Shown here piece by piece: positions 1-50,946 of a DNA stretch of 50,946 nucleotides (the first letter of the stretch is position 1; each line of letters opens with the position of its first letter). Origin of the DNA: an uncultured Bacilli bacterium. GTDB lineage: Bacteria > Bacillota_I > Bacilli_A > RF39 > UBA660. A program made the translations under genes and the position numbers. The notes below the pieces were generated by a model. That model saw nothing but the letters and a program-made list of their open reading frames with translations. It made no database searches and was not told where the DNA came from. The stretch covers positions 1-50,946 of the forward strand of contig CALVQY010000004.1 in the NCBI GenBank assembly GCA_944358355.1, given 5' to 3'.

Positions 1-2324
1 AACTAATAGATAAAGGTTATAAAGTAGCAATAGTAGAGCAATTAGAAGATCCTAAAACTACTAAAGATATGGTAAAAAGGGATGTTATTCAAGTTGTTAC
101 TAAAGGGACAAGACTAGATACATCTATTAATGCTAAAGACAATAACTTTATCGCTTCAATCTATGATTTAGGATATTGTAATGTCATATCATATTCTGAT
201 ATATCAACAGGAGAAATATATGTCTCATTAGAAGAAGAGGATAAGGACACATTACTAAGAGATATTTTAAGACATAATTTTAGTGAAATAATTGTTAATG
301 ATAAGATAGATAGAGAACTTGTAAATGCTCTTAGAACAACATATCATATAAATGTTACAATCTATGATGAACTATATGAAGGTAGTGACTATAATTATGT
401 TTATAAAAATTTAAAAGACATAAGAGAAGAAACAGGTATTAAACATTTACTTGCCTATTTAATAAATACTAAAAAAGGAGATTTATCCCATTTAGGAGAA
501 GCTAGAAAAGAAAATACTAAAGACCATCTTTTAATAGATAATAACACTAAAAGGAACTTAGAACTTACTGAGACAGTAAGATTAAGAGAAAGAACTTATA
601 GTTTATTATGGCTTTTAGATAAAAATAAAACTGCAATGGGTAGTAGATTATTAAAACAAAATATAGAAAATCCTTTAACTAATAAAAAAGAAATAGAGAA
701 ACGTTATGATTTTGTAGATAAATTAAGAGTTGAATTTATATTAAGAGATGATTTAAAAAACAACTTAAACGAAGTTTATGATTTAGAAAGACTTGCTTCA
801 AGGATTACTTATGGTAATTTAAATGCAAGAGACTTATTACAACTTAAAAACAGTTTAAAAGTATTACCAGATATTAAGAGAATCTTAAAAGAGTTAAACT
901 ATTATAAAGAAATAGAGGACTTTCCTGAAGTTTATAGCCTTCTTGATAAGAGTATTATTGAAGATCCGCCCATCACATTAAAAGAAGGACACTTAATCAA
1001 AGATGGTTATAATGAAGAATTAGATGAATTAAGAAAAATATCCAGTGGTTCAAAAGATTTTATCTTAGAACTTGAACAAAAAGAGAAAGATAGAACTGGT
1101 ATTAAGAATTTGAAAGTTGGATTTAATAAAGTCTTTGGTTATTATATTGAAATTAGTAAAGGACAGGTTAAAGAATTAAAAGAAGAATATGGTTATGAAA
1201 GAAAACAAACCTTATCTAATTGTGAAAGATTTATTACTCCATTACTTAAAGAAAAAGAAAATATTATCTTAGGGGCAGAAGAAAAGATTATCAACTTAGA
1301 ATATGATTTATTTATGAAAATAAGAGAAACTATTAAAAGATATATTCATCCTTTACAAAAGACTGCTAATGTCATAGCTGAAGTTGATATGTTACAGGCA
1401 TTTTCTACTGTTTCTGATATGTATAATTTTGTAAGACCAATAATAACTGATAATCATACAGTAAAAATAATAGCATCCCGTCATCCTGTTATAGAAGAAG
1501 TAATGGCTCATGAAGATAAAAAATACGTCTCTAACGATATAATTATGGATGAAGATACTAGTATCCTTTTAATAACAGGACCAAATATGGCTGGCAAATC
1601 AACTTATATGCGACAATTTGCTATTACAGTTATTATGGCTCAAATAGGTTGTTTTGTGCCTGCTAAGAGTTGTTCCGTGCCTTTATTTGATAAAATCTTT
1701 ACAAGAATAGGAGCGAGTGATGACCTTGTTAGTGGGGAATCAACCTTTATGGTAGAAATGAAAGAAGCTAATCTTGCCTTAGAAAATGCTACCAAAAATA
1801 GCTTAATTCTTTTTGATGAATTAGGTAGAGGTACAGCAACATACGACGGTATGTCTCTAGCACAAGCGATACTAGAATATATTCATGATAAAATAGGGGC
1901 AAAAACAATGTTTTCAACGCATTATCATGAATTAACTGATTTATCTAACAGTCTAAAACATTTACAAAATGTTCATGTTTCAGCGGTTGAAGAAGATGGC
2001 AAACTTACATTTTTACACAAAATAAAATTAGGGGCCGTTGATAAAAGTTATGGGCTTAATGTTGCAAGTCTTGCCCATTTACCAGAATCTTTAATTAAAC
2101 GAGCTGAAGAGATACTTAATGTCTATGAAAGTGAAGGTACTAAAGAAAAACAATTTACTCAAACTAGTCTGTTCAGTTTAGATGAACCTGAGGCAAAAGA
2201 AGAAGAAAAGAAAAATGAAATAGAAGAAATGATTAAAGAAGTAGATCCATTAAATATGACGCCTATTAACGCTTTAAACTTCTTATATGAATTAAAAGAA
2301 AAAATAAAAAGGGATGAAAACTAA
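1..2324 (+). CDS. mutS: DNA mismatch repair ATPase MutS, 5' end outside the window
   Basis: MutS binds mismatches in newly made DNA and recruits MutL. The frame is open from base 3, giving 773 visible residues against about 850-870 in the family, so only the extreme N-terminus, with the mismatch-stacking Phe, is missing. An internal ATG at 69 is not the start, because residues upstream of it (KGYKVAIVEQLEDPK) already match the MutS N-terminal domain. The ATPase domain is intact: Walker A TGPNMAGKST near base 1576, the signature region with FTRIGASDDLVSGESTF, Walker B LILFDELGRGT and the downstream THYHELT. The C-terminus is short and acidic. The stop overlaps the next start by one base (TAATG), so translation of the next gene is probably coupled. 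No mutL is visible. Confidence 0.97.
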   Translation, partial: LIDKGYKVAIVEQLEDPKTTKDMVKRDVIQVVTKGTRLDTSINAKDNNFIASIYDLGYCNVISYSDISTGEIYVSLEEEDKDTLLRDILRHNFSEIIVNDKIDRELVNALRTTYHINVTIYDELYEGSDYNYVYKNLKDIREETGIKHLLAYLINTKKGDLSHLGEARKENTKDHLLIDNNTKRNLELTETVRLRERTYSLLWLLDKNKTAMGSRLLKQNIENPLTNKKEIEKRYDFVDKLRVEFILRDDLKNNLNEVYDLERLASRITYGNLNARDLLQLKNSLKVLPDIKRILKELNYYKEIEDFPEVYSLLDKSIIEDPPITLKEGHLIKDGYNEELDELRKISSGSKDFILELEQKEKDRTGIKNLKVGFNKVFGYYIEISKGQVKELKEEYGYERKQTLSNCERFITPLLKEKENIILGAEEKIINLEYDLFMKIRETIKRYIHPLQKTANVIAEVDMLQAFSTVSDMYNFVRPIITDNHTVKIIASRHPVIEEVMAHEDKKYVSNDIIMDEDTSILLITGPNMAGKSTYMRQFAITVIMAQIGCFVPAKSCSVPLFDKIFTRIGASDDLVSGESTFMVEMKEANLALENATKNSLILFDELGRGTATYDGMSLAQAILEYIHDKIGAKTMFSTHYHELTDLSNSLKHLQNVHVSAVEEDGKLTFLHKIKLGAVDKSYGLNVASLAHLPESLIKRAEEILNVYESEGTKEKQFTQTSLFSLDEPEAKEEEKKNEIEEMIKEVDPLNMTPINALNFLYELKEKIKRDEN

Positions 2325-2839
2325 TGAACTATGTTCTTATATATAAAGATAATAAAAACTATATAAATTATTATTACAATTTTACTGATAATTTGGTTTA
2401 TACCAGTAATAACAAAAATAATAAATGTAATCTTTTAGGAATGATAGGAATAATTGTTGGCTTTATTTTCTATCTTCTTATCGCTACTATTAGTTACTAT
2501 ATACCATATTCTTATCTATTTATAATTATAATTGGTATTATCTTTGGTCTTATTATAACTCTTATCGCTAATAGAACTATAACTGATATCTTTAAAGATA
2601 AAGGTAAAAAACTCTCAAAAAAAGAATTAAAAGACATGTATATGAAAAATAAATCATTTAGAATAAAATATTTTGTCTTAACAATATCTTTCTTTATTCT
2701 TTCAATATTAAGTCTAATCTTATACAAAAATACCATTACAATTAATTTTATAACATTTACAAGTATTATAATGGCAACATTTTTATTATTTTTGTATAGG
2801 CCTATAAACAATTATAAATTTTTAAAACTCATAAAATAG
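2324..2839 (+). CDS. Predicted four-helix membrane protein
   Basis: I do not recognise the family. The 171-residue protein has a polar N-terminus of about 35 residues, two closely spaced hydrophobic segments (about residues 38-60 and 65-85), a charged cytoplasmic-type loop rich in Lys, and two more hydrophobic segments (about 115-135 and 140-157). The start ATG shares one base with the mutS stop and has no clear ribosome binding site of its own, so it is probably translated by coupling with mutS. A strong promoter lies just after its stop, so it is likely the last gene of the mutS transcript. A 99-residue reverse-strand frame inside it is a composition shadow. Confidence 0.75.
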   Translation: MNYVLIYKDNKNYINYYYNFTDNLVYTSNNKNNKCNLLGMIGIIVGFIFYLLIATISYYIPYSYLFIIIIGIIFGLIITLIANRTITDIFKDKGKKLSKKELKDMYMKNKSFRIKYFVLTISFFILSILSLILYKNTITINFITFTSIIMATFLLFLYRPINNYKFLKLIK

Positions 2840-2845
2840 TATAGT

Positions 2846-2874
2846 TTGACAAAATCATAAATTAGGTATATAAT
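2846..2874 (+). promoter_or_regulatory. Sigma-A promoter with exact consensus boxes
   Basis: TTGACA at 2846-2851, a 17-base spacer and TATAAT at 2869-2874. Both boxes match the housekeeping consensus perfectly. The promoter sits 26 bases upstream of the lipoprotein gene start. Confidence 0.9.
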
Positions 2875-2899
2875 TTAATACACAAAAGGGGGAATATGT

Positions 2900-3676
2900 G
2901 TGAAAAATAAAGACATTGAAAAATTAAAAAAATTAAAAATAAAATTATTAACCTATGCGACTATAGTAGGTTTAACATCATCTATGGGTGGATGTAATAA
3001 AACAAAAAATGAAGACAACAATTCTGAAATTGGTTATCTAATAGAATCTAATGAAAACTTTTATGAAAGCGATAAAGCTGGCTTATACTCTTATTTAATC
3101 AATATCAATGGCTTTGAAAGCTCAAATCATGATTTTTCTAATACTAAGACTAAACTAAGATATGCTCAAGTAACGGCAAAAGAAATATTTAATAATAATT
3201 CTAGTAATCTTGACTCTGATTATATTAAAGATAATTTCAAATTAATCTGGCCATCTTCTTATGCTGATTATGATGAGAAAGCCTTTAATCTTACAAATAC
3301 AGACTTTTCTCTTGAAATAGAGCAGTTAAAAGATTTAAGTGGTACTAATTATAAAGTTATATATTCATCTCTTGAGATAAAAAAAGACATAATGCCAAGT
3401 AATCAATTAAATAATAATGCTAAAAATGTACTAGAAGGAGATAAATTATCAAGTACCGCTATATACTATAATGATGATTTAATCGCTTATAAACAAACTG
3501 GTAGTGGTAGTACTGATGAAAATGTAGTCAACGCTACAAAAGGAGATGTTGATACTGCTATTTCTACTTTAGAAGAATTAGATATGTTAGAAGAAACAAC
3601 AAAAGTAACATATCAAGAATTGGAATCACAAGAAGAAATTATCAATGAAGAAAAGAATTTAGTAAAAAGAAAGTAA
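2900..3676 (+). CDS. Putative lipoprotein of unknown function
   Basis: The start is GTG at 2900, placed 8 bases after the ribosome binding site AAAGGGGG; the ATG at 2896 is out of frame. The N-terminus has many Lys residues, a moderately hydrophobic stretch (about residues 16-28) and a lipobox-like MGGC ending at Cys32. This suggests lipid anchoring on the outer face of the membrane, although the -3 Met is not the usual Leu. The rest is a soluble, Asn/Ser/Asp-rich domain with no family I recognise, ending in an acidic helix and a KRK tail. It has its own perfect promoter and terminator, so it forms a single-gene transcript. Confidence 0.75.
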   Translation: MKNKDIEKLKKLKIKLLTYATIVGLTSSMGGCNKTKNEDNNSEIGYLIESNENFYESDKAGLYSYLININGFESSNHDFSNTKTKLRYAQVTAKEIFNNNSSNLDSDYIKDNFKLIWPSSYADYDEKAFNLTNTDFSLEIEQLKDLSGTNYKVIYSSLEIKKDIMPSNQLNNNAKNVLEGDKLSSTAIYYNDDLIAYKQTGSGSTDENVVNATKGDVDTAISTLEELDMLEETTKVTYQELESQEEIINEEKNLVKRK

Positions 3677-3690
3677 GCACTTTAAACATT

Positions 3691-3728
3691 AAGACTATTG
3701 GCAAATACAGTTGTCAATAGTCTTTTAA
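3691..3728 (+). terminator. Rho-independent terminator after the lipoprotein gene
   Basis: A 12-bp stem (3691-3702 with 3713-3724, one G-U pair) and a 10-base loop, followed by TTTTAATTATT. Confidence 0.8.
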
Positions 3729-3776
3729 TTATTATAATAAAAGACTAAAGTTACACTATCAAATTTAATTAATGTT

Positions 3777-3785
3777 TGATATAAT
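3777..3785 (+). promoter_or_regulatory. Extended -10 promoter of the nusB operon
   Basis: TGATATAAT matches the extended TGnTATAAT element exactly. No good -35 box is seen at 17 bases. It lies 33 bases upstream of the nusB ATG. Confidence 0.7.
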
Positions 3786-3818
3786 AGAACTGGACAAAAA
3801 GAGAGGTAGTGATAACTT

Positions 3819-4226
3819 ATGAAAACAAGAAATGAAGTGCGTGAGATAGCTCTTCGTATAATTTATAAAATCAATATCTTTGATGATGCTAAGGTCTATT
3901 ATGATGTAAATGATTTAATTAAAGAAGAATATGAAGTTGAAAATGATTTTGTCAATTCTTTAGTTAATGGAGTTATAGAAAAAAGAGAAGAACTAACATC
4001 TTTAGTTAATAAATATATGACTGATTGGTCTCTTGATAGACTAAATAAAGTTGATATTGCTTTATTTCTTTTAGCAAGTTATGAATTAAAATATGAAAAG
4101 ACTCCTAGTATTGTATGTATAAATGAATGGGTGGAAATTTCTAAAAAATATAGTGATGAAAAAATAACAAAAATGCTAAATGGAGTTTTAGATAACATAT
4201 ATCATAGTGAGGAATGCAATGAATAA
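3819..4226 (+). CDS. nusB: Transcription antitermination factor NusB
   Basis: NusB is a small helical protein that binds boxA RNA with NusE and supports transcription of rRNA operons. The 135 residues match the usual family length. The N-terminal RNEVREIALRIIYKI corresponds to the conserved first helix. The C-terminal half, WSLDRLNKVDIALFLLASYEL followed by INEWVEISKKYSDEK and NGVLD, is the family hallmark. Its end overlaps the xseA start by 8 bases, and the order nusB-xseA-xseB is conserved in Bacilli. An extended -10 promoter lies just upstream. Confidence 0.95.
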   Translation: MKTRNEVREIALRIIYKINIFDDAKVYYDVNDLIKEEYEVENDFVNSLVNGVIEKREELTSLVNKYMTDWSLDRLNKVDIALFLLASYELKYEKTPSIVCINEWVEISKKYSDEKITKMLNGVLDNIYHSEECNE

Positions 4227-5472
4227 AGAATATTTAACAGTTACTCAGTTAACTAAATATATAAAATATAAAATAGATAATGATATTAATTTAAGAGAAG
4301 TTTATCTTAAAGGAGAAATATCTAATTTTAAAGCTCATACTAGAGGACATTTCTATTTTACTATTAAAGATGAGGGAAGCAGAATTAATGCTGTTATGTT
4401 TGCAAGTAGTGCTAGTAAAGTAAAATTTACTCCCGAAGATGGAATGAAAATACTTGTAACAGGAAGAATATCAGTTTATGAAGCGACAGGTGGTTATCAA
4501 ATCTATGTTAATGAAATGATGGAAGATGGAGTAGGGAACCTTTATGTCGCTTTTGAACAATTAAAGAAAAAACTTGCTAGTGAAGGATTATTTGATGATA
4601 GATACAAAAAAACTATTCCTAAGATACCAGAACGTGTGGGAGTTATAACAGCACCAACAGGTGCAGCCATTAGAGATATCATATCTACTATTAATAGAAG
4701 ATTTCCTTTAACGGAAGTTATACTTTTACCTAGTTTAGTACAAGGAGAAGGTGCTAAAGAAGATATTGTAAGACAAATTAAACGTGCTGAAGATTATAAT
4801 CTTGATGTTCTAATAGTAGGAAGAGGAGGAGGCTCTATTGAAGATTTATGGGCCTTTAACGAAGAAATAGTAGCAAGAGCAATATTCGAGTGTCCTATTC
4901 CTATAATCAGTGCTGTAGGTCATGAGATAGATTTTACTATTGCAGACTTTGTGGCAGACTTAAGAGCACCTACACCAACAGGAGCAGCCGAGATTGCTGT
5001 TCCAAATAAAGCAGATGTTATAAACTATATTAATCAATTAAGTTTAAGAAGCAGGAAAGCAGTAGGTAATATCCTAGAATTGAAGAAAAAAAGGCTTGAT
5101 AATATTAAAGGCAACTACATCTTAAATAATCCTTTAGATTTATACTCTGCCAAGATTCAAAAACTTGATTATTTAACAGAGAGTTTAGTTAAAAATTATA
5201 AAGTTATTATTGATAAAGAAAAGATTAAACTAAATAATATAAAAACAAGACCTCTATTTAGTAATCCATTAATAATATTAGATAAGACTAAACAAAAATA
5301 TACATTACTGCTTAGTAAGTTAGATGCCTTATCTCCTTTAAAAACACTAGAAAGAGGTTATGGCATTATTAAATTTAATGATAAAGCTGTAACTAGTATA
5401 AAAAATCTAAATAAAGATGATTTAATAAACATAGAATTAAAAGATGGTAATGTTAATGCTATCATAAAATAG
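4219..5472 (+). CDS. xseA: Exodeoxyribonuclease VII large subunit
   Basis: XseA is the catalytic subunit of exonuclease VII, which degrades single-stranded DNA from both ends together with XseB. An N-terminal OB-fold (about residues 1-100, with YLKGEISNFK and GHFYFTIKDE) precedes the nuclease domain. The nuclease domain carries VGVITAPTGAAIRDI, GGGSIEDLWAFNEE and VGHEIDFTIADFVAD. I chose ATG at 4219, which has TGAGGA 5 bases upstream; a GTG at 4207 in the same frame lies inside that binding site. The result is 417 residues, a little shorter than the 440-450 of many homologues. It is followed at once by xseB. Confidence 0.96.
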   Translation: MNKEYLTVTQLTKYIKYKIDNDINLREVYLKGEISNFKAHTRGHFYFTIKDEGSRINAVMFASSASKVKFTPEDGMKILVTGRISVYEATGGYQIYVNEMMEDGVGNLYVAFEQLKKKLASEGLFDDRYKKTIPKIPERVGVITAPTGAAIRDIISTINRRFPLTEVILLPSLVQGEGAKEDIVRQIKRAEDYNLDVLIVGRGGGSIEDLWAFNEEIVARAIFECPIPIISAVGHEIDFTIADFVADLRAPTPTGAAEIAVPNKADVINYINQLSLRSRKAVGNILELKKKRLDNIKGNYILNNPLDLYSAKIQKLDYLTESLVKNYKVIIDKEKIKLNNIKTRPLFSNPLIILDKTKQKYTLLLSKLDALSPLKTLERGYGIIKFNDKAVTSIKNLNKDDLINIELKDGNVNAIIK

Positions 5473-5483
5473 GAGGAATAATT

Positions 5484-5714
5484 ATGGAAAAAAAAGAAAA
5501 GAAATTTGAAGAGAAAATAACTGAATTAGAAACACTTGTTAAAGCATTAGAAAACGGTGACGTAGAACTAGATAAAGCGATAGATTATTTTACAAAAGCA
5601 ACTAAGCTTGCATCATCTTGTGATAAAGATTTAAAAGAGGCAGAGAAAGCTCTAACATCTATTGTTAATGAAGATGGAAGCCTATCTGAGTTTAAAGGCG
5701 AAGTAGAAGCGTAA
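5484..5714 (+). CDS. xseB: Exodeoxyribonuclease VII small subunit
   Basis: XseB is the small helical subunit of exonuclease VII. The 76-residue protein has the typical two-helix core, EEKITELETLVKALENGD followed by VELDKAIDYFTKATKLASSC, and an acidic tail. The ribosome binding site AGGAGGA is 7 bases before the ATG, and the gene starts 12 bases after xseA, so the subunits are clearly cotranscribed. Confidence 0.95.
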   Translation: MEKKEKKFEEKITELETLVKALENGDVELDKAIDYFTKATKLASSCDKDLKEAEKALTSIVNEDGSLSEFKGEVEA

Positions 5715-5729
5715 AATGAGGAGATAGAC

Positions 5730-6389
5730 ATGGAAAAAATTAATTATAAAGAATTTAAAAAGTTTTTAGATAGTGATGTAGATGAAGCAACATATTTTGG
5801 ATATAGTAAAGAAGATTTAATTAGTTTGAAAGAATGTTTAGAAGGCTTAAGAGAACGCTTTGATATATGCGAATCTAGAATAGAGGGAGATAGAGAAAAA
5901 ATAGAACAAGCATATAATAATATAAGTGGTATTACTTATAATGATTATCGCAAAAATCTAACTTTTAATGATGGTAAATCTTCATATTATTTAACTAAAG
6001 ATGAAGAAAAAAATATATATAAAATTAATTGGTACGCAAGTAGTGAATCATCAATATTAACTAATATGAAACTAGTTAAATATAGAAGTCTTGGAAGAAA
6101 GTTTTCTAGAGAAATAGATAATATTATAGAAAATAGCGTTAAATACTTTAATAAAGAAAATACTATCGAATCAGTAAGTTCAATATTTACTTTAGAAGAT
6201 AACTATAAATCTTCATTATTAAATTGTAATAATCTTCCTTTCTTCTTTATTGATAAAAAAACTCTTGCACCTGATAAATATATAATCATACCATTTGATG
6301 AAAATCTAGAAGATAGAAGACAATTAACCACTGAAGATAAACAAAAATTATTAACTAAAATAATGGTACCAAGAGGATTTTTAAATTGA
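5730..6389 (+). CDS. Uncharacterised 219-residue protein in the nusB-xseAB operon
   Basis: I do not recognise a family. The protein is soluble, with no signal or membrane segment. A helical, charged N-terminal third (about residues 1-65, with EDLISLKECLEGLRERFDI) is followed by a mixed region rich in Asn, Lys and Tyr. The ribosome binding site GAGGAGA lies 7 bases before the ATG and 16 bases follow the xseB stop, so it belongs to the xse operon. Its stop TGA overlaps the TTG start of the next gene, which suggests coupling. Confidence 0.7.
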   Translation: MEKINYKEFKKFLDSDVDEATYFGYSKEDLISLKECLEGLRERFDICESRIEGDREKIEQAYNNISGITYNDYRKNLTFNDGKSSYYLTKDEEKNIYKINWYASSESSILTNMKLVKYRSLGRKFSREIDNIIENSVKYFNKENTIESVSSIFTLEDNYKSSLLNCNNLPFFFIDKKTLAPDKYIIIPFDENLEDRRQLTTEDKQKLLTKIMVPRGFLN

Positions 6390-6853
6390 GTAGAGTAATT
6401 ATATATAAAAGTAAAACAGGGCATACTGAAAGATATGCTAGAATGCTTAGTGAAGAATTAAATATTCCTTGTTACTCATATAAAGATATTAAAGTTAATG
6501 AAAATGACGAAGTAATATTTCTAAGTTATATTTATGCTTCCAAAATAATAGGATTATCTAAAATATTAAATAAATATAAAGTAAAAATGGTAGTTGCAGT
6601 AGGTGCAATGCCTTATAGTAAAGATTATCTTAATACTTTAAAAAAAGCTAATAATATAAACCTTCCTTTATTTTATTTAAGAGGAGGAATTGATTATAGT
6701 AAATTAAACTTTTTCTTTAGAAAATTTCTTCCTATCATAGGTAAAGATATTGCAAAAGATGATAAAGAACTTTTAAATTTATTTAAAAATGGAGGAGACT
6801 TTGTTACTAAAGATAACTTAAAAGAGACTATTAAATACTTAAAAGAGTGTTAG
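6386..6853 (+). CDS. Flavodoxin-like protein
   Basis: The N-terminus SRVIIYKSKTGHTERYARML is the flavodoxin phosphate-binding loop, which holds the FMN phosphate. The length of 155 residues and the alternating strand/helix pattern (EVIFLSYIYA, KMVVAVGAMPY) fit a single flavodoxin-fold domain, related to the HemG/flavodoxin_5 type rather than to classical acidic flavodoxins. The electron partner is unknown. The start is a TTG whose last two bases form part of the preceding TGA stop, with AGAGGA about 9 bases upstream. It is the last gene of the nusB-xse transcript and converges on spoIVB. Confidence 0.72.
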   Translation: MSRVIIYKSKTGHTERYARMLSEELNIPCYSYKDIKVNENDEVIFLSYIYASKIIGLSKILNKYKVKMVVAVGAMPYSKDYLNTLKKANNINLPLFYLRGGIDYSKLNFFFRKFLPIIGKDIAKDDKELLNLFKNGGDFVTKDNLKETIKYLKEC

Positions 6854-6870
6854 CATCAGCTAGCACTCTT
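6843..6870. terminator. Hairpin between converging genes, possible weak terminator
   Basis: A 12-bp stem (6843-6854 with 6859-6870, one G-U pair) and a 4-base ATCA loop overlap the stop codons of both flanking genes. Neither side has a good T run, so termination may be weak. Confidence 0.5.
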
Positions 6871-7863
6871 ATCTCCTTCTTCTAACATTGTTGTTATAAA
6901 AATACCATACCCTTTCTTGGCATCACTTACAATAACATGAGTAACTGCTCCTACAATTTTATTATTTTGAATAATAGGAGAACCACTCATACCTTGGATG
7001 ACACCTCCAGTTTCTGATAAAAGTTCTTCATCTGTTATTTCAAAAAGAATATTTTTAATATCACTATCTTTATTAATATTTAAAATATTTATATCATATT
7101 CTTTTACTTCATTACCATTTATAACAGTCCTAATTATGGCTTCACCTTTCTTAACATCATCCTTTGTTCCTACTTCTAAAACTTCAGTTTCTAATAATTC
7201 ACTCGTATATTTTCCAAAAATACCAGATTCTTCATTAGAACTAATCTTACCATAAGTTACAGATTCATCATAAGTTGCATTTTTCTCTCCGGGTGATCCG
7301 TTTTCACTTTTAATATTATCTGTTACCGTGGCTTTAAAGATTTTACCATCTTTAATTTCAAATCTCTCACCAGTAGTTCGCTCTGTAATCTCATGCCCTA
7401 ATGCTCCGAAAATAGTCGTTTTAGGATCAATATAAGTTAAAGTACCAATTCCTGTTATTTCATCTTTTACATAAAGACCAGTTTTACAAACATCATTACT
7501 ATCACAGATCATATTTAAATTTAATGTTGAAGACTTACTATCACGAGTAATTGTTACCTCTAACTCATTACTATCTTTCGCTTCTTCATTAACAACACTT
7601 ACCATTTCATTAATACTATTTACTTTGATATTATTTATTTTTGTGATAGCATCACCAATTTCAAATCCTGCATCTTTTCCAATATATCTATTATCTACTT
7701 CATAAAAGCCTACAATCAAAACTCCTTCAGAATTGACTTCTATACCAATGGTTTCTCCACCTGGGATAATATATTTGGAATAAGCATAGATGTTTATGGG
7801 CATAATAAAGAGTATAAGAAGAGGAAAAATTATTTGTAGCTTTAATTTTTTTAAAAAATGCAT
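6856..7863 (-). CDS. spoIVB: Stage IV sporulation serine peptidase SpoIVB
   Basis: SpoIVB is a forespore-secreted S55-family serine peptidase that triggers pro-sigma-K processing. Seen here are an N-terminal hydrophobic segment (LQIIFPLLILFIMPINIYAY), a PDZ-like domain (about residues 30-110), and the peptidase domain with the His motif GALGHEI and the nucleophile motif GMSGSPII followed by GAVTHVIVSDAKKGYGIF, which is close to the family signature. I start it at ATG 7863, 9 bases after AAGGAG; the GTG at 7872 abuts that site. This gives 335 residues, shorter than the roughly 425 of B. subtilis. It is monocistronic, facing the xse operon. Confidence 0.93.
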   Translation of the reverse strand: MHFLKKLKLQIIFPLLILFIMPINIYAYSKYIIPGGETIGIEVNSEGVLIVGFYEVDNRYIGKDAGFEIGDAITKINNIKVNSINEMVSVVNEEAKDSNELEVTITRDSKSSTLNLNMICDSNDVCKTGLYVKDEITGIGTLTYIDPKTTIFGALGHEITERTTGERFEIKDGKIFKATVTDNIKSENGSPGEKNATYDESVTYGKISSNEESGIFGKYTSELLETEVLEVGTKDDVKKGEAIIRTVINGNEVKEYDINILNINKDSDIKNILFEITDEELLSETGGVIQGMSGSPIIQNNKIVGAVTHVIVSDAKKGYGIFITTMLEEGDKSAS

Positions 7864-7927
7864 TTTAATCACTCCTTAGCTACATTACTATTATGGAGTA
7901 TTTTTTAGAAAAAAGACGTGTTAAATC

Positions 7928-7956
7928 TTGCCAATATTAAACAAATATGATATAAT
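7928..7956 (+). promoter_or_regulatory. Sigma-A promoter with extended -10
   Basis: TTGCCA at 7928-7933, a 17-base spacer and TATAAT at 7951-7956 preceded by TG at 7948. The TTG of the -35 box is also the first codon of a longer open frame, but it is not a translation start. Confidence 0.85.
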
Positions 7957-7981
7957 AATAGCCACTTATAGGGGGAATAAT

Positions 7982-8284
7982 ATGAAAGTATGGAAAACAG
8001 CTAAATTTTTAAAAAAAGATAAAAATATAGAGTTAATTACTAGAAGTTATATAAATTATATTTATAAATATGGTCCAATTAATGATATTATTAGAAAATA
8101 TAATATAAATCCAAGTGACGTTTATAAACTAAATCAATATACCGCTGATAGAATAGCTGGACTTATTTTATTATATCTTGCTAAAGATGAAAAAAGACTA
8201 AATGATATAGTTTTAAAATATGACACTAGTGATTTATTAGTTAGTGATATTACACCTGAGATAGAAGGGTATATAGAAAGGTAA
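7982..8284 (+). CDS. Small uncharacterised protein, 100 residues
   Basis: I do not recognise this family. The start is ATG 7982 with GGGGG 6 bases upstream; the frame stays open to a TTG at 7928, but that codon lies in the promoter. The sequence is soluble and helical: a basic N-terminus (KTAKFLKKDKNIEL), a central segment IIRKYNINPSDVYKLNQY that could be a helix-turn-helix or other small DNA-binding-like motif, and DRIAGLILLYLAKDEKRL. It is first in a run of short unknown genes in the same direction up to 9939. Confidence 0.7.
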   Translation: MKVWKTAKFLKKDKNIELITRSYINYIYKYGPINDIIRKYNINPSDVYKLNQYTADRIAGLILLYLAKDEKRLNDIVLKYDTSDLLVSDITPEIEGYIER

Positions 8285-8293
8285 GGGGAGTTT

Positions 8294-8401
8294 ATGAAAG
8301 CAAGAAAAGTTAAAGGAAATTACAATAAAAAGAAAAATATTAAAAAAGTAAATTGTCTATCTAACAGTAAAAGAATTAATACTACAAAATTATTTCAATA
8401 A
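8294..8401 (+). CDS. Very small basic protein, 35 residues
   Basis: An ATG at 8294 follows the strong ribosome binding site AAGGGGAG with short spacing, and the frame runs 35 codons to TAA. The product is very basic (about 12 Lys/Arg) and Asn-rich, starting MKARKVKGNYNKKKN. The tight fit between flanking genes (9 bases after one stop, 20 before the next ATG) supports a real small gene. A function cannot be inferred. Nucleic-acid binding is possible from the charge alone. Confidence 0.5.
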   Translation: MKARKVKGNYNKKKNIKKVNCLSNSKRINTTKLFQ

Positions 8402-8421
8402 AGATTTATGGAGGTAATTTA

Positions 8422-8910
8422 ATGATTAAAAGTAGAATTTATAAAGTCCCTTTTTATGTTACTGAAAGTTTTTCAAATGTTAATATTATTTGTGACGAAT
8501 ATGGTACTTCTGAATGTACAAAAGGGGGTATGATAGTTGTAAAAAAGAATATTTTAGGTAATGTTAAAGAACTTCAAACAGGATTTAACAAGTTTTTTTA
8601 TGGCTATAATCCAATACAATTAAATAATGGTAAGTATAGTATAAATTATTTAAATTCATGCTTTTTTAATAAAATTTTCTATAAATATAATTTTGGATTT
8701 TTTCTTGATATTAATAGCTTTACAGATAATAATTTAGCTTCTTTGAATGATTTAGAATTATGGGAAGACCATTTTAATGATACTCTTTTTAGCGAATTTT
8801 GGTTATATTATCGAGAAATGATGCCTATTATTTCAAAAAAATCAGATTATGAAAAGCAAAAGATGGTAATTGAAAAAGTTAAAAAATTAAGTAAAAAAAA
8901 TAGAATTTAG
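8422..8910 (+). CDS. Uncharacterised 162-residue protein
   Basis: I do not recognise a family. The start ATG has GGAGGT 7 bases upstream. The protein is soluble and rich in aromatic residues and Asn (for example ELQTGFNKFFYGYNPIQL and FSEFWLYYREMMPI), with a basic C-terminal helix. It is cotranscribed with its neighbours: the next gene starts 9 bases after its stop. Confidence 0.65.
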   Translation: MIKSRIYKVPFYVTESFSNVNIICDEYGTSECTKGGMIVVKKNILGNVKELQTGFNKFFYGYNPIQLNNGKYSINYLNSCFFNKIFYKYNFGFFLDINSFTDNNLASLNDLELWEDHFNDTLFSEFWLYYREMMPIISKKSDYEKQKMVIEKVKKLSKKNRI

Positions 8911-8919
8911 GGAGATATA

Positions 8920-9939
8920 ATGTATTCTAGAGAATTGATATTTGATTATATTATAGGTAATGATATAGATAATATAGAAGAATTAGAAAGTGATAATAAC
9001 TTTCTTTTTCAGGTTTTAAAGGTATCTCACGATATAAGATATTATAGTTATTTAGATGTATCTTATAGAAGAAGTTATGATGTTATTAAATGTATGCTAG
9101 TTAATTTTAAGGATAATTTAGATATTTATAGAACTGATGCTGACTATTTATTGGAGAGTTTAGATATAGAAAGTATTGAATATAAAGAAATTATCGTTTT
9201 AATGGCTTTAATAGACAAAGATAAATTTAATGATTATAAAATATCAAGAGCAGGTATTTATGCTTCTGATAGAATAGAAATAGGTGCAGTTCAAAATAGT
9301 GATAAAGAGCTTGAAGAATTAATCGGTCTAGGTTTTGAAGTAGTGTTATCTAAGTATGAAGATAAACCCTTAATCCTTGATTACTATGCTATATGTTTTT
9401 TATATGAAATCTTTTATCAAGATAAAAATTTTGAAGAGTTAATTCATCTAAATATTAAAGATAAAGATAAATTAGATAGAGTAGGGAATACTAAATACTT
9501 ATTAGATTATATTAGTAATTTAGACTACTATTTAAAAGAATATTTAAAAGAACATTTATATCTTTTAGATAATTTATCTAAAGACTTAAATTTAGTTAAG
9601 AATAATTGGGATAACTATATTAATAGAATAAATGAACAAAGAGTTGCAATTGTATATCAGGTAGTAGATAAATTTACTAACTTTTATCGTGGAAAGTTTT
9701 ATTTTGATATATATGGAACACTAGATAAAATAATTCGTAAATATCATTTAGAAAATGTGTTTGGTCTTGAAGAAGAATTGGAAGAAATTGATTTAAAAGA
9801 CAATGAATACTTAAAAGAAAAGTTCATCTCTGATATAGATAAATTAATAAAAGAGTTATTTAAGGAAGATGTAATTCTTAATGATAATAGCGATTACAAT
9901 ATTAAAGAAGCAGAAGTTGTAACATTTAAAAAGAAATAG
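8920..9939 (+). CDS. Uncharacterised helical protein, 339 residues
   Basis: I do not recognise a family. The protein is acidic, soluble and mostly helical with many Tyr, Asp and Leu residues, no signal sequence and no membrane segment. The pattern DYLLESLDIESIEYKEIIVLMALIDKDKF recalls helical-repeat proteins, but I cannot assign one. The start has GGGA 7 bases upstream. It ends the 7982-9939 gene run and is followed directly by a bidirectional terminator. Confidence 0.65.
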   Translation: MYSRELIFDYIIGNDIDNIEELESDNNFLFQVLKVSHDIRYYSYLDVSYRRSYDVIKCMLVNFKDNLDIYRTDADYLLESLDIESIEYKEIIVLMALIDKDKFNDYKISRAGIYASDRIEIGAVQNSDKELEELIGLGFEVVLSKYEDKPLILDYYAICFLYEIFYQDKNFEELIHLNIKDKDKLDRVGNTKYLLDYISNLDYYLKEYLKEHLYLLDNLSKDLNLVKNNWDNYINRINEQRVAIVYQVVDKFTNFYRGKFYFDIYGTLDKIIRKYHLENVFGLEEELEEIDLKDNEYLKEKFISDIDKLIKELFKEDVILNDNSDYNIKEAEVVTFKKK

Positions 9940-9965
9940 ATAAAGCACAGTCTATTTCTTTTTAT
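9930..9965. terminator. Bidirectional terminator
   Basis: A perfect 11-bp stem (9930-9940 with 9951-9961) and 10-base loop, with A-rich left and T-rich right flanks. It serves the gene to the left and the small reverse-strand gene to the right. Confidence 0.8.
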
Positions 9966-10054
9966 ATTACATAATAAAATATTACACTAATTACTCCTGC
10001 TAATATAGCTATTAACATAATAGCAGAAATTATCTTTACTATTTTTTGATTCAT
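9962..10054 (-). CDS. Single-span small membrane protein, 30 residues
   Basis: The reverse strand has GAGG 6 bases before an ATG at 10054 and 30 codons ending at 9962. The product starts MNQKIVKIISAIM and is one hydrophobic helix to its end, a typical short positive-inside membrane peptide. It lies between a bidirectional terminator and the spoIIM start. A relation to sporulation or to small regulatory membrane peptides cannot be shown. It lacks the KKDFL motif and the inverted repeats of the two peptide loci at 21.4 and 36.0 kb. Confidence 0.5.
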   Translation of the reverse strand: MNQKIVKIISAIMLIAILAGVISVIFYYVI

Positions 10055-10154
10055 AACACACCTCATTTTTAATTATATATAAAAAGTCTATATTTGTAAA
10101 ATAAATTTTGTAAATAATAAATCTTTTACGAATATTCTTTATTAGGTGATAATA

Positions 10155-10784
10155 ATGGATATAAAATTAAAAAATGTAAAGAATAAAGTAACTAATAAAC
10201 TAGAAGAACAAAAGAAAATATATATATTCTTAATAATTATTATGCTAATAGGATTAATAGGTGGCATTATTTATGCTGTAATATTAAATAAAAGTGATCA
10301 TAATCTTGTAACGACAAGTCTAGACAGTTTCTTTACTAGTATTAAAAATAATGATATAGATTATAAAAATGCTTTAATTAATAGCTTAATAGGTAATATA
10401 TCGTTCGTAACTTTTATCTTTCTACTTGGTATATCTATAATAGGAATTCCCTTAATTATCATGTCTTTAGCTATATCTTCATTCATCTTTGGCTTTTCTC
10501 TATCATCTATTATTTATACATACCATTTAAATGGCATTTTAAGGACTATTACGTACTTATTTCCTCATCAGATTATTACTTTATTAATGAGCCTATTTTT
10601 AGGCTTCTATGCCCTTTATTTTGGTATAAAATTATTTAAATATTTATTTAGAGGAGTAGATATAAACTTAAGAAACTCTATGAAAAGATACTTACAAGTA
10701 TATATAACAGTCTTATTATTTTTTATAGGCTGTAGTTTCTTAGAAGTATTCTTGTCTCCTGCCTTAATTAAATTAGTTATTTAA
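10155..10784 (+). CDS. spoIIM: Stage II sporulation protein M, SpoIIM
   Basis: SpoIIM is a membrane protein of the DMP complex (SpoIID/M/P) needed for engulfment. About five hydrophobic segments are seen. The family features are clear: FLLGISIIGIPLIIMSLAIS, the central NGILRTITYLFPHQ and the C-terminal GCSFLEVFLSPALIK. I use ATG 10155 with AGGTG 6 bases upstream instead of the GTG at 10146 inside that site, giving 209 residues, the usual length. Its stop overlaps the stop of the converging gene by four bases. Confidence 0.87.
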   Translation: MDIKLKNVKNKVTNKLEEQKKIYIFLIIIMLIGLIGGIIYAVILNKSDHNLVTTSLDSFFTSIKNNDIDYKNALINSLIGNISFVTFIFLLGISIIGIPLIIMSLAISSFIFGFSLSSIIYTYHLNGILRTITYLFPHQIITLLMSLFLGFYALYFGIKLFKYLFRGVDINLRNSMKRYLQVYITVLLFFIGCSFLEVFLSPALIKLVI

Positions 10785-12532
10785 TGTTTAGTATTAACTT
10801 TTTCATCTTTAATTAAATTACCATTAACATGTCTTCTTAAAGCTTGTTTATATACTTTAGTATAAAGAGGAATATTATTATTATTTAAATAGTTAATAGT
10901 ATCTATTTTCTCTTCTTGTTTAACTTCATACGGATTATCATCTATCATAAATACAGTAGTTCCACTAAGTTCTGTAGAAGTTTTAATTTTAGTAGATAAT
11001 TTATTCTTAGCAAAGAATATTTTTATGATTTTTAATTTTTCTTTACTAACATTAGGATTATCATTTAGATAAATATCTATAAAATCATTAAATTCTAGTT
11101 TAGTAGCGATAAAGTAATCAAGTATTTCAAAAGGTCTAACTTCATCATCACTAACTTTAATACCATTAACAATACTATCAACTATTACATTTACTTTATT
11201 ACTTAAAATAGCATATCTTTGCTTTTTCAAATTATGTATTTTATCTTTTATTCTTAAGTACATTTCATTATCTAAAGTCTCTAAACGCTCAAAAGCAATA
11301 TCAAATTCTTTTCTTGTAATATTCATAACTTCACAAAATTCATCAATAGTTTTAATATCAGGATTTAGAAAAATTTCAAAATTTATTTTGTTATAAGCAT
11401 CAATAATAGTATTCTCTTTATTAAAAGTTTTTATATCATTTTTTACCATTTGTATTTTATCAAGTAATGATCTTTTCAATTTCTCTTTTTCAAATTCACT
11501 CAAAGTCATCCTATAAATAGAAATAAAACGGTCTATATTTGCATGTGTTAAAAGATTATCGTTGTTTTTAACAACTAATTTTATTTCTTCTAAATCATTA
11601 GTATTTTCTAATTTACTTAAAGCAATAGAGTAGTGGATATATTTATGTTCTTCTAGCAGACTTGTAATAGCTAGATTAATTTTTCTTATTATATTTTCTT
11701 TATCTTTTGAAGAGTAAATAAAATATCTATAATTATTGATAATTTGTAAAGCCTCATATGGCGTAATATGATTTTTTAAAACAATAGATTTAATATTATC
11801 TAAATCATTACTAGCAGATATTTCATGAATACGTTCATCTAAATTAATAAAATTAGAGGTTAGACGATTACAGTTGGCATTAATTGATCTTATTCTTTGA
11901 TTAATTTCTTCTAAAGAAATATTTAAATAAAGAAAAGCATAAGCTCTAACCCAATCTTTAATTACATCATATCCTATTTTATACTTCTTTACAAAGTTCT
12001 TTTTTCTATAATGATATTCTTCTTTATCTAAATAATTATCTAAAGTGAAGTAAATATTATAAGCTTCTTCTAATATATTTTTATCAATGCAACTATATAT
12101 ATTTTTAATTTCATTTTCTTTATTATATATATTTAATTTTGCTACAAATTCTTTATCATCAATTATATCGTTAGTAACTAAAAAGTGATATTTTTCAAGA
12201 CATTTAAGATATATAGATTTATCTAAATCCTCTAAAGGTGATTTTTTAAACAAATTAAAATAGATATCTCCATATAATGTATAGGTATAAAATAAAAGAC
12301 TATCTATTTTATAAATGTTTTTATCATATGAATCTAAAACAGGATATCTTTCTACTTTAGTTAATAGAATGCATAAATAACTTTTAACAGCAATTATATA
12401 TTTATTATAAAATTCATTTTTTAACTTCGAATCTTTCAAAGTAAAATAATATTCTAAAGCTTCTTTAAAAGTTATGTCTTTAAAATCGTCTGTATTAAGA
12501 TTTATAATTTTATAAAAAGCTTCTTTTTTCAT
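10781..12532 (-). CDS. Large uncharacterised helical protein, 583 residues
   Basis: I do not recognise a family. The protein is soluble, Lys/Asn/Ile-rich and predicted almost all helical, without signal or membrane segments. A repeated pattern of short helices (for example ITPYEALQIINNYR and NPDIKTIDEFCEVMNITRKEFDIAF) suggests helical-repeat or homeodomain-like units, which is only an impression. The ribosome binding site AGGGGG precedes the ATG, and an extended -10 lies 28 bases upstream. It diverges from mnmA and overlaps the spoIIM stop by four bases. Confidence 0.68.
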   Translation of the reverse strand: MKKEAFYKIINLNTDDFKDITFKEALEYYFTLKDSKLKNEFYNKYIIAVKSYLCILLTKVERYPVLDSYDKNIYKIDSLLFYTYTLYGDIYFNLFKKSPLEDLDKSIYLKCLEKYHFLVTNDIIDDKEFVAKLNIYNKENEIKNIYSCIDKNILEEAYNIYFTLDNYLDKEEYHYRKKNFVKKYKIGYDVIKDWVRAYAFLYLNISLEEINQRIRSINANCNRLTSNFINLDERIHEISASNDLDNIKSIVLKNHITPYEALQIINNYRYFIYSSKDKENIIRKINLAITSLLEEHKYIHYSIALSKLENTNDLEEIKLVVKNNDNLLTHANIDRFISIYRMTLSEFEKEKLKRSLLDKIQMVKNDIKTFNKENTIIDAYNKINFEIFLNPDIKTIDEFCEVMNITRKEFDIAFERLETLDNEMYLRIKDKIHNLKKQRYAILSNKVNVIVDSIVNGIKVSDDEVRPFEILDYFIATKLEFNDFIDIYLNDNPNVSKEKLKIIKIFFAKNKLSTKIKTSTELSGTTVFMIDDNPYEVKQEEKIDTINYLNNNNIPLYTKVYKQALRRHVNGNLIKDEKVNTKH

Positions 12533-12559
12533 GTAACCCCCTACTAAAAATACTTTACT

Positions 12560-12568
12560 ATTATATCA
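12560..12568 (-). promoter_or_regulatory. Extended -10 promoter for the 583-residue protein gene
   Basis: On the reverse strand TGATATAAT (12568 down to 12560). The -35 region at 17 bases is weak. Confidence 0.65.
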
Positions 12569-12576
12569 CAATTTTA

Positions 12577-12605
12577 TTGAAACGAAAAGAAAAATATAGT
12601 ATAAT
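12577..12605 (+). promoter_or_regulatory. Sigma-A promoter of mnmA
   Basis: TTGAAA at 12577-12582, a 17-base spacer and TATAAT at 12600-12605. Confidence 0.85.
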
Positions 12606-12629
12606 TAGCATGAATTAGAGGTGAGTAGT

Positions 12630-13739
12630 TTGAAAAAAGTTGTTGTTGGAATTTCAGGTGGTGTAGATTCGTCTGTCGCTGCCATTTTATTAAAAAAACA
12701 AGGTTATGACGTAATAGGTTTATTTATGAGAAATTGGGATAGTTCTATTAATAATGATTTTTTAGGTAATCCTAATTTAAATAACAATATTTGTCCCCAA
12801 GAAGAAGATTATAATGATGCCAAAGCAGTATGTGACAAGTTAGAAATACCATTACATAGAGTTGATTTCATTAAAGAGTATTGGGATGATGTCTTTACTT
12901 ATTTTCTAGATGAATTAAAAAAAGGAAGAACTCCTAATCCTGATATTATGTGTAATAAGTATATTAAGTTTGATTTATTTGTAAAAGAAGCGAAAAAGTT
13001 AGGTGCTGATTATATCGCTACAGGTCATTATGCCAAAATAGAAAATGGAAGACTAATGAGAAGTCACGAACACAATAAAGATCAAACATATTTCCTATCG
13101 CAGGTAAGTAAAGAACAATTAAAAAATGTTTTATTTCCTTTAGGTGATATAGATGATAAAAAAGAAGTAAGAAAAATAGCCGAAGAATATGGACTTGTAA
13201 CTGCTAAAAAGAAAGATTCTACAGGTATTTGTTTTATAGGAGAAAGAAATTTTAAAAACTTTTTAAAAAACTATTTGCCTAACAAGAAAGGCAATATTGT
13301 AAATATAGATACAAATGAAGTATTAGGAGAACATATTGGGCTTATGTATTATACAATAGGGCAGAGAAGGGGACTAGATGTAGGTGGTACAAAAGATAAA
13401 TTATTTGTTGTTGGCAAAGATTTAAATAAAAACATTTTATATGTAGCGGAAGGTGAAGATAACAAGTACCTATATTCAGATAGTGCTATTTTAGAAAACA
13501 TTAATTTTAATTGTGATGAAAGGAAAGTAAAATGTACTGCTAAATTTAGATATCGTTCTAAAGACGTTCCTATTACTTTAGAATATTTAGATAATGGCGA
13601 AATACTTGTAAGATATGATAATGTTAAGGCCGTAACTCCCGGTCAAGCTTGCGTTTTTTATGATGGAGATTATTGTCTTGGTGGCGGAATTGTTAAAGAA
13701 GTAAGAAAAGATAATAAAAAACTTTGGTATCTTCTTTAA
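12630..13739 (+). CDS. mnmA: tRNA-specific 2-thiouridylase MnmA
   Basis: MnmA puts sulfur on C2 of U34 in tRNA-Lys, -Glu and -Gln, using ATP and a sulfur donor. Seen are the PP-loop [13 protein letters not shown] at the N-terminus, GLFMRNWD, the catalytic Cys in [12 protein letters not shown] and the second catalytic Cys in [10 protein letters not shown], then the C-terminal beta-barrel region. I take TTG 12630 as the start ([11 protein letters not shown]), with GAGGTGAG just upstream; a GTG at 12621 overlaps that site. The product is 369 residues, standard for Bacilli. Confidence 0.96.
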
Positions 13740-13766
13740 TTACTTAGTCATTTTACAGATTTTTAC

Positions 13767-13795
13767 TTGACTATTCTTGTCAAACTAATTAAAAT
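13767..13795 (+). promoter_or_regulatory. Sigma-A promoter
   Basis: TTGACT at 13767-13772, a 17-base spacer and TAAAAT at 13790-13795, upstream of the HTH gene. Confidence 0.75.
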
Positions 13796-13812
13796 GATTA
13801 TAGGAGGTTAGC

Positions 13813-14580
13813 ATGAAAAGAGTAAACGAACTATTGGTTGAACTAGGTATATCTAAAGTAAGATTAGCAAAATATTTAGGAGTATCAAGACAAATGCTAT
13901 ATAACTATCTTGCTATGGATAGTTTATCACTATGGCCTAAAGAAAAAGTTGTAAGGCTACTTGCTTTATTAAATGTAGATGATGAAGATGGAGTTAATAA
14001 TATAACTGTAACTAGTGATTATATTATAGATGTTGAAAGAAGACTAAATGAAGGAGTAAAAGACTCTTCAAATAGAGAAGTTTTAGCAGACTTAAAGAAT
14101 TTTAACAAGAAAGATCAAGAAATATTAGCAGATATTATTAATTTGTTAAAAGAAAAATTAGCTGAAGACAAGACTAAAAACACATATAATACTTATGTAT
14201 ATTTATATCATTACTTACAATCAATGGAAACAGCAGATGAATTAAAATACATATTAGCATATATGTCAAAGTCAATGGGATTTACTAATCCTTCAGAATT
14301 TGTTTTTAATGAAGATAAACAATTTATCTTTGAAAGTATTTTATTCTCAGCAATGACTTTATATCACAATGGAGGAGCATCAAAAAGTAAGATTGCCGAA
14401 ACACATAAAAGATTTGTTCAAGATATTGAAATGAAAAAAGAAGAGAAATTAAGTAGAACCCAAGAATTAAACACAGCTAAAGTACAAGCTTTAAGAGAAC
14501 TTGGATATAGTGAAATTAATGAGACAAATGCCAAAGAAGTCCTTGAAAAAATTGCGGAAATTCAATCAAGAAAAGTATAA
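13813..14580 (+). CDS. HTH-domain protein of unknown role
   Basis: The N-terminal 55 residues form an Xre-like helix-turn-helix (ISKVRLAKYLGVSRQMLYNY), so DNA binding is likely. The remaining 200 residues are charged and helical (KKDQEILADIINLLKEKLAED, then TQELNTAKVQALRELGYS) and match nothing I recognise. The C-terminal part could mediate oligomerisation. It is a single-gene unit with its own TTGACT promoter, an AGGAGG site and a terminator. It could be a regulator or a chromosome-associated protein. The target is unknown. Confidence 0.7.
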   Translation: MKRVNELLVELGISKVRLAKYLGVSRQMLYNYLAMDSLSLWPKEKVVRLLALLNVDDEDGVNNITVTSDYIIDVERRLNEGVKDSSNREVLADLKNFNKKDQEILADIINLLKEKLAEDKTKNTYNTYVYLYHYLQSMETADELKYILAYMSKSMGFTNPSEFVFNEDKQFIFESILFSAMTLYHNGGASKSKIAETHKRFVQDIEMKKEEKLSRTQELNTAKVQALRELGYSEINETNAKEVLEKIAEIQSRKV

Positions 14581-14584
14581 GCAG

Positions 14585-14614
14585 AAAGAGAGTTAAATAA
14601 AAACTCTCTTTTGT
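14585..14614 (+). terminator. Rho-independent terminator
   Basis: A 10-bp stem (14585-14594 with 14602-14611), 7-base loop, then TTTG. Confidence 0.75.
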
Positions 14615-14667
14615 ATATTAGATTATGTAAACTACATGTAAAGCATTATTGAAGTAGGGGAGTAGTA

Positions 14668-14814
14668 TTATAATTTTCGTCCAAAGTAAAATAACATAAT
14701 AAAGAATATTAATACCAAAACAAATACTAGAAGAGGTAAAATATCTTTATTAATAAATACACTAATTGATAAAGAAAAAACTGCACAAGTTGCTTTTAAA
14801 ATATTTAAAATCAT
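14668..14814 (-). CDS. Possible small membrane protein, 48 residues
   Basis: A reverse-strand frame of 48 codons starts at ATG 14814 inside the 3' end of the next upstream gene, overlapping it by 53 bases in another frame. The product has a moderately hydrophobic N-terminus and a strong C-terminal span (PLLVFVLVLIFFIMLFYFG) ending in RKL. No good ribosome binding site is seen, so it may be translated by coupling, may be the tail of a frameshifted longer protein, or may not be a gene at all. Confidence 0.35.
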   Translation of the reverse strand: MILNILKATCAVFSLSISVFINKDILPLLVFVLVLIFFIMLFYFGRKL

Positions 14815-15049
14815 TTTCAAGAAACTCAATAGATTCTAAAGTTAATTTAAATTCATAATTATTTTTAATTAATTTTTTTCGTTTTAACATACCTATAACT
14901 AATTTAATTGTATCTATATTAATATTAGTATTTTTATTAATCATCTTTATAGTATATCTATTATCTGGATTACAGTAAAAATTTTCAATAAGATAATGTT
15001 TAACATTAGCAATATCTTCTTTAATATTATTTTTCTTTTTCATAAACAT
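14762..15049 (-). CDS. Small winged-helix-like protein, 95 residues
   Basis: The sequence YTIKMINKNTNINIDTIKLV followed by a Lys-rich stretch and LTLESIEFLEND resembles a winged helix-turn-helix (helices 2-3 and wing), suggesting a DNA-binding regulator. This is a pattern reading, not a family match. The start ATG has AAGGA 5 bases upstream, and a good promoter lies 17 bases before the ATG. The last 20 residues are atypically aromatic (YFKSNLCSFFFIN), and the frame overlaps a possible small membrane gene, so the 3' end may carry a frameshift. Confidence 0.6.
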   Translation of the reverse strand: MFMKKKNNIKEDIANVKHYLIENFYCNPDNRYTIKMINKNTNINIDTIKLVIGMLKRKKLIKNNYEFKLTLESIEFLENDFKYFKSNLCSFFFIN

Positions 15050-15065
15050 AACCGTCCTTACATAT

Positions 15066-15095
15066 ATTATATAATGAATTAAATTTCCAAGTCAA
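15066..15095 (-). promoter_or_regulatory. Sigma-A promoter of the winged-helix-like gene
   Basis: On the reverse strand TTGACT (15095 to 15090), an 18-base spacer and TATAAT (15071 to 15066). Confidence 0.75.
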
Positions 15096-15500
15096 TACAT
15101 TAGTTAACATAACATATATTATAGGAAGTTAAATATTTGAATTATAAGGACGAATAATTATTCACTATCAATCAATAAGTAATATTTCTAAAAATCAAAT
15201 TTTATATTATCTTTATAAATATTTCTATTTTTAATTTATTATATATTAATAATTAGATTACTATAAGATTGTTTATAATTATAAAATAAGTTATAGTTAT
15301 ATAACATCACTCAATAATATATACAATGCTAAAGATATATAAATAATCATCATATGAAGTTTTAACTAATTACCTAATATAAGATTATCTTATTATCTTT
15401 TATTTGATAACTACCCTCTTTTTCAAAAAAAATCGAAGTAGGGGAAGAGCACCAAAAAATAGGGGAATAAAATACTAAATTTGGGAAATTATATTAAAGA
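15096..15500. other. AT-rich intergenic stretch without recognisable genes
   Basis: About 400 bases of extremely AT-rich sequence. I see no credible frame with a ribosome binding site, no RNA gene and no terminator. The 3' end contains purine tracts, including GAAGTAGGGGA at 15434-15444, a string that also occurs at 14651-14661. Confidence 0.6.
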
Positions 15501-15512
15501 AGGAGAGATAAA

Positions 15513-15692
15513 ATGAAAAAGAAACAAAATATTAAATGTGACGTTGATAGTTGCAAATATAATAACAATAAAAAAGAATGCAACTTAGAAGAAATTAAAG
15601 TTAGTAGCAACTGTGATTGTCCAAAAGATGAAGTTTGTGACCAAGAACAAACAGTGTGTACAAGTTTTGAAAAAAACGAAGTAAAAAACTAA
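15513..15692 (+). CDS. DUF1540 Cys-rich small protein
   Basis: The 59-residue protein has the DUF1540 pattern: IKCDVDSCKYNNNKKECN, then I-V-S, followed by further Cys residues (CDCPKDEVCDQEQTVCTSF), about eight in total, suggesting a metal-binding zinc-ribbon-like fold. The domain has no established biochemical role; it is common in Firmicutes, often in spore formers. The start ATG has AAGGAGAG upstream. The gene ends in a terminator shared with deoB. Confidence 0.82.
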   Translation: MKKKQNIKCDVDSCKYNNNKKECNLEEIKVSSNCDCPKDEVCDQEQTVCTSFEKNEVKN

Positions 15693-15719
15693 TAGGGCGT
15701 TCAATCCTATTAGTTTTTT
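15684..15719. terminator. Bidirectional terminator between the DUF1540 gene and deoB
   Basis: A long perfect stem (15684-15696 with 15706-15718), 9-base loop, A run on the left and T run on the right. Confidence 0.9.
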
Positions 15720-15733
15720 ACTTCTTCCCTACT

Positions 15734-16903
15734 CTATTCTAATTCATCTAAAATACTTGTACCAATTTCAGGAGGATCAACTTCAAAATTTTCAGCAATA
15801 GTAGAACCAATATTAGCCATAGTCTCTTGAATTTCCAAGCGATGTGGATTCTTAAAACTACGACTGTATAATATTAAAGGAACATTCTCCCTTGTATGAT
15901 CATTTCCCTTAAAAGTAGGATCATTACCATGATCAGCAGTTATAATAAGCAAATCATCAACTTCTAATTTATTTAAAATTATCGGAATTTCTACATCTAA
16001 TTCCTCCAAAGCTCTAGCATAACCTTCAACATCTCTTTGATGTCCATATAAGCTATCAAAATCACATAAATTAACCATACAAATACCAGTAAACTTTTTA
16101 TCCATTATATTAGTTAATTTATTAATAGTATCTATATTAGAAGAAGCCTTTAAGCTTTTATTTATACTTGTTTTACTAAAAATATCATTCATTTTTCCAA
16201 TCGCTATAACATTATAATTATTATCATTTAATTCATCTAAAATTGTTTTACTAGGAGGACTAACAGGATAATCTTTTCTTCCTGCATTATTTAATTTAAA
16301 TTTACCATTAGTACCAGTAAAAGGTCTTGCAATTACTCTCCCTACTAAAAACTCATCTTTTAATGTTAATTCTCTAACTTTCTCACAGTAACTATATAGT
16401 GTTTCTGGACTAATAACATCTTCATGAGCAGCTATTTGTAAATCAGAATCAGCTGAAGTATATACAATTAAAGACCCATAATTAACTTGACGTTCTCCAA
16501 GTTCATTAATAATATTATTATCATTACTACATTTATTTCCAATAACTCTTCTACCAGTTACCATCTCAATCTCATCAATTAACTCAATAGGAAAGCCATT
16601 TTCATTAAATGTCTTAAAAGGAATATTAGAAGTAATTCCCATCATTTCATAATGTCCTGCTAATGTATCTTTACCAGCGTTATTAGGTCTTGCAATAGTA
16701 TAATAAGCATCCACATCATTATTTTCATCCATATTTAAAGTATTAAGAAAACCTATCTTAGCAAGGTTAGGAATAAACAAATCATAATTTTCTTTTATAT
16801 GTCCTAATGTATTAGCACCACTATCTCCATAACTAGCTGCATCACTCGCTTCCCCTACCCCTAAGGAATCTAAAACCATTAAAAATATACGCTTAAATCT
16901 CAT
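15734..16903 (-). CDS. deoB: Phosphopentomutase
   Basis: DeoB interconverts ribose-1-phosphate and ribose-5-phosphate (and the deoxy forms) in nucleoside salvage. The alkaline-phosphatase-superfamily features are present: N-terminal metal motif MVLDSLGVGEASDA with ANTLGHI, NLCDFDSLYGHQRD in the middle, and ITADHGNDPTFKGNDHTREN binding the second metal. I start at ATG 16903, 8 bases after AAAGGAG; the in-frame TTG at 16909 is too close to that site. It follows xerD by 2 bases. xerD-deoB is a conserved Bacilli pair. Confidence 0.95.
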   Translation of the reverse strand: MRFKRIFLMVLDSLGVGEASDAASYGDSGANTLGHIKENYDLFIPNLAKIGFLNTLNMDENNDVDAYYTIARPNNAGKDTLAGHYEMMGITSNIPFKTFNENGFPIELIDEIEMVTGRRVIGNKCSNDNNIINELGERQVNYGSLIVYTSADSDLQIAAHEDVISPETLYSYCEKVRELTLKDEFLVGRVIARPFTGTNGKFKLNNAGRKDYPVSPPSKTILDELNDNNYNVIAIGKMNDIFSKTSINKSLKASSNIDTINKLTNIMDKKFTGICMVNLCDFDSLYGHQRDVEGYARALEELDVEIPIILNKLEVDDLLIITADHGNDPTFKGNDHTRENVPLILYSRSFKNPHRLEIQETMANIGSTIAENFEVDPPEIGTSILDELE

Positions 16904-16905
16904 AA

Positions 16906-17805
16906 TCAATTCTCCTTTCTAGCACGTGGATGATTATTTAAGTAATCATTCTTAATCTTCTCGTTAGTAATATGTGTGTATATTCGAGTAGTAGCAATAT
17001 CGGAATGACCTAAAAGCATTTGGATACTTCTAAGGTCTGCTCCTCCATTTAAAAGATGAGTTGCAAAAGAGTGCCTTAAACTATGAGGAGAAATATCAGG
17101 ATCAAGGCCTTTTTCTTTTAAAATCTCTTTTAAATTCTTAAAAAAACCTTGTCTTGATATACCTGTTCCTCTAGAGTTTAAAAATAAATAATCAGACTGC
17201 TTCTTTTTTAATAATAGATGTCTCTTATCTAAATATTCTCTTAAATAGTACTTACAAATATCATTTATAGGAACAATTCTTTCTTTACTACCTTTACCCT
17301 TAATTCTAATGATATCGTTATTAAAATCTATATCATAAACTGTTAAACTAATAAGTTCAGATACTCTTAGCCCTGAACCATACATTAATTCTAACATAGC
17401 TTTATTCCTATAGTCAAATGGGGTGTTTAACTCTATATCTAAGAGTTTATCTACTTCTTCAATAGTTAAACTATGAGGAAGAGTCTTAGTAGTCTTAGGT
17501 CTATCAATAAACTCACTAGGATTATTAGTCTCATTCTCTTCTTTTTCTAAATAGTTATGAAAATTCTTAATAGTAGTAAGTTTATGAGCGACAGTCTTAC
17601 TATCTTCATTACGCTCATAACAATATTTTAGATATTTAGTTATAGTATCTTTAGTTATAGACTTAGAGTTATCTATCTTTTCTTTTCCTAAAAAACTAAT
17701 ATAGTCTTTCATCTCATAGCCATAACTTTTAATGCTATTATTAGAAAGTCCTTTTTCAAATTCACAGTAATTAAGAAAATTTTCATAAGCAGTTATAAGT
17801 TTCAT
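16906..17805 (-). CDS. xerD: Tyrosine recombinase XerD
   Basis: XerD with XerC resolves chromosome dimers at dif. The protein is 299 residues, the usual length. An N-terminal SAM-like domain (about 1-90, with FEKGLSNNSIKSY) precedes the catalytic domain with Arg in MYGSGLRVSEL, the Lys strand KGKGSKERIVPI, HSLRHSFATHLLNGGA, GHSDIATTRIY and the nucleophile Tyr in the IYTHI segment. It heads an operon with deoB, under a TTTACA-17-TATAAT promoter. The linkage to deoB argues for a chromosomal Xer protein and not a phage or element integrase. Confidence 0.93.
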   Translation of the reverse strand: MKLITAYENFLNYCEFEKGLSNNSIKSYGYEMKDYISFLGKEKIDNSKSITKDTITKYLKYCYERNEDSKTVAHKLTTIKNFHNYLEKEENETNNPSEFIDRPKTTKTLPHSLTIEEVDKLLDIELNTPFDYRNKAMLELMYGSGLRVSELISLTVYDIDFNNDIIRIKGKGSKERIVPINDICKYYLREYLDKRHLLLKKKQSDYLFLNSRGTGISRQGFFKNLKEILKEKGLDPDISPHSLRHSFATHLLNGGADLRSIQMLLGHSDIATTRIYTHITNEKIKNDYLNNHPRARKEN

Positions 17806-17823
17806 AACATCATCCTCATTATT

Positions 17824-17852
17824 ATTATATAACTATTTGAAGATTTTGTAAA
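17824..17852 (-). promoter_or_regulatory. Sigma-A promoter of xerD-deoB
   Basis: On the reverse strand TTTACA (17852 to 17847), a 17-base spacer and TATAAT (17829 to 17824). Confidence 0.8.
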
Positions 17853-17863
17853 AGTAGCAAGTA

Positions 17864-17892
17864 TTGATTTAACATTAAAACAGTGTTATAAT
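17864..17892 (+). promoter_or_regulatory. Sigma-A promoter of tmcAL-gmk with extended -10
   Basis: TTGATT at 17864-17869, a 17-base spacer and TATAAT at 17887-17892 preceded by TG. It is back to back with the xerD promoter. Confidence 0.85.
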
Positions 17893-17923
17893 TAGTAAAC
17901 AAATTAAGAAAGGGGTGTTAGTC

Positions 17924-19090
17924 TTGTCTAAACATATAGTTGGTATTATCGCTGAATATAATCCTTTTCATAATGGACATTTATATCATATAGAAAAGGT
18001 TAAAGAAATGTTTCCAGATAGTCCTATTATATTAGTACTAGGCGGTAATTTTACAGAAAGAGGAGATATATCAATGCTAGATAAATGGGAGAAAACTGCT
18101 ATTGCTATAAAAAATGGTATAGATTTAGTACTAGAACTACCCTTCCCTTTCTCTTGTGCTTCTGCAGATATCTTTGCAAAAGGTGCTATTTCTATTTTAA
18201 ACTATTTAGGAGTTACTGATTTAATCTTTGGTAGTGAATCTGATGACATAGAAGGTATTAAAAAGCTAGTAGAAACAGAACTTTTCAATGAAAATTTTGA
18301 TAATCTAGTCCAAGTTTATTTAAGAATGGGCTATAACTACCCTACTTCTTTATCTAAAGCTTTAGAAGATATTACAGGAGATTGTTTTAAATTACCTAAT
18401 GATATTCTAGGTATTAGTTATGTTAAAGCAATTTACTCTAATAATTATAAAATTACTCCTCATACTATAAAAAGAACTAATGATTATCATAGTAAAGAGT
18501 TAAAGTCAAAGAGTATAAACAGTGCAACAAGTATAAGAGAGGCTTTATTAGATGGTAAAGATATAAAGAATAGTGTTCCTTCCATTACTTATAATTATTT
18601 AGAAAATAAGAAAATACCTAAGCTAGATGATTATTTTAGTCTTTTAAAATATAAAATAATAAGTTCTAATGATTTAACTATTTATAATCTAGTTGATAGT
18701 GGTATGGAAACTAAACTAAAAAAAGAAATACTTAATAGTTATAGTTTTGATGAACTAATTAATAAAGTTAAGAGTAAAAATGCTACTTATGCTAAGATAT
18801 CAAGAATGTTAATTTATATATTATGTGATTACACTAAGGAGCAAGCGAAAGAGTTTAAAGAAATTAAATATATTAGGCTACTTGGTTTTTCTAATAAAGG
18901 AAGAGATTATTTAAATAAGATAAAAAAAGATATAGATATTCCTATTATTAGTAAATTTACAAGAGAAAAAGATAAGATGTTAGAATATGAATATCAAATT
19001 ACTAAGATATATTCTTTAGTATTTGATAAAGATAAAGCTAAAAGCTTAATAGAAGCTGAATATAAGATGAAACCTATAAGGGAGGAATAA
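17924..19090 (+). CDS. tmcAL: tRNA(Met) cytidine acetate ligase TmcAL
   Basis: TmcAL (YlbM) makes N4-acetylcytidine at the wobble base of elongator tRNA-Met from acetate and ATP. The nucleotidyltransferase signature GIIAEYNPFHNGHLYHI lies at the N-terminus, followed by VLGGNFTERGD, LVLELPFPFSCASADIFA and DLIFGSESDD, all typical. I choose TTG 17924 (MSKHIVGII) with AAAGGGGTG upstream, as the GTG at 17915 is within that site. The product is 388 residues. The gene is cotranscribed with gmk (3 bases apart). Its likely substrate, an elongator tRNA-Met, is encoded at 50509. Confidence 0.93.
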   Translation: MSKHIVGIIAEYNPFHNGHLYHIEKVKEMFPDSPIILVLGGNFTERGDISMLDKWEKTAIAIKNGIDLVLELPFPFSCASADIFAKGAISILNYLGVTDLIFGSESDDIEGIKKLVETELFNENFDNLVQVYLRMGYNYPTSLSKALEDITGDCFKLPNDILGISYVKAIYSNNYKITPHTIKRTNDYHSKELKSKSINSATSIREALLDGKDIKNSVPSITYNYLENKKIPKLDDYFSLLKYKIISSNDLTIYNLVDSGMETKLKKEILNSYSFDELINKVKSKNATYAKISRMLIYILCDYTKEQAKEFKEIKYIRLLGFSNKGRDYLNKIKKDIDIPIISKFTREKDKMLEYEYQITKIYSLVFDKDKAKSLIEAEYKMKPIREE

Positions 19091-19093
19091 GAT

Positions 19094-19783
19094 ATGGATA
19101 ATATGGTAAAAACAAAGAAACAAGGGCTTTTAATAGTTATTTCAGGTCCTTCTGGTTGTGGTAAGAATAGTATAATTAATGAATTATTAAAAATAAGGAA
19201 AAATACTTGGGTATCTATTTCTTGTACAAGTAGAGAACCAAGAGGTGAAGAAAAAAATGGTATTAACTATTATTTCTTATCTAAAGAAGAGTTTGAAGAA
19301 GATATTAAAAATGATGAGTTCTTAGAATATGCAGAATACTCTGGTAATTACTATGGTACTCCTAAAAAATATATTAAAGAACATTTAGATAAAGGAGAAG
19401 ATGTAATACTAGAAATAGAGATTCAAGGAGCACTAAAGATTAAAGAAAAGTTAGATGAGACTGTCTTTATCTTTATAATGCCACCTACTATGAAAGAGTT
19501 AAAAAGACGTCTTATTAATAGAAATACTGATAGCTTAGAAAAGATAGAAAAAAGGTTTATTAGAGCCTATGAAGAGATAAATGAAATACCTAAATATAAT
19601 TATGTAGTTGTTAACGATGATTTAGATAAAGCCGTTAAGAAAGTTGATGCTATATTAGAAGCAGAACGTTGTCGTGTTGATAGAATTGAAGAAGTATATC
19701 TAGATAGTAAAGAAGAAAAGATCCATGAAGCCTTACTTGATGATGTTAAAAACTTTGATAATTCTAAAATAGAAATAAAATAA
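19094..19783 (+). CDS. gmk: Guanylate kinase
   Basis: Gmk phosphorylates GMP to GDP with ATP. Seen are the P-loop ISGPSGCGKNSI, the GMP-binding segment SCTSREPRGEEKNGINYYF with EYAEYSGNYYGTP, VILEIEIQGA, and the lid RRLINRNTDSLEKIEKRF. The P-loop has Asn where Gly or Ser is usual after the Lys, a mild variation. The 229 residues include a C-terminal extension of about 20 residues beyond a typical 205-210. The start ATG has GGAGG 8 bases upstream. Confidence 0.95.
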   Translation: MDNMVKTKKQGLLIVISGPSGCGKNSIINELLKIRKNTWVSISCTSREPRGEEKNGINYYFLSKEEFEEDIKNDEFLEYAEYSGNYYGTPKKYIKEHLDKGEDVILEIEIQGALKIKEKLDETVFIFIMPPTMKELKRRLINRNTDSLEKIEKRFIRAYEEINEIPKYNYVVVNDDLDKAVKKVDAILEAERCRVDRIEEVYLDSKEEKIHEALLDDVKNFDNSKIEIK

Positions 19784-19812
19784 GCAAGGAATAAATCCTC
19801 GCTTATTTTTAT
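19777..19812. terminator. Bidirectional terminator between gmk and pyk
   Basis: A 14-bp stem with one A-C mismatch (19777-19790 with 19796-19809), 5-base loop, then TTTTT on the right and AAAA on the left. Confidence 0.8.
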
Positions 19813-21224
19813 ATTTCTTCAATCTTCATTAAGTTAGTAATTCTCTTAGTTTCTGTATTAGGAAAACCACCAGTAATTAAAATTAAATCACCTTCATTAA
19901 GTTTCATAAACTCTTTAGCTTTCTCTACACTTTGTAGTAATACTTCATCTGTAGATAACAATTCAGGTAAAATATCAGAATAAACTCCCCAGTTTAATGC
20001 TAGACGACGACCAGTCTTTTCATCTGGACATAAAGCAAGTATTGGAGCATCTGGCTTTAGATTACTAATAACTCTTGCAGTTCTACCACTAATAGTAGCA
20101 GCACAAATTAATTTAGCACCAAGTGCATCTGTACTAAGTACAACATTTGATGCAATAGATTTAGTAATATTATCTAAGCTTTCAATGTCAAAAGCATAAT
20201 CAAAACTAGCATATTTTTCTGTAGTCTCACAGATATTAGCCATAGCAGCTACTGTCTCAACTGGGTGTTTACCTATAGTAGTTTCACCACTTAACATAAC
20301 AGCATCTGTACCATCTAATACTGCATTAGCAATATCACTAGTTTCTGCTCTTTTTGGTCGAATGTTATCACTTGACATCATTGTCTCAAGCATTTCCGTA
20401 GCAACAATAGAAATTTTTCCAAGTCTTCTACAAGTATTAATCATTTGTTTTTGATAGATTGGAACCATTTCACTAGGTACTTCAGTACCTAAGTCACCAC
20501 GAGCTACCATAACACCATCACTAACGCTTAAAATATCCTCTAAGTTTTCAATACCTAAAGCACTTTCAATCTTACAAATGATTTGTAAATCTTCTCTGCC
20601 ATGTTCTTTTAAGATTTCTTTAACTTCTAATACATCTTCTTTAGTAGATACAAAGGAAATAGCAAGAAATTCTCCACCATGTTCACATGCATAAATAATA
20701 TCTTCACGATCTGCATCACTAACATAAGGAATATCTAGTTTAATACCAGGAACACTCATACTCTTACGATTCCCTAATACACCACCATCAATAATCTTAC
20801 AAGTAACTCTATCTTCGTATTTAGCGATAACTTCAAGTTTCATCTTAGCATTCTCTAGTAAGATAATATCTCCAACATTAAGTGAATCAATAGCACTAGG
20901 ATGATTAACAGAAAATCTTTCTTTAGTACCAGTAACTGTCTCTTTAACTATATCAATAGTCTCTCCTGGAACAAGTTCAATAGAGTCATTTTCCATAATT
21001 CCACATCTAAACTCTGGACCTTTAGTATCCCAAAGAATAGCTACATTCATACCAGTTCTTTTTCTCACTTCACGAACTGAAGCACATGCTTTCTCTCTTT
21101 CTTCTATAGTAGCATGAGAAAAGTTAATTCTTGCTACATTCATTCCTGCTCTAACCATTTTTTCCATTACATCAGGTTCATTACTAGCAGGACCTATACT
21201 ACAAACAATCTTTGTCTTTTTCAT
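19809..21224 (-). CDS. pyk: Pyruvate kinase
   Basis: Pyruvate kinase makes ATP and pyruvate from phosphoenolpyruvate at the end of glycolysis. The family is plain: TKIVCSIGPASNEPDVMEKM, MNVARINFSHA, the active-site Lys strand LQIICKIESALGIENL, VMVARGDLGTEVP, and the motif TEMLETMMSSDNIRPKRAET. Its 471 residues lack the C-terminal PEP-utiliser extension found in B. subtilis Pyk. The ATG has AAGGAG upstream. It is monocistronic with an extended -10 promoter. Confidence 0.97.
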   Translation of the reverse strand: MKKTKIVCSIGPASNEPDVMEKMVRAGMNVARINFSHATIEEREKACASVREVRKRTGMNVAILWDTKGPEFRCGIMENDSIELVPGETIDIVKETVTGTKERFSVNHPSAIDSLNVGDIILLENAKMKLEVIAKYEDRVTCKIIDGGVLGNRKSMSVPGIKLDIPYVSDADREDIIYACEHGGEFLAISFVSTKEDVLEVKEILKEHGREDLQIICKIESALGIENLEDILSVSDGVMVARGDLGTEVPSEMVPIYQKQMINTCRRLGKISIVATEMLETMMSSDNIRPKRAETSDIANAVLDGTDAVMLSGETTIGKHPVETVAAMANICETTEKYASFDYAFDIESLDNITKSIASNVVLSTDALGAKLICAATISGRTARVISNLKPDAPILALCPDEKTGRRLALNWGVYSDILPELLSTDEVLLQSVEKAKEFMKLNEGDLILITGGFPNTETKRITNLMKIEEI

Positions 21225-21257
21225 TATTTACTTCACTCCTTCTAATCAAGCTATATA

Positions 21258-21266
21258 ATTATAGCA
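21258..21266 (-). promoter_or_regulatory. Extended -10 promoter of pyk
   Basis: On the reverse strand TGCTATAAT (21266 to 21258). The -35 region (TTTTAA) is weak. Confidence 0.7.
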
Positions 21267-21343
21267 TAGTTTTATTAAAATTAAAAGAGTATTTTTCTTA
21301 AATTATATTGCGAAAATTCGTAACTAATTTATTACATTTTTTC

Positions 21344-21372
21344 TTGCTATAGAGAAATTAATATGATACTAT
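21344..21372 (+). promoter_or_regulatory. Promoter of hydrophobic-peptide locus 1, sense
   Basis: TTGCTA at 21344-21349, a 17-base spacer and TACTAT at 21367-21372 preceded by TGA. The expected transcription start, near 21379, is the first base of the long inverted repeat. Confidence 0.75.
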
Positions 21373-21378
21373 TTATAT

Positions 21379-21631
21379 AGAGAACATTTAATGGTTGAGT
21401 GTTATCTCCGAGTATTTATATTTGGAGGTGATACTATGAGTAAAAAAGACTTTTTAGTTTCAACATTATTATTTATAATAATTTTACTTATTGTATTACT
21501 TTTTGTAGTTATCATTATATTAATATAAGACATAAAACAAAAAGAAAGCACTTAACTAAACGGCATGTTTAATTAGGTGCGTACCCTTTTACAGGAGAAA
21601 CACTTAACACAAGCGACATTAAATGTTCTCT
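21379..21631. repeat. Long inverted repeat joining the ends of the locus 1 mRNA
   Basis: The outer arms are a perfect 15-bp pair, AGAGAACATTTAATG at 21379-21393 with its complement at 21617-21631. Inner arms 21394-21409 and 21594-21608 add 15 bp with one bulge and one G-U pair. The right arm is followed by TTTTTATTTT, so the predicted mRNA has its 5' end paired to its 3' end. Confidence 0.85.
21436..21528 (+). CDS. Hydrophobic 30-residue peptide, type I toxin-like
   Basis: ATG 21436 has GGAGGTG about 5 bases upstream and encodes 30 residues. MSKKDFLVSTLL is followed by Ile/Leu/Val only, to the last residue: a single membrane-spanning peptide with a charged N-terminal cap. A second gene at 35971-36039 encodes a relative with the same KKDFL start. 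Known type I toxins (Ibs, TisB, Fst, TxpA classes) are similarly short and hydrophobic, but I cannot match this one to a named family. Its mRNA is predicted to be closed by a long 5'-3' helix, and an antisense promoter fires into its 3' part. Membrane toxicity is inferred, not shown. Confidence 0.72.
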   Translation: MSKKDFLVSTLLFIIILLIVLLFVVIIILI

Positions 21632-21658
21632 TTTTTATTTTATGTAAATTTCTTTTAC
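21540..21658 (-). ncRNA. Predicted antisense RNA of locus 1, about 120 nt
   Basis: From the promoter at 21693-21665 the start would fall near 21658. The RNA would open with a small hairpin (TGTAAA/TTTACA), cross the 3' half of the peptide mRNA, and end at a strong stem-loop (21548-21561 with 21567-21580, loop 21562-21566) followed on this strand by TTTCTTTTTGTTTT, a good terminator. It lies downstream of the peptide stop codon, so it would pair with the mRNA 3' region. The same layout and a similar 5' sequence occur at the 36 kb locus. Confidence 0.7.
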
Positions 21659-21664
21659 ATATTC

Positions 21665-21693
21665 ATAGTATCATAAATATTAACTTTTGTCAA
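21665..21693 (-). promoter_or_regulatory. Strong promoter of the locus 1 antisense RNA
   Basis: On the reverse strand TTGACA (21693 to 21688), a 17-base spacer and TACTAT (21670 to 21665) preceded by TGA. It has a perfect -35 box, stronger than that of the sense promoter. Confidence 0.82.
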
Positions 21694-21697
21694 AAAA

Positions 21698-22516
21698 TTA
21701 TTTTTGACAATTAGGACAAAAGTAAGTTCCTCTTCCCCCTACTTTAGTAACAACAAGTTTTTCTTTACAATTAGGACATATTCCATCTTTTTTACCATGA
21801 ACAGCAAGCTCATTTTGAAATAAGCCATGTACTCCCTCTGCTGATGTAAAACTCTTAATAGTAGTACCTCCCATAGTAACTGCTTTATCTAAAATCTTCT
21901 TAGCATTTTTAATAATAGCATCCGCTTCATCTAAACTAATACTATCCGCTTTTCTTAAGGGATTTATATGAGATGCAAATAAAATCTCATCATCATAGAT
22001 ATTACCAATACCTGTAATAATAGACTGATCAAGTAAAGCGGCTTTAATAGGAACTTTCTTTTTTCTTAAAGCTTCTAATAAATAATTAGGAGTTAAACTC
22101 TTATCATAATACTCTAATCCTAAATCAGAAAGTGGCTTTAAATTGTAAACTTTGTCTTTAGGAAAACATGCCATTTTCCCAAACTTTCTAACATCATTAA
22201 ATCTTATATCAGTATTATCTGTAAAAGTAATAATAACATGTTCATGCTTTTCTTTAGGAACACTAGGATCTCTAAAAAAGAACTTTCCTTCCATTCTTAA
22301 ATGACATATTAAAGCTTTAGTTGTAAGAAAGATAACTATCCATTTCCCTCTTGTAGTAATAGATTCAATTTTTTCTCCTACTAAATCTTTCTTAAACTTA
22401 TCTATATCACCAATAATTATATTATCCCAGTATACATCTACTTTCTTAATAGTTTTACCTATAATAATCTTTTCTAGAGTCTTGCTTACTGTAATTACTT
22501 CTGGTTTTTCAGGCAT
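21698..22516 (-). CDS. mutM: Formamidopyrimidine-DNA glycosylase MutM/Fpg
   Basis: MutM removes 8-oxoguanine and nicks the DNA by beta,delta-elimination. The mature N-terminal Pro nucleophile and Glu are present (MPEKPEV, with Lys where Leu is common), followed by the beta-wing Lys in TRGKWIVIF, ICHLRMEGKF, the H2TH region LDQSIITGIGNIYDDEILF, and the zinc finger CPNC...CPNC with the DNA-binding Arg in GGRGTYFCP. Its 272 residues match the family. It is the last gene of a polA-unknown-mutM operon, like polA-mutM in B. subtilis. Confidence 0.96.
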   Translation of the reverse strand: MPEKPEVITVSKTLEKIIIGKTIKKVDVYWDNIIIGDIDKFKKDLVGEKIESITTRGKWIVIFLTTKALICHLRMEGKFFFRDPSVPKEKHEHVIITFTDNTDIRFNDVRKFGKMACFPKDKVYNLKPLSDLGLEYYDKSLTPNYLLEALRKKKVPIKAALLDQSIITGIGNIYDDEILFASHINPLRKADSISLDEADAIIKNAKKILDKAVTMGGTTIKSFTSAEGVHGLFQNELAVHGKKDGICPNCKEKLVVTKVGGRGTYFCPNCQK

Positions 22517-22534
22517 TGTTAATCACTTCCTTCA

Positions 22535-23377
22535 TTACATTATTACTTTACCATCTAAATTACATATATAACAATCATTTAACTTAGATTTAATATGGTT
22601 TAAAGCTTCGTTATCTTGTTCTAACTTTCTTCCTACTAATACACCTTCAATTAGTTTAGATGGCAAACCAAACATAATAGCACTTTCCCTATCTGTAGTA
22701 GTAGCATCTCTATTAAATCTTAAGTCTAAAAATTTAGGATAATAACGATGATCTAAAAAATCTTTTAAGGTTTCCTCGTCTAATTCCTTATTCCAAACAT
22801 CTGCTTTTCTCATTTCTTTAGCATAATCACTTTCCATATTTAAAATAAAAGCTATTTGCCTTTTATCAGAAACTAAACTAGGCAAAAATGTTACTTCTTT
22901 AGTTTTTTCACCCCAATATGTCCATATTTCATCATCATTATTTATCTTTTCTGTTTCTTCATCAAATTTATGATAAGGAATTAACTTTGCTATAGTTTTT
23001 GAACCAGGGCCTCTACCAATTGTATAAGTTATAGTTATACCACTATAGTTATTAATATAATCTTTTAATAAAATATCTTCTTTTATATTCCACATACCAA
23101 TACTATTTTTTATTTTATTTTTACCTTCGCTATTTCCTGTAAAATCTATAGCAACAAAACCATTTTCTATTATCCAATCAAAATTATCAAGTAGCCCTGG
23201 TATACCATGCATAAAGGTACCTTTTTTAAGTTTTACATCATCACCAATTTTATAATTATGTTTAGGTATTATTATATTGTCATTATAAAATAAATCAATT
23301 TGTTTTAATACTAATTCTCTAGATTTACCATCAAATGTATTATTAGCATATTTTATATATTTTTCTCTATTAGTCAT
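22535..23377 (-). CDS. Uncharacterised 280-residue protein between polA and mutM
   Basis: I do not recognise a family. The protein is soluble and mixed alpha/beta, with several Trp and Gly motifs (GTFMHGIPGLLDNFDWIIEN, TYTIGRGPGSKTIAKLIPYH, LDHRYYPKFLDLRFNRDA). I start it at ATG 23377, 6 bases after AGGTG, and not at the GTG 23386 overlapping that site. It begins 9 bases after the polA stop, so the three genes form one operon. The position between two DNA-repair genes is suggestive only. Confidence 0.68.
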   Translation of the reverse strand: MTNREKYIKYANNTFDGKSRELVLKQIDLFYNDNIIIPKHNYKIGDDVKLKKGTFMHGIPGLLDNFDWIIENGFVAIDFTGNSEGKNKIKNSIGMWNIKEDILLKDYINNYSGITITYTIGRGPGSKTIAKLIPYHKFDEETEKINNDDEIWTYWGEKTKEVTFLPSLVSDKRQIAFILNMESDYAKEMRKADVWNKELDEETLKDFLDHRYYPKFLDLRFNRDATTTDRESAIMFGLPSKLIEGVLVGRKLEQDNEALNHIKSKLNDCYICNLDGKVIM

Positions 23378-23386
23378 AAATATCAC

Positions 23387-26017
23387 CTACTTAGCTTCAT
23401 ACCAATCATTACCTGTTTCAATATCTACTTTTAAAGGAACATCTAACTTAATAACATTTTCCATCTTATCCCTTACTAACTCTTTAACTTCCTCTAACTC
23501 ATCTTTATAAACATTTAAAACAAGTTCATCGTGTACTTGAATAAGAATCTTACTCTTTAAACCTCTTTTAGTCATTTCTCTATATAAATCTACCATCGCT
23601 TTTTTAAGGATGTCGGCAGCACTGCCTTGAATAGGAGTATTAAGAGCCATTCTCTCTCCTCCACTTCTTACCATATAGTTACTACTCTTTAACTCATCAA
23701 TAATCCTTCTTCTATTCATAATAGTAGTAACATAACCATTCTTATAAGCTTCTTTCTTTTCTTTATCCATATATTCACTAATACCAGGATAAGTCTCTAA
23801 ATAGTTATCCATAAACTTCTTAGCACTACCTACATCTATCTTTAAGTCTTCAGATAGACCAAAACTACTAATACCATAAAGAATACCAAAATTAACAGCT
23901 TTAGCAGTTCTTCTCATAGATTTATCTACATCTTTAATATCTACTTTAAAGATATCACTAGCAGTCTTAGCATGAATATCTTTATCTTCCTTAAATGCTT
24001 CTATTAAATTAGAGGCTTTTGAAAGAGATGCAAAGACTCTAAGCTCTATCTGAGAATAATCAGAGCTCATAATTATAGAGTTTTCTTCAGGTATAAAAGC
24101 TTTTCTAATTAATCTTGTATAATCACTTCTAATAGGGATATTTTGTAAATTAGGCTCAGTAGATGATAATCTTCCTGTTCTAGTTAAACATTGATTAAAG
24201 ATAGTATGAACTTTACCATCATCTTTTATCTTATCTAAAAGTCCAACTACATAGTTAGCATATAACTTAGTAAGCATCCTATATTCTAATACTTTATTTA
24301 CTACAGGGTGATATGGACTTACTTTATCTAAAATATCTCTACTAGTAGAGTAACTAGTCTCATCTTTTTTTCTCTTTTTAGGATAAGGTAATTCTAATTT
24401 TACAAATAATATTTCACCTAATTGTTTAGGAGAACTAATATTAAACTCACATCCAGCATCATTATATATGTCTTCTTCCATATCTTTTATCTTTACTTCT
24501 AACTCATCTTTTAGTTTTAATAAGTAATCTTTATCTACTCTAATACCAGTTAATTCCATATCAGTAAGAACATAGACAAGAGGCATTTCTATTTCACTAA
24601 ATAATTTAGTTTCACCAAAATCATCTATTTTTAATAAGAAATCACTCTTAGTATTATAGATAAAATTACTCTTTAAATTACACTGATTTATTGTCTCATC
24701 TAACTCTACTTTCTTTCTTCTTTTTAAAGTTCCATAAGTATCTTCAAAAGACTTAATCTCTACCTTTAAATCATTCATTAAAGTAGTAATATCATCATTC
24801 ATTTTATAATCTAATAGATAAGATGCTATCATTGCATCGTAGTTACAGTTATTTAGTTTAATACCAAGTTTATTTAATAAAATATAACACTTCTTAACGT
24901 CATAAGTAGCCTTAGGAGTATCATTTTCAAATAATTCTCTATGATTAATTACATCTTCTCCCTTTATAAAAGAAGTACCACTATCATTTGTAAAACTAAC
25001 TCCTATAATAATAGATTCATTATAGTTATAAGCATCCATCTCTATATAAAAGGAATAAGCTTTACTACTATCAAATTCCTTAATATCTACTTCTTTTATT
25101 TCTAAATCTTTATCACTATTACTACTATCATTATTATCTTCTGTACTAATATCTATATTATTAATTTTTTTAAGAAGAGATTTAAACTCTAATTCTTCTA
25201 GAATATCTATATATTTAGATCTATTTAATCCATTATATTTACAGTCTTCCAAACTAAACGGAATATCTACATCTCTATAGATAGTTGCAAGATCATAACT
25301 CATATAAGCATTTTCTTTATCACTTATTAGTTTCTCTTTAGTCTTAGGAGTTAACTCATCTACATGAGCATACAAATTATCTAGAGTCTTATATTTTTCT
25401 AATAGATTAATCGCAGTCTTTTCACCAATACCTTTAACACCAGGTATATGATCAGACATATCTCCCATTAAAGCTTTAAGATCAATCATATTAATAGGAT
25501 CTACTTTATAAGTTTCTCTAAATACTTCCCTATTAAATCTAATAAAGCCTTTAGTCTTTAACAATTTAACATCTACTTCATCACTAATTAATTGAAGTAA
25601 GTCTTTATCACTTGAAATAATTGTAGCGATAAATTCATCCTCTTCATCTACTTCTTTAGCAAGTGTACCTATTATATCATCCGCTTCATAATTATCTATT
25701 TCAAAATGTTTAATCCCCATCGTATCAAGAACCTCTTTAGCTTTAGGAAATTGGCTTCTTAAATCATCTGGCATTTCTTTACGTCCTGCTTTATACTCAT
25801 CATATTTCTCATGCCTAAAAGTCTTTCCTTTATCAAAAGCTACCATAATATAACTAGGTTTTTCTTCTTCAATAATTTTATTCATCATATTAATAAAACC
25901 ATATAGACCATTAGTAGGAAAACCTTTAGAATTTCTCATAATAACTCCACTATAACTAGTAGCATAGTAACTCCTAAATAAAAGATTATTTCCATCAACT
26001 AATATTATTTTTTTCAT
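23387..26017 (-). CDS. polA: DNA polymerase I
   Basis: PolA fills gaps in repair and processes Okazaki fragments. The N-terminal 5'-3' exonuclease domain has ILVDGNNLLFRSYYA, NYEADDIIGTLA, SSDKDLLQLI and MGDMSDHIPGVKGIGEKTA. The middle 3'-5' exonuclease-like domain (about residues 300-450) lacks a clear DxE motif (IEMDAYNYNE), so proofreading is probably lost, as in several Bacilli. The polymerase domain has motif A SSDYSQIELRVFA, motif B RRTAKAVNFGILYGIS and motif C QVHDELVL. The 876 residues are typical. It heads the polA-mutM operon. Confidence 0.97.
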   Translation of the reverse strand: MKKIILVDGNNLLFRSYYATSYSGVIMRNSKGFPTNGLYGFINMMNKIIEEEKPSYIMVAFDKGKTFRHEKYDEYKAGRKEMPDDLRSQFPKAKEVLDTMGIKHFEIDNYEADDIIGTLAKEVDEEDEFIATIISSDKDLLQLISDEVDVKLLKTKGFIRFNREVFRETYKVDPINMIDLKALMGDMSDHIPGVKGIGEKTAINLLEKYKTLDNLYAHVDELTPKTKEKLISDKENAYMSYDLATIYRDVDIPFSLEDCKYNGLNRSKYIDILEELEFKSLLKKINNIDISTEDNNDSSNSDKDLEIKEVDIKEFDSSKAYSFYIEMDAYNYNESIIIGVSFTNDSGTSFIKGEDVINHRELFENDTPKATYDVKKCYILLNKLGIKLNNCNYDAMIASYLLDYKMNDDITTLMNDLKVEIKSFEDTYGTLKRRKKVELDETINQCNLKSNFIYNTKSDFLLKIDDFGETKLFSEIEMPLVYVLTDMELTGIRVDKDYLLKLKDELEVKIKDMEEDIYNDAGCEFNISSPKQLGEILFVKLELPYPKKRKKDETSYSTSRDILDKVSPYHPVVNKVLEYRMLTKLYANYVVGLLDKIKDDGKVHTIFNQCLTRTGRLSSTEPNLQNIPIRSDYTRLIRKAFIPEENSIIMSSDYSQIELRVFASLSKASNLIEAFKEDKDIHAKTASDIFKVDIKDVDKSMRRTAKAVNFGILYGISSFGLSEDLKIDVGSAKKFMDNYLETYPGISEYMDKEKKEAYKNGYVTTIMNRRRIIDELKSSNYMVRSGGERMALNTPIQGSAADILKKAMVDLYREMTKRGLKSKILIQVHDELVLNVYKDELEEVKELVRDKMENVIKLDVPLKVDIETGNDWYEAK

Positions 26018-26040
26018 ATCTAACCACTCTTTCTTTATTT

Positions 26041-26049
26041 ATTGTACCA
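26041..26049 (-). promoter_or_regulatory. Extended -10 promoter of polA
   Basis: On the reverse strand TGGTACAAT (26049 to 26041), 23 bases upstream of the polA ATG. The -35 region is poor. Confidence 0.5.
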
Positions 26050-26071
26050 CACTACTAGGGAGTTTTTAAAA

Positions 26072-26230
26072 TTATTTTAAAGATAAAGCAACTGTAGTGT
26101 TGATTATTTCCTCTTCACTACTCTCTAACTCGTTAACTCGATCACACATAAATAAAGTAAGAACAACAGCCATCATATAGATTAGGCTAACTCCTAAAGC
26201 AGTTTTTAAAATATTTTTTAAATTTAACAT
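26072..26230 (-). CDS. SOS-controlled small membrane protein, 52 residues
   Basis: This short gene is divergent from lexA. ATG 26230 lies 8 bases after AAGGAG (an in-frame ATG at 26236 is only 2 bases from it). The product has a short basic N-terminus (MLNLKNILKTA), one membrane span (LGVSLIYMMAVVLTLFM) and an acidic tail (CDRVNELESSEEEI). Its promoter TTGACA-17-TAAAAT carries a LexA-type box exactly in the spacer. In Bacilli the gene divergent from lexA is often yneA, an SOS cell-division inhibitor with one membrane span, but this protein has no LysM domain and is half the length. Division inhibition is inferred from context. Confidence 0.68.
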   Translation of the reverse strand: MLNLKNILKTALGVSLIYMMAVVLTLFMCDRVNELESSEEEIINTTVALSLK

Positions 26231-26256
26231 ATCCATCACTCCTTCTTTCTGATATC

Positions 26257-26285
26257 ATTTTATATCGAACAGTTGTTTATGTCAA
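26257..26285 (-). promoter_or_regulatory. Promoter of the SOS small membrane gene
   Basis: On the reverse strand TTGACA (26285 to 26280), a 17-base spacer and TAAAAT (26262 to 26257). The spacer contains the LexA box. Confidence 0.85.
26266..26279. promoter_or_regulatory. LexA box 1
   Basis: CGAACAGTTGTTTA fits the Bacilli SOS box (CGAAC-N4-GTTYG) except for the last base. It fills the -35/-10 spacer of the divergent small gene. Confidence 0.78.
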
Positions 26286-26293
26286 TATTTTTT

Positions 26294-26307
26294 CGAAGAT
26301 TTGTTTG
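26294..26307. promoter_or_regulatory. LexA box 2, lexA autoregulation
   Basis: CGAAGATTTGTTTG matches CGAAC-N4-GTTYG with one change, and its end overlaps the -35 box of lexA. Confidence 0.75.
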
Positions 26308-26333
26308 ACATTTTACACACACTATGCTAAACT
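26305..26333 (+). promoter_or_regulatory. lexA promoter
   Basis: TTGACA at 26305-26310, a 17-base spacer and TAAACT at 26328-26333 preceded by TGC. An ATG at 26324 lies inside the promoter and is not a start. Confidence 0.8.
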
Positions 26334-26362
26334 ATATACAAATAAAGGAGGAAGTGTGTAAA

Positions 26363-26980
26363 ATGGAAAAACTAACTGATAGACAGTACGATATATTACA
26401 GATTATTAAAAAATTAATTGCAAAAAATGGGTATCCCCCTACTGTAAGAGAAATAGGAGATGAAGCGAAATTATCAAGTCCTGCAACAATTCATTTTCAT
26501 ATTAAACAACTAGTAAAAAAAGGATACATAAAGAAAGGCAGCGGTACTAACAGAACAATCGAGGTGTTAGTAGATAATGAATATATGGATAAAGATGATA
26601 ATGTTGTAAAAGTACCTCTACTTGGTAAAGTAACAGCAGGAACACCTATTGAAGCGATAGAACGCCCTGATGAGACTTTCGCTCTACCTACAGAACTTTT
26701 TGGTAATAAAAAAGAAATATTTACTTTAAAAGTAAGCGGCGAGTCTATGATTAATGTAGGTATTTATGATGGAGACATCTTAATAGTAGAACGTCAAAGT
26801 ACTGCTAAAAATGGTGATACAGTGGTAGCTATGAATAATAACAATGAAGCAACTGTCAAAACTTTTTATAAAGAAAACGGACATTTTAGATTACAACCAG
26901 AAAATGATACAATGGACCCTATAATCTTAGATGAAGTAACAATACTTGGTAAAGTTGTAGGATTATATAGAAAATTTTAA
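26363..26980 (+). CDS. lexA: SOS repressor LexA
   Basis: LexA represses DNA-damage genes and cleaves itself when stimulated by RecA. The N-terminal winged helix (EKLTDRQYDILQIIKKLIAK, then YPPTVREIGDEAKLSSPATIHFH) binds the box. The cleavage site is the Ala-Gly of VTAGTPIEAIE. The catalytic Ser is in VSGESMINVGIYDGD and the Lys in TAKNGDTVVAM. With ATG 26363, after AAAGGAGG, it is 205 residues, like the B. subtilis protein. It sits beside two LexA boxes, as expected for autoregulation. Confidence 0.97.
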   Translation: MEKLTDRQYDILQIIKKLIAKNGYPPTVREIGDEAKLSSPATIHFHIKQLVKKGYIKKGSGTNRTIEVLVDNEYMDKDDNVVKVPLLGKVTAGTPIEAIERPDETFALPTELFGNKKEIFTLKVSGESMINVGIYDGDILIVERQSTAKNGDTVVAMNNNNEATVKTFYKENGHFRLQPENDTMDPIILDEVTILGKVVGLYRKF

Positions 26981-27009
26981 AAGAGGTTAAATTACTTAAC
27001 CTCTTTTTT
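26979..27009. terminator. Bidirectional terminator between lexA and the RNB gene
   Basis: A perfect 12-bp stem (26979-26990 with 26996-27007), 5-base loop, T run on the right and A run on the left. Confidence 0.9.
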
Positions 27010-28668
27010 CAATAAATGTTTTTTTACAAATGAATTATTATACTTAATATATTTATCAATATCATTTCTTTCATTGAGATATTCAATTATTTCTTCAAAA
27101 TTTTTTTCTAAATATCTAAAGTCATCTCTATTAAAACGTTGTAAATTTTCTTGTTCTAAAAATATAGCTAGATTTATATCATCCGCATAACGTCTTAGGG
27201 GAGCACTGCCTCTTAAATAAGGAGTATCTGTTGCTGGGTTCATTATATATGTACTATTTTCATAAAACATTCCAAATGCTAACTTTTCAGCTAAATATAA
27301 ATTTACCAATACAGAAGGGAAAGCAATCATATCATTAATCGTTCCAGCTTCTAGACTATGCATATTAACTTTATTACTACTATTTGCAACTTTTTTAGTC
27401 AACTCTTGCATCATAAAAATAGATTTATCTACTAAAGTTAATTGTTTCTTCTGTTTTAATATCTTAAGAGCATCTGTTGCAAACAGATTAGCATCTACTA
27501 TCACTTTATTTCTACTAATTTTACACTCTTCCATTTTTCCATCATTATTAAAAATAAATTGAAAACATATAGCATTTTTAGGCTTTTTACTTTTTATCAT
27601 ACTCAAATAATCATGAGAAAGATTTTCAGGAAGCATATCATAATTAATATTTTTATTAGCATCTCTAATATAAAAACTAGTTCCTTGTTTATATGAATTA
27701 ATACTAAGTTCTCTATTTTTACTTAAAAAAGACGGTACATCTGTAATATAAACATTAAATAAATACAAGTCCTTATCTTTTCTAATAGAAAATGCACTAT
27801 CCAAATCAGGTGAAATTGTAGAGTCTAAGGATATAATAGGAGCTTGTTTAGTTAAAAATGATAATTTATCATCATCATAACTAATAGTATCAAAATATGT
27901 TTGTCCTAAATCTATTTTTACTTCATCATTAATAAACTTATTAGTCAAACTATATAAAGTATTTGTATTAACAATACATTCTATCTCATTAAATACATCT
28001 ATAATTTCTGTATTACTATTATCAATATCAAATTTTTCTTTATATTTATTCATAATAATTATTATATCTTTGACCATATTAGATCTCAAATGCCTATTTT
28101 TTAATACAGTTAAAATCTTTTGAAATTTATCATAAACAGAAGAATAACCTATTTCCTTATCAAGCATTTTGTTTAATTCCTTAACATAAGATGAAATTAT
28201 CAAGCCAGCTTTATTACCAACATAACCTTTAAGCCAATCAGTACCAACAGCATTTTGCAAAGAGTCAAAGTCAACTTCAACCAAATCAAAGATATTAGTA
28301 TTTTTAACAAATTTTCTAGCTAAAAATTTATAATCAGAAATTAATTGAACGACAATAAGTAACTCATCTTTTGTTAACTCTTGTTTTTTTAATAAATACC
28401 TAACGCTTTCAAATACATCATAATTTTCATTCTCACTAAAAATTAATAATTCTAAATTAGCTTTCAAATCGTTAAGGCCATTAAACCATTTTATATTTTT
28501 TTCATCATCTTCTAACATTTTATTAATCATTTTTAAAAGAGATATTTCCTCGTTAGAAAATTGCGCATTCTTATTAATTTTATTTATTATATAACTATTT
28601 AATTTATCCGCTCTTTCTAATAAATAATCAATATTTAAAAATGCTTGTAAGTTTGTTTTCTTTCCCAT
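26992..28668 (-). CDS. RNB-domain protein, divergent RNase II/R relative
   Basis: The C-terminal half is an RNase II/R (RNB) catalytic domain. LDSTISPDLDSAFSI (about residues 281-295) aligns with the four-Asp metal motif, and GSAPLRRYADDINLAIFL with the Arg-Tyr motif. Three of four Asp are kept (D282, D288, D290), and the fourth is Ser291, so activity is uncertain. The first 250 residues are helical and match neither the cold-shock domains nor a known N-terminal domain, and no S1 domain follows RNB. It is therefore not a standard rnr gene. It is last in a three-gene operon with tcdA. AGGGGG precedes the ATG. Confidence 0.78.
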   Translation of the reverse strand: MGKKTNLQAFLNIDYLLERADKLNSYIINKINKNAQFSNEEISLLKMINKMLEDDEKNIKWFNGLNDLKANLELLIFSENENYDVFESVRYLLKKQELTKDELLIVVQLISDYKFLARKFVKNTNIFDLVEVDFDSLQNAVGTDWLKGYVGNKAGLIISSYVKELNKMLDKEIGYSSVYDKFQKILTVLKNRHLRSNMVKDIIIIMNKYKEKFDIDNSNTEIIDVFNEIECIVNTNTLYSLTNKFINDEVKIDLGQTYFDTISYDDDKLSFLTKQAPIISLDSTISPDLDSAFSIRKDKDLYLFNVYITDVPSFLSKNRELSINSYKQGTSFYIRDANKNINYDMLPENLSHDYLSMIKSKKPKNAICFQFIFNNDGKMEECKISRNKVIVDANLFATDALKILKQKKQLTLVDKSIFMMQELTKKVANSSNKVNMHSLEAGTINDMIAFPSVLVNLYLAEKLAFGMFYENSTYIMNPATDTPYLRGSAPLRRYADDINLAIFLEQENLQRFNRDDFRYLEKNFEEIIEYLNERNDIDKYIKYNNSFVKKHLLKKEVK

Positions 28669-28677
28669 AATTACCCC

Positions 28678-29355
28678 CTATGATATCAACTTTCTAATTA
28701 TATAACTTGCAATTAGCAGTCCTGCACTACTAGGCACAAAAGCATTAGAACCTATTATAGTTTTATCTAAAACTTTACTAGGTAATTCAATTGATGTACA
28801 AACAGTAATTTGTTTTTGTATTTTCTTATCAAATTTATTTCTAATAATTCTAGCTAGTGGATCATTATATGTTTTATCAAGTGTAGTAATAATTAATTTA
28901 CTAGGATCTAATCTATTACCAGTTCCCATAGAACTGATAAAGTCTATATTATGTTCTAGACAATAATTAATAATACCCGCTTTAGCTTTAACATCATCCA
29001 CAGCATCAACAACAAAATCTATTTTTCCTGTAAATATTTCTTTAATATTCTCACTATCTATTTTTATATTATATGTTAAAACATTACAATCTTTATTAAT
29101 ACATTTTACTCTTTCTTTAAAACATTCTACTTTATATTTACCAATATTATCATCAAGAGCAATTATTTGTCTATTAAAATTAGTAATATCCACTTTATCA
29201 TAATCAACTAGGATTATATTACCAATTCCACTTCTAACTAAGGCTTCAACAATATAACCACCAACCCCACCGACTCCAATTACTAATATGGTAGCATCTT
29301 CTAATTTCTTTAAAGAAAAAGAACCTATTAAGTTCTCTAATCTTGCAAATTTCAT
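28678..29355 (-). CDS. tcdA: tRNA threonylcarbamoyladenosine dehydratase TcdA
   Basis: TcdA cyclises t6A37 to ct6A in tRNAs reading ANN codons, using ATP. This is an E1-like ThiF-fold protein: VIGVGGVGGYIVEALVRSGI is the ATP-binding loop, followed by VDYDKVDITNFNRQ, DAVDDVKAK, and the TcdA-type SMGTGNRLDP and DPLARIIR. The 225 residues are a little short of the roughly 250 usual in Bacilli. It lies between two uncharacterised genes with 2- and 9-base gaps, so one operon. Confidence 0.88.
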   Translation of the reverse strand: MKFARLENLIGSFSLKKLEDATILVIGVGGVGGYIVEALVRSGIGNIILVDYDKVDITNFNRQIIALDDNIGKYKVECFKERVKCINKDCNVLTYNIKIDSENIKEIFTGKIDFVVDAVDDVKAKAGIINYCLEHNIDFISSMGTGNRLDPSKLIITTLDKTYNDPLARIIRNKFDKKIQKQITVCTSIELPSKVLDKTIIGSNAFVPSSAGLLIASYIIRKLIS

Positions 29356-29357
29356 AA

Positions 29358-30176
29358 TTAAGCAACCCTTCTATTAGAATTTAATTTGCGAATAAGAATC
29401 TTCTGTTGTTCTTCTGTTAATACTGGCCATTCTAAATTCTTATTATATATTAAATTATTAAAAGCTGCTAAACTCATGTAATGTTCATAATTAGTTGAAG
29501 CCATATTTTTATAATTTGTAAGGGTTTTATATTCATTTTTTGTAGTACCAAAGAAAGAAATAACATTATTAAGTTCATTAGTTAAAATGACATCTGAATC
29601 TTTAATCTCATAATCTAAATTATTAAAGAAATCTAATATCTCTATTTGTTTATTATATCCTTCTTTTATTAATTCATTACGTAAATATAAAGAATTTATA
29701 CTTTTATTTTTTAATAACATTACTCTGTTAATAAATTCTGCATTAAATATTTTATCAAAGCCTAAATTTTGTAGAGAAATTTTTCCTTTTTTTAATTCAT
29801 CAGGGTTACTTAGTCTAATATTATTAATTATTATACCATATATATAATCAGTAATTTCATTAGGGTTATTTGCAGGCAGAGGGACTCTATAGATATCATA
29901 AAAATCACTATTATCATAGTTTTTAGTATTAACTTCAACAAAATTAATATCGTTATTATAATTAATATTTTTTCTAATAAAATTGGTAATAACAGTAGGA
30001 TCAGTTATAACCTCATCGCCAATATACGATGAAAATCTTGCCTTTCCTACAATAACATCACCAGCATGTAACCCTTTAGCTCCAGAATCTAAAATGTTTT
30101 TTTGAACTTCAATGTTTTTAAAATTAACTGTTACATTAACAGTAACATCTTTTATCATTAATGGTAAGATAATCAT
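29358..30176 (-). CDS. Uncharacterised 272-residue protein upstream of tcdA
   Basis: I do not recognise a family. The N-terminal third is beta-rich with the segments DVTVNVTVNFKNIEVQ and GDVIVGKARFSSYIGDEVIT. The rest is helical with many Asn. No signal or membrane segment is seen. GAGGTG lies upstream of the ATG. It heads the operon with tcdA and the RNB protein under a TTGCAA-17-TATAAT promoter. Confidence 0.65.
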   Translation of the reverse strand: MIILPLMIKDVTVNVTVNFKNIEVQKNILDSGAKGLHAGDVIVGKARFSSYIGDEVITDPTVITNFIRKNINYNNDINFVEVNTKNYDNSDFYDIYRVPLPANNPNEITDYIYGIIINNIRLSNPDELKKGKISLQNLGFDKIFNAEFINRVMLLKNKSINSLYLRNELIKEGYNKQIEILDFFNNLDYEIKDSDVILTNELNNVISFFGTTKNEYKTLTNYKNMASTNYEHYMSLAAFNNLIYNKNLEWPVLTEEQQKILIRKLNSNRRVA

Positions 30177-30205
30177 ATCAACTTCACCTCTCCCATAGGA
30201 AGAAT

Positions 30206-30234
30206 ATTATATCATATATTTTTATTACTTGCAA
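30206..30234 (-). promoter_or_regulatory. Sigma-A promoter of the tcdA operon
   Basis: On the reverse strand TTGCAA (30234 to 30229), a 17-base spacer and TATAAT (30211 to 30206) preceded by TGA. Confidence 0.82.
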
Positions 30235-30237
30235 GTA

Positions 30238-30266
30238 TTGCATGTTTAAAAAAAGTGTGCTAAAAT
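30238..30266 (+). promoter_or_regulatory. Sigma-A promoter of tRNA-Glu
   Basis: TTGCAT at 30238-30243, a 17-base spacer and TAAAAT at 30261-30266 preceded by TGC. Confidence 0.78.
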
Positions 30267-30285
30267 TTATTAGTAATTAAATTTT

Positions 30286-30362
30286 GGCCTGTTGGTGAAG
30301 TGGTTTAACACGCGCGCCTCTCAAGCTCGTATTCACGGGTTCGAACCCCGTACAGGCTACCA
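30286..30362 (+). tRNA. tRNA-Glu (anticodon CTC)
   Basis: The acceptor stem GGCCTGT pairs with ACAGGCT (G1-U72 wobble, as in Bacilli tRNA-Glu), with discriminator A and encoded CCA. The D arm and T arm (ACGGG/CCCGT) are normal. The anticodon loop CTCTCAA gives anticodon CTC, reading GAG. The anticodon stem has one C-U mismatch (CGCGC with GCTCG), which is unusual. Confidence 0.87.
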
Positions 30363-30374
30363 AAAAATGACTTA

Positions 30375-30402
30375 AACGCCTGTTTTGAAGGTGTTTTTAT
30401 TT
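30375..30402 (+). terminator. Terminator after tRNA-Glu
   Basis: A 7-bp stem (30375-30381 with 30389-30395, one G-U) followed by TTTATTTTATT. Confidence 0.7.
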
Positions 30403-30434
30403 TATTCTTTTAACTTCTTTAATAACAGCATTTT

Positions 30435-31745
30435 TTATCTAGCAAGTGTTCCCATCGGATCCCAAGGCTTTAACTCCACTGGTGCAAGTTTTAATTCTTC
30501 TAACTGTTCACTAGACAAATATTTCTTATTAATTACTGCTTGATAAACATACTTATCAAACCAAGTATCACTAGCAACAAAATATCCTTTATTACCTACA
30601 TCTTCACCCCAACTATTTTCAAGTTTCCACTTAGTTGATTTATTATCTTCTAAATTCACTCCAGTAACTACCATAGCATGATTCATTGAACTTTCATAAT
30701 TATCAAATGCTTCTTCTTTAGTCATAAAGAAATCAGTTTTAAAGGTATCATAATAATTAAAACTCATATCATCAAATACTCCATCTTTTTTATCTATTGT
30801 TTTTTTGAAATCACAACCTAACCAAGCTACTTCTTTAGCTTGTAATTGTTTAATGACAAGTTTTTTTAATTCCTCAATAGGCAAGTTAAGAAATATAGGT
30901 GCTTTTCCTTCTATAACATTTTGTAAATATTTAACGCTATAAGTTCTATTAAAACTTTTATCCTTAGTCGGTACATTAGTAATACATATATAATTATTTA
31001 TATTTATATCAGTATATTCATGATAGAAGTCTAAAGGAGTTATCCCCTTAATAATATGATATTTTTTATCTTTGTCAGTATATTCAAAATCAAACTGTTT
31101 TGGTGGAACACCATAACAACAAGCTAGTATTTTATAAATATCATCTAAATATAAACTCTTTAAATAATCTATGTTCTCATTATTAGTAAGTAATCTCGCA
31201 TTAAATTGTCTTAATTTTCTGTTAAGTAGATGATTCATTTCATCAGGATTAAGACTTTGATATGTATCACTCATCGTTGTTTTAGGAACAAAGCCATATT
31301 TATTAATAATATTAGAAAAAAAATCCCAAACACCACCATCTTGAACTCCTTTTGTTAATAAAAAATATCTTTCTCTATCATCCGCATCCCTATCTTTAAG
31401 CTCAACCAAACTTTCCATAATATAATTACATTTTTCTAATTTATCATAAAAAGATATATAACTTTGAGAAATTTCAAAATTTTCTAAGTCATATTTTTTA
31501 CATATAGATTCTCTTAATACATTACACCCTGCATATATAAAAGAATTATTAGCATTCTTTTGATTTACAGCATTTAAAGTATCAAGGTTAATAGAAAAAT
31601 TAAATAATAACTCCCCTTCTCTTTCTCTATTTCTCATAATATCTCTTATATTATTATTTACAAGAGCACATCTTACAGTTTTATTTTCAATACCTTGTAT
31701 ATAGTTGTTACTTATTTCTTCAAGTATTTCTTTTTTAATTCCCAT
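30435..31745 (-). CDS. PepC/bleomycin-hydrolase-like protein without the catalytic Cys
   Basis: The protein resembles aminopeptidase C (family C1B) along its full length of 436 residues: VNQKNANNSFIYAGCNVLRE, ENFEISQSYISFYDKLEKCN, GGVWDFFSNIINKYGFVPKT and MNHAMVVTGVNL with ENSWGEDVGNKGYF. The Gln (62), His (356) and Asn (377) of the papain-like site remain, but the position of the nucleophilic Cys, usually in GRCW, is Ser68 in NNSF (codon TCT at 31544-31542). The protein is probably inactive as a Cys peptidase, or has another role. It stands alone, between tRNA-Glu and a HipA-like gene. Confidence 0.85.
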   Translation of the reverse strand: MGIKKEILEEISNNYIQGIENKTVRCALVNNNIRDIMRNREREGELLFNFSINLDTLNAVNQKNANNSFIYAGCNVLRESICKKYDLENFEISQSYISFYDKLEKCNYIMESLVELKDRDADDRERYFLLTKGVQDGGVWDFFSNIINKYGFVPKTTMSDTYQSLNPDEMNHLLNRKLRQFNARLLTNNENIDYLKSLYLDDIYKILACCYGVPPKQFDFEYTDKDKKYHIIKGITPLDFYHEYTDININNYICITNVPTKDKSFNRTYSVKYLQNVIEGKAPIFLNLPIEELKKLVIKQLQAKEVAWLGCDFKKTIDKKDGVFDDMSFNYYDTFKTDFFMTKEEAFDNYESSMNHAMVVTGVNLEDNKSTKWKLENSWGEDVGNKGYFVASDTWFDKYVYQAVINKKYLSSEQLEELKLAPVELKPWDPMGTLAR

Positions 31746-31842
31746 ATCATCACCATCCTCTATATAGTATATCTATTATAAAACTTTTAATACTACTTTT
31801 AGATAGACAAATTTAATGTTAGAATAATTATAAGGTGATAAC

Positions 31843-32676
31843 ATGAATATAATCAATTTAGATAAAATAATCAACAAAGACCAAATAAGACCTAGCTTTA
31901 AGGGCAGTCATAATATTTACAATTTTAAAATAGATAATGACATTTATTATTTTAAAGAAGCACCTAATAGAGAACTAGTGATGGAGTTAATATCTAAATC
32001 TATTGCTTTCATTCTAGGAATTCCATATCTTGATGAGTCAATTGCTATTTTAAATGATAAATATGGCTTACTTAGTAAAAGTTATTTAAAAGTTGGTGAT
32101 AAGAGTTATAACTTACAAAGTTTAATGCAAAACTACTTTTATGAAAACAATGAAGAAGAATTATTAGATTATAAGAAATTAGCTAGTTTAAATAATTTAG
32201 AAGATATTTGGTTTGCTCTAGAAGATAGATATGAAGATAATGATATAGTTAAAAAGCTTATGGATGGTATTACTAATATCTTTATGTTTGATTTACTACT
32301 AAGAGAATCTGATAGAACTTTAAAAAATATAGAAATAATAGAAAATGGTACTGATATAAAACTTGCTCCTTTATATGATACATCAAGCATTTTTAGTGAC
32401 ACGAATACTAAGTTAGGTATTGATGAAGAAGACTATTTGAAAAATGATATCGATAAATTGAATAAATTCTTAGAATATTCAGATAACTCCTCAAAAGAAA
32501 AATTCTATAGCTATCTTGAAACACTAGATTCTATTGGTATAGAAAAAATAATAAAAGAAACAGAAAAGGAAAATAATTTAATAATTAGTAATGATTTAAA
32601 AGATGAATTAATTGCAAAATTCAACGAAAGAATAAGCATATTTAAAGATAATGGAAAAAGAGTTAGCCGACACTAA
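31843..32676 (+). CDS. HipA-like kinase-fold protein
   Basis: The 277-residue protein has the catalytic signature of the HipA family of Ser/Thr kinases: LLLRESDRTLKNIEI (catalytic Asp157 and Asn162) followed by IKLAPLYDTSSIF (metal-binding Asp179). The N-terminal part (KGSHNIYNFKIDNDIYYFKEA) fits a nucleotide-binding lobe with Lys38. It is shorter than E. coli HipA (440), lacks the N-terminal HipA subdomain, and no HipB-type partner is adjacent. The substrate is unknown. Its stop overlaps the converging peptidase stop by four bases. An extended TGTTAGAAT -10 lies 18 bases before the ATG. Confidence 0.7.
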   Translation: MNIINLDKIINKDQIRPSFKGSHNIYNFKIDNDIYYFKEAPNRELVMELISKSIAFILGIPYLDESIAILNDKYGLLSKSYLKVGDKSYNLQSLMQNYFYENNEEELLDYKKLASLNNLEDIWFALEDRYEDNDIVKKLMDGITNIFMFDLLLRESDRTLKNIEIIENGTDIKLAPLYDTSSIFSDTNTKLGIDEEDYLKNDIDKLNKFLEYSDNSSKEKFYSYLETLDSIGIEKIIKETEKENNLIISNDLKDELIAKFNERISIFKDNGKRVSRH

Positions 32677-33950
32677 TTCTTTTTAGTTTTATTATATCGC
32701 TTAGCATTTTTATTCATTCTATCTATATCTAAACCTAACGAATTAAAAATATAAGATGCATCTAACTTAGAAATATTTTCTGTTATATATTTCATTTCAT
32801 CTAAAAATCTATCATCTTCTCTTGCTATTGATAGAGCGATAGAAGCTAAATATGTACCTGTTATATAAGGATAAAGATTATAAAAATCATCAAAATTTAA
32901 CAGTAATTTATTTATAGTTTTATCACAGTTCAATGTAAAAACAACTTTGGCATCTAACATTAAAGGCATATTATTCTTAAAATATTCTCTATCTCTTTCA
33001 TTATAATTTTCTATTATATTTTTGTAATACCCTATTTCTATTTCCTCAGTTATCTCCATTTCTTTTAAATATTTTTCCATATAGTTAATAATAGGAAAAA
33101 TATAATCTATAGTTTTATTTTCATCACAATTACGCATAGCATTTAAATAATCAATCTCATCTTTTTTTAAACCTTTCTCACTAAAATAATCCAAAGTAAG
33201 TTTCTCATAAAAAATCGATGAATATTCATACTTAAACCCTAGAGGGTTTTTATTATCATAAGCAAAATTAATATAATGAGAAAATTCATGAATCAAATTA
33301 AAAACGAATTTTATAGTATTAGAATTATCTAAGATAATATAAATTCTATTTTCTAACTCAGCACAACAATTTATATCATTATTTTTAGTTATTTTAAATT
33401 TTTCCTTTAGCACCGCTTGTTCTTCTCGAGATAATTTATCGTAACGAATAATTCTACCTCTATTTTTAAGTTCACAATATAGTTGATACCATTTACCACT
33501 CATATCAAATTTAGTTAATAACTCATAAATCATTTTCTCTATGTCTTCATCACAAACATATGAAAACTCTATATCAGGAAGATTTGCATTAATTTGAGCT
33601 CTCATACTTTCTTTATTTATTATATCAACAAACAAAGGAAAATAATCAATAACAAATGAATCTTGATAACTATAATCTAAATTATAAATTAGTTTAGTTA
33701 TTAAATAATTTAGAAGATTATATCTTTCCTTTTCTTTTAGATATTCTTTCATTTCTTCTTTTTTCTTAAATTTCTTGTTTTCTTTTTCAAAATAATATTT
33801 CTCAATGCTATTATATATATTATCAAGTGAATATGGATAATTAAAAATATTCACCTGTTCTAAAGCTTGTAAAAACTCATATGGCTTTAAAGTACTAGCA
33901 GTTTTATTAGCTTCAAATATATCTTTATATGCATTACTTTTAGCATTCAT
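32673..33950 (-). CDS. M3-like metallopeptidase (HEFSH zincin)
   Basis: The motif LIHEFSHYINF (His221, Glu222, His225) is a zinc-binding HExxH, and Glu249 in SSIFYEKLTLDYF lies at the spacing expected for the third ligand of M3 peptidases such as oligoendopeptidase F. The C-terminal YPYITGTYLASIALSIA resembles the M3 substrate-binding region. At 425 residues it is about 150-180 shorter than PepF. There is no signal peptide, so it is probably cytoplasmic. It is monocistronic. Confidence 0.72.
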   Translation of the reverse strand: MNAKSNAYKDIFEANKTASTLKPYEFLQALEQVNIFNYPYSLDNIYNSIEKYYFEKENKKFKKKEEMKEYLKEKERYNLLNYLITKLIYNLDYSYQDSFVIDYFPLFVDIINKESMRAQINANLPDIEFSYVCDEDIEKMIYELLTKFDMSGKWYQLYCELKNRGRIIRYDKLSREEQAVLKEKFKITKNNDINCCAELENRIYIILDNSNTIKFVFNLIHEFSHYINFAYDNKNPLGFKYEYSSIFYEKLTLDYFSEKGLKKDEIDYLNAMRNCDENKTIDYIFPIINYMEKYLKEMEITEEIEIGYYKNIIENYNERDREYFKNNMPLMLDAKVVFTLNCDKTINKLLLNFDDFYNLYPYITGTYLASIALSIAREDDRFLDEMKYITENISKLDASYIFNSLGLDIDRMNKNAKRYNKTKKN

Positions 33951-34012
33951 CTCTATCTCTTCCTCTCATTAGTAACACATATTATACTGCAAAACAAGAT
34001 CTAAAACAAGAA

Positions 34013-34034
34013 AAAATGGCTTATTTGCCATTTT
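34013..34034 (-). terminator. gltX terminator
   Basis: An 8-bp stem AAAATGGC/GCCATTTT (34013-34020 with 34027-34034) spans the gltX stop. On the reverse strand it is followed by TTCTTGTTTT. Confidence 0.75.
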
Positions 34035-35658
34035 TATAAAACTCTACTCTATTTTTAAATTCATCTATACCGATAATCTTTAATAATTGATATAAATTAG
34101 GAGTCTTAACTCTACCCGTAAGTAGATGTCTAACCATCTCACAAACATCACCAATATGACCTTTATATAAAGTTGGATTTTCTTTATACATCTTAACACT
34201 AGGAGCATAGCCCATCTCTTCTGCAAGGACTTTAACTTGGTTGTACCAATCATCTTCGCTATTAAAGTCTTGATATATCTCTATGTATTTATTAATAACG
34301 TCATAATCGATTTCCTCATCTATATCTTTATAGGTTTCATTTCTATCTTTATAGAATAAATCATTGAAGATATAAGCACTTTCAGTTTTGATATCTTTAT
34401 AAGTTGCAATATCTTTACGAGGTCTCTTACTATCACGTTCTATATTTAAGAATGAAATTAACTTATCTTTATCTTTAATCATTAAATTATAAAACTCTTC
34501 ATCATACTTTTTATAATAGTTTAAAGCATCGTTATAAATAGTTTCGGCACTAATTCTAGAAAAATAAGTTCTACAGATATTATTTAACTTTTCCATATCA
34601 AATAAAGTTCCACCTGTAGGCATTTTTTTAAATGAAAATTTAAAGTCTTCTATAGATTTATCTTTATTTTGTAAATACCACTCTTCGAAGTTAGTATTTG
34701 CTAGTGTTGCAAGGTATAGTCTAACACCAACTTTCGGAATACCTGCTTCTTCATAGTAACTAACAGCAAATTCTGGATCTTTTCTCTTACTAAACTTACG
34801 GATTTTACCATCTTCTTTTTTAGTAAGAGGCGCAATATGGGCATATTTACATGGTTTAAAACCTAAAACTTGATTAAGTTGTAAATGTTTAGGAAAACTA
34901 GGTACCCACTCATCTCCTCTTAATACATGAGTTGTATGCATTAAATGGTCATCTATAACATGAGCGAAGTGATAAGTTGGAATACCATCTTTTTTAAGTA
35001 TTACTTCATCAATATCGTTTTCTGGTAATACAATATCGCCTTTAATTAAATCATGTAAAATTATCTCATTATGAGAGTCACCAGGTGATTTTAGACGAAT
35101 AACATAACTATCACCATTATCTAAATGAGCTTTAACTTCATCAAGGGTTAAATCTCTATCAACAGCATAACTTCCATAAATACCAATCTTTTCTTTTCTT
35201 AATTCTTGTCCCCTTCTTATATCAGCGATTTCTTCTTCACTCATAAAACAAGGATAAGCTTTGCCTTCACTAACTAACTTTTTAGCATAAGCCCTGTAAA
35301 TCTCTACCCTTTCACTTTGTAAATAAGGACCATAGTTACCCTCTTTACCATAGCCTTCATCATAGTCTATATCAAAAGCTTTAAGACCATTTATAATAGC
35401 ATCTATCGCTCCTTCTTTTTCTCTTTTACTATCTGTATCTTCGACTCTAAGATAAAAAATACCTCCAGTTTGTTTAGCAAGCATAGAACTAATAAAAGCC
35501 CCATATAAATTACCTACATGCATAAAACCTGTAGGAGAAGGCGCAAATCTTGTAACGTATGCTCCATCTTTTAAATCTCTAGCAGGATACTTTGCTTCAA
35601 TCTCATCAACAGTTATCTTAATATTAGGAAATAAAAGTTCTGCAAGTTCTTTATTCAT
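34021..35658 (-). CDS. gltX: Glutamate-tRNA ligase
   Basis: GltX charges tRNA-Glu and, in bacteria lacking GlnRS, also tRNA-Gln for later amidation by GatCAB. The HIGH-type motif is in TRFAPSPTGFMHVGNLYGAF and the KMSKS-type motif is KFSKRKDPEFA. LRVEDTDSKREKEGA and PTYHFAHVIDDHLMHTTHVLRGDEW also match. The protein is 545 residues, longer than the usual 470-490, with about 60 extra residues mainly in the C-terminal anticodon-binding part. A tRNA-Gln gene lies directly upstream on the same strand, so they may be cotranscribed. Confidence 0.95.
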   Translation of the reverse strand: MNKELAELLFPNIKITVDEIEAKYPARDLKDGAYVTRFAPSPTGFMHVGNLYGAFISSMLAKQTGGIFYLRVEDTDSKREKEGAIDAIINGLKAFDIDYDEGYGKEGNYGPYLQSERVEIYRAYAKKLVSEGKAYPCFMSEEEIADIRRGQELRKEKIGIYGSYAVDRDLTLDEVKAHLDNGDSYVIRLKSPGDSHNEIILHDLIKGDIVLPENDIDEVILKKDGIPTYHFAHVIDDHLMHTTHVLRGDEWVPSFPKHLQLNQVLGFKPCKYAHIAPLTKKEDGKIRKFSKRKDPEFAVSYYEEAGIPKVGVRLYLATLANTNFEEWYLQNKDKSIEDFKFSFKKMPTGGTLFDMEKLNNICRTYFSRISAETIYNDALNYYKKYDEEFYNLMIKDKDKLISFLNIERDSKRPRKDIATYKDIKTESAYIFNDLFYKDRNETYKDIDEEIDYDVINKYIEIYQDFNSEDDWYNQVKVLAEEMGYAPSVKMYKENPTLYKGHIGDVCEMVRHLLTGRVKTPNLYQLLKIIGIDEFKNRVEFYKNGK

Positions 35659-35697
35659 CTAAATCACTCCATCTATAAAAAAAATAATTATCTAATT

Positions 35698-35772
35698 TGG
35701 TTGCCCCAGTTAGATTCGAACTAACGCATAATGCGGTCAGAGCGCACTGCCTTACCACTTGGCTATGGGGCA
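35698..35772 (-). tRNA. tRNA-Gln (anticodon CTG)
   Basis: Read on the reverse strand, the acceptor TGCCCCA pairs with TGGGGCA (U1-A72, typical of tRNA-Gln), with discriminator A and encoded CCA. The anticodon arm GTGCG-CTCTGAC-CGCAT gives anticodon CTG, reading CAG. The T arm GTTAG/CTAAC is intact. Confidence 0.92.
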
Positions 35773-35817
35773 ATAAATAACAATTAAATTCTATCACAAA
35801 AAGGTTTTGTTGACAAC

Positions 35818-35846
35818 TTGAAAAAAAGATATTTTTATGATAATAT
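35818..35846 (+). promoter_or_regulatory. Promoter of the locus 2 antisense RNA
   Basis: TTGAAA at 35818-35823, a 17-base spacer and TAATAT at 35841-35846 preceded by TGA. The sequence from the -10 onward (ATGATAATATGAATATGTAA) is nearly the same as at the 21.6 kb antisense promoter. Confidence 0.8.
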
Positions 35847-35852
35847 GAATAT

Positions 35853-35975
35853 GTAAGGAAAACTTACATATAAATAAAAATGAGGAATACTTAGTTTTGC
35901 AGATGGGTATTTGCCTCAAATATTTTTGGTCAAACACCCTAATTACAAAGATGTAATAGGGTGTCCTTTTCTATC
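35853..35975 (+). ncRNA. Predicted antisense RNA of locus 2, about 120 nt
   Basis: It starts near 35853 with a small 5' hairpin (TGTAAG/CTTACA, loop GAAAA), the counterpart of the one in locus 1. It then crosses the 3' half of the peptide mRNA and ends at a stem-loop (35934-35947 with 35952-35964, one bulged A) followed by CCTTTTCTATC. It is antisense to the mRNA downstream of the peptide stop codon. Confidence 0.68.
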
Positions 35976-36112
35976 TATAAATAATCAACAATATGATAAT
36001 AATTAATAATATAACTATTAAAAAGTCTTTCTTACCCATAGACATTTCCCCTTTCCACCCCCTGAAATCAAGTAAGATAGAAAGAGGCAAAACACCCATT
36101 ACTAAGTATTCC
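35884..36112. repeat. Long inverted repeat joining the ends of the locus 2 mRNA
   Basis: The outer arms are a perfect 12-bp pair (35884-35895 with 36101-36112). The inner arms are ATGGGTATTTGCCTC at 35903-35917 and its near-complement at 36084-36099, differing by one extra base. The outer arm at 36112 coincides with the expected mRNA start, and the other is followed on the reverse strand by TCATTTTTATTT. Confidence 0.82.
35971..36039 (-). CDS. Hydrophobic 22-residue peptide, type I toxin-like
   Basis: The peptide starts MGKKDFLIVILL, continues with Ile/Leu only, and ends in Tyr-Arg. It is related to the 30-residue peptide at 21436 by the KKDFL start. I use ATG 36039, 8 bases after AAAGGGG; an in-frame ATG at 36045 would be only 2 bases from it. 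The flanking layout repeats locus 1 element by element: sense promoter, end-to-end inverted repeat, hairpin after the stop, and opposing antisense promoter. Toxicity is inferred from this architecture. Confidence 0.7.
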   Translation of the reverse strand: MGKKDFLIVILLIIIILLIIYR

Positions 36113-36118
36113 AACTAT

Positions 36119-36147
36119 ACAATATCATAAATGTATCTATAAAACAA
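36119..36147 (-). promoter_or_regulatory. Sense promoter of hydrophobic-peptide locus 2
   Basis: On the reverse strand TTGTTT (36147 to 36142), a 17-base spacer and TATTGT (36124 to 36119) preceded by TGA. The start would fall at 36112, the first base of the inverted repeat. Confidence 0.7.
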
Positions 36148-36190
36148 GCGAACAAAGATAAGTTTTATAGATTTTTTAATCTAATTTTTC

Positions 36191-36766
36191 TTATTTAGTT
36201 AATACTTTATCTGGTTGCTTTAGAATACTTTCTGGATGATGAAAAGCTTTTTGAAATAAACTTATAGTATATTCTTCTATATCCCAATGCTGTTCATCAA
36301 TTGTTTTTTCCTTTCTATTTATCGTAAAACAATATACACAATCATAACCACGATTAAACTCACAATCTTCTTCATTATCTCTAAATACTGAATTGATTTC
36401 TTCAACACAACATACCATACTCATATCCCTAGCCATTATACCTATTGCAGGAGTATCAAAAAATATTTCTCCATTATCATCATATTCCCAAAAAGAAAAA
36501 ATAACATAATTATAATTAAGACAAATATTAAGTTCCTGCCCTAAAAGTTCTTCTTGAAGATTTTTAAATCTACTTTTAACTATATTAGAACTAATTAAAT
36601 CTAAAAACTGAATTAATCTTTTCTTTTGTTCAGTATTTTCATAATCACTTATCATATATTTAATTCTTTTACAATCTTCTTTTATTGCCTCTTGATATTC
36701 AAAAAACAATTCTAATTCGTCTTTAGGCATATCGTCAGAATAATAACTTAAATATAGATAATCCAT
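36191..36766 (-). CDS. Uncharacterised 191-residue protein
   Basis: I do not recognise a family. The protein is acidic and soluble, with a helical N-terminal half (DELELFFEYQEAIKEDCKRI) and a C-terminal part containing several Cys residues (MVCCVEEINSVF, YDCVYCFTINRKE). The ribosome binding site is weak (AAAGAAG). It begins 33 bases after the upstream gene, probably in the same transcript. Confidence 0.65.
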   Translation of the reverse strand: MDYLYLSYYSDDMPKDELELFFEYQEAIKEDCKRIKYMISDYENTEQKKRLIQFLDLISSNIVKSRFKNLQEELLGQELNICLNYNYVIFSFWEYDDNGEIFFDTPAIGIMARDMSMVCCVEEINSVFRDNEEDCEFNRGYDCVYCFTINRKEKTIDEQHWDIEEYTISLFQKAFHHPESILKQPDKVLTK

Positions 36767-36799
36767 TATATCAACTTCTTTCTTTTAATCAGTATTGTT

Positions 36800-37624
36800 T
36801 TACTTTTTATGATTAATTGAATAACCTAATCTTTTAGAATCACCATAATTCAATTCACTTAACATATCCATTGTCATAGATAATTCTTCATTTGCTTTTT
36901 CAATCATATTTCTTTTTTGTCTATCAGTTAATTCTATATAACCATCTTCACTTACCGCTTCATAAGTCATCAACTGATAACCAATAGTCATACATATATC
37001 ACTTAAACTTAATCCATCTCTTCCTAAGTATTCTTTACTTACACTAAAAGTCAAATATGTCTCTTTATTATTAGCTTTCTCCTCCATTTCTCTAATCTTT
37101 AAGACATTATAAATAATAGGTTTGCATAACCTAATAGCATCCTCATAATTAATTTTATCTCCTACTACATCAATATCTAAACTATCAAATAACTCCTTAT
37201 ATTCATCATTACCTATACTATAAACAAGGTCAATTAAATTAATAGTATTTTGTTTTAAATTACCAAGATACATATTAAAGTATTCTAAGGTAGTTGGATT
37301 AAGTTCATAAGTGGATGTTTTTAACTTCTTCATAAAATTATCTACAAAAATCTGTGATTTACTTTTATTACTATTATCCTCTTTAGTATTATCTTGATTA
37401 TCTTCCTTTTCCTTGTCTTTCAAAAATATAGTAATCTCTTCTTCTGTTAATTTTAGTCCTGCACTATTAACATAATCTCTAATTTCACTAAAAGAGATTC
37501 CTAAATTATCAGCACAAATAGAATAAATTATATATTTATCTATATAATCCCAATATTCTCCATATAATGCATATCTTTCTTCTAAATCAATATATTTATT
37601 AATATTTATATCTATATTTTTCAT
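36800..37624 (-). CDS. Uncharacterised 274-residue protein
   Basis: I do not recognise a family. ATG 37624 has GGAGGTAA upstream and is the likely start; a frame extension to 37654 has no such site. The protein is soluble, acidic and helical, with a low-complexity Asp/Asn/Ser/Lys linker around residues 80-100 separating two helical parts, and ends in a basic tail. It is 33 bases downstream of yneF and may be cotranscribed with the tkt-sirA-yneF set. Confidence 0.65.
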   Translation of the reverse strand: MKNIDININKYIDLEERYALYGEYWDYIDKYIIYSICADNLGISFSEIRDYVNSAGLKLTEEEITIFLKDKEKEDNQDNTKEDNSNKSKSQIFVDNFMKKLKTSTYELNPTTLEYFNMYLGNLKQNTINLIDLVYSIGNDEYKELFDSLDIDVVGDKINYEDAIRLCKPIIYNVLKIREMEEKANNKETYLTFSVSKEYLGRDGLSLSDICMTIGYQLMTYEAVSEDGYIELTDRQKRNMIEKANEELSMTMDMLSELNYGDSKRLGYSINHKK

Positions 37625-37657
37625 AACGTTACCTCCATTAGAAAAAACATGCAAAAA

Positions 37658-37867
37658 CTACATATATTTTTGCATTGATTTCATCATTTGATTAATTTGT
37701 TTTTGATTAGGTTTTCTACCCATCTGCATCATTAAAGCTTTAATCATTTCTTCATTAATAGGCGGATTCTTCTTCATATATCTTTTAGTAACAGTTCTCG
37801 CTATAAAAAAACCAATCACCGCTCCTATTACTAAACCTATTAAAATCATTAATATATCGTGTAACAT
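37658..37867 (-). CDS. yneF: YneF family membrane protein (UPF0154)
   Basis: This 69-residue protein has one N-terminal membrane span (DILMILIGLVIGAVIGFFIA) followed by the UPF0154 signature: TVTKRYMKKNPPINEEMIK, then MGRKPNQKQINQMMKSM. The function is unknown. The order tkt-sirA-yneF matches B. subtilis, which supports the call. Confidence 0.93.
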   Translation of the reverse strand: MLHDILMILIGLVIGAVIGFFIARTVTKRYMKKNPPINEEMIKALMMQMGRKPNQKQINQMMKSMQKYM

Positions 37868-37911
37868 AATAACACTCTCCTTACAACAATATATTACCTT
37901 AAATTAGAAAA

Positions 37912-38337
37912 TTAAACAAGAATTTTCTTACTATCTAAGAAGAAATAATCTTGATTTTTAAAGTCAACAGCAAAATAAGTGTTATTAATACTATTTAACT
38001 CATCAAAAAAGAAACAGTCATAATAGTTAGTTTTAACCAGCATATAGGCTCTTTTTACTACTAAAGTACTAATCTCATCATGAACAGGATTATTGTAGTA
38101 ATGTATTTCTCCTTTCTTGCTATAAGGAATGCTCTGATGATATTTAACAAACAAATATCTATCAGTCTTATCTTTATCTATCTTCTTAGTTAATTGCCTA
38201 AACAAGCTATAACCATAATTTAAATCTTCTTTTTTTAAAGTATAGATTTGTTCGAAAATATTATATAGAATACTAGGTTTATCTATATATAGATTCTTAA
38301 ATTCATCTTTAAGTTCAAAAATAAAAAACTCTCTCAT
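37912..38337 (-). CDS. sirA: SirA-like sporulation inhibitor of replication
   Basis: SirA binds DnaA domain I and blocks new rounds of replication when B. subtilis enters sporulation. The 141-residue protein is divergent but shares the start REFFIFELKDEFKNLYIDKP and the C-terminal strand pattern TYFAVDFKNQDYFFLDS seen in the family, and it lies exactly between tkt and yneF as sirA (yneE) does in Bacillus. I use ATG 38337, 6 bases after GGTG. The call rests half on context. Confidence 0.75.
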   Translation of the reverse strand: MREFFIFELKDEFKNLYIDKPSILYNIFEQIYTLKKEDLNYGYSLFRQLTKKIDKDKTDRYLFVKYHQSIPYSKKGEIHYYNNPVHDEISTLVVKRAYMLVKTNYYDCFFFDELNSINNTYFAVDFKNQDYFFLDSKKILV

Positions 38338-38387
38338 TACAATCACCATCTTAACTATAACAAGAAAGTTTTAAAAACATTGTCGAA

Positions 38388-40370
38388 TTATTTAATTACC
38401 TCTTCTATTTTTAAAGCAATTTCATCAGTAGTAAAATGGAACTTAGTATTTATATCATCCCTACTACCACTATATCCAAATCTATCTACTGTAAATAAAT
38501 AATTATCATTGTATGCAAATTTATACCAAGAATAAGCAGATGACTTTTCAATTATAAATTTCTTTTTACCAATAGGAAGTAGTTCTTCTTTTTCTTCTTC
38601 ACTTAATAGATTATATCTTTCAATACTTGGCATTGATACTATTCTAAAGTCATAACCTTTTTCAAATAAAGCATTAACTACATCAAAGGCAAGATCTACT
38701 TCTTCACCTGTTGCAATAATAACACCATCTAGCTTTCTTTCTTCTTGTTTTATAACGTATGCTCCTTTAGAAACATTTGGAACAGAAGATGTTTCTCTTA
38801 TTTTAGTTTCATTACGTCCTAAGATAATACAAGCAGGTTTATTTTCTTCAAAAATAGTTTTATAAACACCAATAACTTCATTACTATCACTTGGTCTAAA
38901 CACTTCTAAATTAGGTGTTGCTCTAAGTTCCACTAATTGTTCAACTGCTTGATGTGTTGGACCATCTTCCCCTACTGTAATTGAGTCATGAGTAAATATA
39001 TAAGTAACTGGTAAATTCATAAGACAAGATAGTCTTAAAGCTGGCTTTAAATAGTCGCTAAAAGTTAAATATGTAGATACAAAAGGACGATATCCTGATA
39101 GTGCAAGCCCATTAGCGATAGCGGCCATAGCAAATTCTCTTACCCCAAAGAAGATATTTCTACCATTATAATCAAGAGATGAAAAGTCTCCTTTATCTGT
39201 TAAGTATGTTAGAGTTGAACTAGATAAATCTGCCGCTCCTCCAAAGATTAATTTACTAGAGTTAGCAAGAGAATTTAACACTTTACTACTAGCTTTTCTT
39301 AATGATTCAACTCTTTCTTCTGGATAAGCATAATCTAAGTTGGTTAGTTCTATTTTTTTATCATTAGAAATTATTGAATCTAATAACTCTTTAGTCTTAT
39401 CATCAAGATTATTGTATTTTTCATTAAATTCATTTTCTAAATTACTACATCTATCATCTATAAGTTTCTGAAAATCTTCTAAAGCTTCATTAGAGATTGT
39501 AAATGGTATATCTCTTAGTCCTAATTCAGTTTTTATACTAGTAATATCTTCATCATCTAATGGTTTTCCATGAACGATATTTTTACCAGCGTTACGAGAA
39601 TATTTTCCTATTGTTGTCTTTACTTGAATTAAGCTAGGTAAATCACTATTTTTAGCATCTTTAATTGCTTTATCTATCTCTTTAATATCATCACTAACTG
39701 TACTAACATTAAAGCCCATTGCTTTAAATCTAGATTCTATATCATCAGTAAATGTTTTCTTAGTATCACTATCAAGACATACATGATTAGAGTCATATAA
39801 AAGTATTAAGTTATTAAGTTTAAGATTACCAGCAAGTGATAGTGCTTCATAACTTACCCCTTCCATTAAATCTCCATCACCACATAAACAGTATACTTTA
39901 TAGTCAATTATATTATTTTTCTTATCATTAACTAGGGCTTCTGTATGTTTTTCAGCGATAGCCATACCAACAGCCATGGCAACTCCTTGACCTAGAGGAC
40001 CTGTTGTCGCATCAACTCCAGGTGTAACTCCGTATTCAGGATGACCTGGTGTAATAGAATTTATTTTTCTAAAACTCTTTAAATCATCTAGTTCAATATT
40101 AAATCCAGCCATCGCAAGAGTTGCATAAAGTAAAGCTGAACCATGTCCTGCACTCATAACAAACCTATCTCTATTAAAAAAGTTAGGGTTATCTTTAGAA
40201 AATCTTAAATGATGAGCATAAACAGTATAGATGATGGAAGAAGCACCTAGAACAATACCAGGATGTCCACTACTTGCTTCATGAATCATATCAATACCTA
40301 GACCTCTTATTTGATTAACAATTCTTTCTTCATTAATATTATCTTCACTACTTTTAGTAAAAGCTAGCAT
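38388..40370 (-). CDS. tkt: Transketolase
   Basis: Transketolase moves two-carbon units in the pentose phosphate pathway using thiamine diphosphate. Seen are SSGHPGIVLGASSIIYTVYA, TGPLGQGVAMAVGMA, the ThDP motif GDGDLMEGVSYEALSLAGNL, the pyrimidine-domain VREFAMAAIANGLA, and THDSITVGEDGPTHQAVEQL with LRATPNLEVFRPSD. The 660 residues are standard. AAGGAG precedes the ATG. An upstream TTGACT/TATGAT promoter drives it, probably with sirA and yneF. Confidence 0.97.
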   Translation of the reverse strand: MLAFTKSSEDNINEERIVNQIRGLGIDMIHEASSGHPGIVLGASSIIYTVYAHHLRFSKDNPNFFNRDRFVMSAGHGSALLYATLAMAGFNIELDDLKSFRKINSITPGHPEYGVTPGVDATTGPLGQGVAMAVGMAIAEKHTEALVNDKKNNIIDYKVYCLCGDGDLMEGVSYEALSLAGNLKLNNLILLYDSNHVCLDSDTKKTFTDDIESRFKAMGFNVSTVSDDIKEIDKAIKDAKNSDLPSLIQVKTTIGKYSRNAGKNIVHGKPLDDEDITSIKTELGLRDIPFTISNEALEDFQKLIDDRCSNLENEFNEKYNNLDDKTKELLDSIISNDKKIELTNLDYAYPEERVESLRKASSKVLNSLANSSKLIFGGAADLSSSTLTYLTDKGDFSSLDYNGRNIFFGVREFAMAAIANGLALSGYRPFVSTYLTFSDYLKPALRLSCLMNLPVTYIFTHDSITVGEDGPTHQAVEQLVELRATPNLEVFRPSDSNEVIGVYKTIFEENKPACIILGRNETKIRETSSVPNVSKGAYVIKQEERKLDGVIIATGEEVDLAFDVVNALFEKGYDFRIVSMPSIERYNLLSEEEKEELLPIGKKKFIIEKSSAYSWYKFAYNDNYLFTVDRFGYSGSRDDINTKFHFTTDEIALKIEEVIK

Positions 40371-40393
40371 ATTATCACTCCTTAGTTAATACT

Positions 40394-40421
40394 ATCATAT
40401 CATATTTAAAAATTAAGTCAA
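40394..40421 (-). promoter_or_regulatory. tkt promoter
   Basis: On the reverse strand TTGACT (40421 to 40416), a 16-base spacer and TATGAT (40399 to 40394) preceded by TGA. Confidence 0.65.
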
Positions 40422-40431
40422 AAAAAGTTTA

Positions 40432-40460
40432 TTGATTATGTAAGTTTTCTATGCTAAAAT
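40432..40460 (+). promoter_or_regulatory. Promoter of tRNA-Thr
   Basis: TTGATT at 40432-40437, a 17-base spacer and TAAAAT at 40455-40460 preceded by TGC. Confidence 0.78.
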
Positions 40461-40471
40461 TTAGTTGTAAT

Positions 40472-40545
40472 GCCGGTATAGTTTAGTGGTAAAACAGATC
40501 CTTGGTAAGGATCAGAGGCAAGTTCAATTCGCGCTTCCGGCACCA
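40472..40545 (+). tRNA. tRNA-Thr (anticodon GGT), atypical 3' end
   Basis: The 5' half is regular: acceptor GCCGGTA, D arm GTTT/AAAC and a perfect anticodon arm GATCC-TTGGTAA-GGATC giving GGT. The 3' half does not fit. The T stem GCAAG faces CGCGC, with two mismatches. The acceptor 3' strand TTCCGGC leaves a U-U mismatch. CCA is encoded. All misfits lie in the last 15 or so bases, so this could be a decayed tRNA or one whose 3' end was replaced. Confidence 0.75.
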
Positions 40546-40586
40546 GTGACGAATCTGTTCGAACTATTTGAACTTTAAATATACTT

Positions 40587-40616
40587 TCAGTCTGAAATAT
40601 GACTGATTTTTGTTTT
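40587..40616 (+). terminator. Terminator after tRNA-Thr
   Basis: Stem TCAGTC/GACTGA (40587-40592 with 40601-40606) followed by TTTTTGTTTT. Confidence 0.7.
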
Positions 40617-40635
40617 ATATAAAAGTTCCCACTGA

Positions 40636-40693
40636 TATTTTGATACTTGTGTCAAAATACCTAGGGGGTTAAATATTTTGTCACAACAAAATA
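40636..40693. promoter_or_regulatory. Two related dyads upstream of the deoxyribosyltransferase-like gene
   Basis: Dyad 1 (40636-40659) has arms TATTTTGA and TCAAAATA. Dyad 2 (40674-40693) has arms TATTTTGT and ACAAAATA. They share the half-site TATTTTG and lie 26-80 bases upstream of the -10, which suggests operator sites. Confidence 0.45.
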
Positions 40694-40718
40694 CAATTAT
40701 GGATTATAAATAAAAATA

Positions 40719-40727
40719 TGATATAAT
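40719..40727 (+). promoter_or_regulatory. Extended -10 promoter
   Basis: TGATATAAT, 34 bases before the ATG at 40761. A second TATAAT lies at 40732-40737. No clear -35 box. Confidence 0.6.
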
Positions 40728-40760
40728 GTGTTATAATATTTGAAACAAGAGGTGATTTTG

Positions 40761-41828
40761 ATGAGAAAAGAACCTACTGATAATTATATTAATTTTGCAT
40801 TATTAGGAAACAATATTTATGACATAAATTTTATGAAATATTTATTTTTATCACAAAATGTTAATTCATATTATTGCGATAAATATCAAATAGATGATGA
40901 AGAAAAAGAAATCATATTAAGAAGCATTGCATATTTTTTTGGTACAAAAGGTCCTATATTAATTGATGATATAGAATTAAGAAGAATATTTGATGATAAT
41001 GGAATACCCCAAAAATCTATTTTACCTAATTTATCTTCAGAAGATATAATTAATCAGATAGATAACTGTTTAAAAAGTGATGCGGTTTATGTTTGTAATT
41101 CGAATGGTAATTTAGATAAATATACAATGTTTATATTAGGTTATTTAATGGCAATGGAGCAAGAAATTTTCTTCTGGAACGATATTGATGAATCAGAGTG
41201 GTTAATGTCATGTATTTCTAAAAAGAATAGTAACGGTTATAAAGAAGTTGTACAATTTCCTTTAGAAATAATTAGAAATTTTGCATATCCGTATTTATTT
41301 AAAAAGGAAAAATTAAAAATGCAACCAGGAAAATATGGTGAAATAATAGTTGATGATAAAGGAAATATAGGTGTTGAGAGAAATGTAGAATTTAATTTGC
41401 AAGTAGAAAATCAAGAAAGTAAAAAAAATACAATTTCATTGTTAGGAAGTTTGAGGAAACAAATAGAATCTATTAAAGAAAAAATATTACAATTAGAAGA
41501 AAGTGGGTATGAAATTTTAGCACCTAAATTATCCAATGTAAAAACAGATGAAAATGGTTTTATAATCTTTGAAGATGATGTAAGTGATAATCCTATTATA
41601 ATAGAATCAGATTTTATTGAAAATTGTTTAAAATCAGAAAGTGTTGTTGTTTGTGATAAAGATGGATATGTTGGAAACACTGTTATGTTTGAAATAGGGT
41701 ATTTATTAGCAAAAAAGAAAAATATTAAATTTATTCAAAAACCAAGTGAAATTTGGTTAGCAGATGTAGTAGATTATTTTTCAAAGTCAAACGATATAAA
41801 AATATTATCAAAATATAAAAAATGTTAG
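40761..41828 (+). CDS. Tandem nucleoside 2-deoxyribosyltransferase-like protein
   Basis: The 355-residue protein contains two related Rossmann-like domains. The second (about residues 224-330) reads ISLLGSLRKQIESIKEKI, EILAPKL, DFIENCLKSESVVVCDKDG and VMFEIGYLLAKKKNIKFI, the layout of nucleoside 2-deoxyribosyltransferase-like or SLOG-type nucleotide-binding domains, with Glu311 at the catalytic position. The first (about 11-140) repeats the pattern (DNCLKSDAVYVCNSNG, TMFILGYLMAMEQEIFF) but has Ile125 in place of that Glu. I start at ATG 40761 after AGAGGTGAT; a TTG at 40740 is upstream of the binding site. Its accessory setting would fit a nucleotide-sensing or defence role, which is inference only. 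Confidence 0.62.
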   Translation: MRKEPTDNYINFALLGNNIYDINFMKYLFLSQNVNSYYCDKYQIDDEEKEIILRSIAYFFGTKGPILIDDIELRRIFDDNGIPQKSILPNLSSEDIINQIDNCLKSDAVYVCNSNGNLDKYTMFILGYLMAMEQEIFFWNDIDESEWLMSCISKKNSNGYKEVVQFPLEIIRNFAYPYLFKKEKLKMQPGKYGEIIVDDKGNIGVERNVEFNLQVENQESKKNTISLLGSLRKQIESIKEKILQLEESGYEILAPKLSNVKTDENGFIIFEDDVSDNPIIIESDFIENCLKSESVVVCDKDGYVGNTVMFEIGYLLAKKKNIKFIQKPSEIWLADVVDYFSKSNDIKILSKYKKC

Positions 41829-42058
41829 TTGAAAATAATAAAATATTATCTCTTTCTTTGGTTGTTAAGATAATTATAGTTATTGATTCATATACTAATT
41901 ATTTTATGAAAAGTTGTAGATATCTACGACAATCGCACCAGTTTTAAAGATAAACTCGAGCTTTTCGAGTGGTAATAAATTGCTAACAAACATAAAAATT
42001 TTCTTTTTGGAAAGCATTTAAACATAATTTCATCAAGCCGCAAAGCAAAATTGTGTTT
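41829..42058. other. Gene-free stretch with palindromes
   Basis: I see no gene here. It holds a palindrome GTAGATATCTAC (within 41914-41931) and a hairpin ACTCGA/TCGAGT near 41954-41970. Neither has a clear T run. Confidence 0.5.
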
Positions 42059-42481
42059 TTATTTATGTCTAATTAATGATTTTATTTTATTTTTAACAAT
42101 TAATTTTTTAGAAGAAATATTAAATCTATTTATGATTTCTTCTTGATTACTACAAGGAAATTTTATTAAATCGCCAGTAAAATCTAAACTTTGACATCTA
42201 TTACTACACACTGTTTTGATACTTACGTTATGATACAGATTTTCAATATATTCGCATCTTACATTCCAATCGTTTTTATTATATATTACTATTATTGGCT
42301 GAACTGTTGTTGTGTTTCCTTCTGTTGTACACTTTGTAATTACAATAAAATTAAATTCTCTTACTTGAGGATTTGGATGTGATAAAAGTTTTTCAAAGTT
42401 AAAATCCTCTATATTAGTCATTGAAATTGGAAAATCCACATAACTATTATAAACTTGTATATTATATTCTTCGCTAATCAT
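42059..42481 (-). CDS. Uncharacterised 140-residue protein
   Basis: I do not recognise a family. AAAGGAGGA precedes the ATG at 42481. The protein is soluble, with a beta-rich middle (EFNFIVITKCTTEGNTTTVQ, PIIVIYNKNDWNVRCEYI), four Cys residues and a basic C-terminus. It sits directly beside the left end of the insertion sequence, 79 bases away. Confidence 0.62.
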   Translation of the reverse strand: MISEEYNIQVYNSYVDFPISMTNIEDFNFEKLLSHPNPQVREFNFIVITKCTTEGNTTTVQPIIVIYNKNDWNVRCEYIENLYHNVSIKTVCSNRCQSLDFTGDLIKFPCSNQEEIINRFNISSKKLIVKNKIKSLIRHK

Positions 42482-42578
42482 AATAGTCCTCCTTTTATAT
42501 GAAATATTGTACCAAATTTCTGACGAAAAGTCTTTAGTTCTATCAAAAAAATATATTAAACCTGTTCGGCAAGCTCAA

Positions 42579-43442
42579 TTATAAACTTTGATTATATAAA
42601 CAACAAATTATTCTTAATCTTTTTTCATATCTATTCATATGATTTCTATAAGTTTCTTTCATAATACGAAAAATTTTAATAGTTCTATTTGTATGTTCTA
42701 TTTTAATACGTTCTGATGATAATACCATGTTATGTTCTTTTTCTTCTTTAGTAAGTTCATGATACTTACTTTTTTTATATGGAATTTTTGCATTTTTTAA
42801 TTCATTCTGAACTCCTTGATAACCACTATCAAATTTACCACCAATGCCTAATTCATTTAAATCATCTATAATATCACTATCTTTAAGCATTTGATAATCG
42901 TGTACTTTTCCTTTTTCATTATATACATTAATAATCCTTGTTGTATTTTCGTCTATTATAATTTGATTTTTAGTTGTATGCCTTTTTATCTTTCCAGAAT
43001 AGTTTTCCTCTCGATCGTTTTTGGGCCTTTCAATACCTTGCTCTTCAACATCACCTATAATATATTTAACTTCATATCCTTCTTGTTCTAATTTGGCTAT
43101 TTCACTTTTTATATCTTCTAGACAAAATAATGGATGTTCTGATAATGTATTTTCTACCCATTTAATACTATCGCAAACTGTTGATGGAGAAAGATCATAA
43201 TCTAATCCCATTTGTCTCATTGCTCTGTATTCTCTCCAATAGGTTAAAGCAAGTACTAGTTTACATCCTGGACCAATTCCTTTAAAACTACCTTTTTCAT
43301 GTATTTGATTGTACTTTTCTTTTAGTATTTCTAACATTTTAAAAAATACTTCTCTTTTTACACCAGTATGTAGTTTAAAATTTTTATCATCCTCAATTTG
43401 TAACCATTTTTCTAATTTTATTTGGATTCCTTTTTTTAACAT
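42579..43442 (-). CDS. IS5-family DDE transposase
   Basis: The 287-residue protein starts with a helical DNA-binding region (FKLHTGVKREVFFKMLEILK, MGLDYDLSPSTVCDSIKWVE) and continues with the DDE_Tnp_4-type domain: GDVEEQGIERP (first Asp), YSGKIKRHTTKNQIIIDE, KGKVHDYQMLKDS, KFDSGYQGVQNE (second Asp) and SSERIKIEHTNRTIKIF (Glu). All three acidic residues are present, so the enzyme may be active. Its ATG lies within AACATG just before an A7 run and overlaps the upstream small ORF by 50 bases. Confidence 0.88.
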   Translation of the reverse strand: MLKKGIQIKLEKWLQIEDDKNFKLHTGVKREVFFKMLEILKEKYNQIHEKGSFKGIGPGCKLVLALTYWREYRAMRQMGLDYDLSPSTVCDSIKWVENTLSEHPLFCLEDIKSEIAKLEQEGYEVKYIIGDVEEQGIERPKNDREENYSGKIKRHTTKNQIIIDENTTRIINVYNEKGKVHDYQMLKDSDIIDDLNELGIGGKFDSGYQGVQNELKNAKIPYKKSKYHELTKEEKEHNMVLSSERIKIEHTNRTIKIFRIMKETYRNHMNRYEKRLRIICCLYNQSL

Positions 43443-43614
43443 GTTTATCAGTTGTTGAATTATCTTTTAAACATTCTTCAATGATTTCCTTATATTCCCT
43501 TAAATATTGTTTTTCTTTTACATTTTCATTGATTGCATTAAAAATTATAATTATAAGCATACCTACTATTATTCCTATAAGTGCTATTAATATATACATC
43601 ATTATCATCACCAC
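43393..43614 (-). CDS. Small membrane ORF inside the IS
   Basis: A 73-residue frame precedes the transposase and overlaps it by 50 bases. It has one N-terminal membrane span (MMYILIALIGIIVGMLIIIIF) and a charged tail ending with HVKKRNPNKIRKM. GGTGATG lies upstream of the clustered ATG codons. IS5-type elements do not normally carry a membrane protein, so it could be a passenger, a captured fragment, or a leader that controls transposase translation. Confidence 0.45.
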   Translation of the reverse strand: MVMIMMYILIALIGIIVGMLIIIIFNAINENVKEKQYLREYKEIIEECLKDNSTTDKHVKKRNPNKIRKMVTN

Positions 43615-43680
43615 TTTTATATTCTTGAATCAATGATATCATATTTTGACTATTTTGTTCAATAACCTTGCCGAACAGGT

Positions 43681-44121
43681 CTAATATATAAATTATTATG
43701 TAAAACAAACAAAAAAGAACCTTTAAATGAGGATTTATTAAAAAATATGTATCAAGAATATTATAATGGCAGTAAAATATTTGAATTTGATAAAAACATA
43801 AGTAAAAATGATTTTATACATATTTTTTCTACAATAGATGATGTTTTAAGACTAAAATTAAACGATGAAGAAACAAAAAATGCCATGTATAATTATTTAT
43901 ATCTTTTAATGGCAGATGCCACAGATGGACAGTTTGTAGATACTAATTGGTGTATTAAGTATATTTGGTACTTATGTGCTAGAACTGATAATACAAGTCA
44001 AAAATATAAAGATTGTATTTCATTCATACAACAAAGATTAATAAAAGAATTTAATATAAAAGAAAATATTAAAGAAAAAGTTAAAAGAAAAATATATACA
44101 AGTTATATGTCTAATATCTAA
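43681..44121 (+). pseudogene. 3' fragment of a gene cut by the IS
   Basis: The frame is open from the IS boundary through 44121. The first ATG (43747) has no ribosome binding site at usable distance (GAGG is 15 bases upstream), while the residues before it (KTNKKEPLNEDLLKN) look like ordinary coding sequence. I therefore read it as the C-terminal part, about 146 codons, of a protein whose start is lost. The family is not recognised. The remnant is soluble with ENIKEKVKRKIYTSYM at the end. No matching 5' fragment is seen left of the IS. Confidence 0.55.
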
Positions 44122-44217
44122 TAAACAGATTATTACATTGAGTTTAATCATACATTTAAAATTAATTATAACTTAATTTTAAAAAAATATATGAATAATT
44201 AAAAAAATACTGGTTAT

Positions 44218-44298
44218 TATAATAATGTACATAAATAATATGTACAACACCAGGAAGTCTTACTACTGGTCTAAAGAGCTTTATGCTCTTTTCTTTTT
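44218..44298 (+). ncRNA. Possible small RNA or leader of three hairpins
   Basis: TATAAT at 44218 is followed by three hairpins in a row: TGTACAT/ATGTACA (44226-44246), ACCAG/CTGGT (44249-44270) and AAAGAGC/GCTCTTT (44273-44291). The last is followed by TCTTTTT, so it is a good terminator. The element ends 87 bases before the sortase-substrate gene. It could be an sRNA, a leader with attenuation, or simply the terminator of the gene remnant upstream. I cannot match it to a riboswitch class. Confidence 0.4.
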
Positions 44299-44384
44299 AC
44301 CAAAAATTACATCTTTAATTAGACAAAATTCTTGCATATTTTAATATAAGATAACAAAGACTAATAGTGGAAAGGAGGATGAAA

Positions 44385-45137
44385 ATGAAGAAAAACTTTA
44401 GTAAATTTCTATTATTAACAATATTAACTCTTGCTTTAATTCCTACTTTAAATGTTAACGCTTCAACTAGTAAAACAGTTAATAACGAAGCTGAACTAAA
44501 AGAAGCTTTAAATGATAACAATATATCAACTATTATTCTTGGTAGCAATATTGAAACAACTGAGAAGATTAATATAATGAGAGATGTTACTATCGATGGT
44601 AATAATAAGACTATTAAGTATGTAGGAACATTTGGAAAAAATCAAAGTAGTGATAATACTGTTTGGGGAGGAATTTATGTTTTACAAATTTATAAGAGCA
44701 ATGTTACTTTAAAAAACATTAAATTAACTGGTGGTAATGCTGGACTTCTAATAAATGGCGGTCATGCCACTTTTGTAGGAAGAATTGATGTTTCTGGTAA
44801 TGGATTCGGCGGTATTGAACTTGGTAAAGGTAGTGGTGTTACTTCTTCTCCTACTCTAACTATAAGTGATGATGCTGAAATTATTAATACAACAGAAACA
44901 GCAGATGCCCCTACTTTGTGGGTTCCTTCAGATACTAACGGTGCAGTTATAGAAATTGGTAATACTCAATTTGAATTAAATTCTGGAGAAGAACTAACAC
45001 TTGATGAAATAAATGAACTAGAAGAATCTATAGAAAATCCTGAAACAGGAGATTCTTTAATATTAAATATTATATTTTTATCTATATTTGTTATTTTATC
45101 AAGTTATGCATTTAAAAAAATACTAAACAAAGAATGA
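44385..45137 (+). CDS. Sortase-anchored surface protein with beta-helix domain
   Basis: The start is ATG 44385 after AAAGGAGGA, giving 250 residues. A signal peptide (KKNFSKFLLLTILTLALIP, cut after VNA) is followed by a right-handed beta-helix-like domain (DVTIDGNNKTIKYVG, VTLKNIKLTGGNAGLLINGG, GNGFGGIELGKGSGV), as in pectate-lyase-fold proteins. The C-terminus is a classic cell-wall sorting signal: NPETG (residues 218-222), a hydrophobic span and the tail KKILNKE. A class-B-like sortase gene converges on it 7 bases away, so they are probably partners. No catalytic residues are recognisable. The role may be structural or adhesive. Confidence 0.85.
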   Translation: MKKNFSKFLLLTILTLALIPTLNVNASTSKTVNNEAELKEALNDNNISTIILGSNIETTEKINIMRDVTIDGNNKTIKYVGTFGKNQSSDNTVWGGIYVLQIYKSNVTLKNIKLTGGNAGLLINGGHATFVGRIDVSGNGFGGIELGKGSGVTSSPTLTISDDAEIINTTETADAPTLWVPSDTNGAVIEIGNTQFELNSGEELTLDEINELEESIENPETGDSLILNIIFLSIFVILSSYAFKKILNKE

Positions 45138-45166
45138 GGAGAAACTAGTTAGTTTCTTCTTTTTTT
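45137..45166. terminator. Terminator between surface protein and sortase genes
   Basis: A 10-bp stem (45137-45146 with 45151-45160), AGTT loop, then TTTTTT. It overlaps both stop codons. Confidence 0.85.
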
Positions 45167-45846
45167 AAAAGTTTAGCATGCACTACTATTCTTTTACCAA
45201 AATTATTTTTACACGTAGATAAAGTAAGTATTTTATCATTTGTATTAACATTAGTCCCAAAATTAAAAATACTCCTTTTCATAATAGTTTCTAAAAATTC
45301 TTTAAAATATTTAGTATTACTAAAATAAGTCTTAATATAGTAACTTTCTTTAGATATTGTATAAACACTAAATATCTTAAAAGTTAATTTTTCTTCACGT
45401 GTATCAACTGTTATATAATAATTATCTTTATTATTTAGCCACTCTTCTTCAAATAAATTACTCAAACTACCAAACATAGTATTGTCTAGTCTATGATGTC
45501 CATAAATAATATTATTTTTAGAAAGATTCTCTAAATCATTACGATAATCTAAAAATATAGCACCAGCACTACTCTTCTCTTTAGTATAAGAATGATTTAA
45601 GTAATAAGTATTATCACTACTTTGTACAATTGGATAATTAATATTTGTATTTTTTATTTTTATAATTCCTACTACTTCACTATTTATTTTTTTTAACTTA
45701 AGAAAATCAGTATTACTTTTCACTTTTTCTAGTTTTTTAGTTAATTCTAAATTATCTTTATAATCATAATAATAATCTGTAATATTATAAACTAGTAACA
45801 TTATCAATAATCCTACAATAAAAAAGAAAATATATTTATATCTCAA
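45145..45846 (-). CDS. Class B-like sortase
   Basis: Sortases cut cell-wall sorting signals and join proteins to peptidoglycan. An N-terminal membrane anchor (YIFFFIVGLLIMLLVYNI) is followed by the sortase fold with VVGIIKIKNTNINYPIVQ, IIYGHHRLDNTMFGSL (catalytic His) and ILTLSTCKNNFGKRIVV (catalytic Cys212 and Arg219, numbered from the TTG start). The YGHH...MFGSL pattern and the inserted helix are class B features. I take TTG 45846 as the start, after GAGGTG; the GTG at 45855 overlaps that site. It converges on the gene for an NPETG protein. Confidence 0.9.
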   Translation of the reverse strand: MRYKYIFFFIVGLLIMLLVYNITDYYYDYKDNLELTKKLEKVKSNTDFLKLKKINSEVVGIIKIKNTNINYPIVQSSDNTYYLNHSYTKEKSSAGAIFLDYRNDLENLSKNNIIYGHHRLDNTMFGSLSNLFEEEWLNNKDNYYITVDTREEKLTFKIFSVYTISKESYYIKTYFSNTKYFKEFLETIMKRSIFNFGTNVNTNDKILTLSTCKNNFGKRIVVHAKLLKKEETN

Positions 45847-45982
45847 GTTAATCACCTCACTAATATTATTAGCATTAACATGTCATATTATGTAAAGCTA
45901 TATAATTTTATTTTTATCACTTTATTTTAAATAATTTTTAGGATATAATTTAACTATAATATATTATATAAGGAGTGTGTAT

Positions 45983-47266
45983 ATGAACAAGAAAAAAACA
46001 ATAGCAATAATTGTGATAATTATTGCAGTGGGATTATTAGTTGCAGGAGGTATCTTAGTTTATCAAAATTATTCTAACAAAAATAGAATAGTAACATCAT
46101 TTAATGAGCTTAAAGCTGACTTAGAAAAAGTTATACCATTAAATAATGAAAATAGTAATGCACCTGTTAAACAAACTGTAACAGGTACAACTACTTTTAA
46201 CATTAATCCATTATTAGGTAATAGTAGTGATGGTAGTGATATTATTATCAATAACTTAAATAGCAGTTCATTTAACTATCAATATCGTCTTGATACAGAA
46301 GCTAAAAAGATGTATTTAGATGGTTCTCTAGTACAAAATACTGCTGAAACTTTAGGTATTAACTTTTATCAAAATGAAAATATTAGTTATATCTTCTTAA
46401 GAAACATCTTTGACAAATATATCATGATTAATGATAATGATATTTTCACCTATCTAGAAGAAAATCAAAAAGCAATTGATGATATTAATTACATCTATGA
46501 CAAAGTTATTGAAAGCTTAGGTAATAATATCACTAGTGATGATATAAAAGTATCTACTGAAAATAATGAGAAAAAGATTAGTTTAGAACTTGATGAAAAA
46601 AGACTAAATGAAATATCAAACAATATTATCAACGATTTAAAAAATGATAATAGAGCTAAAGAAATTTTAGGAGAAAATATTGATAATCTTGATACATCTA
46701 ATGATAGTAATAATAGCGATTCAAAAAGTTACTTAGCTTATAATATCTATTTAAATAAAAATGATATTGCAACATATGAATTTGTCTTAAATGATAGTGA
46801 AAATAATTATAGTATTGCCTATAACAAAAAAGAAAATAGTTTCTCAATTAAAGAAAATGACAAAGAAACTTTTAAAGGTGTTATAAGTACTAAAGATAAT
46901 GCTACAACAATAACATTAACAAGTGATAATACAAATATAGGTACAATTACTATAAGTGAAAACAACATTAGTGCTAACATCATCTTTGATGAAGCGACTA
47001 ATACATCATTAACAGTTAATATTAATAGTTTAACATCAGAAAATACTACAACTACTACTGCCGATATCGCTATATCTAGTAGTGGTACGAACATTGATAT
47101 TTTAAGTCTTACTGATATTAAAACAATAACTGATAATGTTGCAAATTTTGATAATATAGATACTACTAATAGTATAGATATAAATAATTTAACTGAAACT
47201 GATATGACCACAATTCAAAATAATTTAATGATTGTCCTATATAGCTTTATGGGAATAACAATGTAA
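45983..47266 (+). CDS. Membrane-anchored extracellular protein of unknown function
   Basis: The start is ATG 45983, 7 bases after AAGGAG. A basic N-terminus and one membrane span (TIAIIVIIIAVGLLVAGGIL) leave about 395 residues outside the cell. This part is rich in Asn, Asp, Ser and Thr, with repeated beta-strand patterns (TTITLTSDNTNIGTITISE, SLTVNINSLTSENTTTTTA). I do not recognise the family. It is monocistronic with TATAAT-like boxes at 45944 and 45955. Reverse-strand frames inside it are composition shadows. Confidence 0.72.
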   Translation: MNKKKTIAIIVIIIAVGLLVAGGILVYQNYSNKNRIVTSFNELKADLEKVIPLNNENSNAPVKQTVTGTTTFNINPLLGNSSDGSDIIINNLNSSSFNYQYRLDTEAKKMYLDGSLVQNTAETLGINFYQNENISYIFLRNIFDKYIMINDNDIFTYLEENQKAIDDINYIYDKVIESLGNNITSDDIKVSTENNEKKISLELDEKRLNEISNNIINDLKNDNRAKEILGENIDNLDTSNDSNNSDSKSYLAYNIYLNKNDIATYEFVLNDSENNYSIAYNKKENSFSIKENDKETFKGVISTKDNATTITLTSDNTNIGTITISENNISANIIFDEATNTSLTVNINSLTSENTTTTTADIAISSSGTNIDILSLTDIKTITDNVANFDNIDTTNSIDINNLTETDMTTIQNNLMIVLYSFMGITM

Positions 47267-47295
47267 AAAAGAAGCGTTAGATGCTTCTTTTTTTA
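47265..47295. terminator. Bidirectional terminator
   Basis: An 11-bp stem AAAAAAGAAGC/GCTTCTTTTTT (47265-47275 with 47283-47293), 7-base loop, then T residues. It overlaps the end of the reverse-strand pseudogene. Confidence 0.88.
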
Positions 47296-47630
47296 TGTAA
47301 AGATTATTTTTTCAAAGATTGAAGATTCTTCTCTCTTTGATTCTACTTGATAGGCAAAACAGGATAATTCGCTAAAAAAACGTTCAAATTCTTGATAATA
47401 ACTTCCATAAGCTGAACCATTAATTCTTATACGAACTTTCATAACATCACTATAATAATTATCACTAACTATAGAAATAATAAGTTCTTTTTCACTAAGG
47501 TGCAATTGTAGGGTACTATTGCATTAAACCAAATATCGCCATCACTAATCTTCTCAATACTAAATCTTTTTTCCCCTTTTTCTACAATTATTCCATCTGG
47601 CCTACATTTTAAATCAAAAGTATTATCCAT
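47293..47630 (-). pseudogene. Small gene broken by one frameshift
   Basis: From ATG 47630 the reverse strand reads MDNTFDLKCRPDGIIVEKGE through GDIWFNAIVPYN, then meets a stop at 47469. In the next frame, from about 47505, coding continues as HLSEKELIISIVSDNYYSD to 47293. The two parts join into one plausible protein of about 112 residues if one base is missing near 47500-47510. The family is not recognised. It is either a decaying gene or an assembly error. The second part alone has only a TTG and no binding site. Confidence 0.6.
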
Positions 47631-47670
47631 AACTACCCATTATTTATATTAATAAAATAAATATCTAAAG

Positions 47671-47747
47671 TGGTGTCCATGGCGGGAATTGAACCTGCGA
47701 CCTCTTCCTTCGGAGGGAAGCACTCTATCCAACTGAGCTACATGAAC
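47671..47747 (-). tRNA. tRNA-Arg (anticodon CCG)
   Basis: On the reverse strand the acceptor GTTCATG pairs with CATGGAC (one G-U), with discriminator A and encoded CCA. The anticodon arm CTTCC-CTCCGAA-GGAAG is perfect and gives CCG, reading CGG. The T stem GCAGG/CCCGC has one A-C mismatch. Confidence 0.9.
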
Positions 47748-47793
47748 ATAATTAAATTATAGCATTACATTATTTAATTTACAACTTTAGAAT

Positions 47794-47822
47794 TTGACAT
47801 CACAGTAAGAATAACATAAACT
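47794..47822 (+). promoter_or_regulatory. glmS promoter
   Basis: TTGACA at 47794-47799, a 17-base spacer and TAAACT at 47817-47822. Confidence 0.75.
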
Positions 47823-47859
47823 ATTATTAGATAAATTAATTATCTAGTTAGGAGTTTAT

Positions 47860-49662
47860 ATGTGTGGAATTGTTGGGGCAATTTCTAATAATAGAAATAT
47901 AATGCCAATCTTAATAACAGGTTTAGAAAATTTAGAATATCGGGGGTATGATTCAGCAGGAATTGCTTATTCAAAAGATAATAATGTTAACATTATTAAA
48001 GTTACAGGTAAAATAAGCAATCTTAAACAGAAAATAAGTAAAGATGTTGAAAGTAATATTGGTATTGGTCATACTAGATGGGCTACTCATGGACAAGCAA
48101 ATAGTATTAATGCTCATCCTCATAAGTTTAAGCATATTACTATCGTTCATAATGGTATTATTGAAAACTTTATAGAAATAAAGGAAAAACTAAAAGAAAA
48201 AAATTATCAATTTAAAACAGATACTGATAGTGAAGTTGCAGCCGCTTTACTAAATTATTACTATGAAAAATTTAATAATATAGAAAAAGCTATAAAGGAA
48301 TTTATAAAAAATGTAATTGGTAGTTACGCTATATGTTTAATGCTTGATGATGATTTAGAAAATATTTATACAATAAAAAAAGAAAGCCCTTTAGTTATTG
48401 GTACTACTGATAATACTAATATAATCGCTAGTGATATAAGAGCAATATTAAAATATACTAATAAATATTATATATTAGATGACTTTGAATATGCTAAAGT
48501 TAATGCTAAAGAAATAATAATAAAATCTAAAGATGGGAAAATTATCAACAAGAATTTAAAGGTATTTACTGAAAAGAACATTGATAATTCTAAAGGCCAT
48601 TATAATCATTATATGTTAAAAGAAATTATGGAACAGAAAGAAACGATACTTAATACTATTTTACCATTTATAGAAGAAGGAATAGACTCTTTAGAAAAAT
48701 TACCTGATTTAACAAAATATCAAGAAATAGCAATTGTTGGCTGTGGAACTGCCTATCATGCTGGCTTAGTAGCAAAATATCTTTTTAAGGAGATTGCTAA
48801 TACAAAATGTAATGTTTATATTGCTAGTGAATATAGATATCAAAATAATTTTCTTAACAAAGACACTTTAACTATCTTTATTTCTCAATCAGGAGAAACA
48901 GCAGATACTATCGCTGCCTTAAAACTAGTAAAAAATAAAGACTGCCCTACTCTTGGTATTATCAATGTTAAAAATAGTACTATGTCTTTCTTAGTAGATA
49001 AATGTCTATATACTAATGTCGGAAATGAAATAGCGGTAGCCTCTACTAAAGCTTACACCGCTCAAGTAGCACTTCTATCTCTATTAGTACTAGCTCAAGC
49101 TTATAGAAATAAATCTCTTTCTAAAAAAGAAGTTTTACAAATAATTGAAGAGTTCAAAAATATTAAAACATTAGTTAATGATGTTCTAAATAAAAAAGAC
49201 TTATATCAAAAACTTGCTAAAGATATCTATAAAGAAGAAGATATCTTCTATATAGGAAGAGGCCTTGACTATGCTCTTGCTATGGAAGGAGCTTTAAAAT
49301 TAAAAGAAATATCTTATATTCATAGTGAATCATATGCAGCAGGAGAATTAAAGCATGGTACAATTTCTCTAATTAAAAAGAATACTCCTGTTATAAGCAG
49401 TGCTACTAACGCTAACTTAAATGCTAAAACAATTAGTAATTTAAAAGAAGTTTTAGCAAGAGGAGCAAATGTGTATTTAATAACTGATGAAAATTACAAA
49501 GAAGATAATATCAACATCATAAATATACCAAAAGTTAATATATTTATTAAATCATTACTTATAGTCATCCCTTACCAATTGATCGCTTACTATATAGCAG
49601 TCTTAAGAAAAACAGATATAGATAAACCTAAAAACCTTGCTAAATCTGTTACAGTCGAGTAA
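47860..49662 (+). CDS. glmS: Glucosamine-6-phosphate synthase GlmS
   Basis: GlmS makes glucosamine-6-phosphate from fructose-6-phosphate and glutamine, the first step of amino-sugar and cell-wall precursor supply. Cys2 of MCGIVGAISNN is the glutaminase nucleophile. LEYRGYDSAGIAY, GHTRWATHGQANSINAHPH and HNGIIENF complete the N-terminal domain (about 1-225). Two SIS domains follow (GCGTAYHAGLVAKY, SQSGETADTIAAL, NVGNEIAVASTKAYTAQVAL; then YIGRGLDYALAMEGALKLKE, ESYAAGELKHG). It ends with the typical LAKSVTVE. The 600 residues are standard. The leader is too short for a glmS ribozyme. Confidence 0.97.
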   Translation: MCGIVGAISNNRNIMPILITGLENLEYRGYDSAGIAYSKDNNVNIIKVTGKISNLKQKISKDVESNIGIGHTRWATHGQANSINAHPHKFKHITIVHNGIIENFIEIKEKLKEKNYQFKTDTDSEVAAALLNYYYEKFNNIEKAIKEFIKNVIGSYAICLMLDDDLENIYTIKKESPLVIGTTDNTNIIASDIRAILKYTNKYYILDDFEYAKVNAKEIIIKSKDGKIINKNLKVFTEKNIDNSKGHYNHYMLKEIMEQKETILNTILPFIEEGIDSLEKLPDLTKYQEIAIVGCGTAYHAGLVAKYLFKEIANTKCNVYIASEYRYQNNFLNKDTLTIFISQSGETADTIAALKLVKNKDCPTLGIINVKNSTMSFLVDKCLYTNVGNEIAVASTKAYTAQVALLSLLVLAQAYRNKSLSKKEVLQIIEEFKNIKTLVNDVLNKKDLYQKLAKDIYKEEDIFYIGRGLDYALAMEGALKLKEISYIHSESYAAGELKHGTISLIKKNTPVISSATNANLNAKTISNLKEVLARGANVYLITDENYKEDNINIINIPKVNIFIKSLLIVIPYQLIAYYIAVLRKTDIDKPKNLAKSVTVE

Positions 49663-49682
49663 AATATGACTCAGGTGATAAT

Positions 49683-50423
49683 ATGATTTATTATGATATA
49701 AATAATAAGGAAGTTATAATTCCAGATGAAATACTAAATAATGTAATTAATAACGGTGAATGTGGAACTGTATATCGTCTTAGTGATAATTTATGTTTTA
49801 AAAAATATGATAGAACTTTCACTACTAAAAATTTTAGAATTAATAAAAAGATAGTAGATTTATTAAATAGTATTGACAATGACAACATAGTAGAAATAAT
49901 TGATATTTTATTTAGTGAAAAACAAGATCATCATTATACAGCAGATGCTTATATTATGAAGTATTATCTAGAAAAATATAAAAACATTTTAGAATTACCC
50001 ACTACTTATCTTTTAGAAAATGTCGAAAACATATTAGATTTAAGTAGGAAATGTAGTGATTTAAATATTAGATTTGGGGATTTAAAAGCTGCTAATACTA
50101 TTTATACTAAAGATAAAGTTGTTCTACTAGACCCGGATTTATATGATACACCATTTTATATGTCATCAAAAGAGTTAATCAAAATAAATAATTCTATTAT
50201 ATCAGGATTTTTTAATGAATTGATATTAAACTCATTAAATACAAACTATCAAGAATTTCTTACTAGCAACAATCTTTTTGCCTATAGTTTCAGTTTCAAA
50301 TTATTTCCAATAACAGCAAATGCTAATAAAACTATTAAAGTATTAGAAAAGAAATTGAAGGGATATGATAGACCAATTGATTATGTATATAGTAAAAAAA
50401 AGACTAAAAAACATCAAATTTAA
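49683..50423 (+). CDS. Protein-kinase-like fold protein
   Basis: The 246-residue protein shows kinase-fold landmarks: a Gly loop NNGECGTVYRL (residues 23-33) with Lys40/Lys41 shortly after, the catalytic loop RFGDLKAANTIY (Asp133, Lys135, Asn138) and the metal motif VVLLDPDLYD (Asp150/Asp152). It resembles small bacterial kinase-like or phosphotransferase proteins. The substrate is unknown, and it lacks membrane or sensor domains. It starts 20 bases after glmS with AGGTGAT upstream, so cotranscription with glmS is likely. It is followed by a terminator. Confidence 0.7.
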   Translation: MIYYDINNKEVIIPDEILNNVINNGECGTVYRLSDNLCFKKYDRTFTTKNFRINKKIVDLLNSIDNDNIVEIIDILFSEKQDHHYTADAYIMKYYLEKYKNILELPTTYLLENVENILDLSRKCSDLNIRFGDLKAANTIYTKDKVVLLDPDLYDTPFYMSSKELIKINNSIISGFFNELILNSLNTNYQEFLTSNNLFAYSFSFKLFPITANANKTIKVLEKKLKGYDRPIDYVYSKKKTKKHQI

Positions 50424-50454
50424 AATTTTGTCAAAAATTATTATCTAAAAACGC

Positions 50455-50484
50455 AAAAAAGATATTGTCAAATATCTTTTTTCA
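50455..50484 (+). terminator. Terminator after the kinase-like gene
   Basis: A perfect 12-bp stem AAAAAAGATATT/AATATCTTTTTT (50455-50466 with 50471-50482) and a 4-base loop. Confidence 0.88.
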
Positions 50485-50508
50485 TGATATTATTTAATTA
50501 TCAGTTTT

Positions 50509-50585
50509 GGCGAGATAGCTCAGTTGGCTAGAGCGCTCGGTTCATACCCGAAAGGTCGAGGGTTCGAATCCCCCTCTCGCTACCA
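50509..50585 (+). tRNA. tRNA-Met, elongator type (anticodon CAT)
   Basis: The acceptor GGCGAGA pairs with TCTCGCT (G1-U72, as in Bacilli elongator tRNA-Met, not the C1-A72 of initiators), with discriminator A and encoded CCA. The D arm GCTC/GAGC, anticodon loop TTCATAC and T arm GAGGG/CCCCC are present. It is the expected substrate of TmcAL at 17924. Confidence 0.88.
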
Positions 50586-50599
50586 ATTTTGATTATTTT

Positions 50600-50625
50600 A
50601 CTAGGTTTTAAGCCTAGTTTTTTTA
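50600..50625 (+). terminator. Terminator after tRNA-Met
   Basis: Stem ACTAGG/CCTAGT (50600-50605 with 50613-50618, extendable by two pairs) followed by TTTTTTT. Confidence 0.78.
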
Positions 50626-50672
50626 TTGGAAATATCTAAATGGATATTCATCTTTTTTATTTTCAGAACAAA

Positions 50673-50681
50673 TGATATAAT
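50673..50681 (+). promoter_or_regulatory. Extended -10 promoter of the last gene
   Basis: TGATATAAT, 52 bases before the ATG at 50733. No clear -35 box. Confidence 0.6.
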
Positions 50682-50732
50682 TATCTAAACAACAAATAGT
50701 AATTTGTTGAAAAGATGGGATGGAAAATTTAT

Positions 50733-50946
50733 ATGTTAGTAAGTAAAATAATAAGTAGCATTATAGAAATAATTTTAATTAGTTCTTTACCATTTATTTG
50801 GTGGCTAATATCAGCAAAGAAAAAAGAAAATTTTTTTAGTTGGATTGGTTTAAAAAAAATAGAAAATACAAAAACAACATTGATAAATACAATCATAATA
50901 TCATTAGTTTTTATGACTGTATCTATTCTTACTCTTTATTTGATAA
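50733..50946 (+). CDS. N-terminal part of a membrane protein, possibly CPBP-type
   Basis: The frame is open to the window end (71 codons visible). It has a hydrophobic span (SSIIEIILISSLPFIWWLIS), a cytoplasmic-type loop FFSWIGLKKIENTK and the start of a second span. The FIWWLI...FSWIGLKK pattern resembles the start of CPBP-family (Abi) intramembrane proteins, but the diagnostic EExxxR motif would lie outside the window. ATG 50733 is preferred; an in-frame ATG at 50715 is possible. Confidence 0.55.
   Translation, partial: MLVSKIISSIIEIILISSLPFIWWLISAKKKENFFSWIGLKKIENTKTTLINTIIISLVFMTVSILTLYLI

Follow-up and report, generated by a model that had tools for sequence, protein, structure and literature searches.

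The results presented here indicate that the window, that is, the whole analysed stretch of 50,946 nucleotides from an uncultured Bacilli bacterium (contig CALVQY010000004.1), carries at 36 kb and at 21.4 kb two members of what is very probably a new family of chromosomal type I toxin-antitoxin modules, whose toxicity and expression are predicted. The parts of this reading that draw their support from sequence are the module architecture, the covariation of its arms, the conservation at the protein level, the predicted masking of the Shine-Dalgarno (SD) sequence, and the loss of a start codon in an allele with the antisense gene intact.

Sense RNA of the 36-kb module

All elements of the 36-kb module that had been listed in an earlier note on this DNA, made from its letters only, could be read directly from the sequence, each in its place. 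The sense promoter lies on the minus strand and comprises the -35 element TTGTTT (36142-36147) and, 17 nt from it, the TG-extended -10 element TATTGT (36119-36124); a promoter of the TTG-17-TATNNT type recurs at this position in the alignment of the copies from the genus. The predicted transcription start is the first base of the 5' outer arm GGAATACTTAGT (36101-36112), whose perfect 12-bp partner is the 3' outer arm ACTAAGTATTCC (35884-35895), followed by the U-rich TCATTTTTATTTAT, at which the sense RNA is predicted to end; both outer arms covary. The 5' inner arm GGGTGTTTTGCCTC (36084-36097) pairs in the minimum free energy (MFE) fold with the 3' inner arm GAGGCAAATACCC (35905-35917) and is overlapped by an anti-SD stretch CCTCTTTC (36080-36087), which is complementary, with one G-U pair, to the SD sequence GAAAGGGG (36048-36055). 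The open reading frame MGKKDFLIVILLIIIILLIIYR (35971-36039), supported by the conservation of its KKD residues, encodes the predicted toxin peptide of 22 aa. Downstream of its stop codon, sequence and folding indicate a hairpin (35934-35964), which on the plus strand is the predicted terminator of the antisense RNA and is followed by CCTTTTC; similar hairpins are present in those other copies whose sequences were inspected.

Two in-frame ATG codons precede the peptide. Initiation at 36045 would give 24 aa, but the spacing to the SD sequence is too short there; the next ATG, at 36039, is preferred because it is preceded by GAAAGGGG at a distance of 8 nt, and this spacing recurs in other copies that have one ATG. 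It yields exactly the 22 residues that had been attributed to the KKDFL peptide.

The predicted sense RNA (about 238-239 nt) folds at -81.0 kcal/mol, compared to -47.0 +/- 3.9 kcal/mol for its dinucleotide shuffles (z -8.6; none of 200 shuffles as stable), and its 5' end is placed against its 3' end. The scan of this single locus for promoters returned four promoter-like sites vs. 3.4 expected, which is not above chance, and the terminator scan called none, so the assignment of promoters rests on their conservation. Of 99 copies examined by a free consensus search, 54 had a sense -10 element ending 6-7 nt ahead of the repeat, and 53 had an antisense -10 element located 33-37 nt from the distal arm.

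The module is located between a tRNA-Gln gene, with a class I tRNA synthetase gene beyond it, and an ORF without a Pfam match. Two minus-strand ORFs upstream of the module, 36191-36766 (191 aa) and 36800-37654 (284 aa), have no Pfam match.

The copy at 21.4 kb

The 36-kb module had been proposed to be the second copy of a peptide/antisense unit, and comparable elements are indeed found on the other strand at 21.4 kb, where the body of the peptide and the arm (15 bp) both differ. The plus strand carries a sense promoter TTGCTA-17-TACTAT (21344-21372), the 5' arm AGAGAACATTTAATG (21379-21393), the ORF MSKKDFLVSTLLFIIILLIVLLFVVIIILI of 30 aa (21436-21528), and the 3' arm CATTAAATGTTCTCT (21617-21631), while an antisense promoter TTGACA-17-TACTAT (21665-21693) is present on the minus strand. 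The arms were found by an inverted-repeat search, and both promoters were assigned from sequence and conservation. This copy lies between the genes of pyruvate kinase and formamidopyrimidine-DNA glycosylase.

Antisense RNA

The promoter of the predicted antisense gene of the 36-kb module is located on the plus strand and consists of the -35 element TTGAAA (35818-35823) and, 17 nt from it, the TG-extended -10 element TAATAT (35841-35846), both of them supported by conservation. Together with the terminator, its position predicts an antisense (antitoxin) RNA of about 118 nt (35853-35971), which folds better than chance (z -3.8). The 5' hairpin ATATGTAAGGAAAACTTACATAT (35849-35871) is part of the conserved anchor that was used for the sequence model R1 described below. 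The antisense RNA, as predicted, would start outside the repeat, span the whole 3' untranslated region (UTR) and end at the toxin stop codon, and the 3' arms of the 5'-3' interaction lie within the stretch complementary to it. These features, i.e., the placement of the promoter, the terminator hairpin and the complementarity, indicate a putative cis-encoded antisense gene that overlaps the toxin mRNA.

Since the 3' UTR repeats the leader in inverted orientation, the antisense RNA contains GAGGAATACTTAGT...GATGGGTATTTGCCTC, which nearly reproduces the leader sequence GGAATACTTAGTAATGGGTGTTTTGCCTC. Possibly, the antisense gene originated by an inverted duplication of the promoter together with the leader.

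The differing repeat sequences had been taken to suggest that the action of each antisense RNA is restricted to its cognate mRNA. Such specificity is supported for the two copies of the window, for which the longest complementarity is 9 nt and the energies are -54 and -55 kcal/mol, compared to -202 and -217 kcal/mol for the cognate pairs, but it may not extend to all paralogues. Among nine modules of this genome, cognate complementarity spans 111-142 nt (-182 to -231 kcal/mol), and non-cognate pairs share at most 28 nt, mostly at -41 to -114 kcal/mol; the 21.4-kb copy and the one on contig 35 are a close pair sharing 28 nt at about -170 kcal/mol.

Covariation of the 5'-3' pairing

Pairing of at least 12 bp between the 5' and 3' ends is present in the MFE structures of 97 of 100 nonredundant copies, and inverted repeats of at least 12 bp flank 24 of 70 copies from the genus vs. 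2 of 210 shuffles. The median energy of the duplex between leader and 3' UTR, determined for 121 nonredundant copies (one of them, probably a false member, was dropped later), is -46.4 kcal/mol for native pairs, -34.8 kcal/mol with the 3' UTR of another copy, and -27.3 kcal/mol after shuffling.

An alignment of whole transcripts (MAFFT with an RNAalifold consensus) contained too many gaps to be of use, and the arms were therefore tested separately. Independent divergence with preserved pairing, which had been claimed from the two copies of the window, was confirmed with 38 distinct outer-arm pairs, for which the register was anchored on the first four pairs and only positions 5-12, not used in the choice of register, were scored. 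These positions were paired in 86.8% of native combinations and in 57.2% after swaps of the 3' arms (best of 2000 swaps, 69.1%), values which derive from cells and copies that are not independent events and which describe the strength of the effect, not a probability. With looser anchoring, at least 11 of 12 pairs formed in 85% of native and 53% of swapped combinations, a weaker contrast, which is explained by the consensus common to most arms; when arms were listed in a fixed register and not anchored, different registers were mixed. The arms of copies from other genera (L173, L184, L186, and L273) are quite different and still pair. A chance origin of the module was rejected on the basis of the fold energies relative to shuffles, the inverted repeats, the duplex energies and the covariation of arms.

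Predicted masking of the Shine-Dalgarno sequence

The mean unpaired probability of the SD sequence in 100 modules is 0.17, compared to 0.45 in 30 ordinary genes of the window, and the folding predicts a primary transcript that would be translationally occluded. The motif GCCTC within the anti-SD stretch belongs also to the 5'-3' pairing, and since the anti-SD overlaps the inner arm, GCCTC can pair either with the SD sequence or with the 3' end, these two uses competing there. Removal of the 3' arms left the mean nearly the same (0.17 for the full mRNA and 0.19 without the arms), so the predicted masking appears robust. Upon 3' truncation, the SD sequence is predicted to open in 23 copies, to close in 19 and to remain unchanged in 55; as a general rule, that the 5'-3' pairing frees the SD sequence, or that it masks it, has no support in the folding either way.

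Peptide conservation and distribution of the family

In the search for copies of the KKD peptides, R, E and N were allowed at those sites, and KKD is kept in all 120 nonredundant copies, with codons that vary synonymously. Residues 6-22 of the peptide have a mean Kyte-Doolittle value of 3.4. We conclude that this small hydrophobic ORF is under selection at the protein level.

The view that the two copies of the window belong to a family has been borne out and extended, and the loci proved neither unrelated to each other nor without counterparts in close relatives. With a single peptide as query, nine copies were found in the 1.5-Mb genome (E up to 10), and 30 of the 35 genomes from the genus had matches, compared to none of 25 others. 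A profile of 20 peptides matched 222 of 385 genomes of the order, in 80 of 117 genera, every match falling into the same taxonomic family. The class (394 genomes) and the phylum (392 genomes) were sampled as well, and all peptide matches came from that family except one, a stretch of a 190-aa frame. Most of the genomes searched are metagenome bins, and copies may have been overlooked in them or assigned wrongly. The leader was matched in 44 contig stretches of Candidatus Onthousia species, a taxon placed by NCBI in Bacilli incertae sedis, or of other uncultured Bacilli/Tenericutes. Tandem copies of the module, about 320-430 bp apart, were observed in several genomes (L022, L050, L082, L056, L037, and others).

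Other peptides on the same antisense end

A genome search with the antisense 5' hairpin first revealed additional modules. The sequence model R1, which extends from the distal arm to the antisense -10 element and was trained on KKD copies only, gave 19 matches in the 1.5-Mb genome with E below 2e-5, followed by a gap to 0.011. Upstream of all 19 there is a hydrophobic mini-ORF of 22-32 aa behind an SD-like site; a similar, slightly narrower ORF criterion was satisfied at 19 of 4000 random sites of the window. By reading, 12 of the 19 encode KKD/RKD peptides, four encode a second class beginning with KTFILKLLK... or NRHIFVLKVLK..., and three are singletons. The genome contains about 19 modules, and the peptides that they encode are of two kinds as a minimum and probably of about five. 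The association of other peptides with the shared antisense end, and the predicted occlusion of the SD sequence, go beyond what the earlier note had described.

Modules L312 (G000:C1), L314 (C35), L315 (C41) and L313 (C6) have arms and an antisense end of the same kind and a peptide of the form M-K-x-K-T-F-I-L-K...AIKI. The singletons on antisense-end matches are MRKIEKFLCL... (L316, G000:C80), MDKKNNNEFYTI... (L368, C10) and MTKRELYLIL... (L369, C42), of which the latter two have new arms, GAATACAT/ATGTATTC.

Among genomes of the order, R1 matched 110 of 146, with up to 30 matches per genome. All matching genomes but two belong to one family. Outside that family, one clear match (L387) and one doubtful match were found in a class sample of 245 genomes. 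L387, from another family of the class, is a KTFILK-type module without a start codon, and could represent either a transfer or a stray contig. A separate search for the KTFILK class gave matches in 92 of 193 genomes of the order (49 of 83 genera); of 30 loci retrieved, about two thirds yielded its ORF by pattern, and most of these two thirds show the same kind of duplex between leader and 3' end.

Alleles at the tRNA-Gln site

Where a tRNA-Gln gene can be recognised in genomes of the genus, an M-x-KKD peptide is, by pattern, adjacent to it in most cases. In L294 the start codon is lost, and the arms, the leader and the antisense promoter are kept. The peptides of L283 and L292 are shortened by six residues, and eroded fragments of the module remain in L288 and L295, the similarity of the former ending inside the antisense promoter and not at the arms. 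No recognisable module is present at the tRNA-Gln site of L302 and L305-L308, and traces at most are left in L299; L297 is cut off by a contig edge. If the peptide were harmful and the antisense RNA protective, alleles would be expected in which the peptide is disabled and the antisense gene is kept; since it concerns one allele, the start-codon loss is suggestive rather than statistical. Across L282-L308, the upstream neighbour varies among genomes and the module stays with the tRNA gene, as might be seen where genes are turned over.

Comparison with known systems

At family cut-offs, the peptides tested had no match in Pfam, NCBIfam or PHROGs, where sub-threshold noise only was seen; these searches revealed no homology to the TxpA and BsrG toxins. 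No Rfam family reached its gathering score, and a relaxed E-value added nothing but chance hits. Carriage by a phage or plasmid received no support: two exact leader patterns had no match in viral contigs, and tblastn found no match in phage and plasmid records, in which the BLAST low-complexity filter may hide such a peptide. A search of the open-licence literature returned no family under KKDFL or KTFILK; the one KKDFL hit that was inspected is an unrelated Bacteroides sequence. On every feature that can be judged from sequence, the module is of the general type I kind, and it is not a member of any named toxin or RNA family that was compared.

In the bsrG/SR4, bsrE/SR5 and txpA/RatA modules of Bacillus subtilis, a small hydrophobic peptide is encoded by an mRNA that sequesters its ribosome-binding site; in the case of bsrG, binding of the antitoxin extends the masking of the SD sequence, and RNase III cleaves the duplexes of the B. 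subtilis modules (PMC6562991). The predicted organization presented here shares with bsrG/SR4 and txpA/RatA an antisense RNA overlapping the 3' end, a small hydrophobic peptide and a ribosome-binding site masked in the mRNA, but differs from all three in the KKD start, the peptide length of 22-34 aa, the long covarying 5'-3' arms and the presence of 19 modules in one genome. The aapA/IsoA systems of Helicobacter pylori are chromosomal and multi-copy, with a 5'-3' long-distance interaction in the mRNA and anti-SD hairpins that mask the SD sequence (PMC6733600). All of these traits have counterparts here, including the long-distance interaction seen in MFE structures and in covariation; in contrast to aapA/IsoA, the antisense RNA here corresponds to the 3' UTR and leaves the SD sequence and the beginning of the ORF uncovered, the predicted SD masking is independent of the 5'-3' pairing, and the peptides are unrelated as far as tested. 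For AapA, a 3' truncation that abolishes the interaction activates translation, whereas the effects of truncation predicted here go in both directions.

Convergent, overlapping genes of toxin mRNA and antisense RNA in several copies are also known from Clostridioides difficile (CD2517.1-RCd8 and CD0956.2-RCd10), where the toxins of about 47-53 aa combine a membrane part at the N-terminus with a C-terminus rich in lysine (PMC6563280). While the layout, the presence of several copies and the occurrence in Gram-positive gut bacteria are common to both, our peptide is half as long, its charged residues are mainly N-terminal, and the two copies of the window lie among housekeeping genes and not in a prophage. 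In hok/Sok, the full-length mRNA is inert, has 5'-3' pairing and is antisense-controlled (as summarised in PMC6733600). These properties are common to that system and, by prediction, ours, and no sequence relation was found. Sok targets the 5' region.

Proposed mechanism and alternative explanations

The module is best explained as working most like bsrG/SR4 and txpA/RatA, with an aapA-like long-distance fold of the mRNA. The sense RNA would encode a 22-aa single-pass membrane peptide with a charged KKD start, a hydrophobic body and a basic end, which is probably toxic. Its SD sequence would be masked by the upstream anti-SD, and the 5' end of the mRNA would pair with the 3' end over 25-30 bp. 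Binding of the antisense RNA to the 3' UTR may displace or pre-empt this pairing, and the resulting duplex would undergo RNase III-dependent decay, as with RatA and SR4. Loss of the antisense RNA or a step of mRNA remodelling would permit toxin synthesis. Transcription, toxicity, the action of the antisense RNA, and the role of the 5'-3' pairing in turning the mRNA off or on are what we infer.

Rather unlikely, in our opinion, is a role of the peptide as a non-toxic regulator, e.g., a modulator of a membrane protein, produced on demand under antisense control. The strong protein-level conservation of KKDFL agrees with such a role, and toxicity is only predicted, but a toxin fits better than a regulator with one target to the number of modules (about 19 per genome), to the occurrence of two or more peptide families next to similar antisense ends, to the loss of a start codon with the antisense gene retained, and to the SD occlusion.

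The perfect inverted repeat at both ends of the module, its many dispersed and in part tandem copies, and its presence or absence at the tRNA-Gln site would also be shared by a MITE-like mobile element that spreads the peptide and uses the 12-bp arms as terminal inverted repeats. We regard this as very improbable: transposon ends are conserved for a transposase, and no such conserved terminal repeats were found here, the arms differing between copies and covarying. Moreover, the arms coincide with the predicted transcription start and the U-tract, the antisense promoter lies outside them, the boundary of similarity at the partly retained site L288 falls inside that promoter rather than at the arms, and orthologues keep their position at tRNA-Gln. 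Even less credence can be given to a bidirectional terminator or attenuator between tRNA-Gln and its neighbour, with which the intergenic position and the hairpins are compatible, and for which the ORF would be incidental; the ORF is conserved at the protein level in many unlinked places and accompanies every antisense-end match of the genome. A terminator as the sole function is refuted by this conservation.

Implications of a probable toxin-antitoxin family

With the toxin-antitoxin reading preferred, we tentatively propose that one RNA chassis, consisting of the promoters, the anti-SD leader, the 5'-3' arms, the post-stop hairpin and the antisense gene, may carry interchangeable toxin ORFs and have spread across one family of uncultured gut bacteria. 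The antitoxin would be an inverted copy of the leader, and because of this it would compete with the leader for the 3' end. Up to about 30 modules per genome of about 1.3 Mb might then be built on this chassis, their toxins comprising singletons and a minimum of two classes that look unrelated (KKDFL and KTFILK).

Type I modules are difficult to detect, and reviews list toxins from a small number of lineages. The family described here is apparently new and has no match in the toxin and RNA libraries tested; over half of the genomes sampled from an uncultured order contain it. Its more than 100 natural variants with covarying arms offer a route to how a 5'-3' fold and a 3'-overlapping antisense RNA cooperate, and the orthologous intact, disabled and absent alleles would allow a direct study of why chromosomes accumulate such modules.
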